From positions 1,364,001-1,428,000 of the forward strand of contig NZ_CP031733.1 in NCBI RefSeq assembly GCF_003086355.1: a DNA stretch of 64,000 nucleotides, read 5' to 3'. The notes beneath the pieces are model-generated. The model had not been told where the DNA came from. It saw only the letters and a list, made by a program, of their open reading frames with translations, and searched no databases. The position numbers and the translations under genes are program-made. The stretch is from Streptococcus chenjunshii (GTDB taxonomy: Bacteria; Bacillota; Bacilli; Lactobacillales; Streptococcaceae). The number at the start of each line of letters is the position of its first letter. Position 1 is the first letter of the stretch. Positions 1-64,000 of this stretch are shown piece after piece.

Positions 1-195
1 TAATGCTGTTTCAAGTTCACAGCACAGATTGAGAAAGTCGGCTTGATCTATTTTTCCCCAAGGTGCGGTTTCGTACAGCGATGAACACTTAGTGATCCGT
101 GTACCCTGCAGAGAGTTGAGCAACGACACCGCCTGATTAAGATAAGCTTTTCGTTCGCCCACATTGCTGCCTAAGCTTAAATAAACAACAGTCAT
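1..195 (-). CDS. folK: FolK, 6-hydroxymethyl-7,8-dihydropterin pyrophosphokinase (partial, N-terminal 65 residues)
   Basis: Too short for a simple ORF scan, but reading the minus strand from the ATG at 195 gives 65 codons open to the window edge. It begins with the HPPK signature: SLGSNVGER near residues 6-14, then YETAPWG and DQADFLN further on. HPPK transfers pyrophosphate from ATP to hydroxymethyl-dihydropterin, feeding FolP. Its ATG overlaps the folB stop in an ATGA arrangement, which implies translational coupling. The C-terminal part lies outside the window. Family assignment is confident. Confidence 0.9.
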   Translation of the reverse strand, partial: MTVVYLSLGSNVGERKAYLNQAVSLLNSLQGTRITKCSSLYETAPWGKIDQADFLNLCCELETAL

Positions 196-554
196 GGCCG
201 GCTCCGTTCCAACTCAATCCCTACAGCAGTATAATGACCGTTGATGGGAGGATTTTCCTTATTAATGGTGAGTTTTACAGCCTGTACTGCTGCAAACTGC
301 TGTAAAATATCAGCAATAATAACCCCGCCAAGCTTCTCAAGAAGACGGTATTTTTCCTCTTCCACATGTTTTTTAATGCAGTCAAAAACCATACCGTAAT
401 GTACCGTATCTTCCAATCGGTCTGTTTGAGACGCTCTTCCCAAATCAAGAGACAGCGTACAGTCAACGACAAAAATCTGCCCTAACTTTTGTTCTTCGGC
501 AAAAGCTCCATGATAGCCGTAAAAACGGCAGCCCTGTAAATATATTTTATCCAT
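192..554 (-). CDS. folB: FolB, dihydroneopterin aldolase
   Basis: 120 residues, the usual size for the family. It converts dihydroneopterin to hydroxymethyl-dihydropterin and glycolaldehyde in cytosolic folate synthesis. Recognisable features are the GCRFYGYHG start of the tunnelling fold, VDCTLSLDL, the DTVHYG segment and the C-terminal KENPPI. The frame is open further upstream to a TTG at 575, but the ATG at 554 follows an AAAGGA ribosome binding site and gives the normal N-terminus, so it is preferred. It lies 147 bases after folP and its stop overlaps folK. Confidence 0.93.
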   Translation of the reverse strand: MDKIYLQGCRFYGYHGAFAEEQKLGQIFVVDCTLSLDLGRASQTDRLEDTVHYGMVFDCIKKHVEEEKYRLLEKLGGVIIADILQQFAAVQAVKLTINKENPPINGHYTAVGIELERSRP

Positions 555-701
555 AATCCTTTTTTTAAAAACCAAATAATTTAGGGAAACTGCAGCAACC
601 TGCCGCCCAAGATGTTACAGTTTAAAACAGCAATAATGGTTGAGACCGTTCTAAGACAAAAATCGCTCACCAAGCGGGCAGTAACAGTACAACAGTCCAG
701 C

Positions 702-1526
702 TCAGCTTTCTCTATTGTGAATCCCAAAAGACAAACGGCTGATGGCCGTAACGATATCGCGATTAGCCTCTACATTGTGGACTCGCACCATGCGGCAGCC
801 TTTTTGTATGGCCCAGGCTGAAAGACCAGCTGTTGCTGCATCCCGTTCAAAAGGCTGTGTATGACCGCCTAAAAGATGATCAACCAGCCGCTTGCGGGAA
901 ACCCCAAAAAGTACCGGATAACCAAGCTGACAAACTTGATCCAAACCTCTCAACAGTTCAAGGTTCTGTTCAGCATTTTTGGCAAAGCCAAAACCGGGGT
1001 CAAGCCAGATATTTTCCCTGAGGACTCCGGCCGCTAAAGCAGCCTGTGCCCGATCAGCCAGAAAACGGCAAACATCTTGTATGATATTATCGTAACTTTC
1101 TTTTTCCTGATTATGCATTAGAATGATAGGAACATTATTCTGAGCAGCCAAAGGCAGCATCTGGCTGTCATAAAGACCGGCCCAGACATCGTTCAAAATA
1201 TCGGCACCGGCTTCCAGAGCAGCTCGGGCTGTCTCGCTTTTGTAGCTGTCAATGCTGACAAGACAGTCAAAATTTTCCTTGACAGCCCTGATAATTGGCA
1301 AAACCCGGCTCATCTCTTCTGCTGCTGTCACAAAATCAGCTCCCGGCCTTGTCGATTCACCGCCGATATCAATAACTGCAGCACCTGCATCCAGCATTTT
1401 CTGCACCTGCTCAAGTGCTGCAGGAATATCTAAATAATCTCCTCCATCAGAAAAAGAATCGGGCGTAACATTTAAAACACCCATAATACAGGCTTCACCT
1501 GCAATTTTATGACAACCGATTTTCAT
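702..1526 (-). CDS. folP: FolP, dihydropteroate synthase
   Basis: 274 residues. It condenses hydroxymethyl-dihydropterin pyrophosphate with p-aminobenzoate and is the sulfonamide target. The two Prosite-type signatures are visible: TPDSFSDGG at residues 21-29 and GGESTRPGA at 55-63, with a late GVSRKR substrate-binding segment. The frame extends to a TTG at 1550, but those extra codons come from the end of an interspersed repeat. The ATG at 1526 follows AAAGGG and is the better start. The repeat therefore ends only a few bases before the ribosome binding site. It sits between folE and folB in a folate cluster. Confidence 0.95.
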   Translation of the reverse strand: MKIGCHKIAGEACIMGVLNVTPDSFSDGGDYLDIPAALEQVQKMLDAGAAVIDIGGESTRPGADFVTAAEEMSRVLPIIRAVKENFDCLVSIDSYKSETARAALEAGADILNDVWAGLYDSQMLPLAAQNNVPIILMHNQEKESYDNIIQDVCRFLADRAQAALAAGVLRENIWLDPGFGFAKNAEQNLELLRGLDQVCQLGYPVLFGVSRKRLVDHLLGGHTQPFERDAATAGLSAWAIQKGCRMVRVHNVEANRDIVTAISRLSFGIHNRES

Positions 1527-1538
1527 CCTAACCCTTTC

Positions 1539-1780
1539 ATCAAGATACAAAGTCCGTTAAAAATCCGTATGAAAATAGGGAATGGCAAGTGATGCCTAAG
1601 CATCACGATGACAGCCATCTTTTTCACTAGGATTTTAGGGCGTGTTCAATTCCAACAAGATACAAAGCCCGTTAAAAATGCAATGGGAAAATAGGAAACT
1701 GACGAAGAAACTTTAGTTTCTAGGAAGTTTTATCTTTTTCCCGCAGCGTTTAGGGCGTGTTCAATTCCAACAAGATACAG
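1539..1780. repeat. Two tandem family A hairpin elements between folE and folP
   Basis: Two adjoining units, about 1539-1653 and 1654-1770, followed by a partial end at 1771-1780. Each begins near AAGATACAAAG(T/C)CCGTT and ends TTTAGGGCGTGTTCAATTCC. Unit 1 has arms aaaatccgtatgaaaa and tttttcactaggatttt with an inner hairpin GTGATGcctaaGCATCAC. Unit 2 carries a different apical hairpin, GAAACTTTAGTTTC. The element end lies directly before the folP ribosome binding site. Related units lie near 8.5, 25.1, 27.0, 50.3 and 63.1 kb. Confidence 0.85.
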
Positions 1781-1943
1781 TTTCTCTTTAAAAAACAACC
1801 CAAGCAGCAGCTGGGCTGCCAACCTCTTTGATATAAAAAAGGTTGCTACAATCTAAAAAGTATTCAAATACTAACTTAATGATGATTAAACCGAGCGCTG
1901 CACGCTCCCGAACCGAATAATTTCAGCTTCGGCTGCGGTTATA

Positions 1944-2504
1944 TTACTGCCGCATCAAAGAAAGGGCTTCCTGCCGTTTTTGGAACTCCTTTTCAAAAAT
2001 ACCTTTTGCTGCTAAAGTCACTGTCTTACTGCCTGGTTTTTTAATACCGCGCATACTCATACACAGATGCTCAGCCTCAACCATAACCAGAACTCCCTGA
2101 GGGTTTAAAGCCTCATCAAGTGCAGAAGCAACTTGTTCTGTCAAACGTTCCTGAAGCTGCGGACGTTTGCTGGCAACTTCTACTGCCCGTGCCAGTTTAC
2201 TTAAACCGGTTATCCGCCCCTGACTGGGCAGATAAGCTACATGAGCGCTCCCATAAAAAGGAATAAGATGGTGTTCGCACATAGAATAGAAAGGAATATC
2301 CTTGACCAAAACGATTTCCTCATGAGCTTCAGTAAAAAAGGCTGTAAATTGCTCTTTAGGTTCTTCATTCAGACCGGCAAACATTTCCTGATACATTTTA
2401 GCAACACGTTTCGGTGTTTCAACCAGCCCTTCACGTTCAGGATCTTCACCTAAGGCCAACAATAGCTGATAAACAGCCTCTTCCGCTTTTTTTTGGTTAA
2501 ACAT
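1944..2504 (-). CDS. folE: FolE, GTP cyclohydrolase I
   Basis: 186 residues. It opens GTP to 7,8-dihydroneopterin triphosphate, the first step of folate synthesis. The zinc ligands are visible as C76 and H79 in CEHH and C148 in EHLC, along with PKRVAKMY near the N-terminus and the MRGI segment. It starts at an ATG after GAGAGA. It lies downstream of folC (148-base gap) and upstream of folP, with two family A repeat units in the folE-folP gap. Bases 1781-1943 otherwise hold no gene. Confidence 0.96.
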
Positions 2505-2652
2505 ATTTCTCTCTCGTTTACATTTATTGATAAAACCCTAAAATAATGCTGACAGCTTGACGGTGAAAACAGCCAAACAGCCTTTTCCGCAAAAAAGACG
2601 CTGTGTCAGCAAATCAGACCATTTTAATTTAAGGGTTACATACTATTATAGC

Positions 2653-3909
2653 TTAAATAGCTTTAGTTGACAAAAGGTACTGCCGTACTTGAGAAATAAA
2701 ATAAAGGGAACCTGTAATAAGGTAAAAATCTTCTTTACTTTGCCTTTTAATCTTCTGCATCCACAGCTGCCAGTCTGTAACCCGCTCATACTTATCAGGG
2801 TAATCCTCTAAACTCAAGGCTTTAGGATAATAAAATTGAGTGACCTGCACTGTACCTAACGTCTCAAGCAGCTCCAACATAGCTTCAACGGGTTTATCAC
2901 TGACAGCCGCAAACAAAATGTGAATATTTTGATTCGAAAATGATGTGACAAAATCTCTTAAAACAGTAATACTCTCCCTATTATGCGCTCCATCAAGCAA
3001 GACATTGGGCAAAATAAACTCTGTACGTCCAGGCCATTTTGTCTGTGCCAGCGCTTTTCTAATCAATTCTAAGCTTACTTGAGGATAGCGCTTTTGCAGC
3101 AGCAAAGCAGCGGTGACAGCAAGGCTGGCATTAACCGCCTGATGACGGCCCGGAAGCCCCAAATAAAGATTGTCAAGCTCTACAGAAAGACCGCAATAAG
3201 TAAAAGAATCACCATGCCACACGCTTTGAAAATCCTTACCGGCCTGATAGACCGGACTGTTTGTCAATCCGGCTTTATGATAAAAAACCGCTTGAACATC
3301 AGCACGGTCGGCAGCAAAAATTAAGGGAACATCTGGTTTTAACACACCAACTTTCTGTTCCGCAATTGCTTTATAAGTAGCGCCTAGAATGGACTGATGA
3401 TCCAACCCAATCGATGGACATATTACCGCTAAAGGTTTAAAGACATTAGTAGAGTCATACAGTCCGCCAAGCCCCGCTTCAATAAAAGCAATATCAACAG
3501 GATGCACATGTCCAAAATATTCAAACATTAGCACTGTAATCACTTCAAATTCTGTGGCAGCCTCCAAATCGGTCTCCAAAGGCAGGCGTTCAACAATCGG
3601 TTTAACATTTTCAACCAGATTCACAAAGTCTTCTTTCGCTATCATCTGTCCATTCAGACTGATGCGTTCACGAAAATCAATAATATAGGGGGAGGTAAAA
3701 GTTCCCACCTCATAGCCGGACAAACTAAAAATATGCTGCAGATAACTGACAGTAGATCCTTTCCCATTAGTCCCAACGACATGCACTGCTGCTAACTTAT
3801 TTTGAGGATTGCCCAGTTCGTTCAAAATCCAAGCCATCCGCTCTAAGCCTGGCTTAATTCCAAATTTCAGCTTAGACTGTACCCAATTTAAAGCCTCGAT
3901 ATACTGCAT
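2653..3909 (-). CDS. folC: FolC, folylpolyglutamate/dihydrofolate synthase
   Basis: 418 residues, Mur-ligase-like. It adds glutamate to dihydropteroate and folates using ATP. The P-loop GTNGKGST is at residues 46-53, after the family-typical opening YIEALNWVQSKLKFGIKPG. Later GAHN and SDKPVEAM segments fit the C-terminal domain. A longer frame begins at TTG 3918, but the ATG at 3909 sits after GGTTGGGA and gives the expected N-terminus. It is probably the first gene of the folate cluster. Confidence 0.95.
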   Translation of the reverse strand: MQYIEALNWVQSKLKFGIKPGLERMAWILNELGNPQNKLAAVHVVGTNGKGSTVSYLQHIFSLSGYEVGTFTSPYIIDFRERISLNGQMIAKEDFVNLVENVKPIVERLPLETDLEAATEFEVITVLMFEYFGHVHPVDIAFIEAGLGGLYDSTNVFKPLAVICPSIGLDHQSILGATYKAIAEQKVGVLKPDVPLIFAADRADVQAVFYHKAGLTNSPVYQAGKDFQSVWHGDSFTYCGLSVELDNLYLGLPGRHQAVNASLAVTAALLLQKRYPQVSLELIRKALAQTKWPGRTEFILPNVLLDGAHNRESITVLRDFVTSFSNQNIHILFAAVSDKPVEAMLELLETLGTVQVTQFYYPKALSLEDYPDKYERVTDWQLWMQKIKRQSKEDFYLITGSLYFISQVRQYLLSTKAI

Positions 3910-3940
3910 TATTCCCAACCTTTTATTTTTTTCAAATTAC

Positions 3941-3949
3941 AGTATAGCA
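3941..3949 (-). promoter_or_regulatory. Probable extended -10 promoter of folC
   Basis: On the minus strand TGCTATACT provides a TG-extended -10 hexamer about 30 bases upstream of the folC ATG. No good -35 was seen, as is usual for extended -10 promoters. Inferred from sequence only. Confidence 0.45.
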
Positions 3950-4071
3950 TAAAAATAGATAAAGAAAAAAACTGAGAATCACAGGTTCCCAATTTTTTAT
4001 ATGATTTGATTATATTTATCCTGTATTGCAGACTTATACCATACTCTGTTCATTTCCAAACAGGAAAAGAG

Positions 4072-4944
4072 CTAGTCCTTTTCGGCCAAAACGCCTTGTC
4101 TGTCAACCTGTAAAACAGAAATCTCGCCGGCAAATCCCAAAGACTGTAATCCAGAGTACAAAGCAGCCTCTTTTTCTTTAGGAATTAGCAGCATGACTGT
4201 AGGCCCCGCACCTGACAAATAGGTAGCATAAGCACCCTCTGTCTGGCCTAAATGTTTAATAGCTTCAAATTCTTTGACCAGAGGCTGGCGAAAGCGCTCA
4301 TGAAATAGATCAGACTCAATGGCCTTCCCTGCTTTGACCAAGTCGCCAGTCAAAAGACCGGCAAGTGCAAGGTTGGCAACAGAACTTGCCGTAACAGCTT
4401 CCTTATAAGACATTTCCTGAGGAAGAACATGACGGCTGTCGCTGGTTTTTAATTCATAATCAGGAATGAAAGCGATAAACGAACAGTTCTCTGGAAAATC
4501 CGCAGCAATACTGCTGACTGCCTGATCAAAACAGCTGGAAATAACAAGATTGCCAAAAATAGCCGGAGCTACATTATCAGGGTGGCCCTCAATTGCGGTG
4601 GCTATCTCAAGTTTCTCATCAGCAGTCAGATGCAGCCCGGCTAACTGATTTGCCAGCTCAATACCAGCAACAATTGCTGAACTTGATGATCCCAAACCTC
4701 GGGCTAAAGGGATATCAGAATGCATCTTTAAACGCTGCGGCGGCAGGTCACTTTTAACTTTCAGAGCTGCCTTAACCAGCAGATTGCTTTCATCAGCTGG
4801 AACAGATGCCCCTAAATCATGGATAACTTCCCAAGCAGGAGCTTCTCCTAAAACGTCAATCGACAAATACTTTGAAAGAGCGATACCAACAGAATCAAAC
4901 CCCGGACCCAAATTAGCACTGGTGGCTGGTACAGTAATTTTCAT
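4072..4944 (-). CDS. thrB: ThrB, homoserine kinase
   Basis: 290 residues, GHMP kinase family. It phosphorylates homoserine for threonine synthesis. The GHMP signature GLGSSSSA is at residues 83-90, preceded by the N-terminal [13 protein letters not shown] motif, and a glycine-rich SGAGPT motif 3 lies in the C-terminal half. The ATG is one base after the hom stop, with GGGAG as ribosome binding site inside hom, so the two genes form a coupled pair. The family-size match is good. Confidence 0.96.
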
Positions 4945-4945
4945 T

Positions 4946-6232
4946 TTATTCTCCCAACACCTTGAAGATATTCAGCACTTCAAAGTCTGTCACTTCTCCA
5001 AGTTTTTCAGTTACATTGGCCAGCTGCGTTTTACTCAGCGAGTGGGTAATGATGACTACACGCGCTGTATCCCCATTGGCCCGTTGCTGCAGCACTTGGC
5101 CAAAAGAGATAGCCTCTGAGTTAAAAATCTGCGCCAGACGAAGCAGCTGTCCCCTCTTATCCGGTGTATTAATGGCAAAGTAATAAGGTGATTTCACATC
5201 AGAAGGATGGGCAGTTTTTGTTTCACGGACAAATTCATTAAAGGATTTGCCAACATTCCCATCATGAAGGCGGCGGGCAATCCTGATAATATCAGCAACA
5301 ACAGAAGTCGCTGTCGGTTTTTGTCCTGCACCCGGTCCATAGTACATAGACTCCCCGATTCCGATAGATTCAACAAAGACGGCATTCATTACGCCATTGA
5401 CACTGGCTAGCGGATGAGCTTTTGGCAAGAAAGTCGGAGAAACCTCAGCCGCAATCCCTGAAGGCGTTTCTTGGACATCGCCGACCAGTTTAATCACATA
5501 GCCTAACTCTTGGGCAACTGCAACATCATCTGGGGTAATTGTTGAAATCCCCTGATGCAGCACCTGATCAAAATCAATCGTCATACCAAACCCAAACTGA
5601 CTGAGAATAACTGCTTTATAGGCGGCATCAATGCCTTCGACATCATTGGTCGGATCACTCTCTGCATAACCCAATTCCTGAGCTTTCGCTAAGGCTGCTT
5701 CATAAGTCCAGCCAGCTTCCACCATTTGGGTCATCATAAAATTAGAAGTCCCGTTGAGAACACCGAGAATGCGAGTGACTTTGTCTGAAGTCAGAGAGTT
5801 TGCCAGAGTCCGCAATATAGGAATACCGCCGGCAACAGCCGCTTCATAATAAAGTGCTGCTCCATGTTCCTCAGCAATAGCCCGCAATTCACTGCCGTGC
5901 ACCGCCAAAAGATCCTTATTTGCTGTTACCACATGCTTACCTGACTGAAGCGCTGCCGTAATAAAGGTTTTTGCTGGCTCAATGCGCCCCATCAGTTCAA
6001 CGACTATTGCAATAGTCGGATCTTCTGTAATCTCAGTAACATCTGTTACAAAGTGATAGTCATTTCCAGCAGCTATCAAGCGGTCTTTTTCTTCGTCATC
6101 TTTAACCAAAACCTTAGCAATCTCAATATCATCTCTCGCTGCTGCAACAATCTTTTCCTCATTTTCTTTCAATAAAAAAGGGATACCGCTGGCAACCGTG
6201 CCAAAACCAAGCAGACCAATCTTAACAGCCAT
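4946..6232 (-). CDS. hom: Hom, homoserine dehydrogenase
   Basis: 428 residues. It reduces aspartate semialdehyde to homoserine, the branch point to threonine and methionine. The dinucleotide-binding loop GFGTVASG is at residues 9-16, followed by TANKDLLA, the catalytic-domain stretch GILNGTSNF-like ([11 protein letters not shown]) and a C-terminal ACT-type regulatory region. The ATG at 6232 follows AAGGAG at 6-base spacing; the in-frame TTG at 6238 abuts the ribosome binding site and is rejected. It is the first gene of hom-thrB and diverges from the deacetylase. Confidence 0.96.
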
Positions 6233-6411
6233 TTGCAACTCCTTTATTTCTTCATTTTAAACATCATGTTTCATCATTATTTCTGCTAAAACAAATGTTT
6301 TTGTCTATTATAGCAAATTTGCCAGATAATTTACAGCAGAAATCCGGTTTTTTAGCACACCTGTTTTTTACCTGTTTTTTTGCTGAAAAATCACTGACTG
6401 TCTTTTTTACA

Positions 6412-6420
6412 TGATACAAT
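6412..6420 (+). promoter_or_regulatory. Extended -10 promoter of the polysaccharide deacetylase
   Basis: TGATACAAT gives a TG-extended -10 (TACAAT at 6415-6420) about 30 bases before the start codon. Only a poor -35 is visible. Position and orientation fit the divergent gene at 6450. Confidence 0.5.
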
Positions 6421-6449
6421 AGTATAAACAATGTTTTAAGGAGCCGATA

Positions 6450-7370
6450 ATGGGAAAACAGCCGCCGCAAAAAAAGAAACTTTGGACTATTTTCAATATT
6501 ATACTGATTTGTCTTTGCAGCCTCGCTTTGGGGATGCTTCTGCTGACTTTTAAATCAAGTCAGTCCAGCAATATGACGAATAACCAAGACAAAAAGTCCA
6601 GTCACAGACAGTCAAAAAATGAAGCAGAGTCTAAAAAACAGGCTGCCCCTGAAAAAAGTTCAGATATCAGCTGGATTCCTCAGGAAACAGAAATTTCTGT
6701 CCCTATCCTGATGTATCATGCTGTTCATGTTATGGACCCCTCTGAGGCAGCCAGCGCTAATCTGATTGTTGATCCAAGCGTTTTTGAAGAGCATATCAAA
6801 CGTCTGGCTGAAGAAGGGTATTATTTTTTAAGTCCTGAAGAAGCCTATAAAGCACTGACAGAAAACAGCCTGCCCAATAATAACGCCAAAATTGTTTGGC
6901 TGACCTTTGATGATGGCAATGCAGATTTTTATACGGTTGCTTACCCTATTTTAAAAAAATATCAGGCTAAAGCAACCAATAATATCATTACCGACTATGT
7001 TGCCAAAGCATCTCCTGCCAATCTGACATTAGATCAGATGCTGGAAATGAAAGAAAACGGTATGTCTTTTCAGTCCCACACGGTCAGTCATCCCAACCTT
7101 GCTGCCAGCAGCCCAGAAAAACAAGCCTATGAACTGGCTGAAGCCAAAACATATTTAGATCAGACGCTCTCTCAGGATACAATCGCTATAGCCTATCCTT
7201 CAGGGAAATATAATCAGACTACGCTCGATACAGCTAAAAAATCTTACAAACTGGGAATCACAACCAATGAAGGCTTAGCTTCGATCGGTGATGGCTTGCT
7301 TTCACTTGACCGTATCCGTATTCTCCCGACAACTACCCCGGAAAATCTTCTTAGCACAATACAAAATTGA
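6450..7370 (+). CDS. Membrane-anchored polysaccharide (peptidoglycan/GlcNAc) deacetylase, NodB family
   Basis: 306 residues. A short basic cytoplasmic start and one membrane segment (about 11-33) are followed by a Lys/Ser/Gln-rich linker and a NodB-type domain that would lie outside the membrane. The metal-site motifs are present: TFDDG at 152-156 with its paired aspartates, HTVSH with H210 and H214, and a late YPSG. Homologues remove N-acetyl groups from cell-wall glycans and can give lysozyme resistance. The substrate here is not determined. AAGGAG precedes the ATG by 6 bases. It is monocistronic, facing a shared terminator. Confidence 0.85.
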   Translation: MGKQPPQKKKLWTIFNIILICLCSLALGMLLLTFKSSQSSNMTNNQDKKSSHRQSKNEAESKKQAAPEKSSDISWIPQETEISVPILMYHAVHVMDPSEAASANLIVDPSVFEEHIKRLAEEGYYFLSPEEAYKALTENSLPNNNAKIVWLTFDDGNADFYTVAYPILKKYQAKATNNIITDYVAKASPANLTLDQMLEMKENGMSFQSHTVSHPNLAASSPEKQAYELAEAKTYLDQTLSQDTIAIAYPSGKYNQTTLDTAKKSYKLGITTNEGLASIGDGLLSLDRIRILPTTTPENLLSTIQN

Positions 7371-7387
7371 ACTGTTTCGGCTTAATG

Positions 7388-7412
7388 GAACTGAACACGA
7401 CCTAAAATCCTA
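7388..7412. repeat. Remnant end of a family A element
   Basis: GAACTGAACACGACCTAAAA followed by TCCTAG is the reverse complement of the conserved right end of family A units. Only this end remains, just 3' of the deacetylase gene. Confidence 0.6.
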
Positions 7413-7415
7413 GTC

Positions 7416-7457
7416 AAAAAAATGTGCCACTCGCCTGAATGACACATTTTTATTTTT
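7416..7457. terminator. Bidirectional terminator between deacetylase and flavodoxin genes
   Basis: Arms AAAAATGTG and CACATTTTT flank a 16-base loop and are A/T-tailed on both sides. It serves the convergent genes ending at 7370 and 7457 and touches the flavodoxin stop codon. Confidence 0.8.
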
Positions 7458-7927
7458 TACAGCAAAGCATTAGACTGCAGCCAAGATTTGACTGTGGCCG
7501 GGCTAGAAAGAACACGGCCGTTTTTGACAGATGAACCAGCCAGTTCACTCATAACCATTTGCGACTGATTGTAGCCGGAACCTCCGGAAGTTGCAAAGGG
7601 GAGCACCGTTTTCCCCGTCAGAGGTAAATCTTCAAGTACAGATAAAATCAGCTGAGGTGGTGTCCCCCACCAAATCGGATGGCCAATAATGATGGTATCA
7701 TAAGAATCGATATCCGGCAACGAACCTTGATAAGCCGGCCGGATCTGCGGGTCATTTTGCTCCTGATTAGCCCGGCTGCTTGGATTATTCCAATCAAGAT
7801 CTGCGGCACTGTAAGGTATCTCAGGTAAAATCCGGAAAAGGTCTGCCCCAAGTGTAGCAGCCATTTCTTCGGCAACTTTTTTAGTATGATTGGTGTTTGA
7901 AAAATAGAGAATAATTGTTCTCGACAT
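7457..7927 (-). CDS. Flavodoxin-family protein
   Basis: 156 residues. The N-terminal YFSNTNHTKKVAE segment is the FMN-phosphate-binding loop of flavodoxins. A GHPIWWGTPP motif and an ATSGGSG segment place it with the short NAD(P)H-dependent flavodoxin-like proteins (Flavodoxin_4 type). It probably binds FMN and carries electrons or reduces quinones in the cytosol; the partner is unknown. ATG with AAGGAGAG ahead. It is a single gene ending at a shared terminator. Confidence 0.85.
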   Translation of the reverse strand: MSRTIILYFSNTNHTKKVAEEMAATLGADLFRILPEIPYSAADLDWNNPSSRANQEQNDPQIRPAYQGSLPDIDSYDTIIIGHPIWWGTPPQLILSVLEDLPLTGKTVLPFATSGGSGYNQSQMVMSELAGSSVKNGRVLSSPATVKSWLQSNALL

Positions 7928-8226
7928 CGCTAAATCTCTCCTTTCAGCTAATAATAAAACAACCGCATTTTCAGCGCTTCAGCCTGAATCTGGAACAAAA
8001 CTGTCCCAGTTTCGCACCTTTTACGGGAGCAAATTTTGGGGGTGGAAGTCTTTATCTAGACAGGTCTTAATTCCAGATACCCACCTTAAACAGTCCACTG
8101 AACTGTTTAACCATCCCGCAAGTCACAGCCGCTCCTCCTAGCCGACTGTACAGAGGTGAGAGGATCATATGACAACAGCCCGACTCAAAAAATCACAGAG
8201 GGGGTGACCTTGCAGCCTGGGATTTT

Positions 8227-8250
8227 GTCTCAGTCTCAGTCTCAGACTCA
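8227..8250. repeat. Short GTCTCA hexamer microsatellite
   Basis: About four tandem copies of gtctca, the last one imperfect, in the gene-free stretch 7928-8870. No coding or structural role is evident. Confidence 0.6.
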
Positions 8251-8326
8251 ACCTAACTATACTGCTATTTGCGAAAAATTGCAAAAATTGACTGGCTGCA
8301 TAGAGCATTTTCCTCTTATCTAAAAA

Positions 8327-8355
8327 TTGAAATCTTGTTAAAACTGCTGTATAAT
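8327..8355 (+). promoter_or_regulatory. Near-consensus sigma-A promoter far upstream of ltrA
   Basis: TTGAAA at 8327-8332, a 17-base spacer, and TATAAT at 8350-8355. No ORF of note follows until 8874, so the likely product is a leader of about 510 bases reaching the LtrA gene and containing three family A repeat units. A separate small RNA is an alternative. The upstream stretch 7928-8326 holds no gene that I can support. Confidence 0.65.
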
Positions 8356-8469
8356 ACCTTACATCAAATGGATTTTGTCATAAACTGAATGTTATTCAGC
8401 CAACTCGGCCGAATCTGGAATTTGAAGAAAATGGCAGCATATGGTTTGGGTTAAGGGCCTATCCTGCTC

Positions 8470-8855
8470 TCTGACTTACTGCCAGCCGTAGATGTCTGAA
8501 GGCTTTGTCGTCTTTGCAGCCGACCGCACCCTTCTAGTCATCCTGGCAGAGGTGCGCCGACGAAATCATAGATTTCTGGCTTACCGTCTTTTCATACGGA
8601 TTTTTTAACGGCCTTTGTATCTTGGGAATTGAACACGGCCTAAACGCTGTGAGAAAAAGACAGCCCTCCCTAGAGTCTTTAGTGACTCAGCGGTCGGTCT
8701 CCTATTTTCTCTTTGCGTTCTTCACGGCCTTTGTATCTTATGAACTGAACACGGCCTAAACGCTGTGAGAAAAAGACAGCCCTCCCTAGAGTCTTTAGTG
8801 ACTCAGCGGTCGGTCTCCTATTTTCTCTTTGCGTTCTTCACGGCCTTTGTATCTT
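8470..8855. repeat. Three family A elements in the ltrA leader, the last two near-identical in tandem
   Basis: 8470-8625 is the long, degenerate type with a GAAATC-ata-GATTTC hairpin. 8626-8739 and 8740-8855 are almost identical copies of the gaacgc/gagaaaa type. Each starts with GAA(T/C)TGAACACGGCCTAAA and ends CACGGCCTTTGTATCTT. Nested arms AACGC..GAGAAAA..AGAC..GAGTC and their complements can form one long hairpin per unit. The array ends four bases before the GGAGG of the LtrA gene. Confidence 0.88.
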
Positions 8856-8873
8856 ATTGGAGGATGTTGAGTG

Positions 8874-10049
8874 ATGTCATCTGTTAAAGCGAAGCGTGTT
8901 TCGAATTATGAACTGTTTTTTGATTTGGCCTTTGTTACTGCAATCGGCCAGTTAAACAGTAATCTTTATCATGTTGAGCAGCTGACTGTGGCTTCAATGG
9001 TTAGTTTTGTTTTTACTAATATTATTTTATTAAGCATTTGGATAAATGAGGTCTACTTCTTCAACCAATATGGAGATGCCAGAAGAATTGATATTTTTAC
9101 GATTATTCCGCTTATGTATTTCATCGGCAACCTCTCTTTATATTTTGATTTTAATGTTGAGACCATTACAGCCAATCAGGTAAGTGTCTTTAATGCTTTA
9201 CTTTTTGGCATTTATATCGTCATCGCTTTACAGTACGGTCTTAAAGGAAGACTGCTTGGTTTTGATAAGGAAATTACAAGAAGCATTACGAATAATCTCA
9301 TTTACGCAATCAGTGTCCTTCCCTTTGTTTTTCAGCTTTTACCGGCTAATTCTTTTACGATGTCAATTGTCTATTTTATCCCTATTATACTTCCTCTCCT
9401 TAATCAGCCTCAAAACGGGAAGCAGCGCACCAATTTCCCTCACCTGCTTGAACGTTCCCAACTGCTGACTATCTTAACTTTCGGTGAAGCAGTCATTGCT
9501 ATTATCAACCATTACCCGATGATGGAAGCACCATTCACAGGTCCGTTCTTCTTTTTGGGACTGTCACTGTCCTTTATGTTTTATATGTCGCAGACTTTTT
9601 TAAATATTGAACGGCACCAAAAAGCTTCAGGAAGTCTCTTGCTGTATGCTCATATCATCATCGTTATAGCTGTTAACTTTTTTACAATCGGCATGGAATT
9701 TTTGGCCGATCCTCATCAGCAGAATCATGGGTTTATCTTTTTCCTGACAGCCATCATTCTCTATTATTTGGGAATCGGACTGACAAATTATTATAACAAA
9801 GCCCTGTATAAACTAAAAGCAGAGACTGTGCTGCAGTGGCTTATGTTACTTATTGTTTGCTGCGGTCTCATGATTTATTTCCGAGCGCAGCTGCCTTTAA
9901 TCGGAGCTCTACTGGTTGCCTTGAGCTATTGTATGGGACGGATCACTATGAGGGCCAGAAGAAAAGCACGTGAACAAAACAATATTCCTCACCCCGACGC
10001 CCGGCAGAATTTTCTTAATGAAATGCGCCGTCACCACAAAGGCAGATAA
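8874..10049 (+). CDS. LtrA-like low-temperature-requirement family membrane protein
   Basis: 391 residues and highly hydrophobic, with about ten membrane segments from residue 20 to 360 and a basic C-terminal tail. The opening VSNYELFFDLAFVTAIGQ is typical of the LtrA (PF06772) family, named from Listeria mutants unable to grow in the cold; its biochemical role is unknown. GGAGG at 8859-8863 serves either GTG 8871 (7-base spacing) or ATG 8874 (10-base); ATG is chosen but the GTG is possible. It lies behind a long leader made mostly of repeats. Confidence 0.82.
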   Translation: MSSVKAKRVSNYELFFDLAFVTAIGQLNSNLYHVEQLTVASMVSFVFTNIILLSIWINEVYFFNQYGDARRIDIFTIIPLMYFIGNLSLYFDFNVETITANQVSVFNALLFGIYIVIALQYGLKGRLLGFDKEITRSITNNLIYAISVLPFVFQLLPANSFTMSIVYFIPIILPLLNQPQNGKQRTNFPHLLERSQLLTILTFGEAVIAIINHYPMMEAPFTGPFFFLGLSLSFMFYMSQTFLNIERHQKASGSLLLYAHIIIVIAVNFFTIGMEFLADPHQQNHGFIFFLTAIILYYLGIGLTNYYNKALYKLKAETVLQWLMLLIVCCGLMIYFRAQLPLIGALLVALSYCMGRITMRARRKAREQNNIPHPDARQNFLNEMRRHHKGR

Positions 10050-10208
10050 AAGGCAGCAGATTTTTTATTCGCAGACAGCCGAAATCAGAGAAACTGTTTC
10101 ACTGTTCTCAAAACAATAGCAATTATGATATTAACAATCAAAGGACTACACAATGTTTAGCAGGTTTGATACTGTATAAATGACCGTGAGGAGACAGACA
10201 AATTAGTT

Positions 10209-11303
10209 ATGAGAAAAAAACTTACAGTTTCAGTAATCATCATTTTAATTTTAGCTGCAGGCAGCTACTATCTTTTTCAAAATTATTATGTCATGGAACT
10301 TCAGGAATTAAAAATCAAGAACGGAACTAATGTGGATTCAGCCATCCAAAATGCCGAGTCATTTTTAGCAGAATTTGATACTCATTATCCTGAACTAACC
10401 CCATACCTTAGCCCTAAAAAACCACGCAGCTATGCTATTCCCGGTCTTATTAGAGCTAAAAATATACATGCTTCAGGCAAACAAAAGGGGAAAATCGGCT
10501 ACGCCACCGATATGACTCCGCAAGGTCTAACAGTGACTAAAGATTACCTTATCATTTCCGCTTACAGCAAGAGTAAAGCCTTTCACTCTGTTCTTTGGAT
10601 TATCAACAAAAATAACCGCAGCTTTATCAAGACAGTTGTCCTTGAAGGAACGGATCATGTTGGCGGTTTGGCTTACGATGCCAATCATCAGCGCTTATGG
10701 GTTACCAGTATTGAAAAAAACTGGACCAATTCAGCAGTTGCCTCACTGCCTTTAACAGATATTGAAAATTATGATTTTGATAAGAGTAAGAAGACACTCG
10801 CCTATGAGTATAAATTTGACTTGGCCGGTGTTAAACGCTCCTCTTTTATGACCCTTTACCAAAATAAACTTTTTGTCGGCTACTTTGACAAACAAAAAGA
10901 GGGGCACCTCAGCTACTACGATTTAGATAAGGACGGTCTGCCTCTTGAAACTGATTTAGATAGTTATGAAGGCAGTCTTGCTGCTAAAACAATCTCTATT
11001 CCTAAAAAAGTACAGGGAATCACTTTTTATGAGGATAAAATTATTTTCTCCCAGTCTTATGGCAAATCTGATTCTCACTTGCTTATTTATCAAAATCTAG
11101 GATTGGCCAACCTCAGTCATTTAACAGAAGGGAATGTGCTGCTAAAGGTTGCTACTCCTCCTTACCTTGAGCAGACCTGGGCTGACGGCAGCAACCTCTA
11201 TGCCCTATTTGAATCTTCTGCTTCTGCATACCGTGATAATTGGGACATTGTTCTCGTCGACCGTATTCTTAAATTTGATTTTTCAGCCATTAAGGCCCAA
11301 TAA
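10209..11303 (+). CDS. Membrane-anchored extracellular protein of unknown function, probable beta-propeller
   Basis: 364 residues, function not recognised. Basic residues 2-4 are followed by a hydrophobic segment (about 6-25) with no lipobox cysteine, so it is likely a signal anchor with the rest outside the cell. The remainder has regularly spaced beta-strand-like segments such as GLTVTKDYLIISAYS, HVGGLAYDANHQRLWVTS and GITFYEDKIIFSQSYG, resembling YncE/propeller blades. This is an inference from pattern only. The only clear Shine-Dalgarno (GAGGAG) is 15 bases before the ATG, longer than usual. It appears monocistronic. Confidence 0.75.
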   Translation: MRKKLTVSVIIILILAAGSYYLFQNYYVMELQELKIKNGTNVDSAIQNAESFLAEFDTHYPELTPYLSPKKPRSYAIPGLIRAKNIHASGKQKGKIGYATDMTPQGLTVTKDYLIISAYSKSKAFHSVLWIINKNNRSFIKTVVLEGTDHVGGLAYDANHQRLWVTSIEKNWTNSAVASLPLTDIENYDFDKSKKTLAYEYKFDLAGVKRSSFMTLYQNKLFVGYFDKQKEGHLSYYDLDKDGLPLETDLDSYEGSLAAKTISIPKKVQGITFYEDKIIFSQSYGKSDSHLLIYQNLGLANLSHLTEGNVLLKVATPPYLEQTWADGSNLYALFESSASAYRDNWDIVLVDRILKFDFSAIKAQ

Positions 11304-11309
11304 AAAAAC

Positions 11310-11392
11310 AGAGAGTGGGACAAAAATCAGTAAATGGTCATAACATGACGATTTCGATTTTGTTCTCCCGCCTCTGCACAGTTGATAGAAAG
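11310..11392. repeat. Family B element, 5' part, after the unknown anchored protein
   Basis: Contains GGGACAAAAATC, the palindrome GTCATaacATGAC and GATTTTGTTCTCCC, which fold on each other. A close match is found at 18594-18650, and the right half also at 52770-52830. It starts 7 bases after a stop codon. Confidence 0.75.
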
Positions 11393-11467
11393 GGTAAGGC
11401 CGTTGAAAAAGTCATCTCAATGAAAATATCAACAATCAAACTGATTAAAAATCAATAAAAACAAATT

Positions 11468-11524
11468 AAAAAACGAACGACATAAACTTAGTCCCGTTTG
11501 ACTAGTATAAAACGTTCGTTTTTT
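11468..11524. terminator. Long-loop hairpin, probable terminator
   Basis: Perfect 12-base arms AAAAAACGAACG and CGTTCGTTTTTT enclose a 33-base loop with its own partial pairing (ACTTAGTC and GACTA). It follows the plus gene ending at 11303 by 165 bases and works in either direction. Confidence 0.7.
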
Positions 11525-11549
11525 ATCGGCTTGTTTTTCCGCAGACTTT

Positions 11550-11670
11550 TTTAGTGGTCTCTAGGGAGATTGCTGTCCCCTGCGCGATAAGGGATAAGAA
11601 CTTCCAGTCAACCACTGCGCCAAACCCATATGTTTATGAGGCAGGACTCTTTTCCCAGCCTCATCCATGG
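11550..11670. repeat. Family B element, 3' part
   Basis: Shares aacttcca(g/a)tcaaccactgcgccaaac and catatgttt with 18690-18730 and 52850-52890. The 5' part lies at 11310-11392, the two being separated by about 150 bases including a hairpin. The rest of the gap 11304-11829 shows no gene. Confidence 0.65.
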
Positions 11671-11829
11671 GTTCTTATACTGACAGATCAATTGAAAGAA
11701 CAGGGAGTGGCAGAATGAGGTCTCAGTCGCTGACAAACCAGTTTTTAGAATTCTGAATAATCCAGGCGTGAATGAAAATCAAGCTTATTCGAAGTTATCG
11801 ATTTCTTCTGCTCTCTTTAAATTAGTTTA

Positions 11830-12788
11830 CTAGAAATGTCGTTCATCAACATCAAAATGATTTAAAGCCTGATTAATTTCGGCGACCTCTGTATCGGTGA
11901 GTTTGATCTGCATAGCTGCTAAATTTTCTTTAAGACGCTCTTCTTTAGTCGTCCCCGGAATAGGGACAAGATAATCTTTCTGCGCTAATTCCCAAGCCAG
12001 AACAAGCTGAGCCGGTGTAATATGTTTTTGGCCGGCAAATTCTTTTAAAAAGTCTAACAGAATCTGGTTTTTTCCATCACTTCTGCCTTAAAGCGCCCCA
12101 TAGTCTGCCGGAAATCACCATCCTCAAATTGTGTCTGCGCATTATATTTACCGGACAAAAAACCGTTTCCTAATGGGCTGTAGGCGACAAAACCAATGCC
12201 AAGTTCCTCGCATACAGAGAACATCTCCCTCTCCGGTCTCCTGTAAACCATTGAATATTGATTTTCTATAGCTGTCAGCGGTGTTACTGCATGAGCTCTT
12301 CTGACGTAGTCAATTGGAGCATTTGATGTCCCCCAGTGTTTAATTTTTCCCTCTTTAATCAGCTGTGCCATGGTGTCTGCAACATCTTCAGGCTCTACAT
12401 CAGGGTCAATACGGTGCTGATAATACAAATCGATGCATTCTATCCCCAAACGCCGTAAAGAATTTTCGACTTGCTCTTTGATTGATTCTGGTTTACTGTC
12501 GAACTCTTGTTTAATGACACCACCACCTGCTGTCATAGCGGTAATGCCAAATTTTGTAGCCACAACCGCTTCCGGATGCCCTTTAATTGCCTGACCAAGC
12601 AAGATTTCATTGGCTTCGCCGTAAACAGGAGCCGTATCAAAAAAATAGCATCCTAAATCAAAGGCCTGATGAATCAATCGTGTCATATCCTGCCGATCTT
12701 TGGGAGCACCATAAGCGTGGTCCATTCCCATAATCCCTAAACCGATAGACGAAACTGTCAGATTCTGTCCCAATTGCCGTTTTGTCAT
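11830..12788 (-). pseudogene. Aldo/keto reductase, frameshifted near the C-terminus
   Basis: The first 244 codons (12788-12054) read as an aldo/keto reductase with SIGLGIMGMDHAYG, the FFDTAPVYG catalytic Asp/Tyr, VATKFG Lys and YYQHRID His. They stop at VMEKTRFC. The rest of the family sequence continues in another frame to a TAG at 11830 (NQILLDFLKE, then ITPAQLVLAWELAQ, IPGTTKEERL, and ending DERHF). One base is missing in the run ggaaaaaacc near 12068-12073 (six A where seven restore the frame). The total span, 959 bases, fits a -1 deletion. It is either a real mutation or a homopolymer sequencing error. It lies 58 bases downstream of the next aldo/keto reductase. Confidence 0.85.
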
Positions 12789-12846
12789 ACTGTACCTGCT
12801 TTCTTGTTACTGTTTACGTTTACTTCCTTCAAATATTGGCAAACCT

Positions 12847-13818
12847 TTATCTGAAATATTTAATCGGCCGTGTCAGATAAGGTTCTTCAAGATAGACAAT
12901 ATCATCAGTAGTTAAATGAATATCAAGTGCTGCGACAGCATCATCAATATACTTTGTTTTAGATGCACCGATGATTGGAGCTGTTACAAAGGACTTGCTC
13001 AGTACCCAGGCGGTTGCGATTTGCGAGCGTGTAACCTGATACTTTTCCGCCAGCTCCCCGACACGTAAAATGATCTTCCGATCTGCCTCCTGTACATAAT
13101 CAGGATCATCTTGGCCCTGCAGACCCCGTCTGCCGACTGTGTCAGGGTCCCGAGTCAGCCGCCCAGATGCCAAGGGGCTCCATGGAGTCATCGCTACCTT
13201 TTGATCTTGCAGCAAACCAATCATCTCACGCTCTTCTTCACGGTAAAGCAAGTTATAGAGATTCTGCATGGATACGAATTTTGTCCAGCCGTTTTTTTCA
13301 GCTGTAAACTGTGCCTTTTGAAACTGCCAGGCATGCATTGATGAGGCGCCGATGTAACGCACCTTTCCTGCTTTTACCAAATCATGCAGAGCTTCCATTG
13401 TTTCTTCAATTGGTGTATCGTAATCCCAGCGGTGGATAATATATAAATCCAAATAATCCGTCTGAAGCCGTTTTAAACTAGCATCGATTTCACGGAAAAT
13501 GCTTTTTCGCGACAGCCCTTTAGCATTAGGACCTGTAAACATGGGAAAATAGATCTTAGAGGCCAGTACAATGTCGTGACGTTTTGCATATTTCTTTAAA
13601 GCACGTCCCAAAATTTCTTCACTGGATCCTTGCGAATAAAGATTAGCTGTATCAAAAAAGTTGATCCCCTGCTTTAAGGCATGTTTAATAACCAGACTGC
13701 TCTCTTGTTCACCTATCGACCAAGTTTCACGCCCACGTTCCGGCTCACCAAAACTCATACAACCAAGTGCTAAACGTGACACCTCGAGGCCTGTATGACC
13801 GAATTTCAGATACTCCAT
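12847..13818 (-). CDS. Aldo/keto reductase
   Basis: 323 residues, close to family length. An NAD(P)H-dependent TIM-barrel reductase of aldehydes or ketones; substrate unknown. The catalytic tetrad is visible in FFDTANLY (Asp, Tyr), LASKIYF (Lys) and YIIHRWD (His), with the nucleotide-binding IGASKTKYI at the C-terminus. A longer frame reaches TTG 13920, overlapping the upstream stop, but the ATG at 13818 follows AAGGGAAG and gives the normal LKFGHTGLEVS N-terminus. It is part of the redox operon regulated by the divergent LysR gene. Confidence 0.9.
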   Translation of the reverse strand: MEYLKFGHTGLEVSRLALGCMSFGEPERGRETWSIGEQESSLVIKHALKQGINFFDTANLYSQGSSEEILGRALKKYAKRHDIVLASKIYFPMFTGPNAKGLSRKSIFREIDASLKRLQTDYLDLYIIHRWDYDTPIEETMEALHDLVKAGKVRYIGASSMHAWQFQKAQFTAEKNGWTKFVSMQNLYNLLYREEEREMIGLLQDQKVAMTPWSPLASGRLTRDPDTVGRRGLQGQDDPDYVQEADRKIILRVGELAEKYQVTRSQIATAWVLSKSFVTAPIIGASKTKYIDDAVAALDIHLTTDDIVYLEEPYLTRPIKYFR

Positions 13819-13916
13819 ATATTCTTCCCTTCTTGTTTTTTCTGACAGCTCTTTCTGCCTTATCATCGGCTTATGCTGACAGCTGTAATTCTTTATCTGC
13901 TTTAGCCGACTGTCAG

Positions 13917-14564
13917 TCAATAAACCGGACGGCTGCTGCCCTCTGTTGCCGGATCGGCGATACCGACACTGTCGTTTAAGAGGTAAGTGGGATTTTGAAT
14001 TATGCGCACAACAAGATCAGCCATTGACTGCCGAGAACCAGAAACACCTTTATAAGGTTCTGTTTTGTGTGTCACTTCATACTTAATCTCAGCTCTGTCA
14101 TTCAGCCAAGGCAAGCGCAAAGTCGTATAACCTAAACCGGAATTTAAAAGCAGATCGTCTGCACGACGTGCGCTGTCTAAGCCCGCTTTGCCTATTGTCG
14201 TTTTATTCCAGCGGCCAAACTCTCCTCCTACCTCATTATATATTCCTAGCACATTGGCAGCGATCACACGATTGACGCCATTTTTTTGCATAGCTTCAAT
14301 CACGTTTTTTGTTATCCTATTATCACTGTCATGGTCAACAGTTGATAAAAAAACAATATCCTGATTTTTCATCGCTTGGTTTAATTGCTGCAGCTGACGG
14401 ATATCGCCTTCTACTATCGTCACCCTGTCACTGCCGGCCAGGTTTTTAAGCCGGAAGCTCTGCCGCAAAAATAAGGTAAGATGATCTGAATCTTCAGTCA
14501 GTAAACGCTGAATAACCAAACGGGAAATTTGACCGTTTGCTCCCAGAATAAGAATATTTGACAT
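13917..14564 (-). CDS. NAD(P)-binding protein, NmrA/SDR-atypical family
   Basis: 215 residues. It begins with the Rossmann motif ILILGANGQISRLV, has an acidic turn EGDIRQ after the third strand, and ends with PATEGSSRPVY. It belongs to atypical short-chain dehydrogenase / NmrA-like proteins, which may be reductases or redox sensors; no catalytic triad stands out. The start moves from GTG 14573 to ATG 14564, with AGAGG 8 bases ahead. It is similar in outline to the gene at 16045, so the operon contains two paralogues. Confidence 0.8.
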   Translation of the reverse strand: MSNILILGANGQISRLVIQRLLTEDSDHLTLFLRQSFRLKNLAGSDRVTIVEGDIRQLQQLNQAMKNQDIVFLSTVDHDSDNRITKNVIEAMQKNGVNRVIAANVLGIYNEVGGEFGRWNKTTIGKAGLDSARRADDLLLNSGLGYTTLRLPWLNDRAEIKYEVTHKTEPYKGVSGSRQSMADLVVRIIQNPTYLLNDSVGIADPATEGSSRPVY

Positions 14565-14579
14565 GTACAACACCTCTTT

Positions 14580-15137
14580 CTAGTCGATCGTTTTAATTTT
14601 TCTGGCAGGGCTGCCGCCTACAACTGTTTTATCGGGAACATCTCTGGTAACAACAGCTCCGGAAGCGACAACAGCTCCTTCTCCTACAGTGATTCCTGGC
14701 AAGATGATACTCCTAGCACCAATCCAGGCACCTTTTTTAATATGAATCGGTTTAAACTGCAAAATATCTAAATTCTTAAAATCATGATTTGCCGTGATAA
14801 GTGCGGCTTCCGGACCGATCATTACTCCGTCTTCAATAGTGATGCCTCCTGAACTCATACAAGTCAGGCCGTGATTAATAAAAACATTTTTTCCAATCGT
14901 CATAGTTTTAGCACGATCAATTTGCAGCGGTGTCAGAATAACCGAACTTTGCGGCAATCTTCCTTCAAAAAGTTGGTTCAGAAGCTGTGCTGCTTTTGGA
15001 TCACCTGGCTGGGTTTGATTGAGCTGAAAGCAGAGCTTTCGGCTTCTGGCCATTTCTTCTGCTGCTGTTGTTTGATAATCCTCATCCGTCAGACGGTTAA
15101 TCCACTCTCCTTGACGCATTCTTTGAAAAATATCCAT
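14580..15137 (-). CDS. Maltose/galactoside-type O-acetyltransferase (LacA/Maa family)
   Basis: 185 residues. An N-terminal helical Maa-type domain (residues 5-70, RMRQGEWI through QLLNQLF) is followed by left-handed beta-helix hexapeptide repeats (about 75-180, including GVMIGPEA, AWIGARSIILPG, VVASGAVVTRDV and VGGSPARKI). The catalytic histidine is expected in TANHDF. It acetylates sugar hydroxyls from acetyl-CoA; acceptor unknown. ATG 15137 with GAGG at 6 bases is preferred to GTG 15149. Confidence 0.88.
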   Translation of the reverse strand: MDIFQRMRQGEWINRLTDEDYQTTAAEEMARSRKLCFQLNQTQPGDPKAAQLLNQLFEGRLPQSSVILTPLQIDRAKTMTIGKNVFINHGLTCMSSGGITIEDGVMIGPEAALITANHDFKNLDILQFKPIHIKKGAWIGARSIILPGITVGEGAVVASGAVVTRDVPDKTVVGGSPARKIKTID

Positions 15138-15165
15138 CCCAATCCTCACTTGTCATCTGACGTGA

Positions 15166-16005
15166 CTAATCTTTTATCTCTGGCTGCAAAGGACCGTAAA
15201 AATACGAGGCAGTCGCTCCGCCATCGACCAGGAAAGTTGAACCTGTGATAAACTGTGCCCGTTCACTCATAACAAGTTCTGCCACATCAGCAATTTCATC
15301 TGCTGTGCCAGGCCGTCCAGCTGGAGATTTAGCAAACATATTTTTGTAAAAATCTCCGCGAACACCATTGAATTCATCGAGTGCCAAAGGAGTGACAACA
15401 ATACCAGGTGCAATCGCATTGATTCTGGCACCGCGTTCTCCCCAGCGTACAGCTTCATACATTGTCCTTTTTTCATTAGCCCGCTTAGCCAGCTGGTAAG
15501 CATGGAGAGAGTCTTTGACGTGGTCCGGCTGCAAAAAGTCCAGACTTAATAACTTTTCAGACTCCGTCATCGCTAAAGCGCGGTCCTGCTCTTGTGTCAA
15601 AGCCGGCATGCGAAAACCGGACTGGCTGGTAATCGTGACTCCAGCTCCGCCTTCAGCAATCACTTGCCCCACTTCCTCCAACAGAACAGCCGTACCATAT
15701 AAATCAACGTTAAAAATGGTTTCAACTGAAGCTTGGGAAGGGGATACCCCTGCACCATTGATGAGATATTTGATTGGACCAAATGTCTCTGCATAGGCGA
15801 TATAGGCCCGAATGGATTCACGGGAAGATAAATCCACCGTAACTTTTTCGACATCAAATCCAGCTTCTGTCATTATTGCAGCAACTGACTGAGCATTCTC
15901 AGCCGACTTATCACCAACAATTATTTTTTTACCATAGCCGATACGGCGAGCAATCGCCATAGAAATTTGGCCGGCACCCATTACTAGTAAAACATCTTTT
16001 CCCAT
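15166..16005 (-). CDS. Short-chain dehydrogenase/reductase
   Basis: 279 residues. The N-terminal MGAGQISMAIAR is a slightly modified TGxxxGxG dinucleotide loop. NGAG near residue 88 and the active-site Ser (TSQSGF) with YQLAK follow, then INAIAPGIV and a C-terminal FLVDGGATASY. A classical SDR of about the usual size with a roughly 30-residue insert before the active-site Tyr. Substrate unknown. AGGAGG precedes the ATG. It lies 39 bases after the gene at 16045 in the same operon. Confidence 0.9.
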   Translation of the reverse strand: MGKDVLLVMGAGQISMAIARRIGYGKKIIVGDKSAENAQSVAAIMTEAGFDVEKVTVDLSSRESIRAYIAYAETFGPIKYLINGAGVSPSQASVETIFNVDLYGTAVLLEEVGQVIAEGGAGVTITSQSGFRMPALTQEQDRALAMTESEKLLSLDFLQPDHVKDSLHAYQLAKRANEKRTMYEAVRWGERGARINAIAPGIVVTPLALDEFNGVRGDFYKNMFAKSPAGRPGTADEIADVAELVMSERAQFITGSTFLVDGGATASYFYGPLQPEIKD

Positions 16006-16044
16006 TTAAATGCTCCTCCTCTTTGCCTCCGTTTTTACTCCTTT

Positions 16045-16632
16045 TTAACGTACGATTCCTAGGTTAGCCCGGCTGTGTAAAGCTGGATCTTCAACTATCG
16101 TTTTCACACACTGCGCAATTGCACGACGTGAGATAGCATTGCCATATATGGTTTCTCCTTTTGGAAACAATTCATAGCTGAGATCATTGCTGTTATCGAA
16201 CCAGCCTGGACGAAGAATCGTGTAATTCACATTGGAAGCCTCTACAATATCAGCAGCCTGACGGTAAGAACGAAGAACGGGATCTACTCGGCCGTTTTGT
16301 CCAGGCAATTCCCCATAAATACCATAAGAACTGATAAAGACCAAGCGCTGACTGGCACTGTTATCCAGTGCCTCAATAATCGCCTGCGCCATTGCAGGCA
16401 GATCTCCGGAGAGAGCTGCAAAAATCACATCCTGATCAGTGACTGCCTCTTTTAATTCAGCTCTGTCGAAAACACTGGCTGAAATCTTTTTCACCCGTGA
16501 ATCATCAGCAGATAGACAGTCTGCCGAACGTGAAAACAGCGTCAGGTGCGCATCTGTTTCCTCAAGCAGTGTTTGTGTCAAAGCTCTTCCAAGCGAGCCC
16601 GTTGCACCGATAATTAATACATTTTTAGACAT
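16045..16632 (-). CDS. NAD(P)H-binding protein, NmrA-like family
   Basis: 195 residues. It begins VLIIGATGSLGRAL (Rossmann TGATGxxG type), has LTLFSRSAD after the second strand, and a FISSYGIYGE segment. Family members are NAD(P)-binding reductases or sensors; exact function unknown. AAGGAGAC lies 5-6 bases before the ATG. It is a paralogue in outline of the gene at 13917. The 108-base gap to the upstream gene (16741) holds no ORF. Confidence 0.83.
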   Translation of the reverse strand: MSKNVLIIGATGSLGRALTQTLLEETDAHLTLFSRSADCLSADDSRVKKISASVFDRAELKEAVTDQDVIFAALSGDLPAMAQAIIEALDNSASQRLVFISSYGIYGELPGQNGRVDPVLRSYRQAADIVEASNVNYTILRPGWFDNSNDLSYELFPKGETIYGNAISRRAIAQCVKTIVEDPALHSRANLGIVR

Positions 16633-16740
16633 ATATCGTCTCCTTCTCTTAAAGCTACAAAAACGGGGTTAGGAAAAATGTGTACTGGGTCCTTTTTTGA
16701 TCCCAGCCTCTGCTGCAGGTTGAAAGCAATATCTCCGCTT

Positions 16741-17187
16741 TTACTGGACATTTTCAGTTTTTGAAAAAACAAAGTACTGCTCGCGTTCAGCAATCAGCCA
16801 TTTACCGTTTTGTTTAACATAGGTATCATAGTAACGAATACCGTGTGTGGTCAGTTTATCAGCGCCTTCTTCTTCTGTGATAAGATGTGCCAAGCCATAG
16901 CACACCCCGGTAGCATGTTCTGCATCCTGGAAGTCAACGACCTGCTGTCCGTTAATATGTAAGGCTTCTTTGGCTGCACCAAAATTTTTATAGGCTGCAA
17001 TCAAATCCTGAACATTATCAAATGCCATGCCAACCTCATTATTAAAGTAAACACGGACATGACAGTCAGGGGTGAAAATATTAACATAATAATCCTGGTT
17101 GTCTTTGTCTGATTCATTGGCATAGCGGTCAACCAATAATTTCAATTCTGTTCGTGCTGCTAGTTCTTCTGTTGCTGTCATTGTCAT
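16741..17187 (-). CDS. SnoaL-like/NTF2-fold protein
   Basis: 148 residues. Cone-shaped alpha+beta fold indicated by an initial helix ELAARTELKLLVDRYAN, FTPDCHVRVYF, and the closing strands GIRYYDTYVKQNGKWLIAEREQYF. SnoaL-like proteins can be cyclases, isomerases or simple binding proteins, so the activity is open. ATG 17187 has GGAGG 8 bases ahead; ATG 17202 is a longer possibility. Together with the gene at 17209 it opens the redox operon. Confidence 0.78.
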   Translation of the reverse strand: MTMTATEELAARTELKLLVDRYANESDKDNQDYYVNIFTPDCHVRVYFNNEVGMAFDNVQDLIAAYKNFGAAKEALHINGQQVVDFQDAEHATGVCYGLAHLITEEEGADKLTTHGIRYYDTYVKQNGKWLIAEREQYFVFSKTENVQ

Positions 17188-17208
17188 CTGTATGTCCTCC
17201 ATTTTTCC

Positions 17209-17580
17209 TTAATAAGTTGAAGCCACTTGTTTGGTGATTTTCCAATCATCCCCAACTTTTTTAAAAAACATTTTAATCTGCAAAGGCCAAGTATGAGGGC
17301 CGCTGCCCCAAACTTTAGCTTTAACACGGCTCTGCCCTATTAAGCTTGCCTTATTGCTGTCAATAACCAAGTCTTTGATAGCTTCCTCTTCCCAAGAATA
17401 GTAGACCATTTCTTCCGATTCAATCTGACTCAGCCACTCTGCGACAGGCTGAGCATAGCCAGACATATGGACCAAAACGGTATCAGGCTGCAGGAGCTTT
17501 CTCAAAACAGCCGTATCTTTTTCAACCATCGCCTGATTAACTTGACGGTAAAGGTTTTTTAACAGTTCTTGGTCAGACAT
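17209..17580 (-). CDS. SnoaL/DUF4440-type NTF2-like protein
   Basis: 123 residues. The pattern LLKNLYRQVNQAMVEKDTA, VLVHMSGYAQP, and the closing WPLQIKMFFKKVGDDWKITKQ is typical of ketosteroid-isomerase-like / DUF4440 proteins. It is the promoter-proximal gene of the minus-strand redox operon, with AGGAG before the ATG and 6-21 bases to the next gene. Function unknown. Confidence 0.75.
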   Translation of the reverse strand: MSDQELLKNLYRQVNQAMVEKDTAVLRKLLQPDTVLVHMSGYAQPVAEWLSQIESEEMVYYSWEEEAIKDLVIDSNKASLIGQSRVKAKVWGSGPHTWPLQIKMFFKKVGDDWKITKQVASTY

Positions 17581-17600
17581 TTTTTCTCCTATCTATTGAC

Positions 17601-17641
17601 TTGATAGTTTTATTATAATGCCGTATAATAAAATAGTCCAA
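17601..17641. promoter_or_regulatory. Overlapping face-to-face promoters of the LysR gene and the redox operon
   Basis: Plus strand: TTGATA 17601-17606, 17-base spacer, TATAAT 17624-17629, for the LysR gene. Minus strand: TTGGAC 17641-17636, 18-base spacer, TATAAT 17617-17612, for the operon starting at 17580. The two promoters occupy the same 41 bases, so polymerase cannot sit on both at once. Confidence 0.75.
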
Positions 17642-17686
17642 TACATATTTCTGATTATTTATAAAATTATTTTATAAGGAGCGGGC

Positions 17687-18574
17687 ATGAATACCAAACA
17701 GATGAACTATCTTATCGAGACAGCTAAAACACTTAATTTAAGTCGGGCTGCTGAAAACTTATTTATTTCACAGCCTTCCCTGTCTTATCAGATAAAAATT
17801 ATTGAAGAAGAGGTTGGTTTTTTCATTTTTGAACGCATCGGGAAAAGTATCCGGCTGACACCAGCCGGTCAGCAGCTGATAACATCCCTGCAGCGGATTT
17901 CTGTTGAATGGCAGTTAGCTATAGAGCAGGCTCAGAATATGGGCGAGAAGTACAAGAATTCTATTAAGATTGGTTTTGCTTCCCGTTCAGCTCTTTACCT
18001 ACTCCCCCAAGCGATCAAAATATTCGAGGAAAAACAGCCCACTGTCCAAATCGTTCCTGAAATACAGGCACCGAATGACTCCATTACTGCTTTTATCCAG
18101 AAAGAATTAGATATGATTCTGCTGCCTAAAGATGAAGCTGAAAAGCTGACTGGTATCACCGCCTATCCTCTCTACACCAGCCATATTTATCTGCTTTGCC
18201 AAAACAAAGATCCTTTAGCTGAGAAAAAGCAGGCTACTGCTGAGGATTTAGCTCATCGAACACTCTTGGTAAATGGCGGATCTTCGAAAACATTGCGTCA
18301 GGTACAGCAGCGTGTGATATCTCAGGTCCCGATTAGCTACTACAACAGCCCGACACATGACTTCACCCTGATTCAGGTAGCCAGTGACAAAGCTATCTGC
18401 CTGTCTCCGGGTTATCTTAACGATCATACCGGCGCTTTCGCCTGGATTCCTTTCGACTGCCCTGAGCATTTCGATTTCGTTCTTTGTATCCACCAAGATA
18501 ACCGCTCCCCAGGTATCAAAGTTTTTATTGATATTTTAAAAGACCTTTACGATAAAAGTACGTTGAATCTCTAA
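17687..18574 (+). CDS. LysR-family transcriptional regulator of the adjacent redox operon
   Basis: 295 residues. N-terminal winged helix (about 1-60: LNLSRAAENLFISQPSLSYQI) is followed by a LysR substrate-binding domain from about residue 90. Divergent from the SnoaL/SDR/aldo-keto reductase operon with only 106 bases between start codons and overlapping promoters, so by analogy it should control that operon and itself. The inducer is unknown. AAGGAG precedes the ATG. Confidence 0.9.
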   Translation: MNTKQMNYLIETAKTLNLSRAAENLFISQPSLSYQIKIIEEEVGFFIFERIGKSIRLTPAGQQLITSLQRISVEWQLAIEQAQNMGEKYKNSIKIGFASRSALYLLPQAIKIFEEKQPTVQIVPEIQAPNDSITAFIQKELDMILLPKDEAEKLTGITAYPLYTSHIYLLCQNKDPLAEKKQATAEDLAHRTLLVNGGSSKTLRQVQQRVISQVPISYYNSPTHDFTLIQVASDKAICLSPGYLNDHTGAFAWIPFDCPEHFDFVLCIHQDNRSPGIKVFIDILKDLYDKSTLNL

Positions 18575-18593
18575 AATGAAGAAGAAATGAAGA

Positions 18594-18785
18594 GAGGGGG
18601 ACAGAAATCGGTAAATTGTCATAACATGACGATTTCGATTTTGTTATCCCACCCTCCCATACAGTTTGATTAGGGAGAGCGCTATCCCTTAACAAGGGCT
18701 GAGAACTTCCAATCAGCCACCGAACTCATATGTTAAAAAAAGCAAAACGAGGCGGGGGACAAAAATCCTGCCTCATTTTATTTTA
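18594..18785. repeat. Family B element with terminal hairpin, after the first LysR gene
   Basis: A full copy: GGGGGACAGAAATC, GTCATaacATGAC, GATTTTGTTATCCC, the middle block ending catatgttaaa, then GAGGCGGG-loop-CCTGCCTC with ATTTTATTTT. It starts 20 bases after the LysR stop. The remainder to 19070 contains no supported gene. Confidence 0.75.
18745..18785 (+). terminator. Hairpin terminator within family B copy
   Basis: GAGGCGGG (18749-18756) pairs with CCTGCCTC (18767-18774), followed by ATTTTATTTT. It is the likely terminator for the LysR gene. Confidence 0.65.
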
Positions 18786-19070
18786 TCGGGATATATTTTG
18801 CGATTGGAAGTTCTGATTTGAATGTGTCTTAATTTTTAATTATCAGACATACCTCTTAAACAGTCCTTAATTGCTCACAGCAGTCTTCCAAATCAACTGC
18901 GCGAAGGGGATGGCTGTCCGAACTTAAAACTTAAAGAGTGAAGGAAGCTTATGGCTTGAAGCACTCTCTTTCTTTACCTTAAATTAATTGTTCGTTAAAA
19001 ATCTTCTTGATCGGCTTCCATCTTCCCAATTTTTAGTCACCGCTGTCTTTCTTAAACGATACACAGCAAA

Positions 19071-19892
19071 TTAGATTTCAATGACTTGTTCATCAAGATT
19101 AGGATCGTGATTGGCAAAAGCAGCCTGACACAGTGGGTCCCGTACAGTCTGTCTGACCCACTCAAGTGCTTCTCGGGCTTTTTCTCTATCACTGACTACA
19201 CCTGGTGTCAGGTTTTCTTCCCAATTTTTTGGAGAGTAGCCTGCATCTGAGGTTAGCAAAATATAGCGGCCTGTCTGTGTATTCTTTATAGTTGTAGCAC
19301 AAAGACCATCTGAATGCCCTGGAATCCAAATAAATTCAATACTGCCGTCTCCAAAAAGATCATAAGACATTCCTTGGGGACCTTTCCCGGTTTTAGTCAG
19401 CGTAAAAGTTTGTAAATCAACCCCTTTCCATTCATGATGCAGATATTTGAATCTGTCTTTCTTAGCAGTTTGCCATTCCGGCTCGCTGACTAAAATTTTT
19501 TTAGCCTCTTTGACCAATCTAAGGCCATCAGCATGATCGCAATGTAAATGGCTGAGAACTACAGCGTCAATGTCGCTTGGCGAATACCCCAGTTTAGCAA
19601 GCTGTTCATGAACAGTCTGCCCTTCCGGTAAAACAGCTTTATTTACGAACCATTGAAAAGATAAGTTTCGCAGCTGACGGTGGCGATTGTCTGTATGCCA
19701 GCCAGTGTCAATTAAAACTAAACCTTTTGGATGTTCAATAAGATAGACCGAGACAGGCAGTTCCATACGGTGTTTTTTTCCTCGCAAAAAACCTGTCCAT
19801 GCTATTGGGGAGTCTGTATCTCTGTGATATGGCAATGCTTCATCTACAATGACTGTACCTGTATGCAAGATATGTAATTTAATCGTTTCCAT
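19071..19892 (-). CDS. Metallo-beta-lactamase-fold hydrolase, N-acyl homoserine lactonase-like
   Basis: 273 residues. The metal motif SHLHCDHADG (HxHxDH) follows DAVVLS. An IDTGWH segment near residue 80, a later PGHSDG, and SDAGY complete the dinuclear zinc site, giving the AHL-lactonase-like (AiiA/AttM) branch. Streptococci do not make acyl-homoserine lactones, so the real substrate may be another lactone or ester; quorum quenching is conjecture. The ATG has AAGGAG ahead and lies 14 bases inside the end of the upstream SDR gene, so the two are coupled. Confidence 0.83.
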   Translation of the reverse strand: METIKLHILHTGTVIVDEALPYHRDTDSPIAWTGFLRGKKHRMELPVSVYLIEHPKGLVLIDTGWHTDNRHRQLRNLSFQWFVNKAVLPEGQTVHEQLAKLGYSPSDIDAVVLSHLHCDHADGLRLVKEAKKILVSEPEWQTAKKDRFKYLHHEWKGVDLQTFTLTKTGKGPQGMSYDLFGDGSIEFIWIPGHSDGLCATTIKNTQTGRYILLTSDAGYSPKNWEENLTPGVVSDREKAREALEWVRQTVRDPLCQAAFANHDPNLDEQVIEI

Positions 19893-20688
19893 GTTTATCT
19901 CCTTTTTGATACGGTGATTTCATAATACGCCCAACTGCTCGTGTCGTCAGAGAAGCAGGACTAATTTTGGCTAAAACGGCAAAAAAGCGGTTGCGAAAGC
20001 CAGGAATAGCCACTACACGATCCCTCTTTAATTCTCTATAAGTAAAGTCAGCAATCCGTTCGGCACTGCTATTTTTAAAAGTCGCAAAAAGTTTTTGCGA
20101 ACCGGGTCCAGCATAGGCCTCAAAACCTGTCCTCGTCGGTCCCGGACAAATAGCTTTTACCTGTACCTTTGAATCCTTTAATTCCTCGCTCAGAGCTAAA
20201 CTGAATGACAAAACAAAAGATTTAGTAGCATGGTAAACAGCCATATAAGGCCCCGGCTGAAAAGCCGCTGTTGAACAGATATTGATAAGAAATGTATCTT
20301 GCCCTTGATTTTTCAGCAGAGGTAAAAAAAGACGGCTTATTGCAACTAATGCTGCATTGTTGACAGCAATCATCCGAATTTGTTTATCAAGATCACAGTT
20401 CATAAAATCACTGTGATCACCAAAACCAGCATTGTTAATCACTGTATCCGGAATAAGGCCTTGTTCGTCAATAATACTGTAAATAGCCTGAGCGGCATCT
20501 GCTTGACTCAAGTCCTGAGCAATTGTTATAATGGAACATGTGTAACCTTGTTTTAACTGATTAGCTGTATCTTCCAATTTTGTTGAATCTTTAGCGACAA
20601 GTATTAAGTGAGCGCCTTCTTTAGCAAAACGTTCCGCAAGAGCTTTGCCGATGCCGCTGGAAGCGCCGGTTATTAAAACGGTTTTCAA
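19879..20688 (-). CDS. Short-chain dehydrogenase/reductase with TTG start
   Basis: 269 residues. TGASSGIGKALAERF, NNAGFGD, the active-site Ser region (NICSTAAF) and YHATK are all present. The C-terminal RFFAVLAKISPASLTTRAVGRI is basic and hydrophobic, like SDRs that associate with membranes. No ATG fits the N-terminus; TTG at 20688 follows a strong AAGGAGGT, so TTG is accepted. Substrate unknown. It overlaps the lactonase-like gene and is divergent from a TetR gene 26 bases away. Confidence 0.88.
   Translation of the reverse strand: MKTVLITGASSGIGKALAERFAKEGAHLILVAKDSTKLEDTANQLKQGYTCSIITIAQDLSQADAAQAIYSIIDEQGLIPDTVINNAGFGDHSDFMNCDLDKQIRMIAVNNAALVAISRLFLPLLKNQGQDTFLINICSTAAFQPGPYMAVYHATKSFVLSFSLALSEELKDSKVQVKAICPGPTRTGFEAYAGPGSQKLFATFKNSSAERIADFTYRELKRDRVVAIPGFRNRFFAVLAKISPASLTTRAVGRIMKSPYQKGDKHGND
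20675..20685. promoter_or_regulatory. Possible TetR operator half-sites
   Basis: The 11-base palindrome AAAAC-G-GTTTT lies at the SDR start codon, 30 bases from the TetR start. Short, so only a candidate. Confidence 0.25.
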
Positions 20689-20714
20689 TTTTACCTCCTT
20701 TATAAATAGAAAGC

Positions 20715-21278
20715 ATGATGATGACCCTTAACAGCCATTCTTTACAGCATTTTACTCCCAGCGATACTCAGATGAGCCTTTACCGAGCTTATCTCGATTT
20801 ATGGATAAAAGTTGGCCCAAACAAAATCAGAGTGTCACATCTTTGTCATAAAGCACCAGCAGCACGCTCAACTTTTTATATATATTATGAGACAATTGAT
20901 GACTTAAAAGATGAACTGGAGAATTACATCTTAGCTCTTTTAGTAGATAAAAATCAAAAGGCCTTTGAAAAAGAAATCACATCATCAAAAGACATTGTCT
21001 TTGTTGCGTCTACACTGGCATTTGTGAAAGAACATGAAAAAGTATTCCAAGCATTTGTGCTGTCAGAACCTAATCTGATGTTTATAGAGAAATGGAAATC
21101 AGCCTGCCAAAGGCATTTTCAGCTGCTGCTTAAAAACGATAATAAAGAATTCTTAGATTTTCAGTTAGAGGTACTATCAGCAGCAGTGGTTTCTGCCATC
21201 ACCTACTTTCTCAAACATCCAGACAGCCAAATTGATGAACAAACTATTAATCAGCTTGTTTTCAAACTTCTGGATTAG
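20715..21278 (+). CDS. TetR-family transcriptional regulator
   Basis: 187 residues. Helix-turn-helix near residues 32-58 (IRVSHLCHKAPAARSTFYIYY), then an all-helical ligand domain. Divergent from the SDR-lactonase pair with start codons only 26 bases apart, so it probably represses that pair and itself. The ATG triplet at 20715-20723 leaves the exact start open. No Shine-Dalgarno is visible, and TATAAA sits 10 bases before the ATG, so the mRNA could be leaderless or nearly so. Confidence 0.85.
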   Translation: MMMTLNSHSLQHFTPSDTQMSLYRAYLDLWIKVGPNKIRVSHLCHKAPAARSTFYIYYETIDDLKDELENYILALLVDKNQKAFEKEITSSKDIVFVASTLAFVKEHEKVFQAFVLSEPNLMFIEKWKSACQRHFQLLLKNDNKEFLDFQLEVLSAAVVSAITYFLKHPDSQIDEQTINQLVFKLLD

Positions 21279-21372
21279 TTTCTCACGCTTCCTCTAGATA
21301 GTATACTTCCCCTTAATTATAATGTACAGGACAGTTTTGGAAAAAATGTCTAAACATTTATGAGATTCTACT

Positions 21373-21407
21373 AAAAAACCGCAGACCCTGCAGCCTGCGG
21401 TTTTTAT
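21373..21407. terminator. Terminator of rplJL (bidirectional)
   Basis: AAAACCGCAG and CTGCGGTTTTT pair around a short loop with runs of A and T on both sides. It ends the minus-strand ribosomal operon and the plus-strand TetR gene. Confidence 0.85.
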
Positions 21408-21433
21408 TATTCGTTCAAAAACTTGATACTCTC

Positions 21434-21805
21434 TTATTTAAGAGTAACTGAAGCGCCTGCTTCTTCAAGCTTAGCTTTAAGTTCTTCAGCTTCAGCTGCA
21501 GCAACGCCTTCTTTAAGAACAGACGGTGCGTTGTCAACAAGTCCTTTCGCTTCTTTAAGGCCTTCACCAGTAATTTCACGAACAACTTTGATAACAGCAA
21601 CTTTCTTGTCGCCAGCAGCAGTCAGTTCAACATCAAATGAGTCTTTAGCTGCTGCTTCATCAGCTCCGCCTGCTGCACCTGCTGCAGCAACTGGTGCCGC
21701 TGCAGTTACACCAAATTCTTCTTCGATAGCCTTTACAAGGTCGTTAAGCTCAAGAATTGAAGCTTCTTTAATTTCAGCAATAATGTTTTCAATATTCAAT
21801 GCCAT
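21434..21805 (-). CDS. rplL: Ribosomal protein L7/L12
   Basis: 123 residues. The N-terminal dimerisation helix ([31 protein letters not shown]), an Ala/Gly-rich hinge (about 33-50) and the C-terminal factor-binding domain with [20 protein letters not shown] are all present. It forms the ribosomal stalk with L10. GGAGGAATA precedes the ATG. It lies 73 bases after rplJ and ends at a strong terminator. Confidence 0.98.
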
Positions 21806-21878
21806 TATTCATTCCTCCAAATATCAGTTTAATTAAACGTTTTTGCAGCTCAAAAGCTGCCAGTTAATGCAAATAGGG

Positions 21879-22379
21879 TTAGGCTGCATCTTCTTTGTTT
21901 TCTGCAACTGCTTTAACAGCATAAGCAACATTGCGCACTGGTGCTTGCAGTACAGAAAGAAGCATAGAAAGCATGCCTTCGCGGTTTGGCAGTTTTGCAA
22001 GTGCTTGAATTTCTTCTTTAGTCGAAATAGCACCTTCAATCGTGCCGCCTTTAATTTCCAAGACTTCAGCATCTTTAGCAAAATCATTGATGATTTTTGC
22101 CGGAGCAATAACATCTTCGTTCGAAAATGCTACTGCAGACGGTCCAACGAAAATATCTTTCAAATCGTCAAGACCTGCTTTTTCAGCTGCACGGCTCAAG
22201 ATAGAGTTTTTTATCACTCTGAATTCAACGCCGCTTTCACGCAGAGAACGACGCAAAACTGTATCTTGTTCAACTGTAAGGCCGCGTGAGTCAACAACAA
22301 CGATACTTGCTGCTGCTTTCATCTTTTCGGCAACCAGTTCAACCTGTTCAGCTTTTTTAGCAATAATAGCTTCACTCAT
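21879..22379 (-). CDS. rplJ: Ribosomal protein L10
   Basis: 166 residues. [23 protein letters not shown] is the expected start; [24 protein letters not shown] and FVGPSAVAF are typical of L10. It anchors L7/L12 to the ribosome and binds its own leader RNA. A longer frame to 22427 runs into the leader and lacks a ribosome binding site, while ATG 22379 has GGAGG 8 bases ahead. Confidence 0.98.
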
Positions 22380-22399
22380 TCGTTTTACCTCCGTTTTTA

Positions 22400-22530
22400 T
22401 TTTTGGGCTAGGTACAAAAAATCGCACCTAGACCTAGACACGAAAGTACAAATACGTTATTTATTAATGACGTTTTGTGCCTCGGCAGGAATATTACGAG
22501 CACTGCTCCCCTGCTGTCTTAGGTCAGTTT
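22400..22530 (-). ncRNA. L10 leader (autoregulatory 5' UTR of rplJL)
   Basis: On the minus strand: AAGACAGCAGGGG, then CCTGCCGAGGCA, and a late hairpin CTAGGTGCG-T-rich loop-GTACCTAG just before the rplJ ribosome binding site. These are landmarks of the Gram-positive ribosomal L10 leader, where free L10(L12)4 binding causes premature termination. Boundaries are approximate. Confidence 0.8.
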
Positions 22531-22547
22531 TATTCAAAACCTTTACC

Positions 22548-22576
22548 AGTATAGCTTAATATCTGCTATCTGTCAA
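22548..22576 (-). promoter_or_regulatory. Promoter of rplJL
   Basis: TTGACA (22576-22571), 17-base spacer, TATACT (22553-22548), about 170 bases upstream of the rplJ start, as expected with a regulatory leader. Confidence 0.85.
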
Positions 22577-22697
22577 CAGTTTTAAACTGCTCAAACTAAA
22601 GAATTTTTTCTTCCTTTGCATAAACATGTTATAATATTAGAATTTACCTTTTTGTTTATGTTTTTTCTAAAAAAACAATATTTTTGTATTATTTTGT

Positions 22698-22727
22698 ATT
22701 GACCTTTTTTGACCAATGGTGTATTAT
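22698..22727 (+). promoter_or_regulatory. clpL promoter with CtsR operator
   Basis: The 17-base tandem heptamer ATTGACC-TTT-TTTGACC (22698-22714) is, on the other strand, GGTCAAA-AAA-GGTCAAT, a match to the CtsR box RGTCAAA-NAN-RGTCAAA. It covers the -35 TTGACC (22699-22704). The -10 TATTAT is at 22722-22727 after a 17-base spacer. It predicts heat and protein-stress induction by release of CtsR. No CIRCE element was seen. Confidence 0.88.
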
Positions 22728-22877
22728 AGTATTAGAAGGTGATTAAGGAAAACACGAGATATAAAATCCCGTAAGCATGCATATTAAAAGCTTTTAAAAA
22801 GTACATACAGATCATCGCCTTCAAACTCAAAATCATATAATAATATTATTTAAGCATAAAAAAGTGAGGTAACTATT

Positions 22878-24980
22878 ATGGCAAACTATTATAATCGCGA
22901 TCCTTTTGGAAATATGGACGATATCTTCAACCAACTGATGGGGCGCATGGGAGGTTACAATACAGAAAACCGTCGCTATCTCATCAATGGTCGGGAAATT
23001 ACCCCAGAAGAATTTGAACAGTACAGGTCAACTGGTAAGCTTCCGGGAAATCCGGAAAAACAAGAAACAGCGGCTGCGCCTAAAAAAGACGGAATGCTGG
23101 CAAAGCTGGGAACCAATCTGACCGAAGAGGCGCGTCAGTCACACTTAGATCCGGTCATCGGACGTAATAAAGAGATTCAGGAAACTGCAGAAATCCTTTC
23201 CCGACGAACCAAGAACAATCCTGTTCTAGTCGGCGATGCTGGTGTAGGTAAAACAGCTGTTGTAGAAGGATTAGCTCAGGCAATCGTTAACGGCGATGTC
23301 CCTGCTGCTATCAAAAACAAAGAAATTATTTCCATTGATATCTCAGGCTTAGAAGCAGGTACACAGTATCGCGGCAGTTTTGAGGAAAATATCCAAAATT
23401 TAGTTAAGGAAGTTAAAGACGCTGGTAACATCATTTTATTCTTTGATGAAATTCATCAAATCCTCGGTGCTGGAAGTACTGGCGGAGACAGTGGGTCAAA
23501 AGGTCTGGCGGATATTTTGAAACCAGCTTTGTCACGCGGTGATTTAACTGTTATCGGGGCAACGACTCAGGACGAATACCGCAATACAATCATGAAAAAT
23601 GCTGCGCTTGCCCGCCGCTTTAATGAAGTTAAGGTCAACGCACCTTCTGCCCAAGATACTTTTCATATTCTGATGGGAATTCGTACACTTTATGAACAGC
23701 ACCACAATGTCATTTTGCCCGATAAAGTACTTAAGGCCGCTATTGATTACTCTATTCAGTATATTCCGCAACGCAGCCTGCCCGATAAGGCTATTGACCT
23801 CATCGATATGACAGCAGCTCATTTAGCTGCTCAGCATCCTGTCACGGATGTCCAAACACTTGAAGCAGAGATTAAACGGCAAAAAAATCAACAGGAAGAA
23901 GCTGCAGCTCGTGAAGATTATGAAGCTGCACTCGCTGCTAAAACACGTATTGACGACCTGCAAAAGCAAATTGACAATCATACCGAAGGACAGAAAGTCA
24001 CAGCCACCATCAACGATGTTGCACAATCAGTCGAAAGACTGACAGGCATACCTGTCTCAAATATGGGGACCAGTGATATTGAAAGACTGAAAGAAATGGG
24101 CGAACGCCTGCAGGGCAAAGTCATCGGACAAAATGAGGCTGTTGCTGCAGTGGCTCGAGCGATTCGGCGCAATCGTGCCGGCTTTGATGAAGGAAACCGT
24201 CCAATCGGCAGTTTTCTCTTTGTCGGCCCTACTGGAGTGGGGAAAACTGAATTAGCTAAACAGCTGGCTTTAGACATGTTTGGTTCCAAAGAAGCTATTA
24301 TTCGACTAGACATGTCGGAATACTCCGACCGCACAGCTGTTTCTAAACTGATTGGCACTACCGCCGGATATGTTGGATATGATGATAACAGCAATACCCT
24401 TACCGAACGTGTCCGCCGCAATCCTTATGCTATCATTCTGCTTGACGAAATCGAAAAAGCTGATAGTCAGGTTATCACTCTGCTTCTGCAAGTCCTGGAT
24501 GACGGCCGGCTGACTGACGGACAAGGCAATACCGTTGATTTTAAAAACACGGTGATTATTGCAACTTCAAATGCTGGGTTTGGTCACACCCTTCCTGATG
24601 AAGCGGATAGAGAAAAGCAAGACATTATGGATCGAATCGCCCTTTACTTCCGTCCTGAATTTTTAAACCGCTTTAACGGAGTCATTGAATTTTCGCATCT
24701 AAGCAAGGAAGATTTAAAAGAAATCGTTGATTTAATGCTCAGCGAGGTGGAACAGACCATAGCTAAGAAAGGGATTGACTTAGAAGTTACTGAACAGGCT
24801 AAAACTCTTCTCATCGAACTGGGCTATGATGAAGCCATGGGTGCCCGTCCGCTTCGCAGGGTTATTGAACAGGAAATCCGTGACAGAATCACCGACTTCT
24901 ATTTAGACCATCTTGACAGCAAGCACCTGTTAGCAGACTGCAAAGACAGACACATCATTATTTCTGAAAGGAAAGTCTAA
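22878..24980 (+). CDS. clpL: ClpL, Hsp100 ATPase chaperone
   Basis: 700 residues. The N-terminus [15 protein letters not shown] with [19 protein letters not shown] is characteristic of streptococcal/lactococcal ClpL, and the long ClpB/ClpC N domain is absent. Two AAA+ modules: first Walker A GDAGVGKT at 119-126 with Walker B LFFDEIH; second GPTGVGKT near 449 with IILLDEIE. A short coiled-coil segment (about 325-365) separates them. It disaggregates and refolds proteins under heat and is not known to feed ClpP. A CtsR box lies upstream. The leader is about 140 bases; GAGGT precedes the ATG. Confidence 0.95.
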
Positions 24981-25008
24981 ATCATCAACAAACCTTGTCA
25001 ATAAAAAA

Positions 25009-25045
25009 GAAGCTGGGACAATCCGTCTCAGCTCTATTTATTTAA
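25009..25045 (+). terminator. Terminator of clpL
   Basis: AGCTGGGAC pairs with GTCTCAGCT (one mismatch), followed by TATTTATTT. It lies about 30 bases after the clpL stop. Confidence 0.7.
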
Positions 25046-25048
25046 TAC

Positions 25049-25290
25049 AACAAGATACAAAGGCCGTTAAGAACGCAAAGAGAAAATAGGGGCCTGACCG
25101 AAGAGTCATTAAAGACTCAAGGGAAGGCTGTCTTTTTCTCACAGCGTTTAGGCCGTGTTCAGTTCATCAATATACAAAGGCCGTATAAAAATCCGTATGA
25201 AAATGACGGTAAGTCCGAAATCTCTGATTTCGCAGACGCACCTCTGCCAAGATGACTAGAAAGCTGCGGGCAGCTGCAAAGAGACAAACT
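25049..25290. repeat. Two family A elements between clpL and the glycosylase gene
   Basis: 25049-25165 is the gaacgc/gagaaaa type with the GAGTCATTAAAGACTC apical hairpin. 25166-25290 starts tatacaaaggccgt and carries the gaaatc-tct-gatttc hairpin of the long type but lacks the right end. Orientation is opposite, relative to the next gene, to that at folP, ltrA, mmuM, the ABC gene and rcrP. Confidence 0.8.
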
Positions 25291-25364
25291 GCTTTCTCAG
25301 CCTTTGATTAATGGTGAAAATTGTGATATGGTAACGGTAATAAAATAAGTAAGCAGGACATTTC

Positions 25365-26015
25365 ATGGATTTAACACTTCACGGTTTATATCAGAAATTG
25401 CTTAATAACATGGGCCCCACACATTGGTGGCCGGCTGACAGCAAACAGCAAATTATTATTGAAGCAATACTTATTCAAAATACTACTGAACGCAATGCTG
25501 AACATGCTTCACAGCTTATTAAGGAAGCCACAGGTTATGATTTTAAAAAAATCAGCGGACTTCCCGCTGAGATATTAGAAAAGCTTATTCGGCCTGCAGG
25601 TTTTATGAAAAACAAAAGCAGAGCTATCCGTACAGTTACACAATGGTATCTCGATCATAACCAAAATTCACAGATAATTGCCAAAGAATACGGTGAGGAT
25701 TTACGCTCTATTCTTCTTAAAATGCACGGTGTCGGGCCAGAGACAGCTGATGTTTTTCTCACCTATATTTTTGACAGACCACAGTTCATTGCTGACAAGT
25801 ATGCCAGAACGCTTTTTGCACAGCTCGGCATTCAGGGGCTGTCAGATTATAACAGCTTAGCAAAATTGCTCTCTGCCCTTCCTGAACCATTTACTTACCA
25901 AGATGCTCAGGAATTTCACGGTTTGATTGATGAATTTGGCAAAAAATATCTCCGGCGGAAAAACTTTGAGCACAGTTTTTTAGCCGGAGACAGATTAATT
26001 CTTCCAGAAGACTGA
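25365..26015 (+). CDS. HhH-GPD DNA glycosylase (endonuclease III-like, without Fe-S cluster)
   Basis: 216 residues. Helix-hairpin-helix MHGVGPETADVFLTY near residues 120-134, followed by IADKYARTLF with the conserved GPD-type aspartate. The catalytic lysine of true endonuclease III (in the HhH, usually GVGRKTA) is replaced by Glu, and the C-terminal four-cysteine iron-sulfur loop is absent. It is therefore a distant monofunctional-type relative; lesion specificity unknown. Tail-to-tail with mmuM, 6 bases apart. The ribosome binding site is weak (AGCAGGA). Confidence 0.8.
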   Translation: MDLTLHGLYQKLLNNMGPTHWWPADSKQQIIIEAILIQNTTERNAEHASQLIKEATGYDFKKISGLPAEILEKLIRPAGFMKNKSRAIRTVTQWYLDHNQNSQIIAKEYGEDLRSILLKMHGVGPETADVFLTYIFDRPQFIADKYARTLFAQLGIQGLSDYNSLAKLLSALPEPFTYQDAQEFHGLIDEFGKKYLRRKNFEHSFLAGDRLILPED

Positions 26016-26021
26016 TGTTTT

Positions 26022-26972
26022 TCATTTCTGGCGGATACCCTGAACCAAGTAAGCAATATCGTCAGGGCTAGTGCGGCAGCAGCCGCCGACAATCTTCGCT
26101 CCCTTCTGCTGCCAGCTGAGAATATTCTCCAGCAGAGTATGCGACTTATCTGGAGAAGCCGTCCAAGTCTGCGTACTGCCATCATAGACTTCGCCGGAAT
26201 TAGGATAAGTGACAAGCGGCTTATCAGTAACCGAGCGGATACGATCGAGCAAACCAGCAAAGACTTTCGGGGCACTGCAGTTAATCCCTAAAGCCAAAAT
26301 TTGCGGACTTTGATTGCACATTTCAGCCAGTTCTTCAATAGCTGTCCCATCAGAAATATGGGCATCATCCTGTGCTGTAAAAGAGATATAGGCTTCAGTT
26401 TCCGGAAACTCAGTTGCTAATAAATTGAGAAGAGCTCGAGCTTCATCAGCATTGGGGATGGTTTCAATTCCCAGCAGGTCACATCCCGCCTCCAGTAAAG
26501 CCTGAATTCGCGGTCTGTGAAACGCTTTATATTCATCCTGGCTTAAATTGTAAGCACCGGTATATTCAGAACCATCAGCCAGATACGCAGCATAGGGCCC
26601 GACGTCTCCGCTTATCAGCGGGTAAGGACGCTGGGCTTTTTCCTCATCTGAAAGTCCCTTCCAAACTTTATCTCTGGCACTTTCGGCCAATGTTACCGTC
26701 AATTTGATGATCTCTAAAGCTTCTCTTTCAGAGAGTCCGGCCTCTTTAAGCCCATAAAGAGTTGCCTGATAGCTTGCGGTCGTGATGATATCTGCACCAG
26801 TTCTTAAATAGATTTCATGAAGATTCTGAATAGCTTCTGGCTTTTCTAGCAGATATTTAGCAGACCAAAGTTTGCCAGTCACATCAAAACCACGCCTTTC
26901 AAGCTCTGTTCCCAAGGCTCCATCCAAGATAAGACAGTCATTAGCAGCCAGCAAATAGTTAAACGATGTCAT
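26022..26972 (-). CDS. mmuM: MmuM, homocysteine S-methyltransferase
   Basis: 316 residues. It transfers methyl from S-methylmethionine (or SAM) to homocysteine, making methionine. ILDGALGTELERRG at the N-terminus, GINCSAP (first Zn Cys) and the C-terminal GGCCRTSP (paired Zn Cys) are the three zinc ligand sites. The frame is open to 27071, but the upstream part is translated repeat. The ATG at 26972 has GGAGG 5 bases ahead, with the repeat starting directly beyond it. It pairs with mmuP across a 520-base repeat array. Confidence 0.94.
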   Translation of the reverse strand: MTSFNYLLAANDCLILDGALGTELERRGFDVTGKLWSAKYLLEKPEAIQNLHEIYLRTGADIITTASYQATLYGLKEAGLSEREALEIIKLTVTLAESARDKVWKGLSDEEKAQRPYPLISGDVGPYAAYLADGSEYTGAYNLSQDEYKAFHRPRIQALLEAGCDLLGIETIPNADEARALLNLLATEFPETEAYISFTAQDDAHISDGTAIEELAEMCNQSPQILALGINCSAPKVFAGLLDRIRSVTDKPLVTYPNSGEVYDGSTQTWTASPDKSHTLLENILSWQQKGAKIVGGCCRTSPDDIAYLVQGIRQK

Positions 26973-26982
26973 GATAACCTCC

Positions 26983-27425
26983 ACCAAGATACAAAGGCCG
27001 TTTAAAAATCCGTATGAAAATAGGGAAGGACGAGCGATGCTCCACATCGCGACGGACTTCATCTTTTTCACTAGGATTTTAGGCCGCGTTCAATTCCACC
27101 AAGATACAAAGGCCGTTAAAAGCTCACAGCAAAAATAGGAACCTGACCGCCGAGTCACTAAAGACTCAAGGAAGGGTTGTCTTTTTTGCAAAGAGCTTAG
27201 GCCGTGTTCAATTCACCAAGATACAAAGGCCGTTTAAAAATCCGTATGAAAATAGGGAAGGACGAGCGATGCTCCACATCGCGACGGACTTCATCTTTTT
27301 CACTAGGATTTTAGGCCGCGTTCAATTCCACCAAGATACAAAGGCCGTTAAAAGCTCACAGCAAAAATAGGAACCTGGCCGCCGAGTCACTAAAGACTCA
27401 TGGAAGGGCTCTACTCACAGAGCAG
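26983..27425. repeat. Array of four family A units (two-unit block duplicated) between mmuP and mmuM
   Basis: Units at 26983-27097, 27098-27214, 27215-27329 and about 27330-27425 (truncated). Types alternate: bccgtatgaaaa/tttttcactagga with GCGATG-CATCGC apical stem, then aagctcacagcaaaaa with GAGTC-GACTC. Block 26983-27214 is repeated at 27215-27425 nearly without change, so this is a recent tandem duplication. The rest of the gap to 27492 shows no gene. Confidence 0.88.
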
Positions 27426-27492
27426 CCACACTCGTAAGTCTCTAACCTTCCTATACGGTACCTCTTTTTCTCAAACTCAGGCTATCTTGGTT

Positions 27493-28869
27493 TCACCATT
27501 TTTTAAAACGCCAATAATGATACGCATAAGCCAAAACCATAAAAGGAATTCCAAAATAGAGTCCTGCACGCTGTGAAACATCCCAAGCGATTCCGACAAT
27601 AGACAGCAGCAATAAGGCGCTTGTCAAATAAGGAAGCCAAGGATTAAAAGGTGTTTTATAGGCCAAATCGGCCTCTGTATGTTCCTGCAGCCATTTTTTG
27701 CGAAAATTAATCTGAGCAACAGGAATGGACAGCCAAACAACAGCAACAGCAAAACCAGCAATAGACACAAGGGCCAAAAAGATAGTATCAGCAGCATAGA
27801 TGCTTGAAAAAAGCGTAAAAATGACCCCAACCATAGATAAAAGCATAGCCCGCATCGGAACACCCTGTTTGTTGATTTTCACTACTTTTTGACTAAGCAT
27901 GCCTTCATTTGCCAGTGACCAAAGCATCCGTCCCGAGGCATAAAGACCTGAGTTGGAGGCTGATAGAATAGCTGTCAGTATGACAAAGTTCATGATATCA
28001 GCAGCAAAGGGCAGACCAATTTTATCTAAAACTAAAACAAAAGGCGCTTCTGTAACCCCAGCTTCTTTCATCGGAAGCAGACAGGCTAAAACAAAAATGG
28101 TTAAGACAAAAAAGACGACTAAAAGGGCAATAGTAGATTTTATAGCAGCCGGTACTTCTTTTTCTGGATTATCCGTTTCTCCCGCAGCTATTCCAATCAT
28201 CTCAACACCTGAAAAAGCGTAATTAACGGCAAGCATTACAGAAACTAAACCGATCCAGCCTTTGGGAAGAAAACCATCAGCCGTTAAATTCGAAAATAAG
28301 GGAGCCTGATCAGTACCAGCAAAAGGAAGCAACCCCAAAACAGCAGCTAAACCTAAGATGATAAAAACCAAAATGGCATAGACTTTAATACTGGAAAAAT
28401 AATACTCTGTTTCAGCAAACCAGTTAACACTTAAGGTATTGAGAAAGAAGATTAAAGCAGCAAAAAGCGCTGCGAAAATCCAGACAGGAATGCCGGGAAA
28501 CCAGCGCTGCATAAGCATGGCGGCTCCCAAAAACTGTGAGGCGAGGGCAACAACCCAGCAGAGCCAATAGGACCAGGCTACTATAAAACCTGTCCCAGGA
28601 CTGATAAAGCGACTAGCATAGGTGTGAAAAGAGCCGGTAACAGGCATGGCAACAGCCAGCTCACCCAAGGAGAACATCACCAAATAAACGACTAAGCCGC
28701 CAAATAAGTAAGAAAAGACTGCTCCCAAAGGTCCTGACTGAGCAATTGTGTATCCTGAACTTAAAAATAGCCCTGTCCCGATAACACCGCCGATCGAAAG
28801 CATCTGCAAATGACGGCGAGTCATAGCCCGTTTAAATGTTCCTTCATTTTTAAAATGATGATTTTCCAT
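27493..28869 (-). CDS. mmuP: MmuP-like amino-acid (S-methylmethionine) permease
   Basis: 458 residues, APC superfamily AAT type, with about 12 membrane segments. It starts with basic RAMTRRHLQMLSIGGVIGTGLFLSSG, the first-helix signature. It lies just upstream of mmuM on the same strand, which suggests S-methylmethionine import, although related permeases for other amino acids look alike. GGAGG before the ATG. Confidence 0.82.
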   Translation of the reverse strand: MENHHFKNEGTFKRAMTRRHLQMLSIGGVIGTGLFLSSGYTIAQSGPLGAVFSYLFGGLVVYLVMFSLGELAVAMPVTGSFHTYASRFISPGTGFIVAWSYWLCWVVALASQFLGAAMLMQRWFPGIPVWIFAALFAALIFFLNTLSVNWFAETEYYFSSIKVYAILVFIILGLAAVLGLLPFAGTDQAPLFSNLTADGFLPKGWIGLVSVMLAVNYAFSGVEMIGIAAGETDNPEKEVPAAIKSTIALLVVFFVLTIFVLACLLPMKEAGVTEAPFVLVLDKIGLPFAADIMNFVILTAILSASNSGLYASGRMLWSLANEGMLSQKVVKINKQGVPMRAMLLSMVGVIFTLFSSIYAADTIFLALVSIAGFAVAVVWLSIPVAQINFRKKWLQEHTEADLAYKTPFNPWLPYLTSALLLLSIVGIAWDVSQRAGLYFGIPFMVLAYAYHYWRFKKW

Positions 28870-28945
28870 AAATCCTCCAATAGTCTGATATTTTTATCTT
28901 ACCATATTCTGCAGGGACTTAAAAATAGTCTTTTCCTATCAGTAA

Positions 28946-28962
28946 CTTAGGTAAAAACTATA
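28946..28962 (-). promoter_or_regulatory. Degenerate MET-box-like half palindrome upstream of mmuP
   Basis: AAACTATA at 28955-28962 is a perfect half of the S. mutans MetR box TATAGTTTSAAACTATA as I remember it; the other half matches weakly (12 of 17 in total). It lies about 80-95 bases upstream of the mmuP start, where a sulfur-amino-acid regulator would make sense. Speculative. Confidence 0.3.
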
Positions 28963-29001
28963 AGTCAGTCAAAACGGAGGTATGGAAAAAATCCTTAAAA
29001 A

Positions 29002-29022
29002 GGCTAGGACAGTGTCCTAACC
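29002..29022 (-). terminator. Near-perfect palindromic hairpin, possible terminator after engB
   Basis: GGCTAGGACA-G-TGTCCTAACC; on the minus strand it is followed by TTTTTAAGG. About 170 bases after the engB stop and before the mmuP leader. The gap 28870-29190 otherwise has no supported gene. Confidence 0.55.
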
Positions 29023-29190
29023 TCAAACATCTATTTACCAGTCCAGCAGCAACCTACAAAAGACTTTGAAGTCTGATGCGCTAGCTGTGTCTTTTAGCAA
29101 GTTACAAAAGCGATGAAAAATAACTGCCAGTAGCTCCTTATAAGCTGCAGCTCTTTTTTCACAGCTCTCAGGACTTGATTTCCTGCTGAT

Positions 29191-29790
29191 TTATAAATGT
29201 TTTAAAATCATATCCCAAGCCTCATTAAGGCCTATAGCTTTGACAGCGGAAAAAATAATAAAATCATCTGTGTGATCGAAACCCAGCTTTTTCTTAACAG
29301 CGGCCTCATGCTTACTCCACTTTCCCTGAGGCACTTTATCTGCTTTTGTCGCTACTAAGATAACAGGAATGTCATAATATTTAAGAAACTCATACATTTG
29401 TACATCATCTGCGGTCGGATCGTGGCGAAAATCAATCAAGCTGACAACCGCCCGCAAATTCTCACGTTCGGTCAGATACTCTTCTATCATTCTGCCCCAT
29501 CTGGCACGTTCCTTTTTGGAAACTTTTGCATAACCGTAACCCGGAACATCAACGAAACGGCATTTATCATCGATGTTATAAAAATTAAGGAGCTGCGTTT
29601 TACCGGGTTTACTCGACGTTCGAGCCAGATTTTTCCGGCCAAGAAGACAGTTAATAAAACTGGATTTGCCAACATTTGAACGGCCTGCCAGCGCAATCTC
29701 CGGAAGAGCATCCTGCGGGTATTGAGACTTACCGGCCGCACTGAGCAGAATTTCTGCCCTGTGCGTATTTAAATAGCTGAAATCTGCCAT
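29191..29790 (-). CDS. engB: EngB (YsxC/YihA), ribosome-assembly GTPase
   Basis: 199 residues. G1 GRSNVGKS at 36-43, G3 DVPGYG, G4 TKAD and SAVKAIG (G5) are all visible, in the compact TRAFAC layout of the family. It is an essential GTPase in 50S subunit maturation. The ATG with GGGAG follows clpX by 11 bases, the usual streptococcal clpX-engB pair. Confidence 0.96.
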
Positions 29791-29801
29791 AATCCGTCTC
29801 C

Positions 29802-31031
29802 CTAAGCTGTTTCTAAAACCGGCCCGTCAGTACCGTCAACGGCTTCTTTAGTAATCCGTACTTTGCTGACTTCTTCCTGACTCGGGATTTCAAACATAAT
29901 ATCCAGCATCGTTTCTTCGATGATAGAACGGAGACCCCGTGCCCCAGTTTTACGTTCAATAGCCTTATTAGCAATAGCTTTGAGAGCCGCTTCATCAAAA
30001 TCCAATTCCACACCGTCATAAGACATAAGGGTTTGATACTGTTTTACAAGGGCATTACGCGGCTCTGTCAGAATACGTACCAAGTCATCAGCAGTCAGTT
30101 CCTCTAAGGCGGCAACGACTGGAAGACGGCCAATAAACTCAGGAATCAAACCGAATTTCTGAATATCTTCTGAAATAATTTCCTGCATATAGGAAATCCC
30201 ATCAGAAAGCTGTTTATTATTTTGCCCAAAACCGATGACCTTTTCTCCTAAGCGCTGCTTCACAATATCTTCAATCCCGTCAAAAGCTCCGCCGACAATA
30301 AAAAGAATATTTTTAGTGTCAATCTGAATCATTTCCTGGTTGGGATGCTTACGGCCGCCCTGAGGCGGAACACTGGCTACAGTTCCTTCAATAATTTTCA
30401 GCAGAGCCTGCTGCACACCTTCTCCGGACACATCACGTGTGATGGAGACATTTTCCCCTTTTTTAGCAATCTTATCGATTTCATCGACATAGATAATACC
30501 GCGTTCAGCACGTTCAATATTAAAATCTGCTGCCTGAATCAGCTTTAAGAGTATGTTTTCAACATCTTCTCCCACATACCCTGCTTCTGTCAGTGAGGTA
30601 GCATCTGCAATCGCAAAGGGAACATTCAGGCTCTTAGCCAAGGTTTGAGCTAAAAAAGTCTTGCCCGATCCTGTCGGACCAATCATAAGAATGTTAGATT
30701 TCTGCAAATCAACATCTCCGTCATCCTGACTTTCCGTAAAAGAAACTCGCTTGTAATGATTGTAAACAGCTACGGCCAAAGCACGTTTAGCATGATCCTG
30801 CCCAACGACATACTCATTTAAAATAGCAAGCAGTTCTTTTGGCTTAGGAACTTCTGACAAATCAGCCAGAACTTCCTCGGCCAGCTCTTCTCTGATAATT
30901 TCCTGCGACAAAGCGACACATTCATTGCAGATAAAAACGCTGTTGCCAGCAATAATTTTCTTTACCTCATCCTGGCTTTTTCCGCAGAATGAACAGTAAA
31001 CTTTCACATCATTATTTCTATTTCCAGCCAT
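29802..31031 (-). CDS. clpX: ClpX, ATPase subunit of ClpXP protease
   Basis: 409 residues. Zinc-binding domain with C13, C16, C35 and C38 (CSFC, CNEC), Walker A GPTGSGKT at 118-125, Walker B YVDEIDK, and sensor 2 GARGLR near the C-terminus. It unfolds substrates and feeds them to ClpP. AGAGGAATC before the ATG. It is followed by engB and preceded by a small membrane-protein gene and folA. Confidence 0.97.
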
Positions 31032-31067
31032 GATTCCTCTTTCTAGACTATTCTTTTTTTACTGTTT

Positions 31068-31238
31068 TTAGAACAAGGTATTGTAAAAAGCATGAATAGT
31101 ATTAACTAAATTAGTAAATGCATTCAGCAAGAGCAAAACACCCAGTCCGTACCGTTTTTTCCTGAAAGCCGGCAGAGCGCACAGAACACAAATCACACAT
31201 AAAAAGGCAGTAAATACCCCAAAAACACTTCTTTGCAT
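31068..31238 (-). CDS. 56-residue membrane protein between folA and clpX
   Basis: Not recognised by function. It reads MQRSVFGVFTAFLCVICVLC, a first membrane helix, then a basic turn (RKKRYG) and a second hydrophobic segment ending in HAFYNTLF. The position between folA and clpX matches small hypothetical genes I recall at the same spot in other streptococci, which argues it is real. AAGGAG lies 14 bases ahead of the ATG, longer than usual. Confidence 0.7.
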   Translation of the reverse strand: MQRSVFGVFTAFLCVICVLCALPAFRKKRYGLGVLLLLNAFTNLVNTIHAFYNTLF

Positions 31239-31262
31239 CTTGTAAAAAGGAACTCCTTCTTC

Positions 31263-31760
31263 CTATTTTTCTAAAACTGTAACCGAAAAATCATAAGCAT
31301 TGTTATCGTCTTTTTCATAAAAGGTTTGGGAAACCTGATAAAAGTCAGATAAATCAAGCTCCGGAAAATAAGTATCTCCTGTAAATCTGCCATGAACAGT
31401 TGTTTTTATCAGGGCATCATAGTGACCGGCAAAAGCCTTGTAAACACTGGCACCGCCAACGATAAACAAACTCTTATTTTGTCTTTCAAACCATTCTAAA
31501 GCCTCCGCTACACTATGAACAACATGAAGATTCTCTTTATTTTTTATATCGGCATTTCGCGTTAAAATTAAAGTATCGCGCCCCGGTAAGGTCCGGCGGT
31601 TCATCCCGTCAAAAGTCACACGTCCCATTAACAGAGCGTGCCCCATCGTTGTTTGTTTAAAATGCTGCAGCTCTTTGGGCAGCCGCCAAGGAAGCCGGCC
31701 GTCAGTTCCAATCAGATGGGTCTCATCTTCTGCCCAGATAGCTACGATTTGCTTTGTCAT
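31263..31760 (-). CDS. folA: FolA, dihydrofolate reductase
   Basis: 165 residues. It reduces dihydrofolate to tetrahydrofolate with NADPH and is the trimethoprim target. IVAIWAEDETHLIG with LPWRLPKELQHFK holds the substrate loop and catalytic acid (Glu in PKE). MGRVTFDGM and IVGGASVYKAF give the NADPH-binding segments. Downstream of thyA in the same direction, so the dTMP cycle genes are together. Confidence 0.96.
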   Translation of the reverse strand: MTKQIVAIWAEDETHLIGTDGRLPWRLPKELQHFKQTTMGHALLMGRVTFDGMNRRTLPGRDTLILTRNADIKNKENLHVVHSVAEALEWFERQNKSLFIVGGASVYKAFAGHYDALIKTTVHGRFTGDTYFPELDLSDFYQVSQTFYEKDDNNAYDFSVTVLEK

Positions 31761-31811
31761 TTTTCCTTCTTACCTTTTAGCCTCATATTTACTTCATTCT
31801 AACAAATTTCT

Positions 31812-31850
31812 TTGAAAAATGCAGAGATAAAAATTCTCTGCATTTTTCAA
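31812..31850 (-). terminator. Hairpin at the end of thyA
   Basis: Arms TTGAAAAATGCAGAG and CTCTGCATTTTTCAA form a 15-base stem with a T-rich end. It overlaps the thyA stop codon (31849-31847), so translation termination and hairpin folding may compete. Confidence 0.75.
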
Positions 31851-32686
31851 ATAGCTAAATCAAATTTTAACTGCGGTTTAACAGGTTTATAATCAACCAG
31901 TTCAAAATCATCTGGCTTAATCGCAAAAAAATCAGTGCCGTCAGGGACATTTAACAGAAGACGCGGCTGACAGGCTGCAGGTGTCCGCCGCAACAATTCC
32001 TCCGCTTGTTCAAACTGGTTGTCATAGATATGAAGATTATTGATAAAATAGAAAAATTTACCAACCTTCCAGCCGAAGTGTTTTGCAACCATCATTTGTA
32101 AAGCCACATACTGCATAGCATTAATATGGTGAGCTACCAGCATATCATTAGAGCGCTGAGTCAGTGTCGCATCCAAATAGATATCACCGTCTACCCGGCG
32201 CACATCAAACATTGTCTGAAAAGCGCAGGGATAGAGACCCTCACTGGCTTCAAAAGCTTCATAATCCCAGAGTGAAATAACATTCCGCCGATTCCAAGGA
32301 TTGTCTGCCAGCTGTTTTAAAATCTTGTCTATAATATGATGTTTTTTGACAACGGCACCGTAACGCTGCCCAATATTGCCTGTTTTTCCAACTTCCCAGT
32401 CATTCCAATATGTAACTCCATATTTGTCATTAAGCACTGAAAGCTCGTTTGACTGATCTTGATAGATCCAAAAAATTTCTTTGATCGCTGATTTAACAGC
32501 AATCGGCCGCAGAGTTGTAATAGGAAACTCGCCCTTTGCCAGATCATATTCCGCAAAAGCGCCTGTAATATATTTGGAGTTAGCGGTTGTTCCGTCTTTA
32601 TATTTAGGTCTGGCCTGTTCGCTAAAGACCCCTTCCTCCATAATTTTGCTAATATTTTCTTTGAAAATGAGATCTGCTTTCGTCAT
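31847..32686 (-). CDS. thyA: Thymidylate synthase
   Basis: 279 residues, of the streptococcal/lactococcal ThyA branch. It methylates dUMP with methylene-tetrahydrofolate. Catalytic C154 is in LYPCAFQ; phosphate-binding arginines are in WNRR (133-134), with TQRSNDM and IYDNQ later. GGAAGGGG precedes the ATG. Divergent from mvaS across 308 bases; a 13-base palindrome AATAAC-T-GTTATT (32706-32718) lies just upstream of the ribosome binding site. No ORF in the gap. Confidence 0.96.
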
Positions 32687-32979
32687 CGATAACCCCTTCC
32701 TGAGAAATAACTGTTATTATTTTATCGGAAAAGCAGGAAAAAAGCGAGAAAAAAATCTGTTTTCTATATAGGACCTCGGAACTGTAAGTCTCATGGATTT
32801 CTTAGATAATCACATTCTATTCTCAAACATTGCAAAATAATTAAGTGACAGCTGTTTTTGTTTGAGTCTGTCCGGACATGCTGTGAGATTTGAAAGAAAT
32901 GATTTTTTTGTGAAGATATTTTTTTACTTTATGGTAAAATTAAGGTTAGGCATTAAATCACTGATAAAAGATTAGAAAG

Positions 32980-32994
32980 GTTTACTAAGTAAAC
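32980..32994 (+). promoter_or_regulatory. Palindrome between ribosome binding site and start codon of mvaS
   Basis: GTTTACT-A-AGTAAAC ends exactly at the mvaS ATG; AGAAAGG lies immediately before it. The Shine-Dalgarno is otherwise 14 bases from the ATG. Folding of the palindrome would bring the two closer together. Confidence 0.5.
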
Positions 32995-34182
32995 ATGAAA
33001 ATCGGAATAGATAAAATAGGTTTCGCTACAGCACAGTATATGTTAGATATGAATGATCTGGCACACAGCCGCGGCGCCGAACCGGAAAAATTCAGCAAGG
33101 GCTTACTCCTGCAGGCTCTAAGCATCGCACCTATTACCGAAGATATCATAACCCTAGGCGCGTCAGCTGCTGAGAAGATGCTGACACAAGATGATAAAGA
33201 AAATATTGACATGATTATTGTGGCTACAGAGTCAGGGGTAGACCAAAGCAAGGCCGCTGCAGTCTATATTCACCATTTGCTTGGTATACAGCCATTTGCC
33301 CGCAGTATCGAAATGAAAGAAGCTTGTTACAGTGCTACAGCTGCGCTGGATTATGCCAAACTTCATATCGGAAAGAATCCGGACAGCAAAGTTTTGGTCA
33401 TTGCATCAGATATTGCTAAGTACGGTATTGGAACGCCGGGAGAGTCTACTCAAGGTGCGGGAAGTATCGCCATGCTGCTGACAAAAGATCCTGCAATTTT
33501 GGTTTTACAGGATCAATCGCTGGCTTTAACCCGGGATATCATGGACTTTTGGCGTCCCAACTACTCAACAACCCCTTTTGTCAATGGGATGTACTCGACT
33601 AAACAGTATCTTGATATGCTCAAAACAAGCTGGGATGAATATCAAAAACGTTTCAACAAGTCTTTAGCAGACTTTGCCGCCTTTTGTTTCCATATCCCTT
33701 TTCCAAAACTAGCCCTTAAGGGGTTTAATAAAATTTTGGATAAAAGCCTGCCGGAAGCCATTAAAGAAAAATTAAAAGATAATTTCGAGCAGTCCATTCT
33801 CTACAGCCAGCAAATCGGTAATATTTACACAGGCTCTCTCTTTTTGGGGTTGTTGTCCTTGCTTGAAAACAGTACAAAGCTGCAGGGCGGGGATCAAATA
33901 GCCATGTTTAGTTACGGCAGCGGTGCTGTGGCTGAAATTTTTACCGGAACCTTGGCCGAGGGATTCCAGCAGCAGCTGTCCAAAGGGCAGGACCGGATGC
34001 AGGAACTAAGACAGCGCATTCCGCTGTCTGTCGAGGATTATGAGCGGATATTTTTCGAAAATGCCCTCCTGGATGAAAACGGCAGTGCCTCTTTTGCAGA
34101 ATACAAAACCGGTATTTTTGCCTTGAGGGAAATCTTTGAGCACCAGCGTATTTATCAAAAGGTAACAGTCAATGAAAAATAA
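32995..34182 (+). CDS. mvaS: MvaS, HMG-CoA synthase
   Basis: 395 residues. It condenses acetyl-CoA and acetoacetyl-CoA, the first committed step of the mevalonate route. E79, C111 (EACYSAT) and H233 (FCFHIPF) fall at the exact positions of the catalytic triad known from enterococcal MvaS. It overlaps mvaA by 11 bases, so the two are co-translated. See the separate entry for its unusual ribosome binding region. Confidence 0.97.
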   Translation: MKIGIDKIGFATAQYMLDMNDLAHSRGAEPEKFSKGLLLQALSIAPITEDIITLGASAAEKMLTQDDKENIDMIIVATESGVDQSKAAAVYIHHLLGIQPFARSIEMKEACYSATAALDYAKLHIGKNPDSKVLVIASDIAKYGIGTPGESTQGAGSIAMLLTKDPAILVLQDQSLALTRDIMDFWRPNYSTTPFVNGMYSTKQYLDMLKTSWDEYQKRFNKSLADFAAFCFHIPFPKLALKGFNKILDKSLPEAIKEKLKDNFEQSILYSQQIGNIYTGSLFLGLLSLLENSTKLQGGDQIAMFSYGSGAVAEIFTGTLAEGFQQQLSKGQDRMQELRQRIPLSVEDYERIFFENALLDENGSASFAEYKTGIFALREIFEHQRIYQKVTVNEK

Positions 34183-35473
34183 TAACATAAGCTGGTCTGG
34201 CTTTTCAAAAAAGACTCCGGCAGAACGAACGGCTCACCTGCAGAAACATGAACTGCTTTCCAAAGCCTCTCAGCAGTCTTTGAACACTCAGGAAATGCTT
34301 TCTCTAGACAGAGCCGACCAAATCACAGAAAATGTCTTTAGTAGATTGGCTCTCCCCTTTAGTTTAGCTCCGGATTTTCTTATCAATGGACAAACTTATC
34401 AAGTCCCTTTTGTCACTGAAGAACCTTCGGTTGTTGCAGCAGCCAGTTTTGCTGCTCAAATCATTAAACGTTCTGGCGGTTTTACAGTACAGGTGCACAA
34501 TCGGCAAATGATCAGCCAGTTAGTGCTTTATGATGTTCCTGACAAGGAGAAAGCGAAAAAAGCCATTTTAGCTGAAAAATCACGTCTGCTCTCTTTGGCC
34601 AATCAAGCCTACCCATCCATTGTGAAACGCGGCGGTGGTGCGTGCGACTTATCAGCTGAAATTAAAGACGATTTTCTCATTCTCTATCTTATCGCAGATA
34701 CCAAAGAAGCCATGGGTGCCAATATAATGAATACAATGACTGAGGCTCTGGCAGCTCCAATCGAAGACCTTGCCGGCGGTCAAACTCTGATGGCCGTGCT
34801 CTCTAACTATGCTACTCAAGCTCTGGTCACTGCTGAATGTGAGGTTAAACTGCATTTTCTCAGCCGCAATAAGGAGCAGGCTCAAGTATTTGCCCGTAAA
34901 ATTGCTTTGGCCAGCCAGTTAGCACAAATCGATGTTTATCGTGCCAGCACTCACAATAAGGGAATTTTCAACGGTATTGATGCTGTTGTTCTTGCTGCAG
35001 GTAACGATTGGCGGGCTATCGAGGCCGGCGGCCATACCTATGCTTGCAAAGACGGACAGTACCGCGGGCTTTCAACATGGACCTATGATGCTGGTAATAA
35101 CAGTCTCAAAGGCAGCTTGACCTTGCCAATGCCTACTGCAACAAAAGGCGGTTCTATCGGTCTTAATCCCAGTGTCCGCTTGGCTCATGACTTACTGGGA
35201 AAACCTTCCGCTCAAGAGCTGGCCGGTATCATTACTGCGGTTGGCTTGGCACAAAATTTTGCTGCTCTAAAAGCCTTGACCAGCACCGGAATTCAGGCAG
35301 GCCATATGAAACTTCAAGCTAAGTCTTTGGCTCTTTCGGCTGGAGCAAGTGAGGATGAAACAGCTCCTGTTGTCAGCCAGTTGCTAAAAGCCAGGCATAT
35401 GAACCTTGAGACTGCTGAATCTATTTTAAGAATGCTGCGTAAACAGCAAGGACAGGATTCTTCCCTCGAATAA
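34172..35473 (+). CDS. mvaA: MvaA, class II HMG-CoA reductase
   Basis: 433 residues. It reduces HMG-CoA to mevalonate. DRADQITENVFSRLALPF, the EAMGANIMN segment, AAGNDWRAIEAGGH and C-terminal GHMKL and LKARHMNLE (late histidine) follow the class II pattern. The ATG is inside the end of mvaS, with GGT ahead. Ends at a strong terminator. Confidence 0.96.
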   Translation: MKNNNISWSGFSKKTPAERTAHLQKHELLSKASQQSLNTQEMLSLDRADQITENVFSRLALPFSLAPDFLINGQTYQVPFVTEEPSVVAAASFAAQIIKRSGGFTVQVHNRQMISQLVLYDVPDKEKAKKAILAEKSRLLSLANQAYPSIVKRGGGACDLSAEIKDDFLILYLIADTKEAMGANIMNTMTEALAAPIEDLAGGQTLMAVLSNYATQALVTAECEVKLHFLSRNKEQAQVFARKIALASQLAQIDVYRASTHNKGIFNGIDAVVLAAGNDWRAIEAGGHTYACKDGQYRGLSTWTYDAGNNSLKGSLTLPMPTATKGGSIGLNPSVRLAHDLLGKPSAQELAGIITAVGLAQNFAALKALTSTGIQAGHMKLQAKSLALSAGASEDETAPVVSQLLKARHMNLETAESILRMLRKQQGQDSSLE

Positions 35474-35495
35474 AGACAGCTTTCTATCAGCTGCT

Positions 35496-35538
35496 AATAA
35501 AAACAAGTGACTGACTAAAAAAGTCACTTGTTTTTATT
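35496..35538 (+). terminator. Terminator of mvaSA
   Basis: Seventeen-base perfect arms beginning AATAAAAACAAGTGACT, 9-base loop, and a T-run. It lies 23 bases after the mvaA stop. Confidence 0.9.
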
Positions 35539-35582
35539 ATGGGAACATCTTATTTGAAAATGATTTTCGCTAATCTTTTTCC

Positions 35583-35630
35583 TTGACTTAAAATCACTAT
35601 AATTATATAATCTAGTTATTGATACTAGAT
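35583..35630 (+). promoter_or_regulatory. Promoter and inverted-repeat operator of the DUF1836 gene
   Basis: TTGACT 35583-35588, 17-base spacer, TATAAT 35606-35611. A perfect inverted repeat ATCTAGT-N7-ACTAGAT (35610-35630) covers the -10 edge and expected start of transcription, a place where a repressor would block initiation. Confidence 0.8.
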
Positions 35631-35649
35631 AATAAGGAGACGGAAATTA

Positions 35650-36099
35650 ATGGCTGAGAATTACCCAAAATGGACGGAGCTGCCAGAGCTGGACTTATAT
35701 TTGGATCAGGTGCTTCTCTATGTTAATCAGATTAGCCGCCGCACTGACGATATACATGATCGTGACCTCACCGCTTCGATGATTAATAACTACGTTAAGC
35801 ATGGCCATATCGACAAACCTGTTAAGAAAAAATACAGCCGCAGACAGCTGGCTCGCCTCATTGTCATCACCAGTCTGAAAAATGTTTTTTCGATTCAGGA
35901 AATCAGTCAGACATTGGCAATTTTGACACAAAATGATCAATCGCAAGTGATGTATGATTATTTCGCAGCCTGTATGAACAACGAACAGCTTGATGATATT
36001 CCGGCTGTAATCATTTCTGCCTGTCAGACCTTAAAACTTTATCAGCAGACACATCAGCTTGTCTTAGAACTTCAAGGAGAATTGAGTCATGAATCCTAG
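35650..36099 (+). CDS. DUF1836 protein, probable HTH regulator
   Basis: 149 residues, no catalytic motif. DUF1836 proteins carry a MerR-like DNA-binding segment; here DLTASMINNYVKHGHIDKPVKKKYSRRQLARL (about 40-72) looks like a winged helix that recognises DNA. The function is not established. It lies just behind a promoter with an inverted repeat, so autoregulation is likely. Overlaps the hemolysin III-like gene by 11 bases. Confidence 0.8.
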   Translation: MAENYPKWTELPELDLYLDQVLLYVNQISRRTDDIHDRDLTASMINNYVKHGHIDKPVKKKYSRRQLARLIVITSLKNVFSIQEISQTLAILTQNDQSQVMYDYFAACMNNEQLDDIPAVIISACQTLKLYQQTHQLVLELQGELSHES

Positions 36100-36745
36100 T
36101 TTTACCAGTAAACTGAGCAAACAGCTTTCTTTTGGAGAGGAAGTCGCCAACAGTGTCACTCATGCTGTCGGAGCAGTTATTGCACTTTTTCTGCTGCCAT
36201 TTACAGCTGTCTACAGTTCACAGCATTATGGGGCAACCGCTTCTGTCGGCATGTCTGTCTTTGTTATCAGCCTTTTTCTGATGTTTCTTTCGTCCACAAT
36301 CTACCACGCCATGGCCTATGCCTCCATACAAAAATATGTCTTACGTATTATTGATCACAGTATGATTTATATTGCCATCGCAGGCAGCTACACACCTGTT
36401 GCACTTTCGTTAGTAGGAGGCTGGCTGGGCTATCTGATTATTTCTTTACAATGGGGCACAACTATTTTTGGCATTTTGTATAAAATCTTTGCTAAAAAAA
36501 TCAATGAAAAGTTCAGTCTCTTTCTCTATCTGCTGATGGGATGGCTGGTAGTCTTTATCATTCCGGTTATTATCAGCAAGACTGATTTTACATTTTGGGG
36601 ATTAATGCTCGGAGGAGGATTGTGCTATACAGTCGGCGCTTTCTTCTACGCTAGAAAAAAGCCTTATGATCATATGATCTGGCATCTGTTTATCCTGCTG
36701 GCTTCGGCCCTCCAATATATTGGAATTGTCTACTTTATGCTCTGA
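36089..36745 (+). CDS. Hemolysin III / YqfA (PAQR-like) membrane protein
   Basis: 218 residues and seven predicted membrane segments. FGEEVANSVTHAVGA near residue 15, STIYHA, DHSMIYIAIAGSYTP and a final HLFILLASALQY contain the conserved Ser/His/Asp residues of the PAQR/HlyIII hydrolase-like site. The hemolysin name is historical; it may be a lipid hydrolase. AAGGAG precedes the ATG. Transcribed with the DUF1836 regulator. Confidence 0.88.
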   Translation: MNPSFTSKLSKQLSFGEEVANSVTHAVGAVIALFLLPFTAVYSSQHYGATASVGMSVFVISLFLMFLSSTIYHAMAYASIQKYVLRIIDHSMIYIAIAGSYTPVALSLVGGWLGYLIISLQWGTTIFGILYKIFAKKINEKFSLFLYLLMGWLVVFIIPVIISKTDFTFWGLMLGGGLCYTVGAFFYARKKPYDHMIWHLFILLASALQYIGIVYFML

Positions 36746-36756
36746 GATTAAATAGT

Positions 36757-36802
36757 AAAACAGGCTTAGGACCGCTGCAAATACTGGTCCCAAGCCTGTT
36801 TT
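36757..36802. terminator. Bidirectional terminator between hlyIII and fni
   Basis: AAAACAGGCTTAGGACC pairs with GGTCCCAAGCCTGTTTT (one mismatch/bulge) around an 11-12-base loop, A/T rich at both ends. It serves convergent operons. Confidence 0.88.
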
Positions 36803-36819
36803 GACATTTATGTATGAGA

Positions 36820-38840
<2,021 letters not shown>

Positions 38841-38841
38841 A

Positions 38842-39777
38842 TCAAAGCTCCTTTGTTCGTGACACAATAATACGGTAGTTATCAGAAAAACGTTCAGCCA
38901 GTCTCTCTAAGTCTTTTTCCAGGCACAGTACCTTGACATTAGGACCAGCATCCATGGTAAAATAACAGCTTTCTCCCTGTTTCCGCAGCTCTTTAACAAA
39001 AGCCATAGCCTGATAGGAAGCAGCCGTCAGATAAGAAAAAGGAGGCTGTGCAGCTTTGGTCGTAGCATGCATAGCAAGGGCATTACGCTCTGTCAATTCA
39101 CCTACTTTGGCAAAATCATTGTTTTTCAAATATAAGAGCATATCGGCATAATCTTTTTTAGACTGCTCCACCCATTGAGCAAAGTTTGTTGATGTCTGAG
39201 CAGTCAGTCTCATCCCCTCTCTGCTGGAAATTGGCTTAGGAGAGGCATTTAAAACCAGCATAATCATAGCCAGCCGCAAATCTGTCTGAACACGGTAAAT
39301 CTCCCCACTGTCCTTATCCCATGCCGCAATTGGTCCAAAAAAAGAACGAGCTGAAGAGCCTGACGCAAACTTAGCTTTTTGAGCCAGCGCCTGCTGACTT
39401 AATCCTGTTTCAAACAGATCATTACAAGCTTTCACAAGCGCTGATAAGCCGCTGGAGCTTGAAGAGAGACCGGCAGCTGTCGGCATATTATTGCTGGTTT
39501 CAACTTTAACAAACTGATTTTTATCCTTACGAAACTGATTAATCACAGCAGAAATTTTCGCCTGTTCTTTTGCATTCTGCTGAATTCCATTGATATAAAA
39601 TTCATCCTGGACAGCTGTCTGAGGCAAAAACGAAAGCTGTGTTTCTGTAAACATATTTTCTAAAGTTAAAGAAATGCTGCTTGTTGCCGGTATCATATGG
39701 ACAGCATCCGCTTTTCCCCAATATTTAATAAGGGCAATGTTAGCATACGACTTAACACTTACAATTTTTCGATCCAC
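38842..39777 (-). CDS. mvaD: MvaD, diphosphomevalonate decarboxylase
   Basis: 311 residues. It opens with VKSYANIALIKYWGK and contains PTAAGLSSSSSGLSALV (P-loop) and SSARSFFG, the standard GHMP decarboxylase marks; the catalytic Asp is expected in the later MDAGPN. No ATG is available: GTG at 39777 follows GGAG by 10 bases and overlaps mvaK1 by 19 bases. Confidence 0.95.
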   Translation of the reverse strand: MDRKIVSVKSYANIALIKYWGKADAVHMIPATSSISLTLENMFTETQLSFLPQTAVQDEFYINGIQQNAKEQAKISAVINQFRKDKNQFVKVETSNNMPTAAGLSSSSSGLSALVKACNDLFETGLSQQALAQKAKFASGSSARSFFGPIAAWDKDSGEIYRVQTDLRLAMIMLVLNASPKPISSREGMRLTAQTSTNFAQWVEQSKKDYADMLLYLKNNDFAKVGELTERNALAMHATTKAAQPPFSYLTAASYQAMAFVKELRKQGESCYFTMDAGPNVKVLCLEKDLERLAERFSDNYRIIVSRTKEL

Positions 39778-40640
39778 GTGTGAAGAGCTCCTTTTTCTTC
39801 CAGTTTTTGGCTTATCTGCTGCGCTTGTTCAGCGTTTTCGGTCAATGCGATAATACAGCCGCCGAGGCCGCCGCCGCTTAGTTTAGCGCCAAAAGCCCCA
39901 GCCTTTAGAGCTTCCTGAACTAAGCAATCTGCTAAATCAATGCTAACAGCAATTTTTTTTAAACAATCATGTGCCTCGGTCATATCTTGTCCTAACGCCC
40001 TAAGATCTTTGGCTGAAATATGTTTTTCAGCTGCTGCAGTCAGTTCACTTAAGCGTGCAAGATGAGGAAGATTAGCTTCTTCAAACTGTGCTACCTTAGC
40101 TACAGCTTCACGGGTACGGCCATGAATACCAGTATCTGCAATAACAAGAAAAGCATCTAACTGCAACTCCAGTTCAGTAAAACCAATATTTCTGATAAAT
40201 TTAATCGCTCTGTCACTCAAACACGTTTTGGCATCCAGACCGCTGGGATTGCTGTGGGCAATAATTTCAGCTTGATTGACTAAAATCTCTAATTTGTCAT
40301 TATCGAGAGGACGGCCGTAATAATCAAAAACCGCCCGAACAGCTGCAATAGAAACAGCAGCTGAGGAACCCATTCCACGTTTTTGCGGAACCTGAGAAAT
40401 GATATCGTACGTAATTACAGCTTCTCCTGCTTTACCGAGATATTCAAGTGCAGCATAGATTGCTGTTGATAAGGGGTCGTAAAAATCAAAGGTTAGTTTT
40501 TTTTTGGCCGGTTTGATGCGACATTCTACTTCAATATTTTTCAACGGCAGTGCAATAGCGGGATAACCATATACAACTGCATGCTCTCCCATCAAAATGA
40601 TTTTACTGTGAGCCCTGCCAAGGCCAATTTTTTTTGTCAT
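39759..40640 (-). CDS. mvaK1: MvaK1, mevalonate kinase
   Basis: 293 residues, GHMP family. AHSKIILMGEHAVVYGYPA, GMGSSAAVSIA and KLSGGGLGGC are motifs 1-3. It phosphorylates mevalonate. First gene of the second mevalonate operon; all four overlap or lie within 1 base. Weak AAAGAG ribosome binding site. Gap 40641-41047 to the adhesin has no gene, only its terminator. Confidence 0.95.
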   Translation of the reverse strand: MTKKIGLGRAHSKIILMGEHAVVYGYPAIALPLKNIEVECRIKPAKKKLTFDFYDPLSTAIYAALEYLGKAGEAVITYDIISQVPQKRGMGSSAAVSIAAVRAVFDYYGRPLDNDKLEILVNQAEIIAHSNPSGLDAKTCLSDRAIKFIRNIGFTELELQLDAFLVIADTGIHGRTREAVAKVAQFEEANLPHLARLSELTAAAEKHISAKDLRALGQDMTEAHDCLKKIAVSIDLADCLVQEALKAGAFGAKLSGGGLGGCIIALTENAEQAQQISQKLEEKGALHTWIEKL

Positions 40641-40915
40641 TTTTAATCTCTTTAATTATATTTTTCTTTTTTATTTTATCACCAAATCAGAAAAAAAGCG
40701 ACCTGCAAAAAGAAGTTAAGGCAAGACAGAATAAAAAACGACCTGAACTTTATTGAAGCACCCTACCGTAGCAATGTCTGCAAAAAATAATGACTAAGAC
40801 AGAGACGGGCTGTACAGTGCCTTTCAAAGCCGGTCCAACAATTACAGCTTTCTTAAAACCTGCAGCAGAAATTGCTGGTTATTAATAGACCTTGCGCTTA
40901 CCATAATCGTAAAAA

Positions 40916-40968
40916 CAAAAACACCCCCACCAGAAGCTGATACAACAGTCTAGGTGCGGGGTGTTTAT
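40916..40968 (-). terminator. Terminator of the CshA-like adhesin gene
   Basis: AAACACCCC(G)CACC and GGTGGGGGTGTTT pair on the minus strand around a ~23-base loop, then a T-run. It lies about 80 bases after the adhesin stop. Confidence 0.8.
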
Positions 40969-41047
40969 TCAGTAACAGCCATGAAGCTTAGCCGTTAGCA
41001 CTGCTGACAGGAGCTTTCTTTTAGCAAATAGAAACTGGCTTCAAGCC

Positions 41048-44000
41048 TCAGCGCTTTTTGCGCGGTTTTAGCAGACCTGAAGCTACCGATAGCAAGATAA
41101 GACCTACTACAGCCGTATAATTGCTTTCTTCTCCTGTTTGTGGAAGCTGACCGGAATTTTCTGCAAGAGATGATATACCGTAGCTTGGATCTTCTGGTAT
41201 AACAGTTGGAGCCATTGGTTCTTGATCTGCTCGCTGAGAAGCGGACGGAGTATCAACTCCGCTTTCTGTAATAAGCGGCAGCACTGTCGGGCTGTAAACT
41301 GCTCGAACAGTCACACCATTGGCGTCTGTTGCTTCTACCACTATCGGATCCGGTGTGCCAACAAAGTCCGGATTCGGTGCAAAGGTAACTTCACCGGTGC
41401 TTGGATCAAGCGTATAGGTTCCCACTTGAATACCGGCTTTCATAGCTGGCAGAGTTGTCTCGACTGTGGCTTGACCGGTTGCTGGATCCACCAACTGGTA
41501 ACCTGTAATCGGCACACTTGGATCACCGGCTGTGAAGACGGGAGTTCCTGTTTGAGTAGCCCCCTGAAGACCGGTTGAAGTCACGTCTTCCCCTGTCGGT
41601 GTTACTGGAGTAACGGTCGGCGTATAGGTCGCACTGGCTGGGGTGCCGTTGGTATCCTGACGCACCACCGTCACTGCTGGGGCTTCGCCTACGAAGCTCG
41701 GTTCCGGTACGAAGGTCACTGTGCCATCTGGAGACACAGTATAGGTGCCGATGCCAGAAACCACTCTTTCTGTTGTCCCATCCTCAAAGGCAGCGGGAAC
41801 ACTGTCATCTATCGGCACACTCGGGTCGCCAGCTGTGAAGACTGGGGTACCAGTTTGAGTAGCCCCCTGCAGGCCGGTTGAAGTCACATCCTCACCGGTT
41901 GGCGTAACTGGCGTGACGGTCGGCATGTAGGTCGCCGTTGCTGTTGTGCCGTTGGTATCTGTTGCTTCTACCACTATCGGATCCGGTGTGCCAACAAAGT
42001 CCGGATTTGGCACAAAGGTAACTTCACCGGTGCTTGGATCAAGCGTGTAGGTTCCCACTTGAACACCGTCTTTCATAGCTGGCAGAGTTGTCTCGACTGT
42101 GGCTTGACCGGTTGCTGGATCCACCAACTGGTAACCTGTAATCGGCACACTTGGATCACCGGCTGTGAAGACGGGAGTTCCTGTTTGAGTAGCCCCCTGA
42201 AGACCGGTTGAAGTGGCGTCCTCACCGGTTGGCGTAACTGGCGTGACGGTCGGCGTATAGGTCGCACTGGCTGGGGTGCCGTTGGTATCCTGACGCACCA
42301 CCGTCACTGCTGGGGCTTCGCCTACGAAGCTCGGTTCCGGTACGAAGGTCACTGTGCCATCTGGAGACACAGTATAGGTGCCGACGCCAGAAACCACTTT
42401 TTCTGTTGTCCCATCCTCAAAGGCAGCAGGCACACTGTCATCTATCGGCACACTTGGGTCGCCAGCTGTGAAGACAGGAGTTCCTGTTTGAGTGGCCCCC
42501 TGAAGACCAGTTGAAGTGGCGTCCTCACCGGTTGGCGTAACTGGTGTGACTGTTGGCGTGTAGATCGCACTGGCTGGGGTGCCGTTGGTATCCTGACGCA
42601 CCACCGTCACTGATGGGGCTTCGCCTACGAAGCTCGGTTCTGGTACGAAGGTCACTGTGCCATCTGGAGACACGGTATAGGTGCCGACACCAGAAATCAC
42701 TTTTTCTATTGTCCCATCCTCAAAGGCAGCAGGCACACTGTCATCTATCGGCACCCTTGGATCACCGGCCGTGAAGACAGGAGTTCCCGTTTGAGTAGCA
42801 CCCTGCAGACCGGTTGAAGTCACGTCTTCCCCTGTCGGTGTTACTGGAGTAACGGTCGGCGTATAGGTCGCACTGGCTGGGGTGCCGTTGGTATCCTGAC
42901 GCACCACCGTCACTGCTGGGGCTTCGCCTACGAAGCTCGGTTCCGGTACGAAGGTCACTGTGCCATCTGGAGACACAGTATAGGTGCCGATGCCAGAAAC
43001 CACTCTTTCTGTTGTCCCATCTTCAAAGGTAGCGGGAACACTGTCATCTATCGGCACACTTGGGTCGCCGGCCGTGAAGACAGGAGTTCCCGTTTGAGTG
43101 GCACCCTGCAGACCGGTTGAAGTGGCATCTTCTCCTGTCGGTGTTACTGGCGTGACAGTCGGCGTATAGGTCGCACTGGCTGGGGTGCCGTTGGTATCCT
43201 GACGCACCACCGTCACTGATGGGGCTTCGCCTACGAAGCTCGGTTCCGGTACGAAGGTCACTGTGCCATCTGGAGACACAGTATAGGTGCCGACGCCAGA
43301 AACCACTCTTTCTGTTGTCCCATCCTCAAAGGCAGCAGGCACACTGTCATCTATCGGCACACTCAGGTCGCCAGCTGTGAAGACAGGAGTTCCCGTTTGA
43401 GTAGCCCCCTGCAGACCGGTTGAAGTCACGTCTTCCCCTGTTGGGGTAACCGGCGTAACGGTCGGCGTATAGGTCGCACTGGCTGGGGTGCCGTTAGTAT
43501 CTTGACGCACCACCGTCACTGATGGAGCTTCGCCTACGAAGCTCGGTTCCGGTACGAAGGTCACTGTGCCATCTGGAGACACGGTATAGGTGCCGACACC
43601 AGAAACCACTTTTTCTGTTGTCCCATCCTCAAAGACGGCAGGCACACTGTCATCTATCGGCACACTTGGGTCGCCGGCCGTGAAGACTGGAGTTCCCGTT
43701 TGAGTGGCACCCTGCAGGCCGGTTGAAGTCACATCTTCCCCTGTCGGTGTTACTGGCGTGACAGTTGGGGTATAAGTGGCACGAGCTGGGGTACCATTGG
43801 CGTCTGTTGCTTCTACCACTATCGGATCCGGTGTGCCAACAAAGTCCGGATTCGGTACAAAGGTAACTTCACCGGTGCTTGGATCAAGCGTGTAGGTTCC
43901 CACTTGAAAACCGTTCTTCATAGCTGGCAGAGTCGTCTCAACTGTGGCTTGACCGGTTGTCGGATCCACCAATTGATAACCTGTAATCGGCACACTTGGG

Positions 44001-46891
44001 TCGCCGGCCGTGAAGACTGGAGTTCCTGTTTGAGTGGCCCCCTGAAGACCGGTTGAAGTGGCGTCCTCACCGGTTGGCGTAACTGGTGTGACTGTTGGCG
44101 TGTAGATCGCACTGGCTGGGGTGCCGTTGGTATCCTGACGCACCACCGTCACTGCTGGAGCTTCGCCTACGAAGCTCGGTTCCGGTACGAAGGTCACTGT
44201 GCCATCTGGAGATAGGGTGTAAGTTCCAACACCAGAAACCACTTTTTCTGTTGTCCCATCCTCAAAGGCAGCAGGCACACTGTCATCTATCGGCACACTT
44301 GGGTCGCCAGCTGTGAAGACAGGAGTTCCCGTTTGAGTAGCCCCCTGCAGACCGGTTGAAGTCACATCCTCACCGGTTGGCGTAACCGGTGTGACTGTTG
44401 GCGTGTAAGCTGCCGTAACTGTTTTACCGTTCACATCTTTTGCAAGAACCTGTGCTGGATCCGGTGTGCCAACAAAATCTTTATTAGGAACAAATGCTAC
44501 TGTTCCAGTCTCTGGGTTAAAAGTATAGGTCCCAACTGCTACACCATCTTTCATTGCAAAGATTGTATTGCTGTCAGTTGGTTGGCCTGTTGTTGGATCA
44601 ATCAGCTGTTTGCTGACAAAGTCAATATCTTCGTCACCAGTATCAAAAGTGAGCGTTCCTGTTTGTACAGCCCCCTGAATATCTGTTGAAGCAGCATCAG
44701 TTGCTGTTGGTGTATTATCCGGTTCAATAATTGGAATTTGAAAATCTTCCACTTCGCCATCACGCGCCAAGCCTGTTGGATTAGCAACATCGCTGGCAGT
44801 AGAGGCAATACGCACTCGTACATTTAACTGGGTGAGATTATCTGGAATCAAGGATGGATCCGCATCAAATGTTAAAGTTGTCATGCCTGTAGATATAACA
44901 GCAGCACTAACCTTTTCATTCTCATCAAAAGTACCGTTATTATTAAAATCTACCCAGGCAGAAATATGTGCTGTATCTGCCCCGTTAAGGTTAGCCAACA
45001 CGCTCAGCGAATAGCTGTTGGATCCGCGTTTATATTGGGCGTAAGTCCCGCCATTTGTTAACTGAGCTTCACCTTCGTCATAACTGCTGGTATCATAGTA
45101 AGTCGCTGCTCCATCATCACCTGTCCAAGATGTTGTAAATACTGTCTGGTTATCCGGATCTCCTGCTACCAAGCCCAAATAAGGGGAGCCATTGCCTGTT
45201 CTCGAAGCCAGACCGGCAGCATTGGTCAAATCTTTAGTTTCCCCTAATTTAAAATCTGTATCAGCTGCTGTAGCCTGTAAAAGATGCCCTACCAGACCGT
45301 AAGATGCACTGGCATCACCATAGTCAATCGGAACAACAAAGCCTAAAACGAAAGACTGCTCACCGTTTAGAATAAAGTAATGCGACAGCTCAGTGACACC
45401 GTAAGTTGATAAAATCGGTACTGCATGCGGTTCAAATTGGTCTGTATCGTAAAGATAATATCCAGGGTTATTAGGATCGGGTTTGAACCCCCCGTCCGAT
45501 CTGACAATACCCGTGTTGATATTACTAATAATTTGTGTGTTCTGCCCACCGTTAGAACTCGAATTATAAAGAGCCTCGGAGTAAGTGTAGCCATGATCGC
45601 TCGGGTAAATGGTATTTAAGATTCTCTCAGCAAAATAATCATCTGCCGATTCTGAAACATCTGGAGCGACAACTGTCTGGTTTGGTGTATTACCGGTGGG
45701 AAGACTTATACCGGTAGAAGAGATATCAATCAGCTTAAAAACTTCGCCATTGGTCATGGTAATGGTGTTTTCTGGCCGGTCCAAAGACTCACCATCTGTA
45801 ATAAAAGCCTGAACTGGGACAGTCTCACCGTTAAAAGTAGCATTGAGACTGAAAGTGACCCCGGCATTAGCACGCCTTGATATGATACTTGTTTTAGCCG
45901 TTGACCCTAAATCATAACCACTATTGTTCAAAAGGTTACGATATTTGGTTGTCCCGTCAGTCCTCCCGTAAATAACAGGTGTCAGTGGAGCATCTATTTC
46001 TGTTTTATTTGTCGGGCTTACAAAAGCTTTATTAACAGCATTAGGATCGTAATTGGTCGTAGCGGGATCAATCCCGGCAGCGATGAGGCGGTTATAGTAT
46101 TCTTCAGTTGAATTGAAAGGCTGCAGGTTAGTCACCGTGATAGTAATCTCATAGCCCGGGGCAGGAGAAACCGTTAAAGCCGTTCCAATCTGCAGATTGC
46201 CATTGGCATCCAAATTCGTTGCACCTGACCAATCCGGGAAAAAGAGAACATCTCTCAGTTTAGCAGCAGAATCCTGATAAGCTGCCGCGACTTCTGAGGA
46301 ACGGGTCGCATAAATTCCGTTGACAGGCGTAAATTCAGATGCTACAGCCGCTGCTTGCTGAAAATTAGCAGTCAGCATGGCGGAGTCAGCAGCTGAAAAG
46401 GCCGATAAGTCAGAAATAGTCAGCACTTCAGAACTGCCGTCAGCAGCTGAAGGGTCTAAGTTCTCCTGTGTATCGCTGTTGTCATTCAGAGGCACTGTCG
46501 CATCATTTTCAGTTACCGGAAGCTCCTCCGCTGTGTCGCTGTCCGCAGCTGCTGCATCTGAAACGATTTCGCTGTATGTCTGAGGTGCCCCTTCTTCCGT
46601 TGTTGCAGAATTTTCTTGACCGCTGGTTAAAACGCTTTCTTGAACTAAGTCAGAAAAACCGCTGCTGCTATCTGCAGATGTATCCGAAACAGGGGAAACT
46701 GTGTCAGAGGCAGCAACCGCACTTTCTGACTGGATAGCATCCTGAACATCATCTGCATGAGCTGTTGCAGCAGGATTCGCTAAAAACAAAAACATCCCTA
46801 AAAGAACACTAGCTGCACCAAAATGCGTCTTCCGGATAGAAAAACGCTGTCTGGTCTGACCGTTAACTTTGTTTGATCCCTTTAACTTCAT
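41048..46891 (-). CDS. CshA-like fibrillar surface adhesin with LPXTG anchor
   Basis: 1947 residues. A YSIRK-type signal (RFSIRKTHFGAASVLLGMFLF, residues 16-36) is cleaved probably at AHA-DD near 46. An acidic Ser/Asp/Ala-rich disordered region follows (about 47-170), then a non-repetitive globular region (about 200-730) resembling CshA NR2. Next comes an array of 11 CshA-type repeats (one degenerate, ten near-identical). It ends with LPQTGEE (1916), a hydrophobic stretch and RKKR. Sortase would link it to peptidoglycan. CshA proteins bind fibronectin and other bacteria and form surface fibrils; the ligand here is unknown. AGAGG precedes the ATG. Confidence 0.92.
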   Translation of the reverse strand: MKLKGSNKVNGQTRQRFSIRKTHFGAASVLLGMFLFLANPAATAHADDVQDAIQSESAVAASDTVSPVSDTSADSSSGFSDLVQESVLTSGQENSATTEEGAPQTYSEIVSDAAAADSDTAEELPVTENDATVPLNDNSDTQENLDPSAADGSSEVLTISDLSAFSAADSAMLTANFQQAAAVASEFTPVNGIYATRSSEVAAAYQDSAAKLRDVLFFPDWSGATNLDANGNLQIGTALTVSPAPGYEITITVTNLQPFNSTEEYYNRLIAAGIDPATTNYDPNAVNKAFVSPTNKTEIDAPLTPVIYGRTDGTTKYRNLLNNSGYDLGSTAKTSIISRRANAGVTFSLNATFNGETVPVQAFITDGESLDRPENTITMTNGEVFKLIDISSTGISLPTGNTPNQTVVAPDVSESADDYFAERILNTIYPSDHGYTYSEALYNSSSNGGQNTQIISNINTGIVRSDGGFKPDPNNPGYYLYDTDQFEPHAVPILSTYGVTELSHYFILNGEQSFVLGFVVPIDYGDASASYGLVGHLLQATAADTDFKLGETKDLTNAAGLASRTGNGSPYLGLVAGDPDNQTVFTTSWTGDDGAATYYDTSSYDEGEAQLTNGGTYAQYKRGSNSYSLSVLANLNGADTAHISAWVDFNNNGTFDENEKVSAAVISTGMTTLTFDADPSLIPDNLTQLNVRVRIASTASDVANPTGLARDGEVEDFQIPIIEPDNTPTATDAASTDIQGAVQTGTLTFDTGDEDIDFVSKQLIDPTTGQPTDSNTIFAMKDGVAVGTYTFNPETGTVAFVPNKDFVGTPDPAQVLAKDVNGKTVTAAYTPTVTPVTPTGEDVTSTGLQGATQTGTPVFTAGDPSVPIDDSVPAAFEDGTTEKVVSGVGTYTLSPDGTVTFVPEPSFVGEAPAVTVVRQDTNGTPASAIYTPTVTPVTPTGEDATSTGLQGATQTGTPVFTAGDPSVPITGYQLVDPTTGQATVETTLPAMKNGFQVGTYTLDPSTGEVTFVPNPDFVGTPDPIVVEATDANGTPARATYTPTVTPVTPTGEDVTSTGLQGATQTGTPVFTAGDPSVPIDDSVPAVFEDGTTEKVVSGVGTYTVSPDGTVTFVPEPSFVGEAPSVTVVRQDTNGTPASATYTPTVTPVTPTGEDVTSTGLQGATQTGTPVFTAGDLSVPIDDSVPAAFEDGTTERVVSGVGTYTVSPDGTVTFVPEPSFVGEAPSVTVVRQDTNGTPASATYTPTVTPVTPTGEDATSTGLQGATQTGTPVFTAGDPSVPIDDSVPATFEDGTTERVVSGIGTYTVSPDGTVTFVPEPSFVGEAPAVTVVRQDTNGTPASATYTPTVTPVTPTGEDVTSTGLQGATQTGTPVFTAGDPRVPIDDSVPAAFEDGTIEKVISGVGTYTVSPDGTVTFVPEPSFVGEAPSVTVVRQDTNGTPASAIYTPTVTPVTPTGEDATSTGLQGATQTGTPVFTAGDPSVPIDDSVPAAFEDGTTEKVVSGVGTYTVSPDGTVTFVPEPSFVGEAPAVTVVRQDTNGTPASATYTPTVTPVTPTGEDATSTGLQGATQTGTPVFTAGDPSVPITGYQLVDPATGQATVETTLPAMKDGVQVGTYTLDPSTGEVTFVPNPDFVGTPDPIVVEATDTNGTTATATYMPTVTPVTPTGEDVTSTGLQGATQTGTPVFTAGDPSVPIDDSVPAAFEDGTTERVVSGIGTYTVSPDGTVTFVPEPSFVGEAPAVTVVRQDTNGTPASATYTPTVTPVTPTGEDVTSTGLQGATQTGTPVFTAGDPSVPITGYQLVDPATGQATVETTLPAMKAGIQVGTYTLDPSTGEVTFAPNPDFVGTPDPIVVEATDANGVTVRAVYSPTVLPLITESGVDTPSASQRADQEPMAPTVIPEDPSYGISSLAENSGQLPQTGEESNYTAVVGLILLSVASGLLKPRKKR
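41270..44715 (-). repeat. CshA repeat array, two interleaved repeat types
   Basis: One degenerate first repeat, then ten repeats each opening GED(V/A)TSTGLQGATQTG. Seven are 101 residues (303 bp; PIDDSVPA..FEDGTTEKVV type) and three are 110 residues (330 bp; PITGYQLVDPTTGQ type). From N to C the order is S-Y-S-S-S-S-S-Y-S-Y. DNA identity between copies is very high. Confidence 0.9.
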
Positions 46892-46967
46892 CTTTTTCCT
46901 CTCACTATTTATTATGATAATTACTTAGACTAATCCCATAATATCACGATTAGTAAAATACCTTTTA

Positions 46968-46996
46968 ATTTTACATTAATAGGAAAAATTTAGCAA
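46968..46996 (-). promoter_or_regulatory. Promoter of the adhesin gene
   Basis: TTGCTA (46996-46991), 17-base spacer, TAAAAT (46973-46968). It lies about 75 bases upstream of the ATG in an AT-rich gap. Confidence 0.6.
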
Positions 46997-47151
46997 TAAG
47001 GAAATCCTGAAAAATATAACATTGACTGTCTTCAGGTCAGAACCCCATATTTGACAGCCTTTATAATTCCCTTTATTTTTTCTTCTGCATCAGTCTTTAT
47101 AGTTTAATCTACTGAATATTTACTCGTTTTTTAATTTTAATCACATATAAT

Positions 47152-47181
47152 CTTAAAATAAAAAGCTGATACACAGCTTAT
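47152..47181 (-). terminator. Terminator of the amino-acid ABC operon
   Basis: Minus strand AAGCTG-TGTAT-CAGCTT followed by TTTTATTTT. It lies about 70 bases after the ATPase stop. Gap 46892-47246 holds this and the adhesin promoter only. Confidence 0.75.
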
Positions 47182-47246
47182 TGTAAACTATAAATAGCGG
47201 ATATTTCGAAAAATAAAAGAGTCTTTCAGCACTGCTGATTGATTTT

Positions 47247-48005
47247 TCAAATAACCGGGTCGCTATTCAAATCGGGAATAATCCGCGTCAAAAATTGCTT
47301 GGTCCGCTCTTCTTTAGGATGGAGAAAGAACTGATCAGGATGCCCCTCCTCAACAATTCGGCCGTCATCTAAAAAAAGGATGTGATTAGCTACATCACGC
47401 GCAAAGGACATCTCGTGGGTAACGACAATCATAGTAATCCCTTCTCTGGCCAGCTGTTTCATAACAGCTAAAACATCTCCAATCAATTCGGGATCAAGAG
47501 CCGAAGTAGGCTCATCAAATAGAATCACTTCCGGTTTTACAGCAATCGCCCGAGCAATACCGATACGCTGCTGCTGACCGCCTGAAAGCTGGCTGGGGTA
47601 GTAATCTCTATAATCCAGCAGCCCCACTTTTTCTAAAGCTTCTTCTGCAGTCTTCAGCGCTTCTTTTTTAGGAATTTGTCTGGCAATAACTAAGCCTTCC
47701 AAAACATTCTCCAGAGCTGTTTTATTTGCGAAAAGATTGTAATGCTGGAAAACAAAAGCTGTCTTCTTGCGAATACTGAGAATTTCCTTGCGGCTTAATT
47801 TAGCTAAATTATAGTCTTGTCCGGCTAAACTCAGCTGGCCGCTGTCAGCCTTTTCTAAATGGTTCAGACATCTTAAAAAAGTCGTTTTTCCTGAACCGCT
47901 GGGACCGAGAACAACAACGACATCACCTTGTTCGACCGTTAAGCTGATTTCACTAAGCACTTTTTTCTGCCCAAAAGTTTTGGACAATTTTTTCACTTCT
48001 AACAT
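47247..48005 (-). CDS. Polar amino-acid ABC transporter ATPase
   Basis: 252 residues. Walker [10 protein letters not shown] at 34-42, signature LSGGQQQR, Walker [13 protein letters not shown], switch His in VVTHEM. GlnQ/TcyN-type. A longer frame to 48041 overlaps the upstream permease, but ATG 48005 has GGAGG and matches family length. Last gene of the operon. Confidence 0.93.
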
Positions 48006-48015
48006 CAATCCCTCC

Positions 48016-48696
48016 CTAAACAGCACGGAACCGTTTTTCAAATATACGAAAAAGATACTGAATCAAACCGCAAATAATAAGATAGATAATAAAAATAACA
48101 AAATAAGATTCAAAATACTGATAGCCATAAGCTGCCTCTACTCTGGCAATTGCTGTGATATCTCTGACCGTCATGACAAAAACCAGTGAGGTTCCCTTAA
48201 CCAAATTGATCACTAAATTGCTGAGATTAGGCAGTGCAAGCGGTAAAGCTTGAGGAAAAATAATCCTCAAATAAGCCTGTCTGTCTGTCAAACCAATAGC
48301 CTGTGCCGCCTCCAGCTGTCCTCTGTCAACAGCAAGAATACTTGAGCGTATAATTTCTGACAGGGAACCTGTTGCCATAATACTAAAGATAATAAAGGCA
48401 TAGTAAATCGGATTCAGTTCAAAAATATTAATCCCAACTGATCGCAGCACCGTATTTAAAAGACTGGGAAAAAGGCTGTAAAAGAAAAGAATCAATAGTA
48501 TAGGCGGCGTGGCCCGAATAAATGCTAAGTAAACCACAGAAAATGCCGTAATACCCTTTAACTTATAAATACGTCCCAAAGCTAAAAAGAGAGCCGGCAA
48601 AAAACTTAAGATAAGAGCCGCTGCCATAATTCCTAAAGTAACAGGAACTCCGGCAAGGGCTTTTATAAAAGTCTCATAAATATAACTAAAATTCAT
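48016..48696 (-). CDS. Polar amino-acid ABC transporter permease (second)
   Basis: 226 residues, about five membrane segments, HisM/GlnP type. The EAA loop is visible as [30 protein letters not shown] precedes the ATG. It pairs with the permease at 48706 as a heterodimer. Confidence 0.9.
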
Positions 48697-48705
48697 AGCC
48701 TGCTC

Positions 48706-49398
48706 CTATCTTTTATCAGTATCTAAATAGTGTTCCAAAAACTGACTGCCGCCCGATAGAAAAAGGGCTAAGCTCCAGTAAATCAGAGCTGCAGCAGTGT
48801 AAATCTCTAAAGAGTAATTGCCAAGACTGCGGCCCAGAAGCAAATTTGCAGTTCCCATTATATCAGCTAAGCCAATCGTATAGGCAAGAGCGGTATCCTT
48901 TAGTAAATTCAAAAGAGCTGTTGTGATATTAGGCAAAGCCAGCCGAAAAGCCTGAGGCAGTACAATCCGCCTAAAAGCTTGGAAATCTGTCAAACCGATA
49001 CTCAGACCCGCTTCCAACTGACCTTTGGGAATACCTGTATATGCCGATTTAAACACTTGAGAAATATTGGCCGCAAACAACAGCGTCATAGCCAGAACGA
49101 CAAAAACTCCCCGTGGCCAGCCATTGACATTGAAGCCCAGCCACCAATTCAAAAATTCTGGCAGTCCGTAGAAAACCATAAAAAGCAGGACAATAGGCGG
49201 GGTACAGCGTAAAATGAAGATATAACCTCTGGCTATGGCAGCAAACCCTTTATCCCCCGACAGCTCTGCCCAAGTAAGAATAAGCCCCAATAAACAGCCT
49301 CCTGCAACCGTTAAAAATACAATCCATAAGGTCAAAGGCAAGGCCCTTATTATTTGAGGAAGAAAATCTATAACATAAATAGGATTATAGGAAACCAT
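48706..49398 (-). CDS. Polar amino-acid ABC transporter permease (first)
   Basis: 230 residues, same family; EAA loop GQLEAGLSIGLTDFQAFRRIVLPQA. Eleven bases after the binding-protein gene. Substrate inferred only from family: probably cystine or another sulfur amino acid given the neighbours. Confidence 0.9.
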   Translation of the reverse strand: MVSYNPIYVIDFLPQIIRALPLTLWIVFLTVAGGCLLGLILTWAELSGDKGFAAIARGYIFILRCTPPIVLLFMVFYGLPEFLNWWLGFNVNGWPRGVFVVLAMTLLFAANISQVFKSAYTGIPKGQLEAGLSIGLTDFQAFRRIVLPQAFRLALPNITTALLNLLKDTALAYTIGLADIMGTANLLLGRSLGNYSLEIYTAAALIYWSLALFLSGGSQFLEHYLDTDKR

Positions 49399-49409
49399 GG
49401 TTTCTCCTT

Positions 49410-50276
49410 CTAATCAGTCACATAAGAAAAAACATCCTCGCCAAAATACTTCTGCGACAGTTTGCTTAGTGTCCCATCGTCTTGAAGCTCCTTTACAGCC
49501 TTATCATAAGCTGCTGCAAATTCTTTATTTTTTTCGTTTTTATGAAGCAAAGGATAAGTTTCGATACCCTTATATGCAAACCAGCTCAGACGGTCAGCGT
49601 ACTGGTGATAGGCGCCGTCTTCAGAAGTTACAGCTTCCTCAAAGGAAAGTTTGATATCAAAATAAGCATCATAGCGTCCCTCAAGAACCCAAGCGTAGGC
49701 GTCAGCTACCGTAAAACTTTCAGCTTCTGTCAGGCCGATTGGGTTTTTAGCCGTTTTATTATAGTCCTGAATCACATTATATTGAGCATTCTGCGGAGAA
49801 ATAGGAACCAGTTTCCCTTTAGAATTCGCAAAAGAATCAATATCAGTAATTGTGTTTTCATCTTCCTTACGGATAGTAAAACCAATGACGCTGGCACCAA
49901 TAGGTTCTTCAGGGATAATAAATTTTTCAGCACGTTCTGCGGTATACCAAGCTCCTTTAGTTCCAATATCATATTTGCCGGATTCAAGTCCAATCAGCAA
50001 ATCTTCATCGCTGGTCGGAGTGTACTCAAACTGGTATTTATCCAGCTTTTCATCTACAGCCTTGAGTACAGCAACTTCAAAGCCATCGCTCTCGCCCTCA
50101 TCGTTAACAAAGTCATAAGGGGCGTAACTCTGTGTATGAGCAACCTGAAGAGTGATCAGATCATCAGTGCTTCCTTGATTTTTATTTGCCTGCCCACTTA
50201 ATTGGCGACCGATAAAGGTCACAAGCAGCACCGCCGCTATTACTCCAACAACAATAAACCATCTCTTCTTATTCAT
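49410..50276 (-). CDS. Amino-acid ABC transporter substrate-binding protein without lipobox
   Basis: 288 residues, SBP family 3. After NKKRW and one hydrophobic segment (about 6-25) there is no lipobox Cys (VTFIGRQLSG), so it is more likely held by an uncleaved anchor. VAHTQSYAPYDFVNDEGESDGFEV and DIGTKGAWYTAERAE mark the ligand fold. The frame starts formally at TTG 50303 inside a repeat; ATG 50276 with AGAGGAGATA is the real start. First ABC gene of the operon. Confidence 0.88.
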   Translation of the reverse strand: MNKKRWFIVVGVIAAVLLVTFIGRQLSGQANKNQGSTDDLITLQVAHTQSYAPYDFVNDEGESDGFEVAVLKAVDEKLDKYQFEYTPTSDEDLLIGLESGKYDIGTKGAWYTAERAEKFIIPEEPIGASVIGFTIRKEDENTITDIDSFANSKGKLVPISPQNAQYNVIQDYNKTAKNPIGLTEAESFTVADAYAWVLEGRYDAYFDIKLSFEEAVTSEDGAYHQYADRLSWFAYKGIETYPLLHKNEKNKEFAAAYDKAVKELQDDGTLSKLSQKYFGEDVFSYVTD

Positions 50277-50291
50277 AACTATCTCCTCTAA

Positions 50292-50425
50292 ATTAAGATA
50301 CAAAGGCCGTCAAGAACGCAAAGAGAAAATAGGAGGCTGGATGACGAGCCGACGAGGCTCTAAGACAGTCTATCTTTTTCCCGCAGCGTTTAGGCCGTGT
50401 TCAGTTCATTAAGATACAAAGGCCG
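50292..50425. repeat. Family A element and adjoining end between UroD-like and binding-protein genes
   Basis: 50292-50405 is a full gaacgc/gagaaaa-type unit with an apical GAGC(C)-GGCTC hairpin different from other copies; 50406-50425 is a lone left end. The ggcctttgtatctt end lies 9 bases from AGAGGAG of the ABC gene. Confidence 0.82.
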
Positions 50426-50449
50426 TGAGACCTGAAGCGCAGTATCCTT

Positions 50450-51460
50450 TTATTTTGCTGCTCCTGCAGCTTCTTTAACCCACCAAATACGTTTTGGATC
50501 AATATCAGCTGGAACAGTGCAGTCAGCGCCGATTATGGTAGCTTGACGGCCGGCTTGTTTCAAAAGTTCTCTTACTGCAGCCTGAACGGCTGCTTTATCA
50601 CCGGTATAAAGCACTCCCTCTTTTGTATTGTTAAAACCTCCCAGCACTGTTTTACCGCCAAAGAGCTGACGGCCTTCTGATAGGCTGATACGTTCAGAAG
50701 CGACAGCCCAGTTAAAGACTTGAGCTGGGTAGTCTTGATAAAGGTTCAAATGGTTAGCTGCCCCTTCATATCCGCAAATATGTAAAATATTAATTCCTCC
50801 GGCCTGATTAGCTGCCTGTAAAACGCGATACTCGCTGGGCTTTATAATATTCAGATAATCGGTATCTGAGACTCTTGGATCTTGGATATTTTGAACACTG
50901 AGGTAAATACCGTCAGCTTGCGCGACCTCAATAACTTTTGTTGTTAATTTAGCTAAATCTTGAGCAATAATCTCAAGGACATATTTCAGCACAGCGGGCG
51001 CTTCTTTCAGGAAGTCAGCCAGCAGACTGTCTCCCTGAACCGCTTGACCTGCAAGATTCCATTTAAGATATGTAGCAGGAGCAAAAATATTATAGAGTGC
51101 TACAATATCTTCAGAAAAACCCGCTTTGATTTCCTGAATCAGTTGGATCTGCTGACTGAACCAAGGATGATCATCAGGGAGCGGCTCAATTTCTTTTAAC
51201 CTTTCAAAGTCCGTCACCCCAGCTGTAAGAGCTTCATTGGGATAGCGAAAAAAACCATCGCTCATTAATTTAATAAAATCTGGTTCAATTTCTTTTAAAA
51301 ATTGACGGTGGCCAGCTAAATTTTTTTGATAAATTTCAGGGTTGTTTAACCCTTCGGTCCACTCGGTTTCGCTGGTAAAATGGTGCCAAAAACCAACCGG
51401 AACCTGTTCGACCGGCTGTCCTTTGAAAGCCTTTAAAACCCACTCTTTTTTGCTTGTCAT
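50450..51460 (-). CDS. UroD/MtaA-family methyltransferase-like protein
   Basis: 336 residues, uroporphyrinogen decarboxylase fold. H227-x-C229 (LHICG) and C314 (GADC) form the HxC..C zinc motif of MtaA/CmuA-type methylthiol transferases rather than the Arg/Asp site of true UroD, and a streptococcus makes no heme. It may move a methyl group between thiols in sulfur metabolism. In S. mutans the cognate gene precedes the tcy-type cystine transporter, as I recall. First gene of the operon with an ABC system behind it; its promoter overlaps a palindrome. Confidence 0.75.
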   Translation of the reverse strand: MTSKKEWVLKAFKGQPVEQVPVGFWHHFTSETEWTEGLNNPEIYQKNLAGHRQFLKEIEPDFIKLMSDGFFRYPNEALTAGVTDFERLKEIEPLPDDHPWFSQQIQLIQEIKAGFSEDIVALYNIFAPATYLKWNLAGQAVQGDSLLADFLKEAPAVLKYVLEIIAQDLAKLTTKVIEVAQADGIYLSVQNIQDPRVSDTDYLNIIKPSEYRVLQAANQAGGINILHICGYEGAANHLNLYQDYPAQVFNWAVASERISLSEGRQLFGGKTVLGGFNNTKEGVLYTGDKAAVQAAVRELLKQAGRQATIIGADCTVPADIDPKRIWWVKEAAGAAK

Positions 51461-51520
51461 AACCTTTCTTCCTCATTTCCGTTAAACTTGCCACTATCTT
51501 ACCACCTTTTCGGCTATCTT

Positions 51521-51556
51521 GTATAATCTTTATTTTTTATAGCTGTCTATAAAAAA
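51521..51556 (-). promoter_or_regulatory. Promoter of the UroD-like operon with a large palindromic operator
   Basis: -35 TAGACA (51549-51544), 17-base spacer, -10 TTATAC (51526-51521). A perfect 10-base inverted repeat TTTTTTATAG-N4-CTATAAAAAA (51533-51556) covers the -35. It is a likely site for the divergent LysR regulator. A TATAAT for the LysR gene lies at 51619-51624. Confidence 0.7.
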
Positions 51557-51669
51557 TACTTATGGATTAATAGTTTTTTTGTATCAGAAAAAAACTTATT
51601 TTTAGGTTATCGTTCTGTTATAATGGCTTTACAGTTTTTCCTTACGAGAAACAAGAGAGGAGGAATGTT

Positions 51670-52575
51670 ATGAACTTTCAGCAATGCCGTTATGCTGAAG
51701 CTATCGCCAGAACTGGTTCTTTCAGTCAGGCGGCCAAAGAACTCTTTGTATCCCAGCCCAATCTTTCCAGTTCTATCAAAGATTTAGAAAATGAATTAGG
51801 CGTTCAGCTCTTTATACGTTCAAACACAGGAGCACGTTTGACTGAATCTGGGCATGACTTTCTTAAATATGCCAAACGTATCATCGGGGAACTAAACTTA
51901 CTTGAAGATCGCTATCACAGTCAATACAAAAAAAGCTTCACTGTCGTTTCGCATCACTACGATTTTCTCTCTCTACCTTTGGCCCATATTTCACAGCAGT
52001 TTGCAGCAAACTATCAGGAATTTCAGCTTATTGAAACCAGCAGCAAGAAAATCTTGGAGAATGTGGCTGATTTCGCTGCTGATTTAGGCCTTATTTTTCT
52101 CGATGATGACAACAGACACATTCTGGAACACGCTTTTTTGCACCAGAATTTAGAGTTCACAGCTTTGGGAGACTTTCCAACCCGTATTTTTTTACGGAAA
52201 GGCCACCCCTTAGCCCACCTCCCAGTGATTTCCAAAGAAGAACTGGAGGATTACCCGCAAATCCGTTTCCATCAAGATCAGACGGGTCTCAATTTTGATG
52301 AAGACGCTCTTGCCGCTCACCATAAACAAAATATTATCTACAGCAATGACCGCGGTACTATTATGAACCTGCTCTGTGCCTCCGATGCTTATGCATCCGG
52401 ACTGGGTATTGTCAACAGTTTTATCAAAGAACAGATTGTTCTCATTCCTCTAAAAGACAGTCCCCGCCATACATTAGGCTATATCGTTAATAAAAACAAA
52501 AAAATATCCGATATCAGTTTAGCCTTTATCAATGAAATCAAAAAAAGTCTGTCAGAAAAAATGAGAAATACATAA
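51670..52575 (+). CDS. LysR-family regulator (CysR/MetR/HomR-like)
   Basis: 301 residues. HTH at about 15-40 (TGSFSQAAKELFVSQPNLSSSI), then the effector domain. Divergent from the UroD-ABC operon with a palindrome between. In S. mutans three LysR paralogues (CysR, MetR, HomR) control sulfur amino-acid supply, and one lies at this relative position as I remember; the paralogue is not determined. GAGAGGAGG precedes the ATG. Confidence 0.88.
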   Translation: MNFQQCRYAEAIARTGSFSQAAKELFVSQPNLSSSIKDLENELGVQLFIRSNTGARLTESGHDFLKYAKRIIGELNLLEDRYHSQYKKSFTVVSHHYDFLSLPLAHISQQFAANYQEFQLIETSSKKILENVADFAADLGLIFLDDDNRHILEHAFLHQNLEFTALGDFPTRIFLRKGHPLAHLPVISKEELEDYPQIRFHQDQTGLNFDEDALAAHHKQNIIYSNDRGTIMNLLCASDAYASGLGIVNSFIKEQIVLIPLKDSPRHTLGYIVNKNKKISDISLAFINEIKKSLSEKMRNT

Positions 52576-52659
52576 AACAGTACAAAGCTTGTTGTTGGGC
52601 CTGACAAAAAAAGCGAATACGGTCTATGCAGTTTCACAAACAGGGCTGACTTAAAACAC

Positions 52660-52765
52660 TAAGCACCCGTGGATGTCTGAAAACTTTGTCGCTTGGGCAC
52701 TGTCCTGCTCCCTAATCGTTCCATCAGGCAGGGGCCTCTCTTTGTTGGCCTTTGTATCTCGCTGC
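52660..52765. repeat. Degenerate family A element
   Basis: gtggatgtctgaaaactttgtcg and ggcctttgtatct resemble the long type at 8470-8625, but the rest has decayed. It sits between the LysR gene and a family B copy. Confidence 0.55.
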
Positions 52766-52767
52766 TA

Positions 52768-52937
52768 TAAAAAATGAGAGATGATTTCGATTTTCTGTCC
52801 CGCCTCCGCACAGTTGAGTAGAAAGTTCTTATCCCTTGCGCAGCAAAGGATAAGTTCTTCCAATCAACCACTGCGCCAAACTCACATGTTTAAAAGTAAA
52901 ACGAGGCAGAACTTTTTGTCCTTGCCTCGTTTTTTAG
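52768..52937. repeat. Family B element with terminator, after the second LysR gene
   Basis: Shares gatttcgatttt, cccgcctc(c/t)gcacagttga, cttccaatcaaccactgcgcc and catgttt with the 11.3 and 18.6 kb copies. Ends in GAGGCA-loop-TGCCTCGTTTTTT (about 52899-52935), a good terminator. Confidence 0.75.
52899..52935 (+). terminator. Hairpin terminator at the end of a family B element
   Basis: AAACGAGGCA pairs with TGCCTCGTTTT around an A/T-rich loop. It serves the LysR gene on the plus strand and, on the other strand, relS. Confidence 0.75.
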
Positions 52938-53000
52938 CGAAATTCAACAACATAATTTCTTCCCAGACGGGTTTTGAACACACACGCTTAAACCCATGCC

Positions 53001-54230
53001 CTATAAAGTTACTGTAAAAGTGATGGTGTCCGTCTTATAGCTGACAGAGATAGTGCCATGAAATAGTTTTACCAGGCTTTCCGCCATGGACAAACCGATG
53101 CCGTAACCAGATTTTTGATTATTATGAGATTCATCTTCACGGTAAAAGCGTTCAAAAAATTTACTATAGTCTGTATTTTTACCATCAGCATATGTATTAG
53201 ATATTTCAAGGCGGCCCTTAGCTAAGCGGTTGCCTTTCCTTAGTTTGACCGAAACTGTGCCAGCTTCATCGCAGTATTTATTTGCATTGTCTACTAAAAG
53301 AGTGACCAACTCAAACAGTGATTTCTCTTCGGCTTTAACAATAATATCAGGCTGAATATCTAATGTGAACTTTTTACCATCTTTCGTGATTAACCCCTTA
53401 AAATCACTGGCAGCTGCCTCAGCTACAGCAGAAAAATTCACATCTGTAAAGACAACTTCTCCTTGCTCTTCCAATCGGGCCTGACTGATCAGGCCATTGA
53501 GCAAGCCGGTTAAACGCTGAATCTGTTCAGCAGTGTTCTGTGTCCATTCAGATTTCCCATGCATCAGCTCGACAAACTCATTATTAGCTGCAATCACAGC
53601 TAAGGGAGTTTTTAATTCATGGCTGGCATTAGTGATGAAACGACGCTGTTTTTCATAATTTTCTACAAAAGGTCGGATAGCTCTTCCGGAAAATACCGTA
53701 ATAACAATAACAAAGAAAAGAAAGCTGGCTGTTCCCATCCAAACAGAGAGCCGAATCAGCATCTTGTTATCATTAAACTGATTGGTCGAATCGAGCACAA
53801 CCAATAAGTGACGATTGTTTTCCTGTTTTGTTACCATGTACGAGTAGACATGCCCTTGGTATTCAAAATCGCCTTGATTGTCATCTGATTGACTGATAGA
53901 AACGGCATAATTCTCCACTTGTGTATCACTTAAATCAGATATATTAGCCGTATTGATAGAAAGCAAGTCATTATCACTAATGACAGCACTAAAATAGCGG
54001 TATTGGGAGATAGTATCAAGGGAAACTCCATCTTCACCTAACTTTTCCGCTGTCTGCGAAACATTAGGAAAAGAGCCGTCATTATCAGATAAAACCCGCA
54101 GCACCTTATTTATTTGATTTTTTGTCTGAAAATATCTGGCGGAATTAAGAACGGTCACGATCGAAAAAATGACAAATAAGACAACCAATGATGCGATCCC
54201 AATAAAGCGAAAGCGCAGTTTGCGAAACAT
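53001..54230 (-). CDS. relS: RelS, sensor histidine kinase
   Basis: 409 residues. Two membrane segments (about 10-33 and 155-178) flank an extracellular domain. H-box SHELKTPL near 210-217, then N-box DNANKYC and G-box YGIGLSMAE. It phosphorylates RelR and in S. mutans adjusts RelP synthesis of (p)ppGpp. Start at ATG 54230 rather than TTG 54236; AGGTGA is 8 bases ahead. Order relP-relR-relS on the minus strand. Confidence 0.9.
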   Translation of the reverse strand: MFRKLRFRFIGIASLVVLFVIFSIVTVLNSARYFQTKNQINKVLRVLSDNDGSFPNVSQTAEKLGEDGVSLDTISQYRYFSAVISDNDLLSINTANISDLSDTQVENYAVSISQSDDNQGDFEYQGHVYSYMVTKQENNRHLLVVLDSTNQFNDNKMLIRLSVWMGTASFLFFVIVITVFSGRAIRPFVENYEKQRRFITNASHELKTPLAVIAANNEFVELMHGKSEWTQNTAEQIQRLTGLLNGLISQARLEEQGEVVFTDVNFSAVAEAAASDFKGLITKDGKKFTLDIQPDIIVKAEEKSLFELVTLLVDNANKYCDEAGTVSVKLRKGNRLAKGRLEISNTYADGKNTDYSKFFERFYREDESHNNQKSGYGIGLSMAESLVKLFHGTISVSYKTDTITFTVTL

Positions 54231-54240
54231 CTTCAATCAC

Positions 54241-54912
54241 CTACATTTCTACTAATTCAAAAAAACCATCCTGATGTTCTATAATAGTAAGATCGGATCC
54301 AACAGACTTCAGCTTCTGCCGAAGATAAGAAGTATAAATATAGACATAGCCGCTGTCGGCACCAGAGCCTTCCTCTTTAGCCCAAACATGGCTGAATAGC
54401 TGCTGAGTTGAAAGACGCTTTCCTGCATTAAGCATAAAAAAGGCCAGCATTTTTGTCTCTTTTCCAGCCAGTCGAATTGTATTTTTGCTGCTTAATTCAT
54501 GCTCTTCTACATTTAATGCCGTATGGCCTAAGCTTACAACACCCAAATCTGTATCTACCCTGCGTCCTAATGAACGTACACGAGCCAGCAGTTCTTTTAA
54601 TGAAAAAGGTTTGGTCAGATAGTCATCTGCTCCGGCATCCAGTCCGTTAACTCGGTCATCAACTTCAGACATAGCCGTCAGCATAATAATATAAGCGCGA
54701 TTGCCTGACTGTCTGATTTCTCTAACGGCTTCAATACCTGTTTTTACCGGCATCATAATATCTAATACCATAACATCATAGGCATTTTTTGCCGCTTGAT
54801 CAACAGCTTCTTGTCCGTCAGCAACAGCGTCAACAGTATATCCTTCACGGTCAAGAGCAGCTGTTAAAACACGAGCAATCTGAGGCTCATCCTCTGCTAC
54901 TAAAATTTTCAT
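54241..54912 (-). CDS. relR: RelR, OmpR-type response regulator
   Basis: 223 residues. Receiver with phospho-acceptor Asp in VMVLDIMMP (about residue 51) and Lys in TKPF, then a winged-helix C-terminal DNA-binding domain. Partner of RelS. 178 bases after relP, with no terminator between, so cotranscription is likely. Confidence 0.92.
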   Translation of the reverse strand: MKILVAEDEPQIARVLTAALDREGYTVDAVADGQEAVDQAAKNAYDVMVLDIMMPVKTGIEAVREIRQSGNRAYIIMLTAMSEVDDRVNGLDAGADDYLTKPFSLKELLARVRSLGRRVDTDLGVVSLGHTALNVEEHELSSKNTIRLAGKETKMLAFFMLNAGKRLSTQQLFSHVWAKEEGSGADSGYVYIYTSYLRQKLKSVGSDLTIIEHQDGFFELVEM

Positions 54913-55090
54913 ATTAGGCCTTTCTATTTACCATATTTTCTAGGACAGCACTGCTGATGATACTATGCCCTCCGTCTAAATCATAAAGATGAGAAACACA
55001 GTGAGCAGAAATCCGGTTTTTGCTTGCCGATCATTGACATTCAGCACAGCAGTTCTTACCATATATCTTTCCAGAAAGCTTCCAAAACAG

Positions 55091-55711
55091 CTAATTCTGA
55101 TTTTCCTGAATAAGGTCACGAATGGTCTGCATGGTTAAATCGCAGGAAGCCAGCTCGTCAGCACAGCGTTTCAGTTCTCTGACAATGCGTTCAGGATCTT
55201 TTATATGGCGCTTATATTTCATCTGATGCTCTAAGCTGGCCCAAGAATCCATTGCCAACGTTCGAATCTGAGTTTCAATAAAATAAGCACCAGGCTGATT
55301 GCCCAAACAGTCTTCATAAGGAGTCTCTACTTCAGCGATCAAGTGATAAGAACGGTAGCCATTAGGCTTGGCATTCTGAATATAATCTTTTTCCGTAATA
55401 ATCTGACAGCTCTTTAAATCGCGGATAATTGCTGCTAACTTATAAATATCATCAACAAAACCGCAGACAAAGCGCAGGCCAATGCTGTCATGAATCGTTT
55501 TTAAAGCCTCTTTTGCTGTCGCAGGAAGCTGCTTTCGGAGACACTTTTCTTCCATACTTGCCGGAGATTTGACCCGAGCCGTAAAATGTTCAAACAGTTT
55601 GTGGCCTGTTTGTTGTTCTATCTCCTTATTTTTGTCCTCAAGCTGCTGGCTGAATTCTTTTAAAATAAGCGGCAGATAAGCCTCGTATTTGCCGTATATT
55701 GAAGGTTCCAT
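55091..55711 (-). CDS. relP: RelP, small alarmone synthetase
   Basis: 206 residues; it makes (p)ppGpp from ATP and GDP/GTP and lacks a hydrolase domain. RVKSPASMEEK near 46-56, DSIGLRFVCGFVDD at 75-88, GYRSYHL, and ETQIRTLAMDSWASLEHQ are the synthetase motifs. The frame opens upstream to TTG 55738, but ATG 55711 with AAAGGA is better. In S. mutans RelP is controlled with RelRS and linked to RcrRPQ. Confidence 0.93.
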   Translation of the reverse strand: MEPSIYGKYEAYLPLILKEFSQQLEDKNKEIEQQTGHKLFEHFTARVKSPASMEEKCLRKQLPATAKEALKTIHDSIGLRFVCGFVDDIYKLAAIIRDLKSCQIITEKDYIQNAKPNGYRSYHLIAEVETPYEDCLGNQPGAYFIETQIRTLAMDSWASLEHQMKYKRHIKDPERIVRELKRCADELASCDLTMQTIRDLIQENQN

Positions 55712-55745
55712 AAGCGTTCCTTTACGATTGATTTTCAACTATTAT

Positions 55746-55754
55746 ATTATATCA
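55746..55754 (-). promoter_or_regulatory. Extended -10 promoter of relPRS
   Basis: TGATATAAT on the minus strand (TATAAT at 55751-55746), with CTTTAA/TTTAAA upstream as weak -35. About 35 bases before the relP start and directly after the OpuC-operon terminator. Confidence 0.65.
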
Positions 55755-55782
55755 TAGCAAAAATTCTTTAAAGAAACTAAAA

Positions 55783-55809
55783 GCAGCCGGCCTAATGAGG
55801 AGCCGGCTG
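55783..55809 (-). terminator. Terminator of the OpuC-like operon
   Basis: CAGCCGGC-loop-GCCGGCTG with CTTTTAGTTTCTTT after it on the minus strand; the permease stop (TAG) lies in the loop. Confidence 0.75.
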
Positions 55810-56433
55810 ACTGACTTTATTATTTTGCAAAAGTTCTTCTATCAGATATAAAACAAGATTAACCAATAAGCTTAAAGCTACGGTCAAGAGAATTCCCCAG
55901 AGCAACTTGGGGAAACTTCTGGTGCGCAAACCATCAAATAAGACAGCTCCCAAACCGCCGGCATTGATAGTTGCAGCAATCGTTGTCATCGCGATAATTG
56001 ATGTAGCAGCCAGCCGAATTCCAGCAAAGATAGAGGCCTTGGCCAAAGGCAGCTGAATATGATATAAAATCTGCCAGTCGGTCATTCCCATGCCGACAGC
56101 CGCTTCAATCACACTGTCATCAACTGAAAGCAAACCTGCTAAGAAAGTCCTTACTAGGGTATACTGGGCATAGAGTACTAAAACAACGATGGCTGTGGTT
56201 CTCCCTAAACCAGTCCAAGGAATCAGCAGCGCAAATAAGGCGAAACTGGGAACAGCATAAAGGAGTGACAGTGCATAAACTGAAAAATGCCGCCACTGGG
56301 GATAAAATCTCAGCAAAACCGTTACAAACACCGCTAAAAGAAGGGCAAAAAACAGGGATGATCCGCTTATTTCAATATGTTCAAGCAGCCTTGATGTTAA
56401 AATATCCGAAGAGGTTTGAAAATAATCAATCAT
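55792..56433 (-). CDS. OpuC-type compatible-solute ABC permease (second)
   Basis: 213 residues, about five to six membrane segments. EAAVGMGMTDWQILYHIQLPLAK is the EAA loop, and IAMTTIAATINAGGLGAVLF is typical of the OpuCB/OpuCD pair. The frame opens to 56475, but ATG 56433 follows GGGAGG. It overlaps the ATPase gene by 8 bases. Imports glycine betaine, carnitine or choline by family. Confidence 0.88.
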   Translation of the reverse strand: MIDYFQTSSDILTSRLLEHIEISGSSLFFALLLAVFVTVLLRFYPQWRHFSVYALSLLYAVPSFALFALLIPWTGLGRTTAIVVLVLYAQYTLVRTFLAGLLSVDDSVIEAAVGMGMTDWQILYHIQLPLAKASIFAGIRLAATSIIAMTTIAATINAGGLGAVLFDGLRTRSFPKLLWGILLTVALSLLVNLVLYLIEELLQNNKVSQPAPH

Positions 56434-57199
56434 GATTTCCCTCCCACATTCTTCCCTGTTGCTTCGCAGTTGCAATCAGTTTTTCTACAAATTCTGTCTG
56501 AGGCTGCCGAATAATTTTCTCCGGCTGATCAAATTGGCAAATCTTCCCTTCATCCATAATAACAACACGTGTCCCTAATTTAAAGGCCTCATAAATATCG
56601 TGGGTAATAAAAATAAAGGTTTTATCCCCCAGTTTTTTATAAATCCGCAGCAATTCATCCTGTAAATCGTTGCGAGTAATCGCATCAATAGCGCCAAACG
56701 GCTCGTCAAAAAGCATCAGATTGGGATCGGCCGCCAAAGCTCTGGCTACACCGACACGCTGCTGCTGACCGCCGGACAGTTCATTAGGGTAGCGCTGACC
56801 GTATTCATTGTAGGGCAGCTGGACCAAGTCCAAGTGCGATCGCACAGCTTGGTCCACTCTGTCCTTATCCCATCCTAATAGTTTAGGAACGGTTGCAATA
56901 TTATCAAATACTGTCATATGCGGGAACAAGCCTATTTGCTGCACAACATAACCGATAGACCGGCGCAGAGCGACTGCATCCAAGGCAGAGAGTTCTCTAT
57001 CATTGAAGAAAATTTTGCCGCTGCTTGGTTCAATCAGACGGTTAATCATTTTCAGCGTTGTTGTTTTACCAGAACCGGAAGTCCCCAGAATCGTAATGAA
57101 CTCTCCTTCTTGGATAGCTAAATCAATACAGTCAACTGCCGCCTTGCCATTATAAATTTTACTGACTTGTTTAAACTCAATAATTGTTTTTTCTGTCAT
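56426..57199 (-). CDS. OpuCA-like ATPase without CBS domains
   Basis: 257 residues. Walker A GTSGSGKTT at 39-47, [20 protein letters not shown]. OpuCA/OpuAA of other Firmicutes carry two CBS domains that sense ionic strength; this protein stops just after the core (AKQQGRMWEG), so osmosensing must lie elsewhere. AGGGG before the ATG. Confidence 0.88.
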   Translation of the reverse strand: MTEKTIIEFKQVSKIYNGKAAVDCIDLAIQEGEFITILGTSGSGKTTTLKMINRLIEPSSGKIFFNDRELSALDAVALRRSIGYVVQQIGLFPHMTVFDNIATVPKLLGWDKDRVDQAVRSHLDLVQLPYNEYGQRYPNELSGGQQQRVGVARALAADPNLMLFDEPFGAIDAITRNDLQDELLRIYKKLGDKTFIFITHDIYEAFKLGTRVVIMDEGKICQFDQPEKIIRQPQTEFVEKLIATAKQQGRMWEGNHD

Positions 57200-57209
57200 A
57201 CTGCCCCTT

Positions 57210-58115
57210 TTACTTCAGACTCTCATAATATTCTTTTGCCACATCTGTGTATTCCTGACCTTCTACATCAACCTTAGCATTGAGCTCAGTTACTGTTTCA
57301 GTATCAAGTGTTGCCGATATCTTATTTAAAATCTCTTCAATCTCCGAGTCTGCCTCAAGAATATTATCACGCACAACCGGAGCCAGATTATAAGGCGGCC
57401 AGAATTGTTTATCGTCCTCTAAAAGCGTAAATTCATCAGTGTTGACCAGCTGTCCTTCCGTTGTATAAGCCGGCGTCACATCTGCTTCATCATTTTCCAA
57501 GATGGAATATTTAAGACTGTTATCATAAACATTTGAGGACTTCCAATCAAAAGTCCCGTAAGTCTTCTCAAGACCCGGAATACCGTCATCGCGCTGATCA
57601 AACTCTCCTTGAGAGGCAAAGCGCAATTCTGATGCATGCTTCTGCAGATCAGAAATCGTTGTAATACCGAGTTCCTTAGCTGTCTCCGTTCTAATAACAA
57701 GACCCTGACTGTCATTGGCCTGAGCATACTCCAGCCAGGTCAGTTCAAATTGTTCTGCATACTCTTTTTTTACTGTCTCATAGACCTTTTGCGGGTCTGT
57801 TTCCATCTCTTCGCCTAAAATTGTAAGCAGGCCTGTTCCAGTATATTCTGGATATAAATCAATTTCATCATTGACTAAGGAATCATGAATCAATGAGCTG
57901 GAAATATTAGCCACTCGTTCAACTTCATAGCCTTCATCTTCCAAGGCAAGAGCATAAATCTCTGCAACAACCAGATTTTCTGTAAAGTCTTTTGAACCGA
58001 CACGAATCTTTTCTCCTGAAACAGAGCGATTTCTGTTTGCTGTAAATAAGAAAATACCGACTGCAAGCACAATGCCTGCCAATAAAATCCCTAAAATAAG
58101 TTTTCTATTTTTCAT
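57210..58115 (-). CDS. OpuC-type substrate-binding protein without lipobox
   Basis: 301 residues, OpuAC/QAT family. KIRVGSKDFTENLVVAEIYA, DLYPEYTGTGL, and ADVTPAYTTEGQL are family marks. After the single N-terminal membrane segment (FLFTANRNRS) there is no Cys for lipidation, so it is likely an uncleaved anchored protein. ATG 58115 with GGAG is chosen; the frame reaches 58145 inside the permease gene. Confidence 0.88.
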   Translation of the reverse strand: MKNRKLILGILLAGIVLAVGIFLFTANRNRSVSGEKIRVGSKDFTENLVVAEIYALALEDEGYEVERVANISSSLIHDSLVNDEIDLYPEYTGTGLLTILGEEMETDPQKVYETVKKEYAEQFELTWLEYAQANDSQGLVIRTETAKELGITTISDLQKHASELRFASQGEFDQRDDGIPGLEKTYGTFDWKSSNVYDNSLKYSILENDEADVTPAYTTEGQLVNTDEFTLLEDDKQFWPPYNLAPVVRDNILEADSEIEEILNKISATLDTETVTELNAKVDVEGQEYTDVAKEYYESLK

Positions 58116-58740
58116 AATGTTCCACTCCTCTAATGGATAAATCAAAAATAAGCATACTGATAAAAGACAGCACAGCTACCGATCCGCCGCCGATGATCAG
58201 CAAATCAAAGCGATAAAGGCCGAGACCTGTAAAAATAAGCGTCCCCAGTCCGCCGGCACCGATATAAGTCGCTAAAGTCGCACTGGCAATAATTTCAACT
58301 AAGGCTAGCTTGATGCCATTTAAAATGTAGGGAAGAGCCAAAGGAAAACTGACTTTTCTAAGAAGCTGTCTGTCTGTCATTCCAAGCCCTGTCCCTGTCT
58401 CACGTAAAATATCAGGCACTTCTGAAAAACCGACAATAGTGTTGAGCAAAACCGGAGGAATGCCTAAAATAATCAAAGCAATGACAGCCGGAAGTCTCCC
58501 AACCCCAATAAAAGGGATTAAAATAAAGAGGATTCCTAAACTGGGAATGACGCGCAGCCCCTGTGTCAAAGCAGTCGCAAACTGTTTCATTAAAGCATTG
58601 CGGTAGCCAAAATACCCTAAAGGAACGGCTATCAGTACGACCAGCAATAAAGCGAATAAGCTTAAGCTTAAATGTTCCCATACATAGTTAAAATAGGTGC
58701 CGCTGTTTTGAGCAAAATAATCTTGAATATCGTTAATCAT
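58105..58740 (-). CDS. OpuC-type compatible-solute ABC permease (first)
   Basis: 211 residues, same fold as the second permease, with DILRETGTGLGMTDRQLLRKVSFPLA and TYIGAGGLGTLI. Overlaps the MarR gene (8 bases) and the binding-protein gene (11 bases), so the operon is tightly coupled: MarR, permease, binding protein, ATPase, permease. Confidence 0.88.
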   Translation of the reverse strand: MINDIQDYFAQNSGTYFNYVWEHLSLSLFALLLVVLIAVPLGYFGYRNALMKQFATALTQGLRVIPSLGILFILIPFIGVGRLPAVIALIILGIPPVLLNTIVGFSEVPDILRETGTGLGMTDRQLLRKVSFPLALPYILNGIKLALVEIIASATLATYIGAGGLGTLIFTGLGLYRFDLLIIGGGSVAVLSFISMLIFDLSIRGVEHYEK

Positions 58741-59188
58741 TTTTAATTACCTGATGCGCCTCCAATAAAGTCTTTAAGTGCTGTGAAAAAACCTGCGTTG
58801 TTCTCAGCAGCTCCTCCTGCTCTTTAGCAGACAGATTTTCCATCGCTTTAGCTTCATAATATTCCAAGGGGTCCAGCAACTGTGCTGTGTTACTCAGTCC
58901 TTTTTCAGTCAGCCTGACTAATTTTTTGCGTTTATCCACCTTGCTGGGCTCCAGATAAAGCCAACCTTTTTTGACATAATTCTTGACAATAGCCTGGACA
59001 ACCTGTTTACTGGAAAAGGTTTTTTTAGCTATCCTTTCCTGACTCAGCCCCTCTTGATTATGGTAAATCCACATAAAAACCAGCAGGCTTTTGCTATTCA
59101 TTCCATGTTTACGGGCGTAGTCCTCAAAAAGCGAAAATTGTTCATCACGCAGACGGGCATACTGCTGTGCTTTTGAATAAGCCGGCAT
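58733..59188 (-). CDS. MarR/GbsR-like regulator of the OpuC-type operon
   Basis: 151 residues. Winged helix around 50-95 (GLSQERIAKKTFSSKQVVQAIVKNYVKKGWL, then DKRKKLVRLTEKG). It heads the transporter operon and probably represses it. ATG 59188 with GAGG 6 bases ahead is chosen over ATG 59191 and GTG 59200. Confidence 0.88.
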   Translation of the reverse strand: MPAYSKAQQYARLRDEQFSLFEDYARKHGMNSKSLLVFMWIYHNQEGLSQERIAKKTFSSKQVVQAIVKNYVKKGWLYLEPSKVDKRKKLVRLTEKGLSNTAQLLDPLEYYEAKAMENLSAKEQEELLRTTQVFSQHLKTLLEAHQVIKND

Positions 59189-59217
59189 CATTATCCTCAC
59201 TTTCTCTATCTTTTTTT

Positions 59218-59246
59218 AGTATAAACCAGCCGCTGCAAATAGTCAA
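59218..59246 (-). promoter_or_regulatory. Promoter of the MarR-OpuC operon
   Basis: TTGACT (59246-59241), 17-base spacer, TATACT (59223-59218), 30 bases before the start codon. Gap 59189-59539 has no supported gene besides this and the rcrQ terminator. Confidence 0.8.
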
Positions 59247-59483
59247 ATTATTTTACTTTAAAGAATTAAAAAATCTCTGGACATACTCTCATCTATCATG
59301 ACATCAAAAGATTACAATAATATTAGCAGGTGTTTAGCATTATATAGAAATGTATGACAATTTCTTAGCAAACAGTTCCAGCAACTAAATACCAGTCAGC
59401 ATTGCTCTTGCTTTTTTACTAATAAGGATATAACAGTATTTAAGCAAAAAAAGGAACCGCAGTTTTGCTTTCGAAAAAAACTA

Positions 59484-59530
59484 AAAAACACTCCAACCGT
59501 TAGATTCTATCCTAACAGTTGAAGTGCTTT
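59484..59530 (-). terminator. Terminator of the rcrRPQ-like operon
   Basis: CACTTCAACTGTTAGG pairs with CTAACGGTTGGAGTG (with G-U pairs) on the minus strand, then TTTTTTAG. It lies 10-50 bases after the rcrQ stop. Confidence 0.8.
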
Positions 59531-59539
59531 GCTGTATTA

Positions 59540-61291
59540 TTAAGAAGCTTGGAACTGTGAGTTATAGAGGTCTGCATAGAAACCGCCGGCTGACATCAGC
59601 TGGTCATGGTTGCCTTGTTCAATAATATTGCCGTCCTTCATAACTAATATCAGATCAGCATTACGGATAGTAGACAGCCTGTGAGCAATAACGAATGATG
59701 TCCGTCCCTCCATCAGTTTATCCATGGCTTGCTGAATCAGTTCCTCCGTTCTGGTATCAACTGACGAGGTCGCTTCGTCCAGAATAAGAAGAGGAGCATC
59801 TTTCAGTAGTGCACGGGCTATAGTCATCAGCTGCTTCTGACCTACCGACAGACTGACCGAATCATCGAGCATGGTATCATAGCCTTGCGGCAGAGTCATA
59901 ATAAAATGGTGTACACCGACAGATTTAGCAGCTGCAACAACTTGATCATCTGTAATATTTTCCTGATTATAGATTAAATTCTCTTTAACCGTGCCTTCAA
60001 AAAGCCAAGTATCCTGCAGGACCATCGCAAAAGCATCATGAACTTCTTCACGTTTCATCTGATTGATATCAATTCCGTCAATAGTAATACTGCCGCGATC
60101 AATGTCGTAAAATTTCATCAGCAGATTGACAATCGTTGTTTTACCGGCACCGGTTGGGCCGACAATAGCAATTTTCTGTCCAGCCTGAGCAGCCGCGGAA
60201 AAATCATGAATAATCACCTTGTCCTTCGAATAGCCAAAGAAAACATCCTTGAAGGCAACATCACCTTTAACCGCTGTAAGCTGTCTTTCTTTAGCCCCTT
60301 CATCACTCATTTCTTTTTCATCCAGAAATTCAAAAACTCGTCCCATTGCAGCACGGGCTGACTGTAATTGTGTGACTGCCTGTGCAATCTGTGATAAAGG
60401 CTGCGAGAAAATACGGACATAGGTCATAAAGGCGACAATTGTCCCCATTGTGATATCGCCATTGATAGCCAGAGTAGCACCGACAATACAAACCATGACA
60501 TAGCCAAAATTTCCGATAAACTGCATCATAGGCATCATAATTCCTGAAAAGAATTGTGACTTCCACATACTTGTATATAAATTTTGATTAAGCTGATTAA
60601 ACGTTTCTTTGGTCTGATCAACAGCACTGTAGCTTGTCACAACATTGTGGCCGGTATAAATTTCTTCAACATAGCCATTAACCTTAGCCATATTATCCTG
60701 CTGCCGGGTAAAGAAGGGCTGTGTTTTACTCATAATAAAAATAACAAGAATAAAGCCGATAAAAACAGAACCGATAGCGGTTGCTGCCAGAACACCGTTA
60801 GTTCTTATCATCATAAAAATTGAACCGAATAAGAGTACAACAGCAGCTACAAGCGAGACTAAGCTTTGATTGAGTGACTGCGTCATCAAGTCGACATCGT
60901 TGGTCACACGAGAAAGAGTGTCTCCCTGAGGGTGGCTGTCAAAATACCGCAAAGGCAAGACATTAATCTTATCAGCGATGGCATTGCGCATCTTTTGTGA
61001 AAATTTTTGGATAATAGTTGTGACAATAAAGCTGGCTGTATAAGAAATAACCGCACCGGCTCCGTACATAAGTGCCAAAGTCATGGCAATCCTGCCAATT
61101 TTATCTAAATCAAGCTGTCCGGCCAATCCTTCAGTGATAGCATCTGTAATCTCTTTTAGCTTATCAGGACCAATAACAGTGATGCTGCTTGAAATAACCG
61201 TAAACACAACAGCGAGCAAAAAAGCTGCGCGGTAACTTTTAATATAAGGAGCCATTTGGCTGAATAAAGACACTTTTCTTTTATTTCCCAT
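59540..61291 (-). CDS. rcrQ: RcrQ-like ABC exporter subunit
   Basis: 583 residues, six membrane helices plus NBD. Walker A GPTGAGKTT near 373, a degenerate signature LSVGQKQ near 479 and intact Walker B LILDEATSSVD. It pairs with RcrP as a heterodimer. In S. mutans RcrPQ ties competence, stress tolerance and (p)ppGpp; the transported molecule is unknown. AAGGAGGAG precedes the ATG, overlapping rcrP by 11 bases. Confidence 0.9.
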   Translation of the reverse strand: MGNKRKVSLFSQMAPYIKSYRAAFLLAVVFTVISSSITVIGPDKLKEITDAITEGLAGQLDLDKIGRIAMTLALMYGAGAVISYTASFIVTTIIQKFSQKMRNAIADKINVLPLRYFDSHPQGDTLSRVTNDVDLMTQSLNQSLVSLVAAVVLLFGSIFMMIRTNGVLAATAIGSVFIGFILVIFIMSKTQPFFTRQQDNMAKVNGYVEEIYTGHNVVTSYSAVDQTKETFNQLNQNLYTSMWKSQFFSGIMMPMMQFIGNFGYVMVCIVGATLAINGDITMGTIVAFMTYVRIFSQPLSQIAQAVTQLQSARAAMGRVFEFLDEKEMSDEGAKERQLTAVKGDVAFKDVFFGYSKDKVIIHDFSAAAQAGQKIAIVGPTGAGKTTIVNLLMKFYDIDRGSITIDGIDINQMKREEVHDAFAMVLQDTWLFEGTVKENLIYNQENITDDQVVAAAKSVGVHHFIMTLPQGYDTMLDDSVSLSVGQKQLMTIARALLKDAPLLILDEATSSVDTRTEELIQQAMDKLMEGRTSFVIAHRLSTIRNADLILVMKDGNIIEQGNHDQLMSAGGFYADLYNSQFQAS

Positions 61292-63083
61292 TTTCTAACT
61301 CCTCCTTAGATAGTTGTGAATAAGCAATTTCCTGATAGACTTTATTATCAGCCAGCAGTTCTTTGTGGGTTCCCTGACCGACCACTTTGCCTTCATCTAA
61401 AACCAAAATTTGATCAGCATCCATAATTGTTGAAATACGCTGAGCAACGATCAGCTTAGTCATCCGATCGGTCTGCTTAGCTAGGTTTTCACGCAGAATA
61501 CGGTCTGTTTTATAATCTAAGGCTGAGAAAGAGTCATCAAAAATCAAAATTTCTGGTTTGCGCGCTAAAGCACGGGCGATAGCCAATCGCTGTTTTTGAC
61601 CGCCCGAAAAATTGGTACCCCCCTGAGCAACTTCTGCATCCAGTCCCTGCTCTTTATTAGCGACAAAATCTTTGGCTTGCGCCAAGTCCAAAGCCTCCCA
61701 AATCTTATCATCATCAAGCGGCGTTTGACTGCTTACCCCAAATTCTATATTGGAACGAATTGTTCCGCTGAAAAGAACTGCTTTTTGCGGGATATAACCA
61801 ATTTTACTGTTTAAATCCTCATGACTGTAATCACGAATATCCACACCATCAACTAAAATACTGCCTTCTGTCACATCATAAAAACGCGGGAGCAAGTTAA
61901 CGAGAGTTGATTTCCCAGATCCTGTCGAGCCAATGAAAGCTACCGTCTGACCTGATTCAGCCCTAAAACTGACATGTTCGATGACGGCCTCAGAATCTTC
62001 AGCATAGCGGAAAGAAACATCTCTAAAGACAACGGTGCCGGTCTGATTGCCCGTTTTATCTCCTTTTTCTTTAAAGGAAACAGTTGAATCCAGTGCCAAT
62101 ACTTCATTAATACGGCCGGCAGAAACAAGTGCCCGCGGCAAAATAATGAAGATAGCCACCATCATCATAAAGCCCATGACAACTTGCATAGCATAGGATG
62201 AAAAGACCACCATATCACTGAAAACAGCCACACGATCTTTAACATCAGCCGCAGCCTGGCTCATATCGGCTGCCGACACGCTGATACGATCAATTAAATG
62301 TGCACCAATCCAATAAATGGCCAAAGTCAAACCGCTTGAAACCAGTGTCATCACAGGATTCATAAGTGCCATAAGCCGATGGACAAAGAGATTGAGCTTG
62401 GTCAATTTATCATTTTCTTTGGTAAATTTTGCATCCTGATAGTCTTCAGCATTATAGGCACGTACCACCCGGATTCCCGAAAGAATTTCTCTGGTCGTGC
62501 TGTTTAAAGCATCAGTTAGAGACTGAATCTTACTCATGCGCGGAAAAGCTACAAACAGCATAACTGACAGTAAAATCAGCACAATAAACACCGCTCCGCC
62601 GACAGACCAGCTCCACTCTGAACTTTTGCCCCAAATTTTCGTCAAAGCCCAGACAGCCATAATCGGACCGCGGGTTACAACCTGCATTCCCATTGTGATA
62701 AGAATCTGCAGCTGAGTTAAATCATTGGTTGTCCGTGTCAGCAGGCTGGGGATAGAAAATTTCTTAATTTCAGCATCCGAATAATCCATCACCTGATTAA
62801 AAATGTCAGCCCGCAAACGGGTAGTGAAACTGGCTGCTGTCCGTGCTGCCAAAAAGCCAACAACTACTGCACTCATAAAACTGGAAAACGACAAGATAAG
62901 CATCTTGGAGCCTGGCCCCATGATATCAGCAGCAGTCGTTCCTTCAGTCTGCAGCAAAGTGGTAATTTCCGACATATAAGACGGCGTTTTTAAATCCATC
63001 CAAACAGCCAGACAAATGAATACTGTGCTAAGGAAGATCATCCCCCATTCCTTAGCATTCAAGCGCTTAAAAATTTTTAACAT
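61281..63083 (-). CDS. rcrP: RcrP-like ABC exporter subunit with degenerate catalytic site
   Basis: 600 residues. Walker A GSTGSGKS near 384 and intact signature FSGGQKQR near 494. Walker B reads ILIFDDSFSALD near 515, with Asp in place of the catalytic Glu, as in heterodimeric exporters such as BmrCD and TM287/288. The degenerate Walker B pairs with the degenerate signature of RcrQ. Separated from the upstream MarR gene by a 435-base repeat array. GGAG near the ATG. Confidence 0.9.
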   Translation of the reverse strand: MLKIFKRLNAKEWGMIFLSTVFICLAVWMDLKTPSYMSEITTLLQTEGTTAADIMGPGSKMLILSFSSFMSAVVVGFLAARTAASFTTRLRADIFNQVMDYSDAEIKKFSIPSLLTRTTNDLTQLQILITMGMQVVTRGPIMAVWALTKIWGKSSEWSWSVGGAVFIVLILLSVMLFVAFPRMSKIQSLTDALNSTTREILSGIRVVRAYNAEDYQDAKFTKENDKLTKLNLFVHRLMALMNPVMTLVSSGLTLAIYWIGAHLIDRISVSAADMSQAAADVKDRVAVFSDMVVFSSYAMQVVMGFMMMVAIFIILPRALVSAGRINEVLALDSTVSFKEKGDKTGNQTGTVVFRDVSFRYAEDSEAVIEHVSFRAESGQTVAFIGSTGSGKSTLVNLLPRFYDVTEGSILVDGVDIRDYSHEDLNSKIGYIPQKAVLFSGTIRSNIEFGVSSQTPLDDDKIWEALDLAQAKDFVANKEQGLDAEVAQGGTNFSGGQKQRLAIARALARKPEILIFDDSFSALDYKTDRILRENLAKQTDRMTKLIVAQRISTIMDADQILVLDEGKVVGQGTHKELLADNKVYQEIAYSQLSKEELENGK

Positions 63084-63102
63084 CTCCTATATTCTCCATA
63101 AA

Positions 63103-63455
63103 ACAAGATACAAAGGCCGTTAAGAACGCAAAGAGAAAATAGGCGTCCAACCGCTGAGTCACTAAAGACTCAAGGGAGGGCGGTCTTTTTCTCACAGCGT
63201 TTAGGCCGTGTTCAATTCACAAGATACAAAGGCCGTATAAAAATCCGTAGGAAAATGGCGGTAAGTCCGAAATCTGTGATTTCGCAGACGCACCCCTGCC
63301 AAGATGACTAGAAGGGTGCGGTCGTCTGTCAAGACGGCAAAGCCTTCAGTCAGCTACGGCTAGGGTCATTTAACAAGATGCTTGCATCACGATGACAGCC
63401 ATCTTTTTCACTAGGATTTTAGGCCGTGTTCGATTCACAAGATACAAAGGCCGCT
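63103..63455. repeat. Family A array between rcrR-like and rcrP-like genes
   Basis: 63103-63218 is the gaacgc/gagaaaa type; 63219-63436 is the complete long type, with left and right ends, an inner GAAATC-tgt-GATTTC hairpin and a second GATGctTGCATC-like hairpin; 63437-63455 is a lone left end. The ggcctttgtatctt end lies about 4 bases from the rcrP Shine-Dalgarno region. Confidence 0.87.
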
Positions 63456-63518
63456 CAAAAGTCCATCCGAGGGTAACACTAGTTCTACTGCGGCTTGTAA
63501 ACCGTACAAACAGTGATT

Positions 63519-64000
63519 TTAAAAAGGGGCACTGTCCCGCTCGCAGGCACCTGCAGCTGTTCTATCATCCTGAGGCTTGAGCAGCTGTTCTTCAGTTTGC
63601 GCTGCTTCTAATTTATAAGAATCGATATTGGTTTGCAGCTGCTGGCTGACTTTTTTGAGGATTTGTAAATCAGCACAAGTGATATCCTTGAATAAGTATT
63701 CCCGCATATCCTGATGAAACTGCTGTAAAAGCGGCAGTTTGAGGCGCCCAGCATCTGTTAATACGATACGTTTCCGCCGTTTATCAGTCTGGGACAGAGC
63801 CGTTGTGATAAAACCGTTTTTTTCCATTCGTTTAATCAGATTGCTGCTGACCGATTTAGAAATTTTTAAAAACTGTTCAATGTCTTTGATAAAAATTTCA
63901 TCACTCTGATGCTTATCCAAATAGAGCAAAACATGCCCTTGAGGACCGGCTAAATGTTCGATGCCGTTTTTTTTAGCCAGATCATCAGCCAGCTGTTCTA
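63519..64000 (-). CDS. rcrR: RcrR-like MarR-family regulator (partial, N-terminus outside the window)
   Basis: The frame is open from 63519 through the right edge; the codons above 63929 read EQLADDLAKKNGIEHLAGPQ then GHVLLYLD, so the TTG at 63929 is not the start. Winged helix FIKDIEQFLKISKSVSSNLIKRMEKNGF and wing TDKRRKRIVLTDAG are clear MarR marks. In S. mutans RcrR represses rcrRPQ. N-terminal end unseen. Confidence 0.85.
   Translation of the reverse strand, partial: EQLADDLAKKNGIEHLAGPQGHVLLYLDKHQSDEIFIKDIEQFLKISKSVSSNLIKRMEKNGFITTALSQTDKRRKRIVLTDAGRLKLPLLQQFHQDMREYLFKDITCADLQILKKVSQQLQTNIDSYKLEAAQTEEQLLKPQDDRTAAGACERDSAPF

Follow-up and report, generated by a model that had tools for sequence, protein, structure and literature searches.

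Repeat units in the S. chenjunshii window

The window, i.e., the whole stretch of 64,000 nucleotides of the Streptococcus chenjunshii genome (hereafter G000) that was analyzed, contains 14 units of a repeat at six loci (1.5, 8.5, 25.1, 27.0, 50.3 and 63.1 kb). Eleven of these are bounded by the two end sequences S (AAGATACAAAGGCCGT) and E (AGGCCGTGTTCARTT), and the other three, with S at 8623, 25169 and 27333, are without E, which agrees with the initial annotation of about 14 units sharing end sequences. The S end matches 19 times in the window with up to three mismatches (0.58 expected) and the E end 12 times (0.02 expected); three S matches with three mismatches (27668, 52745 and 61984) look like chance occurrences or remnants, and S remnants also follow the last unit of the 1.5-, 50.3- and 63.1-kb arrays. 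The features are as follows:

1542..1651, plus strand: unit with type-B stems AAAATCC:GGATTTT and outer stem GTCC:GGGC
1657..1766, plus strand: unit with apical stem GAAAC:GTTTC and outer stem GCCC:GGGC, followed by an S remnant (AAGATAC) at 1772
7388..7425, minus strand: E-end fragment, a decayed type-B-like copy (limits approximate)
8475..8623, minus strand: unit 3 of the 8.5-kb array, S end and D core module (E not found, far limit approximate)
8627..8739, minus strand: unit 2 of the 8.5-kb array, near-identical to unit 1
8743..8855, minus strand: unit 1 of the 8.5-kb array, type A (AACGC:GCGTT)
25052..25164, plus strand: type-A unit, with a terminator-like stretch and no SD on its S side
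25169..25300, plus strand: unit with D core module (E not found, end approximate)
26986..27095, plus strand: type-B unit, S end 3 nt from the GGAGG of a leftward gene
27101..27213, plus strand: unit with an AAGCTC:GAGCTT stem
27218..27327, plus strand: type-B unit, a repeat of the unit at 26986
27333..27470, plus strand: truncated unit with the third insert type of about 54 nt (end approximate)
50295..50406, plus strand: unit with a GAGCC:GGCTC apex, S end 7 nt from the AGGAG of a leftward gene
50411..50426, plus strand: lone S end closing the 50.3-kb array
63105..63217, plus strand: type-A unit, upstream of the gene at 61281..63083 (minus strand)
63221..63435, plus strand: unit with the D module as core, both ends present
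63439..63454, plus strand: lone S end closing the 63.1-kb array

The span 8470-8855 is thus made of three units, all on the minus strand, two of them near-identical and of type A and the third truncated and with a different core. The S end of unit 1 lies 3 nt before the GGAGG of an ORF on the plus strand (8871..10049, GTG start), and the array, which was located by eye between a TATAAT-like box and the Shine-Dalgarno (SD) sequence, likely belongs to the 5' UTR. At 1.5 kb, the S end of the first unit is found at the 5' end of a leftward gene (ORF 702..1550, minus strand), whose real start is probably the ATG near 1526. Elsewhere in the window, a 303-bp tandem repeat of 7.4 copies (42141-44404) is contained in an ORF of 1947 aa (41048..46891, minus strand), perhaps a repetitive surface protein, and a ribosomal protein L10 leader (RF00557) occupies 22407-22541 on the minus strand.

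A covarying fold with exchangeable modules

Units have a length of approximately 107-116 nt and form a hairpin closed at its very ends. From the outside inwards, the S strand displays a terminal helix, the outer stem S0 (GGCC:GGCC in the genome of the window), and stems S1 and S2, the latter opposing an A run and a T run; further inwards lie an internal loop (TAGG / (A/G)TC), stem S3, a GAC / AGG loop and the apical stem S4, with S3 and S4 assigned by eye and in a register that differs between core types. For the unit at 8743-8855, the fold on its two strands surpasses that of dinucleotide shuffles by 3.55 and 3.62 s.d., and the stems named in the initial annotation (AACGC/GCGTT, AAAATCC/GGATTTT and GAGTC/GACTC, in addition to the single-copy GAGCC and GAAAC apices) are all present.

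For the covariation analysis, 107 S-E pairs were thinned to 41 (99-118 nt, S with at most two mismatches, less than 95.5% identical), from which three were taken out (a deletion, a chimera with broken outer pairing and a divergent S. merionis unit) and to which one rpsO-linked copy was added, giving 39 units. In their outer helices 95.8% of 777 cells pair, 12 of the 20 pairs change on both sides, and the covariation score reaches 0.331, against 0.113 in shuffled alignments and at most 0.094 when the alignment is slid. These values corroborate the earlier proposal that different sequences sharing one nested fold reflect selection for structure. The 39-unit alignment placed the terminal helix in a neighbouring register; the register supported by a count over 71 distinct copies from four genomes pairs positions 1, 2, 3, 4, 6, 7 and 8 with -1, -2, -5, -6, -7, -8 and -9, leaving base 5 and bases -3 and -4 as bulges. 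Among these copies, position 2 pairs with -2 (the last but one) in 61, against 40.5 after shuffling (0 of 500 shuffles as high), by A-T in 42, T-A in 10 and G-C in 7; the pairs 4:-6, 6:-7 and 7:-8 are formed in 69, 68 and 67 copies, respectively, and 8:-9 in 49 (31.9 shuffled). Exchanged pair types were observed at each of the terminal pairs 2, 4, 6, 7 and 8, positions 1 and 3 being near-invariant and uninformative. The covariation of the terminal pairs therefore extends the fold to the whole element, with inverted ends, which is a BOX trait. The ends described initially as fixed are so mainly in G000: in other species the outer ends covary, with S0 variants GCCC:GGGC, GGGC:GCCC, GTCC:GGAC, GAGC:GCTC and GTGC:GCAC.

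The core is exchangeable as well. In some units it is replaced by a D module of about 106 nt (GGCGGTAAGTC...CTACGGCT), which forms tandem arrays of its own (loci L056 at 2659, L046 at 2982 and L047 at 17271, and the window at 63221-63435), and similar modules are found in S. henryi and S. merionis. A third insert of about 54 nt (ACTCACAGAGCAGCC...GCGTCT) enters at the same point of the 3' side of the units (window 27333-27470, L043 at 7547 and L048 at 1502). The BOX-like modular design noticed at the outset is supported by the two core types, one itself tandemly repeated, and the third insert.

Furthermore, folding is stronger on the S strand than on its complement in 11 of 12 units of the sense class, 23 of 27 of the antisense class, 24 of 30 others and 40 of 42 units of G000, as judged by raw energies with no shuffled control. 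It thus seems to be the element's own strand whose structure is favoured, even when the opposite strand is the one in the mRNA, and this speaks for mobility over a function in the mRNA; antisense copies show the narrowest margin (2.5 against 4.1-4.6 kcal/mol), so that a degree of selection in place is compatible with the data. A strand test based on G.U versus A.C flanked mismatches gave counts too small to be used.

Distribution in the genus Streptococcus and beyond

G000 contains 477 S ends within two mismatches. The exact S 16-mer is present in 46 of 284 Streptococcus genomes, with 283 copies in G000, 128 in G138, 11 in S. merionis (G085) and 4 in S. henryi (G050). A covariance model, as called for by the initial annotation, was built and searched, and it recovered the element in 277 of the 284 genomes (E <= 0.001), reaching beyond the mutans group; since scoring in this survey was limited to about 13 candidates per genome, the counts per genome are lower bounds. 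A lineage-specific repeat is ruled out by this genus-wide presence. Deeper scoring (E <= 0.01) yielded 14 copies in S. pneumoniae SMRU824, 15 in G116, 24 in G080 and 26 in G246; together with the 477 S ends of G000, these numbers are those of a short, non-coding sequence in many dispersed copies, as is typical of MITEs.

When 395 genomes were drawn from the whole order, 82 gave a match at E <= 1e-4; 68 of these belong to Streptococcus, and three Streptococcus genomes are listed in the draw without a match. The 14 matches among approximately 324 genomes of other genera display E-values from 1e-4 to 5e-7, with a best value of 1.1e-12 (G574), and outnumber the prediction from nominal E-values; these weak matches (G574, G293, G306, G320, G341, G348, G402 and seven more) represent either distant relatives or chance. 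No Rfam covariance model reached its gathering score on the element, whether in the window or across 20 loci taken from four other genomes. Viral contigs were also considered and set aside: the exact 16-mer occurs in nine stretches of them, but E is absent within the 140 nt inspected in each. At one locus, behind rpsO (L070, 1371-1872), an array of short direct repeats, whose translation repeats FYRSQFWRLQK, is possibly of CRISPR type.

Placement at gene edges

The position and orientation of the units relative to SD sequences and to start and stop codons, absent from the earlier reading, is the most informative property of the element. Placement was determined for four genomes from 76 of 81 matches (excluded were two that overlapping loci had yielded twice and three that were partial or very weak), with 78 of 79 located copies lying in loci that were obtained, and these correspond to 66 arrays. 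In 32 arrays an ATG directed away from the S end lies no more than 45 nt from it, and in 21 a stop codon does; the S end is near a start or a stop in 44 of the 66, against 507 of 3000 random points. Conversely, the E end is near a gene boundary in 13 of 66 arrays, about the chance level, and faces a start in none.

In 27 of the 66 arrays only 2-6 nt separate the ATG from S, too little to accommodate an SD; in every one of them an SD-like motif is found on the E side at a distance of up to 45 nt, compared with 35% of random 45-mers. This motif is a GAAAGG abutting E in 12 arrays, lies at 2 and 7 nt in two, and at 13-29 nt in 13. In these 27 arrays, the SD-like motif and the AUG are split by a structured insert with paired ends, as in the T4 type of split site. 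A further 12 arrays have their S end 1-5 nt after a stop codon. The neighbouring genes, which we take from the starts of their proteins to be dnaJ, carA, carB, parC, prmA, dapB, pnp, rpsO, rpsJ/rplC and rpsN/rpsH, are joined by presumed rRNA loci: four copies in G080 (L252, L253, L254 and L273) are directly behind what we assume to be the 16S rRNA 3' end (GGATCACCTCCTTTCTAAGGAAAAAC), and those at L267-L270 in G246 stand just before the presumed 5' end of 23S rRNA.

The arrangement is different in G000, where arrays lie upstream of the SD, unlike the SD-element-AUG order seen elsewhere. Across the window and 20 further stretches (463 kb), 34 of 57 S clusters (a total that includes chance matches) have within 15 nt an SD that is followed by the start of an ORF directed away from them, compared with 35 of 4000 random points. 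After eight clusters were dropped (chance, cut or continued arrays), 33 of 47 distinct flanks showed a GGAG-like core starting 3-7 nt from the S end, and six had none within 22 nt.

Turnover at fixed sites

The site before dnaJ is filled in 24 of 30 genomes and the site behind rpsJ in 11 of 30. Six genomes (S. henryi, G132, G180, G276, G138 and G000) have the dnaJ site empty, with an SD-ATG gap of 7-8 nt as judged by eye; among the 24 copies, the SD complement CCTTTC was found by eye within 30 nt behind E in 21, at 0 nt in eight of them. Small GAACA..TGTTC hairpins or fused S-E ends were also noticed by eye between SD and element, often in the longer spacers (L180, L182, L187 and L195 upstream of dnaJ, L161 and L170 upstream of carB), and these are possibly internal-deletion derivatives that would remain stalks.

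The identity of dnaJ and that of its element are decoupled in several genome pairs: G116/G092 share 94% in the gene versus 59% in the element, G256/G246 96% versus 63%, and G092/G224 81% versus 99%. For other pairs, element identity tracks gene identity (G224/G147, 98% and 99%; G200/G116, 89% and 97%). By these sequence comparisons, units seem to be exchanged at a fixed site. Recombination between species that involves the entire leader could account for the swaps, but in G092 and G224 the flanks behind E differ despite elements that are 99% alike, which speaks for exchange of the unit and not of the leader. The six sites of the window correspond in G138 to three sites filled with other units and three that are not, one of the latter keeping a lone S remnant.

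In G000, 41 of 49 E ends have an S-like heptamer within the next 14 nt. Units that insert into S ends, or recombine through them, would produce such a pattern, the lone S ends being what stays behind; part of the turnover can be explained more simply by homologous recombination between similar units. In the arrays of four ordinary genomes, identity between adjacent units is only in the range of 64-73% (10 of 10 pairs), so these arrays did not arise by simple recent duplication, and tandem duplication as the sole source of arrays was discarded, no adjacent pair of the ten being alike; for G000 it holds in part, with 7 of 15 adjacent pairs at least 96% identical. Target-site duplications were not found, the available empty sites being comparisons between genomes 72-90% identical over aligned pieces, with one genome per species.

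A probable mobile hairpin and its alternatives

With the integration of these findings (recurring unit boundaries, a covarying fold, a single orientation, tight placement at gene boundaries, and unrelated units at one site), we consider it probable that the units constitute a small non-coding mobile element, MITE- or BOX-like, spread throughout the genus and present in hundreds of copies in S. chenjunshii. Single units would move, or be swapped, by means of a recombinase or transposase acting in trans and recognizing the ends and the hairpin. The folded hairpin would behave as a stalk, which between SD and AUG would keep both close enough for initiation, and copies would be tolerated owing to this fold.

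With base pairing that runs to the very ends of the hairpin, folding could bring SD and AUG next to each other; in the 12 cases with an abutting motif, the distance left between the two would be 2-6 nt and one helix width. Several observations count against the stalk: 13 of the 27 SD-like motifs are 13-29 nt from E, a distance at which the stalk alone gives no normal spacing, the arrays of G000 lie upstream of the SD, and behind stop codons or in rRNA spacers there is no SD for a copy to span. Terminal pairing is about equal in SD-element-AUG copies (92.6%) and elsewhere (90.3%), so that better pairing of the former, as a sign of selection in place, was not found. As for the mobilizer, no mobilizing protein was found, and no autonomous relative was seen among the copies inspected, with S-E pairs sought up to 420 nt. 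Two candidates were rejected: Y1 (IS200-like) transposases occur in 9 of the 11 genomes with the element and 2 of the 7 without it, but their genes look like ordinary IS200-type copies, scattered in position, and reverse transcriptases occur in 5 of 11 and 2 of 7, respectively; neither tracks the element specifically.

The more detailed proposal, in which the element is a genus-wide stalk placed site-specifically between SD and start, or against the stop, with initiation across an insert of about 110 nt and cassette-like exchange at lone-S docking sites by a hairpin-recognizing recombinase, is put forward tentatively, as we hold it to be rather less probable than its opposite. If true, several housekeeping genes of Streptococcus, those of S. 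pneumoniae included, would initiate translation across an exchangeable hairpin inside the ribosome-binding site, providing a test of how far apart SD and AUG may stand in cellular mRNAs; moreover, a mobile element could hide in the tightest non-coding space that a bacterial gene offers, and a mobilizer new to science would be acting across the whole genus.

Alternatively, the element might be a cis-regulatory RNA (a leader, a thermometer or a protein-binding element) kept at the same genes by selection. The recurrence of the dnaJ and rpsJ sites, the conserved internal loops TAGG, GAC and ATC, the 5'UTR-like position in G000, and the report of a Streptococcus motif, 'ScRE', which the part of the source available to us marks as probably cis-regulatory (Weinberg et al. 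2010, PMC2864571), are all in keeping with this reading. It is nonetheless unlikely, given that the neighbouring genes have no recognized common function and are met in both orientations, that copies are also located right after stop codons and in rRNA spacers, that two genomes harbor 128 and 283 exact S ends, that unrelated units occupy one site, and that the better fold belongs to the strand that is not the mRNA.

Still less probable is that the element is a divergent offshoot of the BOX repeats known from pneumococcus and S. suis. Both have a modular build with exchangeable inner modules, and a shared stretch (CAAAG.G.AAA.TAGGAAACTA) attains a local score of 34, against a shuffled maximum of 30, with 11% of units exceeding the shuffled 99th percentile; however, the mean score is 21.2 versus 20.2 in shuffled controls, the ends are different, the D module is not BOX-similar, and a single S. 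pneumoniae genome carries both repeats (53 matches to the BOX core with at most two mismatches and 14 copies of the element). In addition, BOX is described, in the part of the source available to us, as enriched between convergent genes (PMC3049150). The view that these are terminators or RNase III processing sites of operons, repeated by chance, is very improbable despite the T run (CTTTTT) on the S strand and the copies inside operons and 16S-23S spacers, as the T run sits inside a stem, termination within the ribosomal-protein operons that carry copies would presumably be harmful, and such a role needs neither conserved ends nor unit exchange.

Comparison with known systems

Hairpin-based non-coding mobile DNA is known from REP sequences with their RAYT/IS200-like Y1 transposases and from the attC cassettes of integrons, which form arrays of units with conserved ends. 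Unlike REP/RAYT, the element described here showed no specific link to Y1, and unlike integron attC sites it was seen with no cassette genes. The mobile hairpins of mitochondria (GC clusters and double-hairpin elements) are palindromes tolerated in or beside genes by folding away; they are organellar, and the element is likened to them by description, not by sequence.

Split ribosome-binding sites have been reported for genes 25 and 38 of phage T4, where RNA structure between SD and AUG shortens the spacing and helps translation, according to the part of the report available (PMC3014915). The T4 sites are gene-specific and span 22-27 nt, whereas the element is a repeat of about 110 nt at many genes, with a putative stalk effect. 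ScRE is a structured Streptococcus motif without an Rfam accession in the accessible part of its description (Weinberg et al. 2010, PMC2864571); both it and the element are structured motifs of this genus, and the element, likened to it by description only, may be the motif listed in 2010. Among the literature matches listed, mostly without subscription papers, no account of the family, of the SD-AUG placement or of fixed-site exchange was recognized; the nearest descriptions, as far as these sources were accessible, are those of BOX/RUP/SPRITE, ScRE and the Streptococcus pnuC leader motif (PMC8632094).

BOX of S. pneumoniae and the BOX-type boxA-F and RepSU1 of S. suis are short, non-coding, modular and folded repeats, as described in the accessible part of the source (PMC3049150). 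Like BOX as described there, the element displays inverted ends, variable inner modules and a strong fold, and is interspersed and non-coding. The 81 units compared with eight BOX copies from one S. pneumoniae genome do not have the boxA-boxB(n)-boxC sequence with its BOXA1R core. The statement of the initial annotation that the repeat resembles BOX in design and not in sequence holds on the whole, with the exception of one BOX-like stretch of 30 nt slightly above shuffled controls. Unlike BOX, so far as the available part of its description goes, the element has ends, modules and stems of other sequence, at most one weakly similar stretch, a genus-wide presence, and an S end fixed at gene starts or stops. 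BOX is the nearest described family, though by sequence not the same one.
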